NCBI GenBank assembly: GCA_019114205.1
Contig: DXFY01000041.1
Location: forward strand, 1 to 33,500
Direction of reading: 5' to 3'
Origin: Candidatus Tidjanibacter gallistercoris
GTDB taxonomy: Bacteria; Bacteroidota; Bacteroidia; Bacteroidales; Rikenellaceae
Length of the DNA stretch: 33,500 nt
The translations under genes were made by a program, and so were the position numbers. Every line of letters starts with the position of its first letter. Positions within the stretch are counted from its first letter, which is position 1. This document shows positions 1 through 33,500 of the stretch, piece by piece. Under the pieces are notes generated by a model that saw only the letters and a program-made list of their open reading frames with translations, had not been told where the DNA came from and made no database searches.

Positions 1-69
1 AGCAGCATCGAATTACCGTCTATTATTGCCACAATGCCAATGTTCCGATTCCCTTTGATTGGCAACTAA
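1..69 (+). CDS. Possible 3' end of an unidentified gene
   Basis: Reading from base 1, frame 1 stays open for 22 codons and stops at TAA 67-69. The readable tail ends in FRFPLIGN. A strong hairpin terminator begins 16 bases after this stop, which is what one expects at the end of a plus-strand gene facing the minus-strand permease at 287-1195. The fragment is too short to assign. The opposite strand of the same frame is also open toward the window edge, so the strand is uncertain. Confidence 0.2.
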   Translation, partial: SSIELPSIIATMPMFRFPLIGN

Positions 70-84
70 TTAAACACCGAAAGC

Positions 85-125
85 ATACCAAAAAAGCCGC
101 TCGAATTGAGCGGCTTTTTTGGTAT
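85..125. terminator. Bidirectional intrinsic terminator
   Basis: A perfect 18-base inverted repeat (85-102 with 108-125) encloses a 5-base loop. The GC core GCCGCTC/GAGCGGC is flanked by six A on the left and six T on the right, so the hairpin has a U-tract in either direction. It lies between the possible plus-strand gene ending at 69 and the minus-strand permease ending at 287. The 160 bases between hairpin and permease are AT-rich, contain a short direct repeat of TAGCAACAAA type near 177-197, and show no gene. Confidence 0.85.
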
Positions 126-286
126 ACAAAAGTATATAGTTGGGATAGCGAATTTGTTTTGTTACTTCAGTATTTTTAGCAACAAAATAGCAACAAATAT
201 CGAGCAATTATGCGTTTTATCGGGAAAATCACAAAAACAACCAAAAAAATCCCATAACCAAATATAAATCACTATATTTCAGTAAT

Positions 287-1195
287 TTATATTTGATTTT
301 TCGTCATTTCTCTATCTTTTTTATAGATTTGATAACTGTTCACGATATTCTGCCAGATGACATAGGCGGCGGGCGCTACCGAGGAGAGCGGGTCGAGCCA
401 TGTCTGCGCCATCCAGATGGCCAGCACCGTATTTTTCTGTCCTATGGACTGTCCGCCCGCCACGGTATCGCCGAACCTACGACCGATGTACCGGCCGAGC
501 GCGAACTGTCCCAGACAGACGACCAGTGCGACTGCGGCGAGGAGTAATTCGACGGTATAATTCTCTTTCGGCTGCGCCAGCAGAAACTCCACCGTGCGGC
601 CCAGCACCACGGTCAGCGATGCCGCCCATATCCAGAACGAAATGATTTGTCGGTCGCGCACGGCCTTGTGCCAGCGGGGAGCGAAACGTTCCAATAGTAC
701 GGCACACACGAAGGGCAGGATGAGCAGCGGCACCACTTTCCACAGAATGATACCGACCGACCGGACGAACGAAAGTTCCGGATGGGCTCCGATGGCGGCG
801 AAGAGTACCGGCGCCGTCACCGCTACCCCCATGTTGCTCATCAGGCAAAACGACGCCATCGTCGCCACATCGGCACCGAGCATGCCCCCTATCGTGGTGG
901 CGGCCATCGCCGTCGGAACGAACGAACACATCATGGCACCCTGCGCCAGCAATGGGTTCACCCGGCACAGCGCGAGATAAAGGACGAGCCCCAGCGACAT
1001 CTGTACCGCCAGCAGTACCCAGTGGAATGCCCGGAAGCGCACCTCCCCGGCCGAGACGCGGCAGTAGGTCACAAAGAGCATCGCGAAGATAAGGTAAGGG
1101 GGCAGGAACGAAAGCCTGGCGAAAAATCCGTGGAATACGGCACCGACCAACATCGCCAGAGGCAATGCAATGGTACGCCGTTGTTGATGTGACAT
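287..1195 (-). CDS. Bile acid:sodium symporter (BASS)-family-like permease
   Basis: This 302-residue integral membrane protein has about nine or ten hydrophobic segments along its whole length and no signal peptide separate from the first helix. It resembles the bile acid:sodium symporter/arsenite-exporter fold: a glycine- and alanine-rich central stretch (roughly residues 85-125, with CSFVPTAMAATTIGG) and a second polar break near residues 243-260 correspond to the crossover helices that bind sodium and substrate in this family. The substrate cannot be read from sequence; organic anions, pantoate-like acids or bile acids are all possible. The ATG at 1195 follows the der stop by 78 bases on the same strand with no obvious promoter between, so co-transcription from the der promoter is likely. 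The bidirectional terminator at 85-125 would end the transcript. Confidence 0.75.
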   Translation of the reverse strand: MSHQQRRTIALPLAMLVGAVFHGFFARLSFLPPYLIFAMLFVTYCRVSAGEVRFRAFHWVLLAVQMSLGLVLYLALCRVNPLLAQGAMMCSFVPTAMAATTIGGMLGADVATMASFCLMSNMGVAVTAPVLFAAIGAHPELSFVRSVGIILWKVVPLLILPFVCAVLLERFAPRWHKAVRDRQIISFWIWAASLTVVLGRTVEFLLAQPKENYTVELLLAAVALVVCLGQFALGRYIGRRFGDTVAGGQSIGQKNTVLAIWMAQTWLDPLSSVAPAAYVIWQNIVNSYQIYKKDREMTKNQI

Positions 1196-1273
1196 GTTAT
1201 CGGAAGCGTTTTAAAATCCGTACCCGCATGTTCCGGTCGGGAACTCCCCTTCGGAACGCGCGGCGGCGAACCG

Positions 1274-2578
1274 TTATTTCTGCCGGAAATATATCTGAAT
1301 GGGGACTCCGGAAAAATCCCAGTGCTCGCGTATCTTGTTTTCCAGAAAACGCCGGTACGTATCCTTGATGTACTGCGGCAGGTTGACGAAAAACGCGAAT
1401 ACGGGCGTCGGATTGGGCAGCTGCGCGGCATACTTGATGCGGATGTACTTGCCCTTTATCGAAGGGGGCGGCGTCTCCTCGATGATGGGAAGGATGTAGT
1501 CGTTGAACTCCGACGTCGGAATGCGGCGTACCCGCGACCGGTAAACCCGGATGGCCGTCTGAAGCACCTCCAGGATGCGCTGCTTGTCGGGCACGGAGGT
1601 GAAGACGACCGGTACGTCGCTGAAGGGGGCGAGTTTCGACCGAATCGCCTCGCGCCACTGCTTCATGGTATTGCTGTCCTTCTGAATGAGGTCCCACTTG
1701 TTCACCACGATGACGCAGCCCTTTTTGTTCCGGATTATCAGGTTGAAAATGTTCATGTCCTGGGATTCGATTCCCTGCGAGGCATCAAGCATCAGGATGC
1801 AGACATCCGAACTTTCGATGGCCCGTATGGAACGCATCACCGAATAGAATTCGAGGTCTTCGGTCACCTTGCCCTTCTTGCGGAGTCCGGCCGTATCAAT
1901 CAGGTAGAAATCCATGTCGTACTTGTTGTAGCGTGTACGGATGGAATCGCGCGTGGTGCCGGCCACCGGCGTCACGATGTTGCGCTCCTGGCCGAGCAGG
2001 GCATTGGTCATGGAGGATTTCCCCACGTTCGGACGCCCTACAATCGTAATGCGCGGCAATCCCTCTTCGTAATCGCTCTTCGTGTCGTCCGGCAGCGAAG
2101 CCACGATTTCGTCCATCAGGTCGCCCGTACCGCTTCCGCTCATGGAACTGATGGCAAAGGGCTCGCCCAGACCGAGGGCGAAGAATTCCGGAGTACCGTA
2201 CAGCTGTTCGCTGTTGTCCACCTTGTTGACCACGAGGATTACCTTCTTGTCCGTACGCCGCAGGATGTTGGCCATGAACATGTCCAGGTCGGTGATACCG
2301 GTGCTCACCTCGGTCATGAACAGGATTACGTCCGCCTCGTCGATGGCGAGCATTACCTGGCGGCGTATCTCGTCCTCGAACACGTCGTCGCCGTTCACGG
2401 TGTAACCGCCCGTGTCGATGACCGAAAACTCGCGGCCGTTCCAGTCCGTCCGGCCGTAGTGCCGGTCGCGCGTGGTGCCCGCTGTGGAATCCACGATGGC
2501 CTGCCGCATCCCCACCAGCCGGTTGAACAGGGTGCTTTTACCCACATTGGGGCGTCCGACGATAGCTACTATACCCAT
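1274..2578 (-). CDS. der: Ribosome assembly GTPase Der (EngA)
   Basis: This essential GTPase carries two tandem G domains and helps mature the 50S ribosomal subunit. The protein has 434 residues, the usual family length. G1 P-loops GRPNVGKS are visible at residues 8-15 and 181-188, each followed by a threonine-rich switch (TAGTTRD and VAGTTRD), a DTGG/DTAG G3 motif and an NKVD/NKWD G4 motif. The last ~110 residues form the KH-like domain, ending in a QIYFRQK-type tail. The start ATG at 2578 directly precedes the first beta strand (MGIVAIVG), as in homologues. A strong Bacteroidota promoter lies 24 bases upstream. Identification is secure. Confidence 0.98.
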
Positions 2579-2601
2579 AACCCTTCCTTTTTACGATGCC
2601 G

Positions 2602-2633
2602 CAAAGATAGTGAAAGGCGAGCGCAGAGGCAAA
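2602..2633 (-). promoter_or_regulatory. der promoter (TTTG-N20-TATCTTTG)
   Basis: On the minus strand TTTG (2633-2630) is followed after exactly 20 bases by TATCTTTG (2609-2602), a perfect match to the Bacteroidota primary sigma consensus (-33 TTTG, -7 TAnnTTTG). Transcription should begin near 2594, leaving a 5' leader of about 15-20 bases before the der ATG at 2578. Confidence 0.8.
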
Positions 2634-3030
2634 GGAAAACGGAGTTTTCGGTTTTGCCTTTGCCGAGCCGCATCCTATCTTCTGTAAAGATAGGCAGAAT
2701 CCGGCAACTTCCATGCCTGCGCTCCCCGCTAAAATACGGACGGCCCCCGCCGCGGCAGCGCCTCCCTCCGCAGCGCATCCCGGACACGGCATGGCGGAAG
2801 GATTGCGGCCACCTGCCTGAGACCGGTTCGGGAAGCCGCAAAAACGCCGAATGGTACGGATGTTGTTTCCCCGCAGCATGTCCACCGGTCGGACTGTCCC
2901 AACGCGTACCGGGACCGCGACGGTGCAGCAACGTCGTACAGACCGGGGAACGGAATACGGATATTTCCGTATATTTGCTTCGAACGAATTGTTTGGCAAC
3001 CGTGCACCGGGCCAAAGGGCCGATTTGCAC
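2634..3030. other. Divergent intergenic region, no gene seen
   Basis: This stretch separates der (minus) from the outer-membrane protein gene (plus). Several frames are open because GC content is high, but none gives a recognisable protein or a plausible start. The only signals are a perfect TAnnTTTG box (TATATTTG, 2970-2977, plus strand), which has no clear -33 partner, and the repeat copy described separately at 2971-3015. Confidence 0.5.
2971..3015 (+). repeat. Copy A of a dispersed ~45-base repeat
   Basis: The segment starting ATATTTGCTTCGAACGAATT resembles two copies near 4849-4899 and 4927-4976. Shared elements in the same order are TTGCTTCG, CGAA, GCAA, a CGT/CG step and an ACCGGGC-like end. 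Copy A overlaps a TAnnTTTG box. Alignment was done by eye, so the boundaries are approximate. Confidence 0.45.
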
Positions 3031-3063
3031 TTTCGTATTTCAGCGAATATATCATTATATTTG
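3031..3063 (+). promoter_or_regulatory. Promoter of the outer-membrane protein / phoH unit
   Basis: TATATTTG at 3056-3063 matches the Bacteroidota -7 box exactly. The best -33 candidate is TTTC at 3031-3034, 21 bases upstream, one base off consensus. The predicted start is near 3070 and the leader about 18 bases, ending in AGGATT just before the ATG at 3088. Confidence 0.6.
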
Positions 3064-3087
3064 CGGACGGACTAAATAAATAGGATT

Positions 3088-3720
3088 ATGAAAAAGATTA
3101 CCGTTTTCGCCGCGGCACTCCTGATTTCGGTTTCGGCCATGGCCGGCAACAACTACAAACTTCCGTTCGTATCGTTCGGTATCAAGGCCGGTTATACCAC
3201 CAACCAGCAGAAAATCGACTACAAGACGCTGCTGAACGCCGAATCCATCAAAAGAAACGCGAGCGGTTTCAATGCGGGAATTGTCGCCCGCGTGGACTTC
3301 CCGCTGCTTCCCATCTACGTACAGGGCGAACTGCTCTACGACTGGGGCAAATACAAAGATGTTCCGCTGTCGGGCTTCACCACGAACGTGACGACCAACA
3401 ACTTCAGCGTGCCCGTACTAGTGGGTGTGGGCATCGGTTCCTCCAATTTCGTCAAGATACGCGCCAATCTCGGCCCGGTCTTCAACCTCGTTTCCACCGC
3501 CAAATTCTCGAACACGGACAACGTGGCCAACCTGGAGAACATGTTCCGGAAACAGACCGTGACGTGGACCGCGGGAATCGGCATAGACCTTTTCAAAATC
3601 ATGGTGGACGTCCGCTACAACGGCGTGTTCTCCAAAAAGGACATAGCCAAAATCGGAGACCTCATGTCGGTGAACACACGCCCCACCAGCTGGACGTTCA
3701 CCATCGGCTACCTTTTCTGA
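3088..3720 (+). CDS. Small outer-membrane beta-barrel protein (PorT-like)
   Basis: The 210-residue product has a clear signal peptide (MKKITVFAAALLISVSAMA, cleavage before GNN) and then alternating hydrophobic/polar strands with glycine-aromatic turns, ending in the terminal aromatic residue (TFTIGYLF) that marks outer-membrane barrels. Size and pattern fit the 8-stranded 'outer membrane beta-barrel' families common in Bacteroidota (PorT/OmpA-barrel type). No peptidoglycan-binding domain follows. Its ligand or partner is unknown. It is 16 bases upstream of phoH and probably co-transcribed with it from the promoter at 3031-3063. Confidence 0.75.
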   Translation: MKKITVFAAALLISVSAMAGNNYKLPFVSFGIKAGYTTNQQKIDYKTLLNAESIKRNASGFNAGIVARVDFPLLPIYVQGELLYDWGKYKDVPLSGFTTNVTTNNFSVPVLVGVGIGSSNFVKIRANLGPVFNLVSTAKFSNTDNVANLENMFRKQTVTWTAGIGIDLFKIMVDVRYNGVFSKKDIAKIGDLMSVNTRPTSWTFTIGYLF

Positions 3721-3736
3721 ACCAAATCACGCACGG

Positions 3737-4705
3737 ATGCCTGAAAGGACAATCACGCTCGACGGTATCGAACCGCTCGAATTTTACGGGGTCGCAAATT
3801 CCAACCTGAACAGGATTTGCGACCTGTTTCCTAAATTGAAAATCGTCGCCCGCGGTTCGGTGCTGAAGGTCCTCGGCGACGAAGCGGAACTGGACCGTTT
3901 CGAGGAGAAGATGAAAGCCCTCGTAGCCTACGCGACAAAGTACGGACACATTTCCCCCGAAGTCATCGGTCAGGTATTCTCCGAAGGGCTGCACGGTGCG
4001 GAGGAGGCGCAGGGCAAGGATACCATCGTGTACGGCAACGGCGGCCTCATCGTAAAGGCCCGCACGGTCAATCAACAACGCCTCGTGCAGCTGTACGACG
4101 ACAACGACCTGCTGTTCGCCGTAGGGCCGGCAGGCAGCGGCAAGACCTACACGGCCATCGCGCTGGCCGTCCGGGCGCTCCGCAACAAAGAGGTGAAACG
4201 CATCATCCTGACGCGGCCGGCCGTAGAGGCGGGCGAAAAACTCGGCTTCCTGCCCGGCGACCTCAAAGAGAAGCTCGACCCCTATCTCCAGCCACTCTAC
4301 GACGCGCTGAACGACATGATACCGGCCGCCAAACTCCGGAAATACATCGACGAAGGCACCGTCCAGATTGCTCCCCTCGCCTATATGCGCGGCCGGACGC
4401 TGGACAATGCGTTCGTCATTCTCGACGAAGCGCAGAACACCACACTGTCGCAGCTCAAGATGTTCCTCACGCGCATGGGCCGCAATGCGAAGTTTATCGT
4501 CACGGGCGACATCACGCAAATCGACCTCCCGCGCCGTTCGGATTCGGGACTCGTCCGGGCCATGGAGCTGCTCCGGGAAATAGAAGGCATTGGCATCGTG
4601 GAGTTCGACCAGCGGGACATCATCCGCCACCGGCTCGTCAAGCACATCGTCAAAGCCTTCGAACAGGAGCATCAAGAGCCTCCGGCCGCAGAGAAAAACC
4701 GATAG
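3737..4705 (+). CDS. phoH: PhoH-family ATPase
   Basis: This cytoplasmic P-loop ATPase of the PhoH/YbeZ family is linked in other bacteria to RNA metabolism and ribosome function. The 322-residue protein has the family's N-terminal KH-like region (~10-85), then Walker A GPAGSGKT at residues 130-137, the GEKLGFLPGD signature, and Walker B VILDEAQN followed by the LKMFLTRMG and TGDITQIDLP motifs. Length is normal. The start ATG follows the preceding stop by 16 bases with no recognisable Shine-Dalgarno, as is common in this phylum. The highly charged C-terminal tail is short. The molecular substrate of this family remains unsettled. Confidence 0.95.
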   Translation: MPERTITLDGIEPLEFYGVANSNLNRICDLFPKLKIVARGSVLKVLGDEAELDRFEEKMKALVAYATKYGHISPEVIGQVFSEGLHGAEEAQGKDTIVYGNGGLIVKARTVNQQRLVQLYDDNDLLFAVGPAGSGKTYTAIALAVRALRNKEVKRIILTRPAVEAGEKLGFLPGDLKEKLDPYLQPLYDALNDMIPAAKLRKYIDEGTVQIAPLAYMRGRTLDNAFVILDEAQNTTLSQLKMFLTRMGRNAKFIVTGDITQIDLPRRSDSGLVRAMELLREIEGIGIVEFDQRDIIRHRLVKHIVKAFEQEHQEPPAAEKNR

Positions 4706-4848
4706 CCCGAACGCTGCGCCCCGTGCCCGCGCGGTACGTTTCCTGCGGTACCCTGCCTGTCGGCGGCCCGGAACGGACGGACGCAAACACGCAATAATAT
4801 AAATCTTCCGGGCAATTCTATAAGGTTTTTTCCGCAATTAATGCGCAT

Positions 4849-4899
4849 ATTTGCTTCGGTCGAATTGCTGTGCAAACACGTACCGGGCTCACGCCCGAC
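4849..4899 (+). repeat. Copy B of the ~50-base repeat
   Basis: It begins ATTTGCTTCGGTCGAATTG and ends ACCGGGCTCACGCCCGAC. It shares the run TTGCTTCGGTCGAA and the blocks GCAAAC and CCGGGC with copy C, 76 bases downstream, and aligns with copy A at 2971. The core can pair with itself (TTTGC...GCAAA). Confidence 0.5.
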
Positions 4900-4926
4900 A
4901 AACGTTTGCGCCACTCAGCGAAAACG

Positions 4927-4976
4927 TTGCTTCGGTCGAACCGAAGCGCAAACGCGCCGCCGGGCATACGTCCGAC
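4927..4976 (+). repeat. Copy C of the ~50-base repeat with perfect palindrome
   Basis: It repeats TTGCTTCGGTCGAA from copy B and ends CCGGGCATACGTCCGAC. It contains the palindrome GCTTCGGTCGAACCGAAGC at 4929-4947 (8-base arms, 3-base centre), which copy B lacks. The copies are therefore diverged direct repeats with a period of 76 bases. Confidence 0.5.
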
Positions 4977-5160
4977 GGCATTTCAGGTGCCTGCCCACAG
5001 GCCGGGAGAGCGGCTGCGCAGACATGCTGCGGAAGAATATAGGCCCGGCATATACGGTTTGCAGCAATTTTTACTATATTTACCTGTCGGTTGCGCAGCC
5101 GCAAAGGTGCGGTGCATGCCGGCAACGATTACGACACGAAATTACAAAATACATAAAGCC

Positions 5161-6624
5161 ATGGACAAGAATCTGAAGACATTGAAACCGGAACTGTTGT
5201 GGACCCGGTTCTCGGAAATATGCGACGTTCCGCGCCCCTCGCACCACGAGGAGAAAATCAGGGAATACATCGTCGGCTTCGCCAAGAAGCACAAGCTGGA
5301 CTATACCGTGGACGCCGGCCCCAACATCATCATCCGCAAACCGGCCACTCCCGGCATGGAGAACCGCAAAACCGTCGTACTGCAGGCCCACCTCGACATG
5401 GTACCGCAGAAGAATTCCGATAAGGAGTTCGACTTCGAGAAGGACGGCATCGAGGCATACATCGACGGCGACTGGGTGACGGCCAACGGCACGACGCTCG
5501 GTGCCGACAACGGCATCGGCGTATCGGCCATTCTCGCCGTACTCGAAGACAAGAACATCAAACACGGCCCGATAGAAGCCCTGTTCACCGCTACGGAAGA
5601 AACGGGTATGGACGGAGCCTTCGCACTGCGTCCGGGCGAACTCAGGGGAGACATTCTCCTCAACCTCGATTCGGAAACCGAAGGGGAACTCTACGTCGGC
5701 TGCGCAGGCGGTCTCGACCTGACGGCTACCATGAAGTACGACACGGTCCGCCTCGACCGGGAGAACTTCGCAGGCTACCGCTTGGAAATCAAAGGCCTCA
5801 AGGGCGGTCACTCCGGCATGGAAATCATCCTCCAGCGGGCCAACGCCAACAAGCTGTTCGCACGCTTCATGCGAAACTGCCAGGAAAAGTTAGGCATCAT
5901 GCTGTGCGATATCGACGGCGGCGGACTGCGCAACGCCATTCCGCGCGAAGCATTCGCCACGGTAGCAGTGATGAAGAAACACGAAAAAGCCTTCCTGAAC
6001 GCCGTAAAGAAATTCGAGAAAATCTACATCGACGAGTACAAAGGCATCGAAGACAGCATTTCGTTCCGGGCCGTACCGGTAAAGACGCCCTCCAAGGCCA
6101 TCAATTTCTTCGACCAGGCCAATCTGGTGGACGCCGTATTCGGATGTCCGAACGGAGTGATGCGCATGAGCACGTCGATGCCGGGACTGGTACAGACCTC
6201 CTCGAACCTCGCACGGGTGGTGTCCGAACGCGGCTACTTCAAAATCATGTGCCTGCTGCGCAGTTCGGTAAATACCGAAAAGGACGACCTCGCCCTCATG
6301 ATACGCACCGTATTCGAACTCACCAGCGCGACGGTCAGGCTGTCGGGCGCCTACGACGGCTGGAACCCGAACATGGATTCGCCCATCCTCAAGGCGATGA
6401 AGGCGGGTTACAGGCAGTTGTTCGGTAAGGAACCGGCCGTCATGGCCATTCATGCCGGTCTCGAATGCGGCATCATCGGCGGCAAGTATCCCGACATGGA
6501 CATGATTTCCTTCGGTCCGACCATCAAGTACCCGCACTCCCCCGACGAGAAGGTCAACATCGCATCGGTGGAAAAGTTCTGGAAATTCCTCTGCCACACG
6601 CTGGAGACCATTCCGGAGAAATAA
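5161..6624 (+). CDS. pepD: Aminoacyl-histidine (cytosol non-specific) dipeptidase, M20 family
   Basis: This cytoplasmic zinc dipeptidase cleaves Xaa-His and other dipeptides. The 487-residue protein has the PepD-type M20C metal site: H77 and D79 in QAHLDMVPQ, bridging D116 in GADNGIG, catalytic E146-E147 in TATEETGMDGA, D170 in LNLDSETEG, and a late histidine in KYPHSPDEK. The lid/dimerisation domain lies between about residues 190 and 390. I chose the ATG at 5161 because MDKNLKTLKPELLW is the usual family N-terminus. The open frame reaches about 97 codons further upstream but that part is repeat-rich and unlike any dipeptidase. The following gene starts 9 bases after the stop. Confidence 0.96.
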   Translation: MDKNLKTLKPELLWTRFSEICDVPRPSHHEEKIREYIVGFAKKHKLDYTVDAGPNIIIRKPATPGMENRKTVVLQAHLDMVPQKNSDKEFDFEKDGIEAYIDGDWVTANGTTLGADNGIGVSAILAVLEDKNIKHGPIEALFTATEETGMDGAFALRPGELRGDILLNLDSETEGELYVGCAGGLDLTATMKYDTVRLDRENFAGYRLEIKGLKGGHSGMEIILQRANANKLFARFMRNCQEKLGIMLCDIDGGGLRNAIPREAFATVAVMKKHEKAFLNAVKKFEKIYIDEYKGIEDSISFRAVPVKTPSKAINFFDQANLVDAVFGCPNGVMRMSTSMPGLVQTSSNLARVVSERGYFKIMCLLRSSVNTEKDDLALMIRTVFELTSATVRLSGAYDGWNPNMDSPILKAMKAGYRQLFGKEPAVMAIHAGLECGIIGGKYPDMDMISFGPTIKYPHSPDEKVNIASVEKFWKFLCHTLETIPEK

Positions 6625-6633
6625 GGGCAGACG

Positions 6634-7659
6634 GTGTCGGAAAACGCAATGCACCACATACCCGGATGCAGCCGTATCCGGTGGTTTGCAATCGTCAATC
6701 ACTCCGCCGCGGACAACAGTGCCGCCGCGGAGTGGTCTTTGACGGAGCGGTCGCTCCGCGAAAAAGGTATCGAAATCGAAACGGCTTTCGCCACGCATCG
6801 GTATCATGCGGTGGAATTGACCGTAGCTGCCGTCCGGAAAGGAATACGGCATATCATCGCCGTGGGGGACGCGACCACGCTGCATGAAATCGTCAACGGA
6901 CTGTTCATCCAACAGACGGTTCCCGCCGCCGCTGTTACCCTCGGCATCCTGTCCGAAGGAGGATGCGGTATCGACGCAGTGCCGACAACAATACCCGAAG
7001 CGGTGACAGCCATCGCTTCGGGTGTCGTTGTTTCGCACCCCGTGGCGACGGTTTCCTACCATCAATCCCGATACCGCCAGGAACGCATGTTGGTCGCAGG
7101 CGCCGGCATGGGACTGTACGCCTGCCTGACGGCAAGACTCGCAAGGCTCCGCGAAGAAGGTACGGACAACCGGCTGCGCCGGTTTCTTGTCGCAGTACGC
7201 ACCGTACTGACTTACCGTTTCCCGCTGGTGCGCATCCATGCAGACGGCAGGCTTGTCTTCACCGGACGTGTAACGGGCGCGAAAGTCACGATAACCCCAC
7301 AGGAAGAGCCGGCCGGTTCCGATGCCGCCCGGATGACCGTCTCCGTAACCCCTCGAACGAACCGAATGAAGCTGCTTTGCCGCACGGCCAGTCTGCTCCG
7401 CGGTACGAGCCCGGACAGTGCGTCCAGCCCGACATTCCGCGGAAACGATATCCGGATTGCAGCGGAAGGAAGGTTCGCGCTGGAAGCGGAAGGCCACCCG
7501 TTGGGAGAAGCCCCCGTCGCATTCCGTACGACAGGAGCGACTGTCAGTCTGGCAGTACCCGCTCCCGCTACGGACAACCCTATGGAATACGAACCGCCCC
7601 GCCCGCGCAAACGCCCCCTTTCCCATCCGGCACGGGAGATTCGTCCGCCCCTGACCTGA
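6634..7659 (+). CDS. Diacylglycerol-kinase-fold protein with degenerate active site
   Basis: The 341-residue protein aligns with the DagK/YegS/LCB5 lipid-kinase fold: an N-terminal strand WFAIVNHSA, the stretch IIAVGDATTLHEIVNG at 74-89, and an AGAGMGLYA motif at 155-163 where active enzymes have a G-x-G-x-D type motif. The key residues are changed. The nucleotide-binding GGDGT is replaced by GDATT, GTGND-type loop by SEGGCGID (107-114), and the later Asp by Leu. Known activity (ATP-dependent phosphorylation of diacylglycerol or sphingoid base) is therefore doubtful. The tail is long and Pro/Arg-rich. The start is GTG at 6634, preceded by AAGGG; an ATG at 6649 is the alternative. It is probably co-transcribed with pepD (9-base gap). 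No frameshift is visible, so it looks like a maintained pseudo-enzyme or an early-stage relic. Confidence 0.6.
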   Translation: MSENAMHHIPGCSRIRWFAIVNHSAADNSAAAEWSLTERSLREKGIEIETAFATHRYHAVELTVAAVRKGIRHIIAVGDATTLHEIVNGLFIQQTVPAAAVTLGILSEGGCGIDAVPTTIPEAVTAIASGVVVSHPVATVSYHQSRYRQERMLVAGAGMGLYACLTARLARLREEGTDNRLRRFLVAVRTVLTYRFPLVRIHADGRLVFTGRVTGAKVTITPQEEPAGSDAARMTVSVTPRTNRMKLLCRTASLLRGTSPDSASSPTFRGNDIRIAAEGRFALEAEGHPLGEAPVAFRTTGATVSLAVPAPATDNPMEYEPPRPRKRPLSHPAREIRPPLT

Positions 7660-8347
7660 CCTTTCCCGCACGGAGTTCCCCCGGCCCGGATGCGGCCGTC
7701 CTGCCGGTTCACCATGTCAAGTACATTTCAAGCCACGGCGTTATCCATCCGGCCGCTCTTCGCGTCATCTGCTGCAACGATGCACAGGACGCACTTTCCG
7801 TTCCGCATGCAAGCACGGTGCATCCGAATCCGAACGTGCGGAGGGCCTTGCGGCATGTCGCGGCCATGCGAGGAAATCTTTCTTCGCCGGCCTCCTCTGC
7901 AAAATAGTACCGGCATACGTCCCACCCGTCGGTAGGCCTTTCGCTGTACGGCGCCGTCCCGTGCAGCCATCTTCCGAAACGACAACGCCGCCGCAATGCG
8001 GGCACACCGCTCCATCCGGTCCCGTCTTTCCTCCGGACGGAGACTCCCTTCCCGCCATCTTGCTCCGGAAGCACGCTTTCCGAATATCAGGCGATGCCAC
8101 GACACAGACTCACGGTGCACCACATCCGAAAACGGAACTGCAAAACTGCGGAAACGCCGCACATCCGGCAAATGGGTACGGGACAGCCGCATACCGCCGG
8201 CAACGACCGCCAGCCTTGCGGAACGGCGACCGGTCCGCATCCGACCTTCGCATCCATCCTTTACAGGACAGGGACATAATGCCGTTCCTGCTCCGGAATA
8301 CGCCAACCCACTGCACGGCAGGAAACCTCCCGCCCTTTTGCACGGTT
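7660..8347. other. ~690-base stretch with no confident gene
   Basis: This GC-rich region lies between the degenerate kinase and the HdeD-like gene. Overlapping frames on both strands are open. The most protein-like is a minus-strand frame at 7709-8074 (aromatic-rich, ending WITPWLEMYLTW), with a CPHCGG motif in another minus frame near 8000. No frame gives a recognisable domain or convincing start, and the cysteine pair and the aromatic stretch lie in different frames. It may be a decayed minus-strand gene or plain spacer. Confidence 0.35.
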
Positions 8348-8377
8348 CTTGTAATCGATTAGGCCAGATTATGTTTT
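8348..8377 (+). promoter_or_regulatory. Likely promoter of the HdeD-like gene
   Basis: CTTG at 8348-8351 is followed after 18 bases by TATGTTTT at 8370-8377, a near match to TTTG-N~19-TAnnTTTG. The ATG is 26 bases downstream in an AT-rich leader. Confidence 0.4.
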
Positions 8378-8402
8378 TCTTAACCGTTTAAAAATTGTTC
8401 GT

Positions 8403-8978
8403 ATGGAAACATTAATGGAACGTTTCGCAAGCCTTACCCGTTATTGGTGGGCGACGCTGATACTCGGCGTAGCCATCTTCGTCGTAGGTATCCTCATCTT
8501 CATCTATCCGGGCGAGAGTTACATGGGCATGGCCGCATTGTTCGCCGTCCTGATGCTCGTATCGGGTATCATCGAAACGGTGATGGCATTCACCGAGAAA
8601 TACATGGTAGGACGCGGCTGGGCAGCGGTGCTGGGCGTATTGGAAATCATTCTCGGCATCATCCTCATTTGCAGTCCCGGCATCACCGCGACCCTGCTCC
8701 CCATCGTACTCGGTCTTTGGCTGCTGTTCCGCGGCATCGGTATGATAGGCGTGGCGAGCGAAATGAGCCACTACAAGGTACAGGGTATGGTGTGGACCAT
8801 CGTTCTCGGCATCCTGCTCATCATCTGCTCGCTGATGATACTCTTCCAGCCGCTGTTCGGCATCGCCGCCGTGGTCGTATGGGTAGGCATCTCGTTCCTC
8901 GTCGCCGGTATTTCGCTGGTAGTATTCGCGTTCCAGCTCTTCAGCATCAAGAACAAAGTCAAGAGAATGACGGAATAA
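8403..8978 (+). CDS. HdeD-like (DUF308) membrane protein
   Basis: The 191-residue protein consists of six closely spaced hydrophobic helices joined by short loops, arranged as three helical hairpins each of the pattern 'WW..L.LGI..I..GI' (first at about residues 15-60, then 70-115, then 125-180). This triple repeat is the hallmark of the HdeD/DUF308 family, associated in enterobacteria with acid resistance; the biochemical role is unknown. The short C-terminus is basic (KNKVKRMTE) and probably cytoplasmic. It appears to be a single-gene transcript with its own promoter (8348) and a strong terminator 24 bases after the stop. Confidence 0.85.
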   Translation: METLMERFASLTRYWWATLILGVAIFVVGILIFIYPGESYMGMAALFAVLMLVSGIIETVMAFTEKYMVGRGWAAVLGVLEIILGIILICSPGITATLLPIVLGLWLLFRGIGMIGVASEMSHYKVQGMVWTIVLGILLIICSLMILFQPLFGIAAVVVWVGISFLVAGISLVVFAFQLFSIKNKVKRMTE

Positions 8979-9002
8979 CCACCCACACAGGTACACGCAG
9001 GA

Positions 9003-9034
9003 GCCGCCGGACACGGAAGTGTCCGGCGGCTTTT
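9003..9034 (+). terminator. Intrinsic terminator of the HdeD-like gene
   Basis: A perfect 12-base stem (GCCGCCGGACAC 9003-9014 with GTGTCCGGCGGC 9019-9030) with a GGAA tetraloop is followed directly by TTTT. It begins 24 bases after the stop codon. Confidence 0.92.
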
Positions 9035-9371
9035 CCATTATCCGGTGCACCGGCGGCGGTAACCGCGGCGGAACATTCCTCCGGGAAAGGTCACTACCCC
9101 GACACACGCAGCGCATGCAGCGCACCGCTTCCGGGAACAGCCTGTTCCTGCATTCCCGTACCGTTACGTTTCCCCGCGCCCCATACGTCCGGAGGCCGGC
9201 GACCGCACCCCCGAACAGAGTCCTCCCGCCGCGCGCTTCCGTTCCTCCCCTTCCCGTATCTGCTGCTCGGTCGGCTCCACCGGCAGCCCCGGCCCTGCAA
9301 AACCGCACGAAGGGAAAACGGACACGGGAACGACGGGCGGATATGAAGCCGGAAAGAACGGAACGAATACG
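9035..9371. other. Convergent intergenic spacer, nothing found
   Basis: This GC-rich spacer separates two convergent transcripts, each closed by its own terminator. Open frames here are short, Arg/Pro-rich and run antisense or through the hairpins. I see no gene. Confidence 0.5.
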
Positions 9372-9405
9372 AAAAAGGGCCGCCGGAATCGAATACCGGC
9401 GGCCC
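9372..9405 (-). terminator. Intrinsic terminator of the polysaccharide operon
   Basis: On the minus strand a perfect 10-base GC stem (9405-9396 with 9386-9377, GGGCCGCCGG/CCGGCGGCCC) with a 9-base loop is followed by TTTTT (9376-9372). It lies 30 bases beyond the stop of the last operon gene. Confidence 0.88.
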
Positions 9406-9435
9406 GTACGCATCGGCCTTCAGCAAAGGAAAGGC

Positions 9436-10533
9436 CTACTGGGGTTTCTGTGTCTGGTACAGACGTGCCACCTGACCGGCGGTCAGCGTGGTATTGTAAA
9501 TACCGAGGTTGTCTATGGCACCGCGCATGGAATCCCAACCGTCAGGCGTCTTCCAGGTATCCCACTCCCACGTCAGGGCCTCGTCGTAAACGGTAGCCGC
9601 ACCGATGAGCAGCGGAAGCTGGCGTCCTATGGTAGAGGTATAAGCAGCCGCGATGGAACCGGTCAAATTCTCCTTGGTCGCGGAATCCCACGTCTTCGTG
9701 GCGACACCGTTCACGTAGAATACGACCGTATGCGTATTGAGGTCCATCGTAACGGCCAGGTGCACCCAAACGCCGTCCTTCACGGTACCTACCGTTTCGT
9801 TGTCCATATCGACCGTCGCGGTCGTGGTCTTGACGGTGAAGAAGGGCTTGCCGCTGTTCTCCACGTTCAGTTTCCAGTTGTTCCAGTAGTTGAGGGAAAC
9901 GATGTAGTTGTTCGCACGGCTCGCATCGTCCACCTTCACCCATGCCGCCCACGACATGTTGTTCATCAGGAAGTCGGCCGGATTGTAATTCTCGACGGCG
10001 ACATAGTTGCCGCGGCTCAAATAAATGGCCTTGCCCTGTACGCCGTCCACCAGCGTGGGGAGTCCGGTGTCGGTACCGAATATTTCCGTCGGCCCCGCAG
10101 TCAGAACGCCGACTACCGGCTTGGTACCGGTCGAGACGACGGTGTTATCGTTTATCTCGTCGAAGTTGAAGAAAGCGATAACGCTCGAATCGGGTATGCT
10201 CTCATATTTGCTGCCGATGAACACGTCCTTGGCCAGCTTGAGGTTGTTGGTCATCAGGTCGACCTGCGACTGCGTAGCGTTCTGGTTGTCGCGGACGGCT
10301 TTGGCATCGCTGACGGCATTGGAGAAAGCCTCGATGTTGGCTTCCGGATATTCGTCGGCGGTAGCCGCCTGCAGCAGGGTCTCGCACTCGATAATCATCG
10401 CTTCGAGCTTGGTTTTGTCCACATCATTGCCGCTGCCCGAATTGCCGCCTTTCTTATCGCAGGAAGCAAGCAACAGCACCGTCGCGCCGAGCAGCAGGGC
10501 GAACGCAGATGCACTCTTCAAAAAAGTCTTCAT
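9436..10533 (-). CDS. Surface lipoprotein with FIVAR-like and LamG domains
   Basis: The 365-residue lipoprotein starts at the ATG 10533, which gives a clean lipobox LLLASC (Cys25); the frame extends further upstream without sense. After a Gly/Ser linker comes a helical segment at about 33-100 with the FIVAR look (paired helices, YPEANIEAFSNAV), then a concanavalin/LamG jellyroll from about 125 to the end, with the typical tail AIDNLGIYNTTLTAGQVARLY. Third behind susC and susD, it occupies the position where these operons encode a surface glycan-binding protein (SusE/SusF-like role), and LamG folds commonly bind carbohydrate. No glycosidase catalytic residues are evident. It is 76 bases downstream of susD and last in the operon. 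Confidence 0.8.
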   Translation of the reverse strand: MKTFLKSASAFALLLGATVLLLASCDKKGGNSGSGNDVDKTKLEAMIIECETLLQAATADEYPEANIEAFSNAVSDAKAVRDNQNATQSQVDLMTNNLKLAKDVFIGSKYESIPDSSVIAFFNFDEINDNTVVSTGTKPVVGVLTAGPTEIFGTDTGLPTLVDGVQGKAIYLSRGNYVAVENYNPADFLMNNMSWAAWVKVDDASRANNYIVSLNYWNNWKLNVENSGKPFFTVKTTTATVDMDNETVGTVKDGVWVHLAVTMDLNTHTVVFYVNGVATKTWDSATKENLTGSIAAAYTSTIGRQLPLLIGAATVYDEALTWEWDTWKTPDGWDSMRGAIDNLGIYNTTLTAGQVARLYQTQKPQ

Positions 10534-10609
10534 AGTTGTTCGTTTTTTAAATTGGTTAATATTGACTGATACCTGGAAAATATCCGTTTTTGCAAAACCG
10601 CTCCGTCGC

Positions 10610-12088
10610 TCATCCGCGGGGAGCCTCATCCGTCTCGATACCCTTATTCGAGTCGAGTTCCGCCTGGGGTATGGGAAAATAATACCGCTCGCCGGTCCAC
10701 ACCGCTGCAAGTTCCGGGCCAAGCGCTTCCACGGCGATTTCCCGGCCCCAGCGCATCAGGTCGAAAAAACGGTGCGCTTCGAAGCCGAGTTCGCGCCGGC
10801 GTTCGAGACGTATAGCCGCCAGTACCTCTTCCTGGGTTTCGGCCGACGCGGGTGCCAGTCCGGCACGACCGCGCACCAGGTCGAGCGCATCGAGGGCATC
10901 GTCGAGGTCGGTACCCGTATTACGGTTGGCCAGCGCTTCCGCCTTCATCAACAGTACGTCGGCGTAACGCAGGTAAATATAGGGCAGATAACCGTCGCTC
11001 TTGGTACCTATGGGTACTTCCGAAAGCGGCTGTTCGTACTTCTTCACCAGATAGCCCGTCGGCGACCAGCTCGCATCGAAAATATCGCCGTTGACCCACG
11101 GTTCGCCCGGCCGCCCGATGGATATGTCCAGACGCGGGTCTACGGCCCCTTCGACGGTCTGCTCGCTGAAGCAATCCACGAAACTCTGCGTGGGGGCATT
11201 GAAGTAATAGCCCGTTTCGACCGAAGGAGCGAAATAGACGTTCAGTATGTTTCCCAGTCCGGGATTCTGTCCGGACAGATGACGGGCCGCAAAGATGACC
11301 TCCTTGTTGTCCTCGGCACCGGGGACGAACAAATCCTGGTAATTATCGGCAAGTTCGTACTGCTGCAGAGCATCGAGGCTCTCGATGTCGCTCAGACAAC
11401 CGCCCCAGTCCTCGCGGAAAAGCCGTACCTTGGCCCGAAGCGCATAGGCGGCGCCTTTCGTAACGCGCCCGACATCCTCGCCGGAATACGACACGGGCAC
11501 GGCCGACTCGATGGACTCGGTCAGGTCGCGCTCGATATGCGCATAAACGGTAGCCACGTCGCTCAGGGCGAGGTTGCCGTTATCGGCGGTATTGGGTGCG
11601 GTACGCAGCGGCACCGCACCCCAGATGTTCACGATATGGAAATAGTTGAGCGCACGCAGGAATTTGGCCTCGCCGATGAGCCGGCTTTGCAGCTCTTCGT
11701 CCATCTCGATTCCCGGTATGTACGCGATGGCGTTGTTGGCCCGCGCGACCCCTTCGTAAAGGTACGTCCAATAATCACTGAGAATACCGTTGTCGGCCAT
11801 GGCGGAGAAGTTGTCGATGTAGTCTATGTCGGACTTGTCGCCCGCGCTGCCGCCCTTTTCGGAGTCGTCCGAAGCGACGTCGCCGAACACCCAGAGCATG
11901 TTCTGGTCGCTGGTGAACATGATGTTGTTGTAGATGCCGTTCACGGCCCGTTCCGCATTGGCGGCAGAAGTGTAGAAAGTCTTGCTGCTGTAATCGCCTT
12001 GCAGTTCCTCGGTCAGAAAATCGCTGCAGGCGACGGCCGACGAACAGCACAACGCCGCAGCCAGCATGTATGATATGTTACGTTTCAT
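10610..12088 (-). CDS. SusD-family glycan-binding lipoprotein
   Basis: This outer-membrane lipoprotein forms the lid over its SusC partner and captures oligosaccharide at the surface. The 492-residue protein has a lipobox ending AVAC (Cys21), the N-terminal SusD-like region with LTEELQGDY, TPR-type helices, and the RagB/SusD signatures LRYADVLLMKAEALAN and RRRELGFEAHRFFDLMRWG. The C-terminal YYFPIPQAELDSN is also typical. It starts 12 bases after the susC stop, the usual tight pairing. The glycan cannot be read from SusD sequence. Confidence 0.97.
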   Translation of the reverse strand: MKRNISYMLAAALCCSSAVACSDFLTEELQGDYSSKTFYTSAANAERAVNGIYNNIMFTSDQNMLWVFGDVASDDSEKGGSAGDKSDIDYIDNFSAMADNGILSDYWTYLYEGVARANNAIAYIPGIEMDEELQSRLIGEAKFLRALNYFHIVNIWGAVPLRTAPNTADNGNLALSDVATVYAHIERDLTESIESAVPVSYSGEDVGRVTKGAAYALRAKVRLFREDWGGCLSDIESLDALQQYELADNYQDLFVPGAEDNKEVIFAARHLSGQNPGLGNILNVYFAPSVETGYYFNAPTQSFVDCFSEQTVEGAVDPRLDISIGRPGEPWVNGDIFDASWSPTGYLVKKYEQPLSEVPIGTKSDGYLPYIYLRYADVLLMKAEALANRNTGTDLDDALDALDLVRGRAGLAPASAETQEEVLAAIRLERRRELGFEAHRFFDLMRWGREIAVEALGPELAAVWTGERYYFPIPQAELDSNKGIETDEAPRG

Positions 12089-12100
12089 CGTGTACTCGTT

Positions 12101-15100
12101 TTAGAAGGTGAGGTTGATACCGAAAGTGAACGACCGCGCTATCGGGTAGGTACCCCAGTCGATGCCTGCGGCACGGTCGCCTTCCGACGCGGAGTTGGCG
12201 CTCACGGTCATTTCCGGGTCCATGCCGGGATAACGGGTAATCGTAAAGAGGTTGGTTGCCGCGAAATAGACGCGCAGCTTGCTGATGCCTATCTTCTCCG
12301 TTCCCGGAATGGTATAACCCAATTGAAGGTTTTTCAGACGCAGATAGGAAGCGTCGTAAAGGAACCGGGTGGATACGCGTGCGTTGTTGAACTTCGCCTT
12401 CCACGACGCCCGCGGCTGCGTGTTCGACGTACCGGGGCCTGTCCAGTGGTTGTCGAAATAGTTCTGGGTGACGTTGAACGCACGGTAGAAGCCTTCGATG
12501 TCCTGTGCCACCTGCATGTATATCTTGTGTCCGAACGCTCCCTGGAAGAAACACGAGAGGTCGAAATTCTTCCAGTAGCCCGCCAGGTTGATTCCCGCCG
12601 TGAATTTCGGTATCGAGGAACCGACGTGTACGCGGTCGTTCTGGTCGATGACCAGGTCGCCGTTCTGATTAACGAATTTCACGTCACCCGGCTGGATGTC
12701 GTCGGGGTTAGTGGACTGCGACGGCGAAGTCAGTATCTCCATACGGTCCTGGAAGATACCGTCCATCACGAGCATGTAGAACGAGCCTACCGGATAACCG
12801 GCTTCGGTCAAGGTGACGTACACGCCGTTGTCCACCCGCCCTCCGGGTACGCTGCCGTTGATGGAAAGCACTTTGTTTTTCAACCAGCCACCGTTCACAT
12901 TGACCTCGAAACCGGCATCGGCGAAATTGCGCCGGTAGTAAACCTCGAAGTCGATGCCCGTATTGAGCATGCTTCCGTTGTTCACCCATGCGGGCTGCGC
13001 ATCGCCAGCAGAAATCGGCATGGTCTGAAGCATCAGCATGTTGTCGCTCCTTTTATAAAAATAATCGACCGAGAAGCCGAAAGTCTGGCGGAACATGGCC
13101 ACATCGATGCCCACGTTCAGCTGGCTGCTGGTCTCCCATTTCAGGTTTTCATTGCCAATCTGCGTCTGCACGTATCCGGGCGCCACCACACCGCCGAACG
13201 TAGCGTTGTAATTGGGCATGTAGCGGTCTTCGGTAGCATAGGCCGTCACATTCTGGTTTCCGGCGGTACCCCATCCCGCACGCAGCTTGAGGATGTCGAT
13301 GAACTCCACGTCCTGCATGAAGTTTTCCTGCTCGATATTCCAGCCGCCCGACACGGAATAGAACGTACCCCAGCGATTGCGTCCCACGAAACGGGAGGTA
13401 CCGTCCTGACGCACGGTGGCCGCCGCATAATATTTCTGCTTGTAGTTGTAGTTCACCGAGCCGAAGAACGAAGCGAGCGTAAAGGCCTGCTGGTTCTCAT
13501 AGGAAGTACGCCGCTGTTCGTCGAGTCCCTTGCCTATGAAAATCAGGTCGTCGGCAAAGTTCTGGTCGGTATTCTGCATGCTGTACGTCGTGGTGCGCAC
13601 CGCCTCGAAACCGGCCATGGCCGATACGTTGTGGTCGCCGAACGTTTCGCCCCAGTTGAGTACCGTATTGAACGTCCAGTTGAAATTGTCGTAATTTTCC
13701 ACGAGCAGACTGTTCGGGTTGTTTATCCTGCCGCCCGTACCCCACGTCTGGTTGAACTGACGGTAGCGTCCCGACATGTAGTCCACGCCGGCAACCGTCC
13801 GGGAAGTGATGTTGAACGGCAGTTTGACGAGCATGTTGGCAGCCGCGATGACCGCCTTTTCATTGCGCACGCGGTCGGTTTCGTTGATAACCCCTATCGG
13901 GTTGTAGCCGTCTCCGAAGAAGGTGTTGTAAATTCCCTGTCCGAAATAAGCGCTCGGCAGGTCTACGTAATTTCCTTCGGCATCGTAGGTGGGTATCGCC
14001 GGCGTGCGGAACAGGGCGTAGCGTATCGCGCTGCCCCCCTCGTTGTTCTGATAACCGTCGCCCGAACTCGGAATACTCTGCGTTTCGGCCATGCTCCCGA
14101 TGACATTCATTCCGACGTTGAGCCACGGCTTGACATCGGACTGCACGTTGGAGCGGAACGATATCTTCTTGTAACCGCTGTTCTTGATAATACCGTCCTG
14201 GTCGAAAAACGAACCGGACACCGCATAGGTGGTGCGTTCGCCGCCGCCCGTGACGGAAAGTTCGTAACGCTGGAGCGGCGCCACGCGGAAGAGTTCCTCG
14301 ACATGGTTCACGTCGGCCAGTCCGTCGAGGTAACTGCCATCGATGAGGTCGCGCTGTACGCCGCCCATCGCATTGTCGTTGCGTGCCGCTTCGTTATAAA
14401 TCGTAATGTAATCGGCCGTGTTGACCATCGGGGTGAGGTATCCGTGCGTCTGTACGCCCGCTTCGGCGTTGAACGACACGGTAGCGTCGCCCGAACGCCC
14501 CTTCTTGGTCGTGATGATGACGATACCGTTGCTGCCCCTCGAACCGTATATGGACGTCGAAGCCGCATCCTTCAGTACGGTGATGTCCTCGATATCGTTG
14601 GGCGATACGGTATTCAGTCCGCCCTCTATCTGGATTCCGTCGATGATGTAGAGCGGTTCGTTGCTGGAGTTGATGGAACCCACGCCGCGCACGCGCACCG
14701 ACACGTCGGCGCCGGGAGCACCGCTCGCCGCAGACACCTGTACGCCGGGCACTCGTCCCTGAAGCGCGAGCTGTGCCGAAGGAACGGGAAGCTGTGCCAG
14801 CTCGGCACCCTCCACCTTGTTCACGGCACCGAGCACGTCGCGTTTGCGCTGTACGGCATATCCGGTCACCACCAGTTCCTCTATCTGGTCGGAAGCCATA
14901 GCGAGCTCCACATCGATGACGGTACGTCCGCCCACGGCCACGGTCTTCGTTTCATATCCCAGATAGGAAAATTCGAGCGACCCGTCCGGGGGAACGTCGC
15001 CCAATGTATAAGACCCGTCTATATCGGTCGCTATGCCGCGCGTCGTACCGGGTACGACCACGCTCACGCCGATGAGCGGTTCGCCCGTCTCGGCATCGGT

Positions 15101-15196
15101 GACGATACCCTTCACCGTCCCGGCCTGCTGCCCCGCGACATGCGTGAGGGGCACCGCCAGGGCGAGACACAAAAGAAACAGTAACTTTTTCTTCAT
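12101..15196 (-). CDS. SusC-family TonB-dependent glycan transporter
   Basis: This outer-membrane transporter is energised by TonB-ExbBD and imports oligosaccharides delivered by SusD. The 1031-residue protein has a signal peptide (MKKKLLFLLCLALAVPLTHVAG), a carboxypeptidase-regulatory-like domain at about 25-100 (GTVKGIVTDAETGEPLIGVSV), a plug at about 110-230 with the SusC/RagA signature SIYGSRGSNGIVIITTKKG, and a 22-strand barrel ending in SFTFGINLTF. I place the start at ATG 15196; an in-frame TTG two codons upstream is less likely. There is no N-terminal extension for anti-sigma signalling, so control must lie elsewhere. It directly precedes susD. Confidence 0.97.
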   Translation of the reverse strand: MKKKLLFLLCLALAVPLTHVAGQQAGTVKGIVTDAETGEPLIGVSVVVPGTTRGIATDIDGSYTLGDVPPDGSLEFSYLGYETKTVAVGGRTVIDVELAMASDQIEELVVTGYAVQRKRDVLGAVNKVEGAELAQLPVPSAQLALQGRVPGVQVSAASGAPGADVSVRVRGVGSINSSNEPLYIIDGIQIEGGLNTVSPNDIEDITVLKDAASTSIYGSRGSNGIVIITTKKGRSGDATVSFNAEAGVQTHGYLTPMVNTADYITIYNEAARNDNAMGGVQRDLIDGSYLDGLADVNHVEELFRVAPLQRYELSVTGGGERTTYAVSGSFFDQDGIIKNSGYKKISFRSNVQSDVKPWLNVGMNVIGSMAETQSIPSSGDGYQNNEGGSAIRYALFRTPAIPTYDAEGNYVDLPSAYFGQGIYNTFFGDGYNPIGVINETDRVRNEKAVIAAANMLVKLPFNITSRTVAGVDYMSGRYRQFNQTWGTGGRINNPNSLLVENYDNFNWTFNTVLNWGETFGDHNVSAMAGFEAVRTTTYSMQNTDQNFADDLIFIGKGLDEQRRTSYENQQAFTLASFFGSVNYNYKQKYYAAATVRQDGTSRFVGRNRWGTFYSVSGGWNIEQENFMQDVEFIDILKLRAGWGTAGNQNVTAYATEDRYMPNYNATFGGVVAPGYVQTQIGNENLKWETSSQLNVGIDVAMFRQTFGFSVDYFYKRSDNMLMLQTMPISAGDAQPAWVNNGSMLNTGIDFEVYYRRNFADAGFEVNVNGGWLKNKVLSINGSVPGGRVDNGVYVTLTEAGYPVGSFYMLVMDGIFQDRMEILTSPSQSTNPDDIQPGDVKFVNQNGDLVIDQNDRVHVGSSIPKFTAGINLAGYWKNFDLSCFFQGAFGHKIYMQVAQDIEGFYRAFNVTQNYFDNHWTGPGTSNTQPRASWKAKFNNARVSTRFLYDASYLRLKNLQLGYTIPGTEKIGISKLRVYFAATNLFTITRYPGMDPEMTVSANSASEGDRAAGIDWGTYPIARSFTFGINLTF

Positions 15197-15230
15197 ACCC
15201 AATATATTTTAAGTTGTTTTCTCCGTATTT

Positions 15231-15250
15231 CCCTCCTCCCTTCAGGAGGG
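15231..15250 (-). other. Hairpin in the leader of susC
   Basis: A 7-base inverted repeat (CCCTCCT 15231-15237, AGGAGGG 15244-15250) with a 6-base loop sits in the 105-base gap between the upstream lipoprotein gene and susC. It has no T-run on the minus strand and no promoter consensus is visible, so it may protect a processed susC mRNA end rather than terminate. Confidence 0.4.
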
Positions 15251-15301
15251 CGGGAGGCATGCGGCCGGACGAACCTCCTGCCGCACGCTTTTCCTCCGCT
15301 C

Positions 15302-17053
15302 TCAGCGGTACAGCAGCACGTGGCCGTCCTGGGTGGTTATCCGTCCGTCCGATTCGGTCAGTACGGTTCCGGCAGGCAGTTCGTACACAAGACGTGCCGC
15401 ATCGGCCGGTACGGTTATCTTGATGCGGCCCCGTGCATCGCGTGCCACGTATTCCTTGGCGACCACATCGAACAGGTCGGCCCCCTCGCCCGCGTCGTAG
15501 GTTATCTTCACCTCTTTCCCGTACGGATTGTATATCAGCCATGCCGGAAAGGGCTTGTCGGCATAGAAGTCGGTCGCATTGACATCGAGCTTCAGCACCC
15601 CCTCCACATCGGTCGTATGTACGGTCGCACCGAGAATGCCCACCGGAGCGGTGCTGTACACGCTGAACATGCTTTCCGGCGGATTGGCCTCGTCCCATTT
15701 CGGGCCGTCGCCGAGGGCCACGGGCGATATACCCTTCAGTTCCGGTTTGCCGTAATCGTCCGTTTTGCGCAGGCCTTCGTAGGCGATGACACCGCGCGTA
15801 ATATCCCTCTGTTCGGGCAGCCACTGGTATATCGCGGGAATCTGGTCGGGATAGAACAGACGGCAGGCGCTGACGTTGTTGTTCATCCACTTGCCTATAG
15901 CGCGTGCATACCGGGGTTCGTACTTCACCATCGGCAGCAGCGGCCACACCATCTTCACGCTATTCATGAAGAATGCATATCCGCCCCCGTCGGTGATGCT
16001 TCCCTGTAGACCGCTGACATCGTACGGCCCCCAGCGGTCCTGTATCACGCCCCAACCGTAACGGCCGCTTGGGTCGGTCACCCCGTCGAACACCCAGTTG
16101 AGCATCTTCTCCGTATCGTAATCCGTACCCTGTTCGGCATTCAGCCGGGCGGCGGTATAGATGCCCAGGGGGAGCAGAATCTCGTAGAAACGGCTCTCCT
16201 TCTGTCCGTCGAGCGCACTTATCGCCTGCTTCGCCCCTTCGAGATACCGCTCGTCGCCGAACTTCTTATAAGCGGAATAAAGCACGTATCCATGACCGCC
16301 CGCAGCATCCTGCTGCAAGGGGATATGATTGACATGGGGCGTCATGGTACCGTAATCGAAATAGGAATAATCGTAATTCGTACCGAGCACTTCGCCGGCA
16401 CGGTAGAACTGGTCGGCCACGGTACGCTGTATCTCGTCTGCCCCGGCGACGCCCGGAAAAACGTCCGATACCGCATAAAAGAGGCAGTTGGGCAGGACGT
16501 CGTACCACCAGTCGCGCCCATAGCCCCCGCCGAGGCCGGCCACATCGGGATTGGTATTGTTCATCACGATGTTCCACCCGTTGTCGCTGTTGAAATAGTT
16601 CTGAACCATCTTCACGAAATTATACCCGTTCTGATTGGTCTTGTCTATTCCGTTCAGCCCTCCGCCGAGGATGGCCGCCAGCGAGGTGAGGCTTTCGTGA
16701 AACTCGCCGCCGTTCGCATCCGGCCCCTGGCGCACGTCGTGTATCGCCGTGTATTGTCCGAAGGTTTCCTGCGGTACGTTGCGCTGCGCATCGTCCAGCC
16801 AGATAATGGGACCGGCCGGCATGGTCGCATCGAAATCGAAGGCATAGTTGTCGAATTCGAGCGACTTGCGTTTCCAGTCGATGATTTCGTACGGTACGGG
16901 CATATTGTCCATTTTCTCTATCCTCGGTATGGCCGTCTGCGCCACGCCCTTCCCGAAGTCGGGCGCCGGTGCACCCGGTACCTTCTCGCGGCAGCCCGCG
17001 AGCACGGCGGCGGCGAAGGCCGCCGTCAAAAACAATTCGATTCTCATAACCAT
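15302..17053 (-). CDS. Large lipoprotein, probable (alpha/alpha)-toroid glycan-active enzyme of unassigned family
   Basis: The product is about 583 residues with lipobox AVLAGC (Cys21 from ATG 17053; ATG 17047 is an alternative start), so it is anchored outside the inner membrane. Residues ~70-420 are helix-rich with repeated aromatic- and glycine-rich loops (GGGYGRDWWYDVLPN, DYSYFDYGTMTPHVNHIP, GRYGWGVIQDRWGPYD), the look of six-hairpin (alpha/alpha) glycosidases or lyases. The last ~120 residues form a beta-sandwich-like domain ending TTQDGHVLLYR. I cannot assign a CAZy family from memory. Conserved acidic residues in the aromatic loops (such as D/E in GRDWWYD and GGEFHES) are candidates for catalysis. 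It lies 13 bases after the MFS gene and ahead of susC, so its substrate should match the transporter's. Confidence 0.65.
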   Translation of the reverse strand: MVMRIELFLTAAFAAAVLAGCREKVPGAPAPDFGKGVAQTAIPRIEKMDNMPVPYEIIDWKRKSLEFDNYAFDFDATMPAGPIIWLDDAQRNVPQETFGQYTAIHDVRQGPDANGGEFHESLTSLAAILGGGLNGIDKTNQNGYNFVKMVQNYFNSDNGWNIVMNNTNPDVAGLGGGYGRDWWYDVLPNCLFYAVSDVFPGVAGADEIQRTVADQFYRAGEVLGTNYDYSYFDYGTMTPHVNHIPLQQDAAGGHGYVLYSAYKKFGDERYLEGAKQAISALDGQKESRFYEILLPLGIYTAARLNAEQGTDYDTEKMLNWVFDGVTDPSGRYGWGVIQDRWGPYDVSGLQGSITDGGGYAFFMNSVKMVWPLLPMVKYEPRYARAIGKWMNNNVSACRLFYPDQIPAIYQWLPEQRDITRGVIAYEGLRKTDDYGKPELKGISPVALGDGPKWDEANPPESMFSVYSTAPVGILGATVHTTDVEGVLKLDVNATDFYADKPFPAWLIYNPYGKEVKITYDAGEGADLFDVVAKEYVARDARGRIKITVPADAARLVYELPAGTVLTESDGRITTQDGHVLLYR

Positions 17054-17066
17054 ATTCCTAACCTTG

Positions 17067-18377
17067 TTACGAACCCTGTATGTCGGGTTCCGTGTATTTC
17101 GGTGCCTTGTCCGTATTCCCCGTAATGTTTTTCGCCAGCGGTATGCTGAACAGCTCCACCGCGCCGACGATGACGAGCGCGAATTTGAGTGCGAAATCTT
17201 CCGACACGTATGTCGCGAGCACGATGAAAAGCACCAGTCCCACCGCACGCCCCGCATAGAGCCCCAGCTCGTGGTTCATGATGTAGGCATACTCGTTGCG
17301 ATGCTCCTGGTGCGACACCACGTCTATCGTACGGAGCTGTATCGGGTTATAGGCCAGGTCGTGCAAAGGCTGAAAGAAAATCTTGCACAGTACGAAGACG
17401 ATGACTCCGACGGCCGAGAAGAGAACGGCATTGACGAGCGTACCGAGAAAGAAGATGACGATACCCACGGCGAAAACCGCGATACGGTCTTTCGGTTTGG
17501 TCACACGTCCCAGTACATAGACGATGACGGCCGTTATCAGTCCGCCGATTCCCTGTATGAGTCCGAGTTCGCCCTCGCTCCCGACAAGGCGGAGAATCAG
17601 TATGGCGGGAGCCGTGACGAGGAAGCCCTGAATCAGCCCTTTGAGTGCCGCGAGTCCTATCATCTTGTGCCAAAGTCTATTGAACTGGAAGTACAGGAAT
17701 TTCTTCTGTACGGGGTTGGTAAATTTGCCGCGGGAGAGCGCGACGCAGGCAAGGATGCAGATGCCCAGCGTCACGAACGTAACTATCTGGTACGCGCGGT
17801 TGATGTCCAGCGTGTTTCCGAACACTCCCGTGCCGGAGGCTTTGGCGAGAAATCCGCCCACGGCCAGGGGGACGAGGATGGAGCATACCGAAAAGAAGAA
17901 CGATTCGAGACCGTAGAAATAGTTCCGGTTGTCGTCCGTAGTCGAATTGAGGGCGAGCAGGTAGCGGTTCGTCCAGAAGAATCCGACCGATACGCCGAGC
18001 AGCAAGCCCGACAGGACGAGTTCCCAGAGCCCCACGGCCCGCACGGTCATCATCACCAGCAGGGAAATCCCGCTCACGAGGATACCGAACATGTAAAGCG
18101 TCCGGACGTTAATCCGTTTGAGCAGGAAGCCGTTGATGAGCGACGAAAGAACGATGCCCGTGTACTGCGCGAGCTGATACACGGCCACGAACGAAGGGTT
18201 GTTCGTATTGCGCATGATGTACGCCCCGACGAAAATCTCGATTACGGGCAGTACGAATGCGAAACAGAGATTCGTAATGAGCAGCACCTTCATGTTGTGG
18301 GGCTGTCGACGGAAATACTGGAATTCGCTGACGAATTTTGCCATAAGTCCAAACTGAGTTTTTTTCGATGTTGGCAT
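17067..18377 (-). CDS. MFS-type sugar permease
   Basis: This inner-membrane major-facilitator protein of about 436 residues has 12 hydrophobic segments. The N-terminal signature FQYFRRQPHNMKVLLITNLCF and IEIFVGAYIMRNTNNPSFVAVY is, from general knowledge of the phylum, typical of permeases encoded beside GH130 enzymes. It would import the disaccharide or oligosaccharide produced in the periplasm and hand it to the cytoplasmic GH130 protein encoded just upstream. The start is ATG 18377 (MPTSKK...); ATG 18344 is a plausible alternative, while the longer open frame to 18443 reads as spacer. It sits third-last before susC in the same operon. Confidence 0.85.
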   Translation of the reverse strand: MPTSKKTQFGLMAKFVSEFQYFRRQPHNMKVLLITNLCFAFVLPVIEIFVGAYIMRNTNNPSFVAVYQLAQYTGIVLSSLINGFLLKRINVRTLYMFGILVSGISLLVMMTVRAVGLWELVLSGLLLGVSVGFFWTNRYLLALNSTTDDNRNYFYGLESFFFSVCSILVPLAVGGFLAKASGTGVFGNTLDINRAYQIVTFVTLGICILACVALSRGKFTNPVQKKFLYFQFNRLWHKMIGLAALKGLIQGFLVTAPAILILRLVGSEGELGLIQGIGGLITAVIVYVLGRVTKPKDRIAVFAVGIVIFFLGTLVNAVLFSAVGVIVFVLCKIFFQPLHDLAYNPIQLRTIDVVSHQEHRNEYAYIMNHELGLYAGRAVGLVLFIVLATYVSEDFALKFALVIVGAVELFSIPLAKNITGNTDKAPKYTEPDIQGS

Positions 18378-18452
18378 GAAGGGAAAACACGATACGCCCC
18401 TCGAAGGGCACGCCGGCCCGATGCGGGCAGCAGTACCGCCCACCGGCGAGGG

Positions 18453-19499
18453 TCACACACCGAGGGTTTCGAGTATTTCCCGTATGGAAAATGTCGCTCC
18501 GCAAATCACCTCGTCGCTCGCACCGTAATAGATGCGGATGGTATCCCCATCCACGTACTGCCCGTTGGAGAATACCACATTCCCGAAGAAACCGGCCCGT
18601 TCGTAGGGAGCCGTCGGTTCCATAATGGGTTCTTCGCTCCGTGCGAGCACCTTCGACGGGTCATCGAGGTCGAGCAGCAGCGCACCGAGGCAGTAGCGGT
18701 TATCGGCGTCGGCACCGTGATAGATTTCGAGCCACCCTTTTTCTGTACGCACGGGCGCAGCGCCTGCGCCGACACGGGCCGAGTCCCACATGCCCTCGCG
18801 CGTGACGGCGATGCACTTGTGGTTGCCCCAATGCAGCCGGTCGGGCGACTCGGCGAGCCAAATGTAGTTGCCGCCGAGTTCCGGACTGCTCGGACGGTGG
18901 AACGCATAGTACCTACCGCCGACGCGCGATTCGAACAGGGCGCAGTCCTTGTTGTGAGGAGGGAATATCATCCCCTTGCGGTCGAGGGATTTGAAGTCGC
19001 GCGTTACGATGAGGCCCACCCCTACCGCGACGGGCGAAACCTCCGTGAAGGTGAGGTAATAACCGTCCTCCATGGTAGCTACGCGGCAATCCTCGATGCC
19101 GAACGATTCGAGGGAGCCCTTGCCGAAAATCGGCTTGTAGTCGGCATCTTCGTAGAAATTCACGCCGTCGTCGCTGAACACGGGCCGCAGGTAGGAAAGC
19201 GTCGTCAGATAATTCCGTCCCTCGAACCGGATGACCCGCGGGTCGGAAGCGTCGAGTCGGGGGTCGTCCCTGTCGAACGACAACACTTCAATCTCGTCTT
19301 GCTCGTTGTATATCGGAAAACTGATGCGCCCTTCCTGCTGACGCGGCCTCTCGGCCACCCGGAGCAGCAGCCCGATACGGCCCCCCAGACGGAATACGCC
19401 GGGATTGAGCAGGCAGACGATTTCCATCCCCTCGATACCGGGACGCAAGTCCGATGGCCTAAGGAGCGGATTTACCGGGAACCTCTTTGCAATGTCCAT
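18453..19499 (-). CDS. GH130-family beta-mannoside phosphorylase/hydrolase
   Basis: The 348-residue protein has no signal peptide and is cytoplasmic. It shows the five-bladed propeller of GH130: NPGVFRLGG near 32-40, RLDASDPRVI near 81-90, the catalytic-acid strand SFGIEDCRVA (Asp137), and the signature WDSARVGAGAAPV...GWLEIYHGAD near 234-262, which contributes phosphate-contacting Arg and His residues in phosphorylases. Family members split beta-mannosides with phosphate, giving mannose 1-phosphate, though some are hydrolases. Likely substrates are mannosyl-N-acetylglucosamine or other beta-mannosides, but subfamily needs alignment. It is first in the operon, 73 bases from the predicted transcription start. 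Confidence 0.9.
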   Translation of the reverse strand: MDIAKRFPVNPLLRPSDLRPGIEGMEIVCLLNPGVFRLGGRIGLLLRVAERPRQQEGRISFPIYNEQDEIEVLSFDRDDPRLDASDPRVIRFEGRNYLTTLSYLRPVFSDDGVNFYEDADYKPIFGKGSLESFGIEDCRVATMEDGYYLTFTEVSPVAVGVGLIVTRDFKSLDRKGMIFPPHNKDCALFESRVGGRYYAFHRPSSPELGGNYIWLAESPDRLHWGNHKCIAVTREGMWDSARVGAGAAPVRTEKGWLEIYHGADADNRYCLGALLLDLDDPSKVLARSEEPIMEPTAPYERAGFFGNVVFSNGQYVDGDTIRIYYGASDEVICGATFSIREILETLGV

Positions 19500-19579
19500 A
19501 CACTTGTGTTTTATTGGTTGTCAATAAGGTACATACCATACTACAAGGTTCACTCTCAGGTCTGCGCTTTCGGCAGCGG

Positions 19580-19609
19580 CAAAGATAACAAAAGACGGGC
19601 GCATTCAAA
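19580..19609 (-). promoter_or_regulatory. Promoter of the polysaccharide utilization operon
   Basis: On the minus strand TTTG (19609-19606) is followed after 18 bases by TATCTTTG (19587-19580), matching the Bacteroidota consensus. The predicted start is near 19572, with a ~70-base leader before the GH130 ATG. No operator repeat is obvious nearby and no SusR/HTCS/anti-sigma gene lies in the operon. Confidence 0.75.
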
Positions 19610-19933
19610 GAGAAAAACCGTTTTCCTTCAGCAGCATGCCGCTGCTTTTCTGTCCGCATGCGACACGCTTCGTGCGGAATAGTCTCGGCCGATTTTCCGT
19701 ACAGGACGCTCCCGGAACCCGATGGCTGTCCCGGACAAACCAGCAAAAGGCGCGCCAATCGGAAAAGGACGGCACGGGGACGGAATCCGGTGCTTCCCGC
19801 CGTAAACGCAGCATGCGGGAATACCGCCGCAGAGACAGGCACTCCCGCCACGAAACCGAAACTGTCCGTGCGTACACGCAGTCCGCCGGAAATACAGGCG
19901 TACATCCCACACGAAAAGGGAAGGTCCCGAAAC
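19610..19933. other. Intergenic spacer, nothing found
   Basis: This GC-rich gap separates the polysaccharide-operon promoter from the terminator of the upstream receptor gene. Several frames are open on both strands without recognisable content. Confidence 0.5.
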
Positions 19934-19967
19934 ACGGAACGGGCCCCGCAAGCGGGGCCCGTTCCGT
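19934..19967 (-). terminator. Strong hairpin downstream of the TonB receptor gene
   Basis: A perfect 16-base stem (19934-19949 with 19952-19967) containing the core GGGCCCCGC/GCGGGGCCC starts 7 bases after the receptor stop codon. On the minus strand it is followed by GTTTCGG, a poor U-tract, so termination may depend mainly on stem strength. Confidence 0.75.
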
Positions 19968-19974
19968 CACCGTA

Positions 19975-22905
19975 TCACCTCCTGGGAGGGGGACCGCCCG
20001 GATGGTGCATGCCTCCCGAACGCTGCACGCCCACACTGCTGCCGCCCGTCTCGAAATTATCGTACCGACTGGCTTCGCGCGATGCCTTCTTGCCGAAGTT
20101 GCGCAGGTTGTACACGAACTGCAGGGAAAAATACCGGCCGATGGCCAGGTTGCTGCTGTTCTGGATGTATGAACTCTGTACGGTACGGCGGAAACTCGTA
20201 TTCTGGTTGAACAGGTCGTTCACGCCGATGCTGATTTCGCCGAGCTGGTTACGGAAAATCTTCTTGCCGATGTAGAGGTTACACAGCACGTACTGCTCGT
20301 CGTAACTGCTGGTGATGCCCCGGTACTGGGTATAGGAGGCATTCCCGGTAAAGGTAATTCCCTTCCATATCACCCACTTGACGCTCGCCGAGGCATACTG
20401 GTTGATAAAGCGGTCGTCGGTCTTCACGCCGCCGGAAATGCCGCTGGCGATGTTGTAGCTGCCGTTGTACATGAGCGTGAAGTCGATGTTCTCGCTGATG
20501 TTGCTGCTGAGCTGTATGCCTCCGTCGAAATATTTTTCGCTCCGCATGAACCGCTCCCCGTCCACGATGTTGGGCGTCTGGGCGAACATGGTTCCTATGT
20601 TGAAATTGAGGTTGCTGCCCAGAAACTTCACCGGCAGGCCGTAACTGAGACCGGCACGCACGGCCCAGCTGTTTCCTATGTTGGCATACCGCGCATAACG
20701 CTGGCCGGGCTGCAACACGTTGTCCGAACCGGGTATCGGGAAGGGGTTCGATGAACTGTACGTCACTATCGAATCGCCGATGTAGTCCGAAGTGTATTCC
20801 GCACCGAGCATCACGGTAAAGGTCTGTCCCTTAGCGACATTGGAATTGACATAGAAGGCGTGCAGCCGGTTGGTGTAGGCCGGACGCAGAGCCGAATTAC
20901 CGCTGCGCACGTACGTGCTCGAAGAAAAGTCGGGCACATCCTGCAGCTGGGTGACCGACGGATTGTCCGTCCTGGAATGGGCGTGTATCCTGAGCGTGTT
21001 CTGCGCATCGAAGTTGACGTTGGCCATCGCCGAATAAACGAGGTTGTTGAACGCATAGCGCACGTTGGGCACGGCCGTCGTAGGATAGGCGGTATCGTTG
21101 TCGAGCGTGGAATACTGGTACATCAGCGATGCCGACAGGTTGGTCTTGCCGTCGGAGAACCGGTACCCCGGTCCTACCCGCTGAGTAAGATACCCGCTGT
21201 TGTTCAGTGTCGAAAGCTTTTCGCTCAAGTCGGGCGAAATGACCTCCAGCACCGGGTCCCAGAGATAGGTGAGCTTTTCGGCATCGGAATATTCGTAACT
21301 GATGCGGTATTCGAGGTTGAGCTGCGATTTTTTGCCGAGCGGTTCGGTATAGGTCGCCCCGCCGCCCAAACGGTAACTGTACGAATTGCCCGTGATGCGC
21401 TGGTTGGCCACGGAATCGGCCGCTGCGCCCGCGACATACTGCGGCAGGTAGTAATATTCTTCGATGAGTTCCAGTTCCCTGTTCTTGCTGTAACTTCCAT
21501 CAATGTTGAATGTCAGCGTGCGTCCCTGCCTGCCGAGCTTCAGGCGGTAAAGCGCGTTCAACCCGGTATGGAATCCAGACCGGGAATCGTCCTCGCCGCC
21601 GAGGATGCTCCGGATTGCCGTGGCGAGGTCGCCGTCCAGTTCGGACATGTCCGTCTGCGTCTGTTCCGTACTCGTATATTTCTGGTACCGGAAAAAAGGA
21701 CGCACCATGAGGTTCTGGTTCTCGTTTATCTTATAGTCGATTCGGGCGTCGAAACGATGATTGTAGTTCTCCGCACCGGACGTTCCCTTTTCGTACTCAT
21801 ACTGTGTACCGGGCTGCAGCCACGTCTCGTTCACGAATTCGTTCCGGTTCCTGCTGTGGTTGAAGAAGTAGCTCGCCGTCAGGTCCAGGTTGTCCCGTCT
21901 GCCCCACGTATCGCTGTAATTGACACCGATGGCCTGCACGGTGGATATGCCGTCCATCGGCCGGACGAGGAATCCTCCTACGCCCCGGCCCCCGCCGCGG
22001 CCCATACCTCCGCCGCTCGAAGAGCTGCCTCCCGTATTGACCACGCCGAGAATATCCTCGAAAGAGAAATTCTGCTGGTTCAGGTTGTTGGCGAGTCCGA
22101 TGATGGAAATCCGGCTGTCACCCTCGAAGATGTTCACGTTGCCTCCCGCCGTATAGTATTCCGGATAACCGTATGCGGCGTAGAGCTTGCCGAACTGACC
22201 GCGGCGCTTGCTCTCCGAGGTGACGATATTCAGCGCCTTGTATCCTTCGCCGTCATCGAGGCCGGTGAATTCCGCCTGGTCGCTCAGCTTGTTGAACACC
22301 TCGACGCTCTCCACCACCTCGGCCGGCAGGTTCTTGATGGCCGTACTTACGTCGTCGCCGAAAAACTCCTTGCCGTCCACCAGCACCCTCTTAATCTCTT
22401 CGCCCTGCGCCTCTACCGTACCGTCGGCAGAAATCATGATACCGGGCATCTTGGCCAGCAGGCTTTCGGTATCGGCATCGACCGCCACCTTGAATGCCGA
22501 CGCATTATACACGACCGTGTCCCCCTTCTGCGAAGTACGCATGGCCGGCGCTTCCAGCACCACGGCATCGATTTCGTTGTCGTCGAGCTTCATCGCTATC
22601 GTGCCGAGGTCCGCGACCGAAGCATCTACCGTAACCAGCTTCTCGTAATCGGCATATCCGAGAAACGATACCCTGACGGTGTATTCCCCGTAGGGTACGG
22701 ACGCGATACTGAACCGGCCGTCCACATCGCTCATCACGTTTTTCGCCGCATCTCCGTCGGCGGGCACCGCCTCGACGACCGCCCCCGGCAGCGACTCGCC
22801 GTCGGCTGCATCCACCACCCGGCCGGTAATACGTCCCGGCGACGCGGCGGATGCCTCCACGGCTGCCAACATCATCAAACCCAACAAACCTGTAATTCCT
22901 TTCAT
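19975..22905 (-). CDS. TonB-dependent receptor with carboxypeptidase-like N-domain and Gly-rich insert
   Basis: The 976-residue outer-membrane protein has a signal peptide (cleavage after AASA/AS, ~21), a CarboxypepD_reg-like domain (~25-108, GRITGRVVDAADGESLPGAVV), a plug-like region (~125-235, including RVLVDGKEFFGDDVSTAIKNLPAEVV) and a long barrel of the 'outer membrane beta-barrel protein' type, distinct from SusC (no SusD partner, no SIYGSRG signature). Residues 292-311 are a Ser/Gly/Arg insert (GGSSSSGGGMGRGGGRGVGG), and the extreme C-terminus is unusual, GGMHHPGGPPPRR, rather than the usual terminal aromatic. It follows the kinase and LytTR regulator genes (109-base gap), suggesting it is their regulatory target. 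The ligand is unknown; metal or peptide is as likely as sugar. Confidence 0.85.
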   Translation of the reverse strand: MKGITGLLGLMMLAAVEASAASPGRITGRVVDAADGESLPGAVVEAVPADGDAAKNVMSDVDGRFSIASVPYGEYTVRVSFLGYADYEKLVTVDASVADLGTIAMKLDDNEIDAVVLEAPAMRTSQKGDTVVYNASAFKVAVDADTESLLAKMPGIMISADGTVEAQGEEIKRVLVDGKEFFGDDVSTAIKNLPAEVVESVEVFNKLSDQAEFTGLDDGEGYKALNIVTSESKRRGQFGKLYAAYGYPEYYTAGGNVNIFEGDSRISIIGLANNLNQQNFSFEDILGVVNTGGSSSSGGGMGRGGGRGVGGFLVRPMDGISTVQAIGVNYSDTWGRRDNLDLTASYFFNHSRNRNEFVNETWLQPGTQYEYEKGTSGAENYNHRFDARIDYKINENQNLMVRPFFRYQKYTSTEQTQTDMSELDGDLATAIRSILGGEDDSRSGFHTGLNALYRLKLGRQGRTLTFNIDGSYSKNRELELIEEYYYLPQYVAGAAADSVANQRITGNSYSYRLGGGATYTEPLGKKSQLNLEYRISYEYSDAEKLTYLWDPVLEVISPDLSEKLSTLNNSGYLTQRVGPGYRFSDGKTNLSASLMYQYSTLDNDTAYPTTAVPNVRYAFNNLVYSAMANVNFDAQNTLRIHAHSRTDNPSVTQLQDVPDFSSSTYVRSGNSALRPAYTNRLHAFYVNSNVAKGQTFTVMLGAEYTSDYIGDSIVTYSSSNPFPIPGSDNVLQPGQRYARYANIGNSWAVRAGLSYGLPVKFLGSNLNFNIGTMFAQTPNIVDGERFMRSEKYFDGGIQLSSNISENIDFTLMYNGSYNIASGISGGVKTDDRFINQYASASVKWVIWKGITFTGNASYTQYRGITSSYDEQYVLCNLYIGKKIFRNQLGEISIGVNDLFNQNTSFRRTVQSSYIQNSSNLAIGRYFSLQFVYNLRNFGKKASREASRYDNFETGGSSVGVQRSGGMHHPGGPPPRR

Positions 22906-23014
22906 TTTTCGTGTTTATGTCCCTGTATCTGTCCTTACTCCCCGAATCGCACCTGCACGGCCTCCTGCGGCGTCGGCAACGCACGCAAAAAACATTCCGC
23001 CGTGTGCGTCCCGC

Positions 23015-23770
23015 CTAACGCATACCCGAAATCCATTTCTTAAATTCCGGCACCCGTGCCTTGCTGATAACCACCTTTTCCGGTACTTCGACCGAAAGGT
23101 TCACCGACAGCCTGTTGCCGAACCATACCGTGATGTCCTCTATCGCCTCGCGCGAGATGACGAACTGCCTGTTGGCCCGGAAAAAACCCTCTTCGGGCAG
23201 TTGGACCATCACCGAGTCGAGGGGCCGGTCGAAGGGAAACCGCTCGCCCTTCAGCGTGCAGGCCACCACCCGTTCGTTGCTGGAATAAAGGTAGGCGATG
23301 TCCTCTGTCCGCAGCGGTATGATACGGTCTCTGACATACACGAGAAATGCCTGCGCTCCGCGCTGCGCCCGCACCAGTTCTCCGATGCGCCGCGCATAGT
23401 CGCCCGCACCGGCCCGCGAAAGGTTTTCCAGCTTCTCCACCGCCCGGTGCAGGTCGCTTTCCTTGATGGGCTTGAGCAGGTAATCGATGCTGTTCACCCG
23501 GAAAGCATCGAGCGCATACTGGTCGTAGGCGGTCGTGAATATCACGGGACACTTGATTTCGACCTTCTCGAATACCGAAAAAGCCGAACCGTCCGCAAGG
23601 TGTATGTCCATGAAGACCAGCTCCGGTGCCGGGTTTTCCGAGAACCACTCCACCGTATCGGTCACGCTCTCCAGCTGCGCCGCCACTTCCATGTAGGGGA
23701 ATTCCCGCCTCAGAAGCGACGAAAGGTTCAGTGCGGCCGCCGTTTCGTCTTCCACGATTACCACTCTCAT
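23015..23770 (-). CDS. LytTR-type response regulator
   Basis: The 251-residue regulator has a receiver domain (1-~120) with acidic residues E7/D8, phosphoacceptor D55 in LVFMDIHLADG, T in VIFTTAYD and K in DYLLKPIKES. A C-terminal LytTR DNA-binding domain (~145-251) carries IIPLRTEDIAYLYSSNERV and FFRANRQFVISREAI. Such regulators bind direct repeats upstream of target genes. It starts 10 bases after the kinase stop, and the pair is surely co-transcribed. The receptor gene immediately downstream is the obvious candidate target. Confidence 0.96.
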   Translation of the reverse strand: MRVVIVEDETAAALNLSSLLRREFPYMEVAAQLESVTDTVEWFSENPAPELVFMDIHLADGSAFSVFEKVEIKCPVIFTTAYDQYALDAFRVNSIDYLLKPIKESDLHRAVEKLENLSRAGAGDYARRIGELVRAQRGAQAFLVYVRDRIIPLRTEDIAYLYSSNERVVACTLKGERFPFDRPLDSVMVQLPEEGFFRANRQFVISREAIEDITVWFGNRLSVNLSVEVPEKVVISKARVPEFKKWISGMR

Positions 23771-23780
23771 ACCGTCCCGT

Positions 23781-24851
23781 TCATTTTGATTCGACGGCCC
23801 CCAGGGGCAGACGTACCGTAAACGTCTTTCCGTCGTCTATTATATTGACATCCTTATCGGTCAGCAGCCTGTAACGGCTGGCGATATTTTTGAGTCCGAT
23901 GCCCGTTCCCCGTTCCGAATCGTCTATCTTGGGCTGAAGGGGATTGCTTACCAGCAGCCAGTCGCCCGAAGCCGATATGGTAACGGTAAGGGGCCTGGTG
24001 CGCGTGATGGTATTGTGTTTCACGGCATTCTCCACTAAAGGCTGGAGCGTGAGCGAAGGCAGCGTCCGGTCGAGATAATGTTCGGGAATATCCGCCTCGA
24101 TGAACAGCTTCCCCTCGTAACGCAGTTCCAGCAGGTATTTGTAGGCATCCAGAAATCCCATCTCGTCCCGCAGAGTCGTCATGCTGGTCTTTCCCGACTG
24201 GATGATATAACGGAACGTATCGGACAGACGGTCGATATAGACGAGCGCATCGTCGTTCTTGTTCTCCCGCACGAGCATGGCGAGCGAATTGAGCGAATTG
24301 AAGAAGAAATGGGGGTTCATCTGGTTGATGAGCACGTCGTATCGCGACCGCAGGTTCTCGGTTTTCAGGCGCTCGTTCTCGACCGTCATCCGCTGTTGCA
24401 GCACGATGAGTTCGTATATCTTCCCGTAGAGCGTCACCACCACGAGGGTGAACGAACATTTCAGGAGCACCATCGGGTTGAACAGTCGCTTGGCCGTGAA
24501 CATGATGTGTATGTCGCCCACGCGGTTCATGTAGGGAGCGAGGAAATAGACGGCCACCGACAGGAGAATGGCGGCCAGCAGCCTTTTGGGAAAGCTGTGC
24601 GACCGTATCTTGTTCTCGTTCAGGTTGTGCGTGAAGACGGTCAGCAAGACGAACGACACGACCATGTAAAACAGCACTTCGAGCACCGCGAAAGCCGTAC
24701 TGTTTTCCGATACGGGATGTTCGGGTCGGAGCTGCGCGGTTCGCTGCAAAATCATGAAGACGAAATACGAGAAATTCACGATGAGGCTGATGGCTACGGC
24801 AATCAGCACGTTAATCACCACACCGCCGGTTTTGAACTTGGTCCTGAACAT
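23781..24851 (-). CDS. LytS/YehU-type membrane sensor histidine kinase
   Basis: The 356-residue protein has four hydrophobic segments (about residues 10-35, 55-75, 90-106, 128-148), a coiled linker (LQQRMTVENERLKTENLRSRYD), a His_kinase box with phosphoacceptor H181 in INQMNPHFFFNSLNSL, and an HATPase domain with the N-box LVENAVKHN and G-box GTGIGLKNIASRY. There is almost no extracytoplasmic sensor domain, so it likely senses within the membrane or via short loops. I use ATG 24851; an in-frame TTG at 24863 is less likely. It is the first gene of the kinase-regulator-receptor unit. Confidence 0.94.
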   Translation of the reverse strand: MFRTKFKTGGVVINVLIAVAISLIVNFSYFVFMILQRTAQLRPEHPVSENSTAFAVLEVLFYMVVSFVLLTVFTHNLNENKIRSHSFPKRLLAAILLSVAVYFLAPYMNRVGDIHIMFTAKRLFNPMVLLKCSFTLVVVTLYGKIYELIVLQQRMTVENERLKTENLRSRYDVLINQMNPHFFFNSLNSLAMLVRENKNDDALVYIDRLSDTFRYIIQSGKTSMTTLRDEMGFLDAYKYLLELRYEGKLFIEADIPEHYLDRTLPSLTLQPLVENAVKHNTITRTRPLTVTISASGDWLLVSNPLQPKIDDSERGTGIGLKNIASRYRLLTDKDVNIIDDGKTFTVRLPLGAVESK

Positions 24852-24884
24852 AGTATCGAGCAATCAATCGGAAGGAATCCGGCA

Positions 24885-24892
24885 CAAATATA
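24885..24892 (-). promoter_or_regulatory. -7 box of the sensor kinase promoter
   Basis: TATATTTG on the minus strand (24892-24885) is a perfect TAnnTTTG box 34 bases upstream of the kinase ATG. No TTTG is found at the expected -33 position, so the promoter may be weak or activator-dependent. Confidence 0.5.
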
Positions 24893-25026
24893 AGGTACGG
24901 AACGTCAGCGGTACGAGCGCGCCGGTCGAAACGGAAAAACAGGGGGGTGAACGGACTTCAGCCCTCCGCCTCAGTCCGCATCACCGTGTGCCTTCCGAAT
25001 CCGTACACGCAACGTCCGGCCGGATG

Positions 25027-25563
25027 CTACCGCTCCGGCTCGCCGTACCACGAGGCATAGAGCATGTAATCCCGTGCGGTACGTTCGACGATTTCCTTGC
25101 GTTGCTGCGGCGTCACCTCCTTCACCCGCCGTGCCGGTACTCCGGCATAAACTCCGCCGGGTTCCAGCCGACTCCCGGCCAGCACCAGCGCATTGGCGGC
25201 CACGATACAGCCGCTTCCGACCACGGCATTGTCGAGTATCGTGGCCCCCATCCCAATCAGGCACCCGTCCTCGATGATGCCTCCATGCACAATGGCGTTA
25301 TGCCCTATCGACACGTCGCTGCCGATTACGGCTTGCGACGGATGCGGCGAACCGTCGTAAAGGGTGTGTATCACCGCACCGTCCTGAATGTTCGTCCGGT
25401 CGCCGATGCGGATGCTGTTCACGTCGCCGCGCAGCACCGCACCGTACCAGATGCTGCAATCCCGGCCCACGGTCACGTCGCCTATCAGTACGGCCGTTTC
25501 GGCCAGAAACGTCCCTTCTCCCACTACGGGCACATGCCCGCGCACTTCCTTGATAATTGCCAT
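25027..25563 (-). CDS. Gamma-carbonic-anhydrase-like hexapeptide protein
   Basis: The 178-residue protein is a left-handed beta-helix of hexapeptide repeats with the YrdA/PaaY/CaiE family motif set. Zinc-binding histidines are H66 (GAVIHTLYD), H88 and H93 (SIGHNAIVHGG). R45 and D47 (VLRGDV) and Q60 (TNIQDG) match conserved positions. The C-terminal helix packs on the side of the trimer. Cytoplasmic; some members hydrate CO2, many have no shown activity. It starts 13 bases after the stop of the broken PDZ gene and looks like the last gene of a mazG-PDZ-gamma-CA string. Confidence 0.93.
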   Translation of the reverse strand: MAIIKEVRGHVPVVGEGTFLAETAVLIGDVTVGRDCSIWYGAVLRGDVNSIRIGDRTNIQDGAVIHTLYDGSPHPSQAVIGSDVSIGHNAIVHGGIIEDGCLIGMGATILDNAVVGSGCIVAANALVLAGSRLEPGGVYAGVPARRVKEVTPQQRKEIVERTARDYMLYASWYGEPER

Positions 25564-25575
25564 ATTGCTGTTCCG

Positions 25576-26056
25576 TTATAGAATTTCTTTCGTTGTGGCC
25601 GTACAAACCGCAGGCACTCCGGCGCGGAGCAAGCCGAGCACATGGTCTCCGGGGGCCTTCCAAAGCATATCCGCAGCAGCGTGCTCCACCGTCCGCCCCC
25701 CGTCGCACGAGACGATGACATCGCCCGAATGCATTCCTTGCGACACCCGAACAACGCGGCTGGGAGACCGGATGCAACGAATCCGAACGGCTTTTCCGCA
25801 ACCGCCCCGGAGGGCAGCCGACAGGATGCGGGAACATCGCAACCGACCGCACATACGAAACGTCTCTAATCGTGCGCTGCCGCTCCAGCCGCCCAATCGG
25901 TACGCATCGGAAAGCCGTTCCGACCGACGACGGCACCGCCCCCGACCCGGCGACAAATACCCTGCCGCAACACCGGGTGAACCAGCCCCAGACAGGGGCG
26001 CTGCACAGTACCTCCATGCCGCAGGAGGCAAAGAACACGGCACCCGAAAGGAGCAT
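25576..26056 (-). pseudogene. PDZ-domain lipoprotein, apparently frameshifted
   Basis: The gap between mazG and the gamma-carbonic-anhydrase gene is filled by two minus-strand frames that together look like one small lipoprotein. From ATG 26056, 30 bases after mazG, the frame begins MLLSGAVFFASC, a short lipoprotein signal with FASC lipobox. From about 25815 to the TAA at 25576 a different frame encodes a convincing PDZ half-domain: GGCGKAVRIRCI (carboxylate loop and strand B), GMHSGDVIVSCDGGRTVEHA, and APGDHVLGLLRAG. A one-base shift near CCGGGGCGG (~25813) would join them. Its operon position and tight spacing on both sides support a former or real gene of about 160 residues. It is either a true frameshift (pseudogene) or a sequence error. 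Unusually many Cys codons in the N-terminal part suggest drift. Confidence 0.5.
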
Positions 26057-26085
26057 CGAACACCGCGGCGACCTGCGGCGCCGGG

Positions 26086-26880
26086 TCAGCGTTCCGCGCG
26101 CTTGGCCTCCTGCCAATACGCTTCCATCTCTTCGAGGGGCATCTTCGTCAGTTCCACACCCTGCTCGTCAGCCCGCCTTTCGATATGTTCGAAACGGCGG
26201 ATGAATTTCTTATTGCTCCGTTCGAGCGCATTTTCGGGGTCGATACCGTACAGACGCGCCATATTGACCAAAGCGAACAACAGGTCGCCCAGCTCCTCTT
26301 CCGTCCGGTCGCGGTCCATCCGTCCGATTTCCTGCCGGAGTTCGTCCGTCTCCTCCTGCACCTTCTCCCACACATCCTCGCGTCTGCCCCAGTCGAAACC
26401 GGCAGCAGCAGCCTTCTGCCCGATGCGGAACGCCTTCACCATGGCCGGAAGGCTGCGCGGTACGCCCGACAGTACCCCCTTGCGGGCCTTGCGGTCTTTC
26501 TTGCGTTTTTCGGCCAGCTTCAGCTCCTCCCAATTATGAATCACCTGCCCGGCACTGTCCGCCTCGACATTGCCGTAGACATGGGGATGCCTGTATATCA
26601 ACTTATCGCACAACGCATTGGCCACATCGCCTATATCGAAGCGTCCCTGTTCGGCCCCCATGCGGGAGTAAAAAACGATATGGAGCAGCAGGTCGCCCAA
26701 CTCTTCCCGGATGCCGTCCATGTCGCCGTCCGTTATCGCATCGGTCAGTTCGAACGTTTCCTCTATGGTATTGTTGCGCAGGGACTCGAACGTCTGTTCC
26801 CTGTCCCACGGGCATTCCACCCGCAGCCTGTCCATCACTCCGAACAGGCGCTCCATGGCCTCGAGCTGTTTCTCGTACAT
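26086..26880 (-). CDS. mazG: Nucleoside triphosphate pyrophosphohydrolase MazG
   Basis: This cytoplasmic house-cleaning enzyme hydrolyses (d)NTPs to NMP and pyrophosphate, limiting misincorporation and modulating the stringent response. The 264-residue protein has two MazG all-alpha domains: N-terminal (~25-110) with CPWDREQTFESLRNNTIEETFEL and the metal-binding EELGDLLLHIVFYSRM, and C-terminal (~160-245) with DVWEKVQEETDELRQEI and EEELGDLLFALVNMARLYG. Length and both EExxE-type metal sites are normal. It starts 60 bases after the YdeI-like gene on the same strand. Confidence 0.97.
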   Translation of the reverse strand: MYEKQLEAMERLFGVMDRLRVECPWDREQTFESLRNNTIEETFELTDAITDGDMDGIREELGDLLLHIVFYSRMGAEQGRFDIGDVANALCDKLIYRHPHVYGNVEADSAGQVIHNWEELKLAEKRKKDRKARKGVLSGVPRSLPAMVKAFRIGQKAAAAGFDWGRREDVWEKVQEETDELRQEIGRMDRDRTEEELGDLLFALVNMARLYGIDPENALERSNKKFIRRFEHIERRADEQGVELTKMPLEEMEAYWQEAKRAER

Positions 26881-26940
26881 AGTCTATCGGTTTTTCGTTA
26901 TCGTTTCTCTTTCCAACCGCCTCCCGCAACGGGATGCCGG

Positions 26941-27549
26941 TCATTCCTTCCGGTCGCTGCCGTGCGCTTCAGCCTGCCGCTCCCGGTCGGAAAGCCTCCC
27001 TCCGTCGTCCCATGCTCCGTACATGACGTTCCGCCGGGTACTGTCCACCAGCTTCCGGAGTCGCCGCTCGAACAGTTGCGTGCCCCTTTTAATCTGAACG
27101 GTATTGACCCGCACTCGTTGATACAGAGGCGGAAACCGCTGAAAGTTCCGCCACACGGCGTCGTCTTCCTGCAACGCGGCACGCACATCGTCGTCTATCC
27201 GGAATCCCGACGCATCCATGTCCGGCAGCACACGCCGCCCCCTGTCGGTCATCAGGCCCAGTCGTTCCAACCGGCGGCAGCGTTCCTTGTTCAGTTCCGA
27301 CCACCGGCCGTTCTTCGTCCTCGGCGAAATGCGCTGGAGGTTGATGCCCCCGTCGCCGGCCTTGCAGGTCGAATCAATCCATCCGAAACACAGCGCTTCC
27401 TCCACCACGTCGAGGTAGGCGAGCACATCCGGCTGCGGGCGTCCCCGCTTGCAGGCCACCCAGCATTCGCGTTCCGTCTCGCCGTTCTCTTCCAGCCACC
27501 GGCGCAGCTCCGCGCGGGAGCGGAAATAAAAGACATGTTTCGGTTCCAT
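26941..27549 (-). CDS. YdeI/OmpD-associated (OmdA) family protein
   Basis: The 202-residue cytoplasmic protein has the 'bacteriocin-protection YdeI/OmpD-associated' family layout: FYFRSRAELRRWLEENG, then VEEALCFGWIDSTCKAGD, NLQRISPRTKNGRWSELNKERC, and a C-terminal helical region with DDDVRAALQEDDAVWRNFQRFPP. Function is not established; the name comes from genetic links to bacteriocin resistance and porin regulation in enterobacteria. It has a charged, probably disordered tail. It is first of the string ydeI-like, mazG, PDZ, gamma-CA. No clean promoter box is visible upstream, though TTTG/TAATTTTA-like sequence occurs near 27625-27640. Confidence 0.85.
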   Translation of the reverse strand: MEPKHVFYFRSRAELRRWLEENGETERECWVACKRGRPQPDVLAYLDVVEEALCFGWIDSTCKAGDGGINLQRISPRTKNGRWSELNKERCRRLERLGLMTDRGRRVLPDMDASGFRIDDDVRAALQEDDAVWRNFQRFPPLYQRVRVNTVQIKRGTQLFERRLRKLVDSTRRNVMYGAWDDGGRLSDRERQAEAHGSDRKE

Positions 27550-27876
27550 ATCATATCATCGCATCGCTCAACAGGACGCACCGGGTCGCACCGCATCCGG
27601 CACCGTCCGTTCTCGTCCGGAGCGTAAAATTACAAAAAAAGACGCTGTGCCGACCGCCGGGATACGATTTCCGAACGCATCGTCTCCCTGCCCCGTCGGA
27701 ACGGTATCGGCAACCGCAACGGTCGGCAGCAAAGAAACCTCCGTACCGCCGCGCCCCATACGGATTCCAAACGGGAGCCGTCCGCCGCGAGGCCGGCCCC
27801 CGTTCCTTCGCCGGCAGCACACCCTATCTGCTTCCAGGGCCACAATCTCGCATCGGCCTCACAACGGAACAAGGCC
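27550..27876. other. Intergenic spacer, nothing found
   Basis: This GC-rich spacer lies between the YdeI-like gene and the hairpin closing the desulfidase transcript. Open frames on both strands are Arg/Pro-rich and unrecognisable. Confidence 0.5.
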
Positions 27877-27927
27877 GAAACGACAGCAACCGCGGGAGTC
27901 AGAAAATCCCGCGGTTGCTGTCGTTTC
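27877..27927 (-). terminator. Very long perfect hairpin downstream of the cysteine desulfidase gene
   Basis: A perfect 21-base inverted repeat (27877-27897 with 27907-27927) encloses a 9-base loop, 15 bases after the stop codon. The stem includes GACAGCAACCGCGGGA. The minus-strand exit of the stem ends in GTTTC with little further U-tract. A terminator or 3'-end stabiliser is the natural reading. Confidence 0.7.
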
Positions 27928-27942
27928 CCGTTCTGGAAAAGA

Positions 27943-29244
27943 TTACGCTCCTTTGGAGGTCATGATATCGAGAATAAGCCGGTCGGTCTGCGTCATGCCC
28001 TCGCGGCCTATCTTCGTAAGATTCAGTATGGATTTGTCCACATCCTCGTCGATGATGCCCTCGGCGGCGGTCACGCACCTGTGCTCCATGGCGAGCATGG
28101 CCGAAAGTACCGACGTGGAAATGCCGCTGGCCACCTTGAGGGCGCAGCTCGGCTTTGCCCCGTCGCAAATCATCCCGGCAAGGTTGGCAATCATGTTCTT
28201 CACGGCATACGACACCTCATCGTAGCCGCCGCCCATCAGGTAGGTGATGCCGCAGCTCGAACCCGTTGCAGCCACCACGCATCCGCAAAGCGCCGAAAGC
28301 CGGCCGAGGCTCTGTTTGATATAAATGACCGTCAGGCTGCTGAGAACGAGCGCCCGGATTTTCCGTTCCTCCGACGCTCCGGACTGCTCGGCATAAACCA
28401 CCACCGGCAGCGTGGACGATATGCCCTGGTTGCCGCTGCCCGAATTGCTCATCACGGGTATCATCGCCCCGCTCATGCGCGCGTCGCAGGCACCCGAAGT
28501 ATAGGACAGGATGCTCGACAGGATACCGTCGCCCATGATGCGGCGTTCCATGTCGCCCCGCAGCAGCCGTCCAAGCGAATGGCCGTAATCGCCCGTGAAG
28601 GATACCTCCGCGGCATGCTTGTTCATGTCGGCCGCCTTCCGGATGAATTCCAACTCGTCCAGCGGAGCGGTATCGGCGAAGTCGAAAACCTTCTTCAAAC
28701 TCAGCGTACATTCGCCCCCGGCGCAGGAAGCGCCCGCTCCGGCACACTTTTCCAGCAGGACTTCCCCGTTGCGTTCGATACGTGTAAATCCCGTATGGCT
28801 CTTCTCGATAATGGCCAGCGCCCGGTCGTCTCCCGCAGCCGCCTCCACTTCGATGTACAGGATGTCGCAGCCGCCCTGCTTGAGCCCTATCCCGATGGGG
28901 GTGCTCTCCATGTACTTGCGCCCCTCCTGCACATCGGCGGGCTTTACGTCGCGCAGCACTTCGAGGCCGTATTCCGACTTTCCGAACAGCGCCCCCAGCG
29001 CCACGGCGATGGGAAGCCCTATCATGCCGTCCGTACCGGGAATGCCCACGCCCATCGCATTCTTGAGCATGTTGGCGCTCAACTGAACGGAAATGCGTTC
29101 GGGCCGACGGCCGAGCACCTCCGCAGCGCGCGCCGTACAAAGCGACACGGCAATCGGTTCCGTACACCCTATTGCGGGCACTATCTCCCTGTTCATCAGG
29201 GCTATTATCGAACTGCGTTCGGCAGGTGAAATCTTACAAGCCAT
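27943..29244 (-). CDS. cyuA: L-cysteine desulfidase family protein (CyuA/YhaM, UPF0597)
   Basis: This cytoplasmic iron-sulfur lyase family degrades L-cysteine to pyruvate, ammonia and sulfide. The 433-residue protein is related to serine dehydratase alpha chains: AIGCTEPIAVSLC near the start, SANMLKNAMGVGIPGT, the loop IPVMSNSGSGNQGISSTLPV, and the C-terminal GMICDGAKPSCALKVASG. Cysteines in the first and last of these are the likely [4Fe-4S] ligands. Length is typical. It stands alone between a promoter box at 29266 and the long hairpin. In gut Bacteroidota this activity contributes to sulfide production. Confidence 0.93.
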   Translation of the reverse strand: MACKISPAERSSIIALMNREIVPAIGCTEPIAVSLCTARAAEVLGRRPERISVQLSANMLKNAMGVGIPGTDGMIGLPIAVALGALFGKSEYGLEVLRDVKPADVQEGRKYMESTPIGIGLKQGGCDILYIEVEAAAGDDRALAIIEKSHTGFTRIERNGEVLLEKCAGAGASCAGGECTLSLKKVFDFADTAPLDELEFIRKAADMNKHAAEVSFTGDYGHSLGRLLRGDMERRIMGDGILSSILSYTSGACDARMSGAMIPVMSNSGSGNQGISSTLPVVVYAEQSGASEERKIRALVLSSLTVIYIKQSLGRLSALCGCVVAATGSSCGITYLMGGGYDEVSYAVKNMIANLAGMICDGAKPSCALKVASGISTSVLSAMLAMEHRCVTAAEGIIDEDVDKSILNLTKIGREGMTQTDRLILDIMTSKGA

Positions 29245-29265
29245 ACATCATATCTTTATTGCTTG

Positions 29266-29273
29266 CAAATATA
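29266..29273 (-). promoter_or_regulatory. -7 box of the cysteine desulfidase promoter
   Basis: TATATTTG on the minus strand (29273-29266) is a perfect TAnnTTTG element 22 bases upstream of the ATG. No good TTTG lies at the -33 spacing. Confidence 0.55.
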
Positions 29274-29464
29274 AACTTTTTCCCGAAAACATGCGGTTCG
29301 GCAACGCACGATTCGGACACAACGGCCGGGGACGGATGCCGCCGGTTTCTACCGGAAAAAGATTACCTGCGCAGTCCCTAAGTTTCGGAACATTCAGCAT
29401 ACGACTGTTTGCGTGAACGACAATACAGACAATTTTAGTCGATAAGCCGGCAAAGCTATTTTTC
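29274..29464. other. Spacer at the border of the AT-rich islet
   Basis: Base composition drops from GC-rich to clearly AT-rich within this stretch (around 29420). A 41-codon plus-strand frame (29291-29416) has no recognisable content. I see no gene. Confidence 0.45.
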
Positions 29465-29481
29465 TTATGATTATATCATAA
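29465..29481. repeat. 17-base palindrome
   Basis: TTATGAT-TAT-ATCATAA is a perfect dyad with 7-base arms. It lies just beyond the terminator of the small-peptide gene. It could be a regulator site or part of the islet border; no gene start is adjacent. Confidence 0.35.
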
Positions 29482-29491
29482 CATCAAAACT

Positions 29492-29519
29492 GTATCCACC
29501 TTTTTAGCAAGGTGGATAC
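29492..29519 (-). terminator. Terminator downstream of the small peptide gene
   Basis: A perfect 11-base stem (GTATCCACCTT 29492-29502 with AAGGTGGATAC 29509-29519) encloses a 6-base loop, 91 bases after the peptide stop codon. On the minus strand it is followed by AGTTTTGATG, a short U-tract. Confidence 0.7.
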
Positions 29520-29610
29520 GAATATTCTATGCTCTCGCCACACTTTATAAGTCAGACAGACACACGCTGCAAACTCGCAGGTTTTCAAACCGCTGCAATT
29601 CTAATTCTAT

Positions 29611-29790
29611 TTAGTAACAGTAAAAGTAGGTAACCCGCGATTGTGCAAAATCCGTACAATTATTTGCTGGTTGATTGGTTTGGTCTACTGCCGTAACGAC
29701 TTTGCCTCCGCCCAATACGTAGCTCTGTCTGTTCCGTTCCAATACTTCGATGGTCTCCTTTCCGAAATTCCAACTTCGTTTTTTCGTCAC
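29611..29790 (-). CDS. Double-glycine leader peptide, putative RiPP/natural-product precursor
   Basis: This short ORF starts with GTG (29790) and ends at TAA (29611), 59 residues. The leader reads TKKRSWNFGKETIEVLERNR and ends YVLGGG at 24-29. The pattern 'KK.....GKETIxxLE...(9)..GGG' closely resembles leaders of the Bacteroidota GG-type natural-product/class I lanthipeptide precursor families. The predicted core, residues 30-59, starts KVVTAVDQTNQ, has cysteines at 45 and 58, several Thr/Ser, and an aromatic end TYFYCY. There is an in-frame stop upstream of the GTG and no ATG, so GTG is the only reasonable start. The gene lies 177 bases behind the S41 protease gene on the same strand and has its own terminator. 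No modification enzyme or ABC transporter is within the window. It could be a bacteriocin-like or signalling peptide, a protease substrate, or an orphan precursor. Confidence 0.75.
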   Translation of the reverse strand: MTKKRSWNFGKETIEVLERNRQSYVLGGGKVVTAVDQTNQPANNCTDFAQSRVTYFYCY

Positions 29791-29967
29791 GGTTAGTTGC
29801 TTTTAAAATTGACTTATGTTTTTTTCAATTATATCTCCACTAAAAATAAGAATATAATGCTGAAAAAAACAAGCAACTACCGATGTTTTTCAATATTTCA
29901 TATAATTACTTCTCTTAAATTCAGTTGCCGTCGTACAGAACAAACAATTCCTGAAATACTTCGTCTA
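29791..29967 (-). promoter_or_regulatory. AT-rich leader region of the peptide gene
   Basis: The gap between the S41 protease stop and the peptide GTG is strongly AT-rich, with TTGC near 29878 and TATATTC near 29855 on the minus strand as possible promoter boxes about 17 bases apart. The GTG has no Shine-Dalgarno; the leader just before it is A-rich (AAAAGCAACTAACC), as is common for Bacteroidota translation. Separate transcription from the protease gene is possible but not proven. Confidence 0.3.
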
Positions 29968-31815
29968 TCAAGGCAGCATCCGTATGTATTCCAACCCTTT
30001 TCCCAACACCTCGTCCCGTCCGTCCAGATAGCCTTCCAGGGTCGGTTCGATGTAGATATCCGGCAGGACGCCGACACCGTGATGTCGGCTGCCGTCCGCG
30101 TTGGTGACGTAGTTGGCCGTCAGATTAAATGGAAATACCGGCAAGCGGTACTGCGTCGCATCGCCGTTCGTACCGCACGACTCGGAACCGACGATGGTTC
30201 CCAACTCATAGCCCTTGACGAGTATGAGCACCGTCTCGGCCCAACTCATCGCATGATAGTCGCTGAGGAATACCACGGGAACGTTCAGGCGGGGAGCAAC
30301 GGGTTCGAGAAATTCGTTGCTCTGCACGTAACGTACCTTCTCGCGGTTCGGAAAACACGTTACGGGTGTGGAAATGAAGGACGTCGGCAGCGGTTCCTCG
30401 GTCAGATGCCCCAGCACCTTGTCGAAGTCGAGCATGGGATAACCGCGCAGGTCGAAAACGATGCCCCGCATCGAATGGAGCGTATCGAGTGCCGCGGCGA
30501 ACTCTTCGTAGTTCGCGTTGCGTTGGCAGGGGCGTATGACGGCTATGCCGTCGTCCGTGTAGGAGATGAACGGCCCTTCTTCCGGTCGTGAAACGTAAGG
30601 GGCCGGTAACGATGCCACCAATGTATCCTGTACGATATCGCCCGACGGAGTGCTGTAGGTGACTGTCATCTCGGAACCGCAATAAAGATACGAAGCTATG
30701 GTACGCGGTAATGCCGAATACAGAGCGCTGCGGCGGTTGCTCGAATTTACCTGCCGCGCGGCATCGTCCAGAAGTTCGTGTATGTCTCTGCCGTCTACTT
30801 TCTGCAATATACTGTTGACCGGTATGTCGGCTCCGCAATCGGGTGCGACCGCTTCGATGATTACGTTATTGTCTACGATATTCAGGTGAAGCGGTAAATA
30901 GGAATACGACACATACATTCCTCGAAGTTTCGTTTTCGGCCAGGACATCTGCAATATCAAGTGTTCGTCGCGAACGTCGTTCATGGCTTCGAGTATGGTT
31001 TCCGCATGCAGCAGAATATTTTTTTCAATGTATTCCGTTTTCTCTATTTCCCATACCGAACCCAGTATTTCCGTTAGCTTTTCGTTCCAGTCGGGTATGT
31101 CGATTTCTGCATAGGGATAGAAATGCTGTATGATATTCCAACGGGTAATGATGTCCGCCAATCTGAAATTTCTGTTGTCATACGGGTAAATGTATTTCCC
31201 GCTCTGCTGTCTAATGTCTTTCCACTCTTTCTTTGCGGTTTTCAGCAGTCGGTCGGTCTCCTTTTTCGAGAAGGCGTCCTGCCGCTCGGCATGCGGCAGG
31301 TTCAGATAGAACCCGTCGGCTACGGGGTAGGAATAAACCCTCCCCGCCTGCGGCGTATCGGGTGTACCGTCGCAGGCACGAAGGGTGATATAGAACGGGT
31401 CATAGTCGCGGTACTCCTTGTATAGCATTCGGACCACTTTGGGAATTTCTATTTTCCCGCCTCCCGTGTGTTCTTTATAGTAATATTCTTCGGGCACGCC
31501 TGTCAACGGCCCTTGTCCGGCCTGCGGTTCGGCCGTAAGCGTAGCATTAGGGGCGAGCACGGCCATATCGGCCATTACCTGCTGCAGGTCGCCCGTTTCG
31601 GAAAGTCGGTTCACGAAGTGGAGACAGACGGCAAACCAATCCTCCTCGCTCCAGTCCGATGTATAAGGATTCGGCGAGTAGTAGCGCACGATGCCGTAGG
31701 TGCGGGCGAAAGCCGCGTAGTCCGATGTATCGACAGGGGTGTTGTCTGTGCCGGCCGCTCGTGAAGAGAATACGGCCGATAATACACACAATGAAATAAT
31801 AATTATTCGTTTCAT
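29968..31815 (-). CDS. Secreted S41-family serine protease
   Basis: The 615-residue protein has a signal peptide (MKRIIIISLCVLSAVFSSRA) and no lipobox, so it is periplasmic or secreted. An N-terminal helical/beta region of ~210 residues is followed by a helical bundle, a PDZ-like segment (~300-350, NSILQKVDGRDIHELL) and the S41 catalytic core: GIVFDLRGYPM (~451-461), nucleophile Ser524 in AMSWAE, then IVGSESCGTNGDATQYRLP and the family tail DGSRHHGVGVLPDIYIEPT...GRDEVLGKGLE. This is the S-x-A-E branch (IRBP/tricorn-like), which lacks the Lys of the CtpA branch. H285 (RDEHL) may complete the site. It has a strong promoter with an operator-like dyad and is followed by the GG-peptide gene. Possible roles: processing or destroying peptides. 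Confidence 0.88.
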   Translation of the reverse strand: MKRIIIISLCVLSAVFSSRAAGTDNTPVDTSDYAAFARTYGIVRYYSPNPYTSDWSEEDWFAVCLHFVNRLSETGDLQQVMADMAVLAPNATLTAEPQAGQGPLTGVPEEYYYKEHTGGGKIEIPKVVRMLYKEYRDYDPFYITLRACDGTPDTPQAGRVYSYPVADGFYLNLPHAERQDAFSKKETDRLLKTAKKEWKDIRQQSGKYIYPYDNRNFRLADIITRWNIIQHFYPYAEIDIPDWNEKLTEILGSVWEIEKTEYIEKNILLHAETILEAMNDVRDEHLILQMSWPKTKLRGMYVSYSYLPLHLNIVDNNVIIEAVAPDCGADIPVNSILQKVDGRDIHELLDDAARQVNSSNRRSALYSALPRTIASYLYCGSEMTVTYSTPSGDIVQDTLVASLPAPYVSRPEEGPFISYTDDGIAVIRPCQRNANYEEFAAALDTLHSMRGIVFDLRGYPMLDFDKVLGHLTEEPLPTSFISTPVTCFPNREKVRYVQSNEFLEPVAPRLNVPVVFLSDYHAMSWAETVLILVKGYELGTIVGSESCGTNGDATQYRLPVFPFNLTANYVTNADGSRHHGVGVLPDIYIEPTLEGYLDGRDEVLGKGLEYIRMLP

Positions 31816-31830
31816 AAACTATATGATATT

Positions 31831-31862
31831 TTTAAGCATTTGCCTAACAGGCAATGCTTAAA
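31831..31862 (-). promoter_or_regulatory. Hairpin in the 5' leader of the S41 protease gene
   Basis: TTTAAGCATTTGCCT (31831-31845) pairs with AGGCAATGCTTAAA (31849-31862), a 14-pair stem with one bulged T and a 3-base loop, 16 bases upstream of the ATG. It lacks a U-tract on the minus strand. It contains the same AGGCAA/TTGCCT words as the dyad at 31898-31910, so it may be a second binding site for one regulator, or an RNA element controlling translation. Confidence 0.5.
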
Positions 31863-31897
31863 CTCAATAACATGGCTCATTAATTTAGGTTGATAAA

Positions 31898-31910
31898 AGG
31901 CAATTTGCCT
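31898..31910. promoter_or_regulatory. Operator-like dyad at the protease start site
   Basis: AGGCAA-T-TTGCCT is a 13-base perfect dyad placed where transcription should start (about 7 bases beyond the TAGATTTG box). Overlap with the start point suggests a repressor site. The word recurs in the hairpin at 31831-31862. Confidence 0.5.
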
Positions 31911-31913
31911 ATT

Positions 31914-31945
31914 CAAATCTAATAAGACGCAATATAAAATACAAA
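31914..31945 (-). promoter_or_regulatory. Promoter of the S41 protease gene (TTTG-N20-TAGATTTG)
   Basis: On the minus strand TTTG (31945-31942), 20 bases, then TAGATTTG (31921-31914) is a perfect match to the Bacteroidota consensus. The leader to the ATG at 31815 is about 90 bases, long enough for the regulatory hairpin. Confidence 0.8.
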
Positions 31946-32017
31946 CAATATACTCGTAAATTGTTCTCTGTCCGGCTTCTTGTTCGGCCCCCTCCGTTCA
32001 GTCCGCTTTTCCTTCGA

Positions 32018-33415
32018 CTATTCCCGCTCCGGAGCGGTCGTAAATGTCAGGTTCCTGCAGCTGTCGACAAGAGAATGACAATTATCGGCGAGGAAAAATA
32101 TGGGATTCATTTGCAAACCGTAAGTACACCCCGGTTCCAGCTTGTCCGGTTCCAGCTCTATCGCCAAACGGTAATCGTCGATATAATACGCCCTGCAGGC
32201 CGGAAGCAGTTTCACGTTCTCGTCGTCGCTGCCCGTAGTACCGCTGAAACTGTACCCGCCGAACATCGGCTGCGAAAACGTTATGATTATCTTGTCGTAA
32301 CCGGTTATGTCCGAACCCATCGCCGGATATACCTCCGTAATATACGGACTCCTCATCTCGTACTCTTTGACGACGGTCTCGATGTTGTCTGCGGTATAGT
32401 TGAAGAATGCCACGATTTGCGGCATAAAATCATCTATATGCGGATACTTGTCGCGGTTTTCGTAGAAGTGTTCCATAAAGGCCATGCTGCGCCCCATCCA
32501 AATATAGCCCTTGTCATCCGCTATTTTCAAATATACAGGGACATTCGCATCGTCTCTCTCTTTGTAATACATCATGGTACACAATTCATTGAACCATTCG
32601 CCTATCATGCTCTCAACAAAACCGTAACCGGCTGCACGCTGCTTGTCGTAGACATGCGGCAGTATCTTTTCGGCATACGGTATCATTAAGCTATAATACC
32701 CTCGTATGATATCGTTGCTGTAATGATGGCATAGCTCGTGCATCAGTATATATCCCGCAGTCCCCGTTGTATCCGGCAATCCCTCGGCGTCGGACGCTAT
32801 GCCCATCAACACGCCCTCCGAAATCATGTAATTGGACGGACCGTTTATCATACTGACATAGAATTTAATGTCTTCATCATAAGGTTTGCCGTAAAACTCC
32901 TCGAACCACGCCGTATCGACGCTGTTCACCAACGAATCCATGCGTTGTTCGGCTATGGCATAAAGGTCTCTGTGACTGTCGAACCATTCCTGAAAATCGC
33001 TCTCCTTATAAAAGCGGTTGGCCATCCGGATGAATTTGTCGAACTGTTCGGCCGTCCAACGATCATCGTATTTTTCGATGTCTTTTAATTTGTACTGTGG
33101 CCGAAGACGAAATTTCCCGTCTTTCAACTCCAGTAATTCAGCTGCTGTAGATACGGCATCGTAACTGATATGATACTTTTCCCGAAGTTCGCGTACATAC
33201 TCGATAGGTTCGCTGTTTTCGTATCGGGCGAACGTATTGACTATGTCCTCTTTGTAACTCGGAATCCTACACTGGGAATACTCCGGAGCGCCGATAAGGG
33301 CGAACATGAGGCTCGTCAGCTCGAAACGTTCCTCTACTTTGCTGCGTGTCTGCGAGTATGCCGTCTGGCTGAATACCAGTACGCATAACGACAAAATCAG
33401 AATCACTCTTTTCAT
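32018..33415 (-). CDS. Secreted HExxH metalloprotease-like protein (DUF4932-like)
   Basis: The protein has 465 residues from ATG 33415, chosen because MKRVILILSLCVLVFSQTAYSQ is a signal peptide; the longer frame upstream is spacer. A zincin motif HELCHHYSN (H226-E227-x-x-H230) follows a helical domain with NGPSNYMISEGV. A downstream glutamate in SMIGEWFNELC is a possible third ligand. This layout resembles the poorly characterised DUF4932-type secreted proteins of Bacteroidota. From about residue 360 there is an Ig-like beta domain (PYITEVYPAMGSDI, then IIITFSQPMF) of the SbsA/Ig-like kind. It has no lipobox. It is 202 bases upstream of the S41 protease gene on the same strand. Confidence 0.75.
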   Translation of the reverse strand: MKRVILILSLCVLVFSQTAYSQTRSKVEERFELTSLMFALIGAPEYSQCRIPSYKEDIVNTFARYENSEPIEYVRELREKYHISYDAVSTAAELLELKDGKFRLRPQYKLKDIEKYDDRWTAEQFDKFIRMANRFYKESDFQEWFDSHRDLYAIAEQRMDSLVNSVDTAWFEEFYGKPYDEDIKFYVSMINGPSNYMISEGVLMGIASDAEGLPDTTGTAGYILMHELCHHYSNDIIRGYYSLMIPYAEKILPHVYDKQRAAGYGFVESMIGEWFNELCTMMYYKERDDANVPVYLKIADDKGYIWMGRSMAFMEHFYENRDKYPHIDDFMPQIVAFFNYTADNIETVVKEYEMRSPYITEVYPAMGSDITGYDKIIITFSQPMFGGYSFSGTTGSDDENVKLLPACRAYYIDDYRLAIELEPDKLEPGCTYGLQMNPIFFLADNCHSLVDSCRNLTFTTAPERE

Positions 33416-33500
33416 ACGGATAAATATTAAAAAGGTAATAGTATTGAATAAACGTTCAGCATCCGCTGACCGCATGGTTGATAAAGTTCGTTCAGGCCGC

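What the first reader, a model, noticed from the sequence alone, without database searches (positions are those of the whole stretch)
29611..29790. Overlooked GTG-started double-glycine precursor peptide
Seen in sequence: a 59-codon ORF in an otherwise empty AT-rich gap, with a basic N-terminus, the leader GKETIEVLE, a GGG end, and a 30-residue core with Cys45, Cys58 and the tail TYFYCY. Known: leaders with 'KETI..L' and a terminal GG are typical of Bacteroidota natural-product precursors, usually exported and cleaved by C39-type transporters. Inference: this is an exported or modified peptide. The GTG start and small size explain why gene callers would miss it. The few Thr/Ser and the aromatic tail make it unlike a standard lanthipeptide core; disulfide or radical-SAM crosslinks are alternatives.
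Basis: partly seen in the sequence, partly recalled or inferred. Interest (0 to 1): 0.82.

Follow-up and report, generated by a model that had tools for sequence, protein, structure and literature searches.

The report
Orphan double-glycine peptide beside S41 protease
A tiny unannotated gene next to a secreted protease gene looks like the precursor of an exported peptide of the Bacteroidota class I lanthipeptide kind, but the genome lacks the modifying enzyme and the exporter such peptides normally need, so it is probably an orphan or relic of such a locus.

Summary
The ORF is real as described: minus strand, 29790 to 29611, GTG start, 59 aa, in a 723-base AT-rich gap, with a hairpin terminator 92 bases after its stop. 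Its leader, WxFxKETIxxL...VLGGG, is a degenerate form of the LxLxKx5L...GG leader of Bacteroidota class I lanthipeptides (PMC7268733). No curated model matches it and no full-length homologue was found. Chance is disfavoured: a leader profile trained without KETI-type sequences finds 0.25 to 1.2 such ORFs per random Mb. The strongest support is context. The S41 protease 177 bases upstream belongs to a lineage whose relatives elsewhere sit beside double-glycine lanthipeptide precursors, LanC and LanB. Best reading: a genuine but orphan double-glycine precursor, a relic or satellite of a lanthipeptide-type S41 locus. A chance ORF remains the main rival.

The parts
29611..29790 (-). 59-aa GTG-started ORF: basic N-terminus, leader W-x-F-x-K-E-T-I-x2-L-x7-V-L-GGG, 30-residue core with Cys45 and Cys58
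   Evidence: leader profile
29704..29790 (-). leader part (residues 1-29, up to GGG)
   Evidence: alignment to the class I lanthipeptide-type leaders
29492..29519 (-). intrinsic-terminator-like hairpin (11 bp stem, then AGTTTTGATG) 92 bases after the peptide stop; can also act on the + strand
29968..31815 (-). secreted S41-family peptidase (signal peptide by eye, conserved Ser524 and Glu527), 177 bases upstream of the peptide, same strand; relatives lie in lanthipeptide loci
   Evidence: Pfam PF03572 E=6.7e-10; loci; tree; active site
32018..33475 (-). DUF4932 protein with HELCHH motif (putative secreted metallopeptidase), upstream of S41; role in the locus unknown
   Evidence: PF16286 E=3.8e-69; motif read
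27943..29244 (-). L-serine/cysteine dehydratase-like gene (SDH_alpha); conserved downstream border of the lineage-specific block, not part of the system
   Evidence: conserved in 19 of 23 genus genomes; nucleotide synteny ends 37 bases upstream of its start

Best explanation
The ORF is a genuine small gene encoding a double-glycine-leader precursor peptide of the LxLxKx5L...GG type used by Bacteroidota class I lanthipeptides. It was acquired with, or left behind beside, an S41 protease of the lineage found in such loci. In those loci LanB and LanC dehydrate and cyclise the core, a C39 transporter cuts after GG and exports it, and the S41 protease acts outside the inner membrane on the product or on competing peptides (inference). 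In this genome LanB and C39 are missing, so the gene is most likely an orphan: a relic, or a satellite precursor that cannot be matured in the standard way by its own cell. Shown: the ORF, the leader pattern, the S41 relationship, and the absence of LanB and C39. Inferred: translation, the leader's function, the role of S41, and relic status.
For: (1) The KETI-x2-L-x7-[VI]-x-GG pattern, scanned over 84,980 species, hits about 60 short Cys-rich precursors with MKK-like starts. Eight of nine tested pass the NCBIfam class I lanthipeptide leader model NF038153 and the ninth falls just below its cut-off. Neighbours in several loci are Pfam LanB and LanC. The literature names LxLxKx5L plus GG as the Bacteroidetes class I LanA leader (PMC7268733). 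The window has W and F in the two L positions. (2) It is the best leader match of all frames in the window and scores above 40 Mb of random sequence with the KETI-trained profile. (3) Homologues of the S41 gene, fetched without reference to peptides, proved to sit beside double-glycine peptides that pass NF038153 plus LanC (G775, L189), beside LanC (G674, L188), and inside a complete LanA x3/S41 x2/LanC/LanB/C39 cluster (G756, L193; C39 by motif only). Two KETI-leader loci fetched by pattern also carry S41 relatives. The window S41 falls in the same 9-row clade (support 100/100) as three of these. (4) Same strand as S41, 177 bases downstream, with a terminator 92 bases after its stop.
Against: No curated family matches the peptide (NF038153 and TIGR04149 give nothing for it genome-wide). 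On the leader columns not fixed by the pattern it scores between true members and chance matches (-3.2; members mean +11.5, chance matches mean -15.3). Codon usage is not gene-like. Its nearest S41 relatives (G001, 52% identity; G110) have no such peptide beside them. LanB and C39 are absent from the genome.
Confidence: 0.58

Rival explanations
1. Chance ORF: an AT-rich untranslated stretch between S41 and the dehydratase gene happens to contain a 59-codon frame with a KETI...GG look.
For: No homologue in 149 relatives, 84,980 species (8-mer scan), viral contigs or plasmids; codon usage is non-coding-like; GTG start; no curated model matches; the leader is intermediate on unconstrained columns; the finding was picked from many windows.
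Against: Random sequence gives 0.25 to 1.2 comparable ORFs per Mb, about 2e-4 to 9e-4 in the 723-base gap. The ORF lies beside an S41 gene whose relatives flank such peptides, and a terminator follows it.
Confidence: 0.27
2. Working precursor with non-standard maturation: the peptide is exported and cut without C39 (for example by the adjacent secreted S41 or DUF4932 protease) and forms a Cys45-Cys58 disulfide, giving an unmodified bacteriocin-like or signalling peptide.
For: Two putatively secreted protease genes lie upstream on the same strand. The S41 catalytic Ser and Glu are conserved. The ORF is intact with its own terminator. Bacteroidales peptides with GG leaders and disulfides exist (bacteroidetocins, PMC6671954).
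Against: No transporter is identified. In the complete relative cluster S41 coexists with a C39-like protein, so S41 does not obviously replace it. Bacteroidetocins have 15-16 aa leaders, four Cys and a double-glycine-peptidase transporter, unlike this peptide.
Confidence: 0.13
3. Radical-SAM-modified double-glycine peptide (TIGR04149-like).
For: Bacteroidales double-glycine peptides are often rSAM targets (PMC10352776).
Against: TIGR04149 gives no match to it. The only SPASM proteins in the genome are one beside a sulfatase (maturase-like) and one resembling the rSAM/lipoprotein system, both on other contigs without a double-glycine peptide.
Confidence: 0.02

Closest known systems
Bacteroidota class I lanthipeptide precursors (LxLxKx5L leader with GG; NCBIfam NF038153 lant_leader_L1a)
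   Same: basic N-terminus, hydrophobic-x-hydrophobic-x-K-E-T-I-x2-L, 18 residues from K to GG, short Cys-containing core with Thr/Ser; a related S41 protease gene is adjacent in some loci
   Different: W and F instead of L and L; no match to NF038153; only two Cys; no LanB or C39 in the genome; no LanC among the window genes scanned
Bacteroidetocins (class IIa-like Bacteroidales peptide toxins)
   Same: small double-glycine-leader peptide with Cys in a Bacteroidales genome
   Different: bacteroidetocins have 15-16 aa leaders, four Cys and a transporter with a double-glycine peptidase domain in the cluster (PMC6671954)
TIGR04149 rSAM-modified double-glycine peptides
   Same: GG leader, Bacteroidales
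   Different: no match to the model; no suitable radical SAM enzyme nearby or found in the genome

Membership tests
NF038153 class I lanthipeptide leader (L1a) | score over curated cut-off (22 bits) | tested here: not met
   no match at E<=10 in hmmscan nor in the whole genome; true members scored 20 to 55 bits
Bacteroidota class I lanthipeptide | LxLxKx5L leader ending in GG | tested here: inconclusive
   W-N-F-G-K-ETIEV-L...GG: K, x5, L and GG present; the two L positions are W and F
Bacteroidota class I lanthipeptide | LanB dehydratase in the genome | tested here: not met
   PF04738 absent at E<=1, while LanB of related clusters is detected at E 1e-107 to 1e-150; genome 99.56% complete
Bacteroidota class I lanthipeptide | LanC cyclase | not tested
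   none among the window genes scanned; no whole-genome search was left for LanC
Double-glycine peptide processed by C39/PCAT | C39 peptidase domain in the genome | tested here: not met
   PF03412 absent at E<=1; 8 of 14 control genomes positive
TIGR04149 rSAM-modified RiPP | model score and a peptide-targeting rSAM/SPASM enzyme | tested here: not met
Bacteroidetocin | 15-16 aa leader, four Cys, double-glycine-peptidase transporter | tested here: not met
   29-residue leader, two Cys, no C39

The most novel reading that the evidence does not exclude
A minimal S41-plus-double-glycine-peptide module, without LanB or C39, in which a secreted S41 protease replaces C39 in releasing an otherwise unmodified, disulfide-bonded peptide.
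Probability: 0.08. Interest if true: 0.65.

Novelty: new variant of a known kind. Interest (0 to 1): 0.36.

Why it matters
If the gene is real, it shows that Bacteroidota genomes can keep orphan lanthipeptide-type precursors that gene callers and curated leader models miss, and that the neighbouring S41 protease can serve as a handle for finding them. The recurrent placement of this S41 lineage beside class I lanthipeptide precursors, LanC and LanB in several Bacteroidota loci points to an untested protease role (leader trimming, product activation or self-protection) that can be assayed directly. One full-text search listed no paper holding both 'S41 peptidase' and 'lanthipeptide' (15 of 117 shown).

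Tried and rejected
Full-length homologue searches in 149 relatives, genome contigs, viral contigs and plasmids: nothing; weak hits lie in long unrelated frames or contain stops. The strict leader pattern in 199 other family genomes and 394 other phylum genomes: no other hit, so the leader type is rare among close relatives; it is rich in Chitinophaga, Taibaiella, Chryseobacterium, Aminicenantes and others. Rfam on the gap: only a sub-threshold match. C39, LanB, TIGR04149 and peptide-type SPASM enzymes in the genome: absent. The idea that S41 replaces C39 in related clusters was weakened when the G756 cluster proved to contain both. dN/dS was not possible because no second copy of the peptide exists in the collections. 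No structure prediction was run: a 59-aa orphan without an alignment would give an uninformative model.

Full report
WHAT IS THERE. The frame opens only four codons upstream, so the GTG is the only start that gives the leader. It lies in a 723-base gap between an S41-type peptidase gene (29968-31815) and a serine-dehydratase-alpha gene (27943-29244), all on the minus strand, with a DUF4932 gene carrying an HELCHH motif upstream. A hairpin with an 11-bp stem and a short T-rich tail sits 92 bases after the stop; without the peptide gene, that terminator would lie about 450 bases beyond the end of S41. The window is the whole contig. The gap is AT-rich. Codon usage of the ORF does not look like that of neighbouring genes.

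IS THE LEADER MORE THAN CHANCE. About half of the matches are short ORFs with MKK-like starts, the motif mostly at residue 12 to 16 and Cys-rich cores; the rest are unrelated proteins. Nine of the short peptides were tested: eight pass NCBIfam's class I lanthipeptide leader model NF038153 and one is just below it; the window peptide matches nothing. Neighbours in several of these loci are Pfam LanB and LanC. Walker et al. 2020 (PMC7268733) describe LxLxKx5L followed by GG, often with a C39 protease, as the Bacteroidetes class I LanA leader. The window leader is WxFxKx5L...GG. On columns not fixed by my pattern it scores between true members and chance matches. A profile trained only on members without the strict pattern gives 8.4 to 8.5 bits; random sequence reaches that 5 to 24 times in 20 Mb. 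The KETI-trained profile gives 14.6 to 14.7 bits, not reached in 2 x 20 Mb, but it is biased because the pattern came from this peptide. The leader alone is therefore suggestive, not decisive.

CONTEXT. The upstream block (DUF4932, S41, peptide) is lineage-specific: synteny with the nearest genome (94% identical dehydratase protein) stops 37 bases upstream of the dehydratase start. Homologues of the S41 protein were collected from 393 Bacteroidales-level (same order) genomes without reference to peptides. When those loci were used as background for the leader profiles, the top hits were double-glycine peptides beside the S41 genes. In G775 the order is peptide, S41, LanC. In G674 it is S41, LanC. 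In G756 it is peptide, S41, two peptides, a second S41, LanC, split LanB and a C39-like protein cut by the end of the stretch, recognised by motif only. The three of these peptides that were tested pass NF038153. Two loci fetched by leader pattern (L113, L157) also carry S41 relatives; that is two of 52 loci with leader peptides, so the S41 gene is an occasional, not a constant, companion. In a tree of 23 S41 proteins the window protein groups with G001 and G110, inside a nine-row clade (100/100) that holds three lanthipeptide-associated rows; the association has arisen or been lost several times and the label is only weakly clustered (56 of 500 shuffles as low). Ser524 and Glu527 are conserved across the aligned S41 proteins. 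G001 and G110 have no such peptide next to S41.

MACHINERY. The genome (99.56% complete, 77 contigs) has no Peptidase_C39 and no LanB, and nothing over the cut-off of TIGR04149 or NF038153. Its two SPASM radical SAM proteins are one next to a sulfatase (maturase-like) and one whose sequence and neighbour resemble the radical SAM/lipoprotein system; the latter naming is from my own knowledge, not a model match. LanC was not searched genome-wide.

CONCLUSION. The most likely reading is a real, orphan double-glycine precursor of the lanthipeptide-leader type, kept beside an S41 protease of a lineage that occurs in such loci but without the machinery to mature it in the usual way. Whether it is a relic, a satellite or a working peptide with other maturation cannot be decided here. 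A chance ORF is the main rival. As a family claim, 'class I lanthipeptide' fails two tested features (model score, LanB), and 'C39-processed' fails one; 'works like a double-glycine precursor' survives with moderate confidence.

Noticed in passing
L189 7797-11631; L193 7999-19901; L188 2758-6236; L113 936-4363; L157 1277-7943: S41-family peptidases related to the window's S41 recur inside Bacteroidota class I lanthipeptide loci, directly beside or between double-glycine precursors and LanC/LanB; a possible overlooked accessory protease.
   Followed up: partly
window 29245-33500: The DUF4932-S41-peptide block is lineage-specific: nucleotide synteny with close relatives stops 37 bases upstream of the dehydratase gene, and the relatives examined have different genes there.
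   Followed up: partly
L043 1566-2654 (G000:C3): SPASM radical SAM gene resembling the rSAM/lipoprotein system, preceded by small lipoprotein-like ORFs; naming from sequence resemblance only.
   Followed up: no
L046, L048, L062, L096, L115: Candidatus Aminicenantes genomes carry KETI-type double-glycine Cys-rich precursors, several per locus in L046 and L048, outside Bacteroidota.
   Followed up: no
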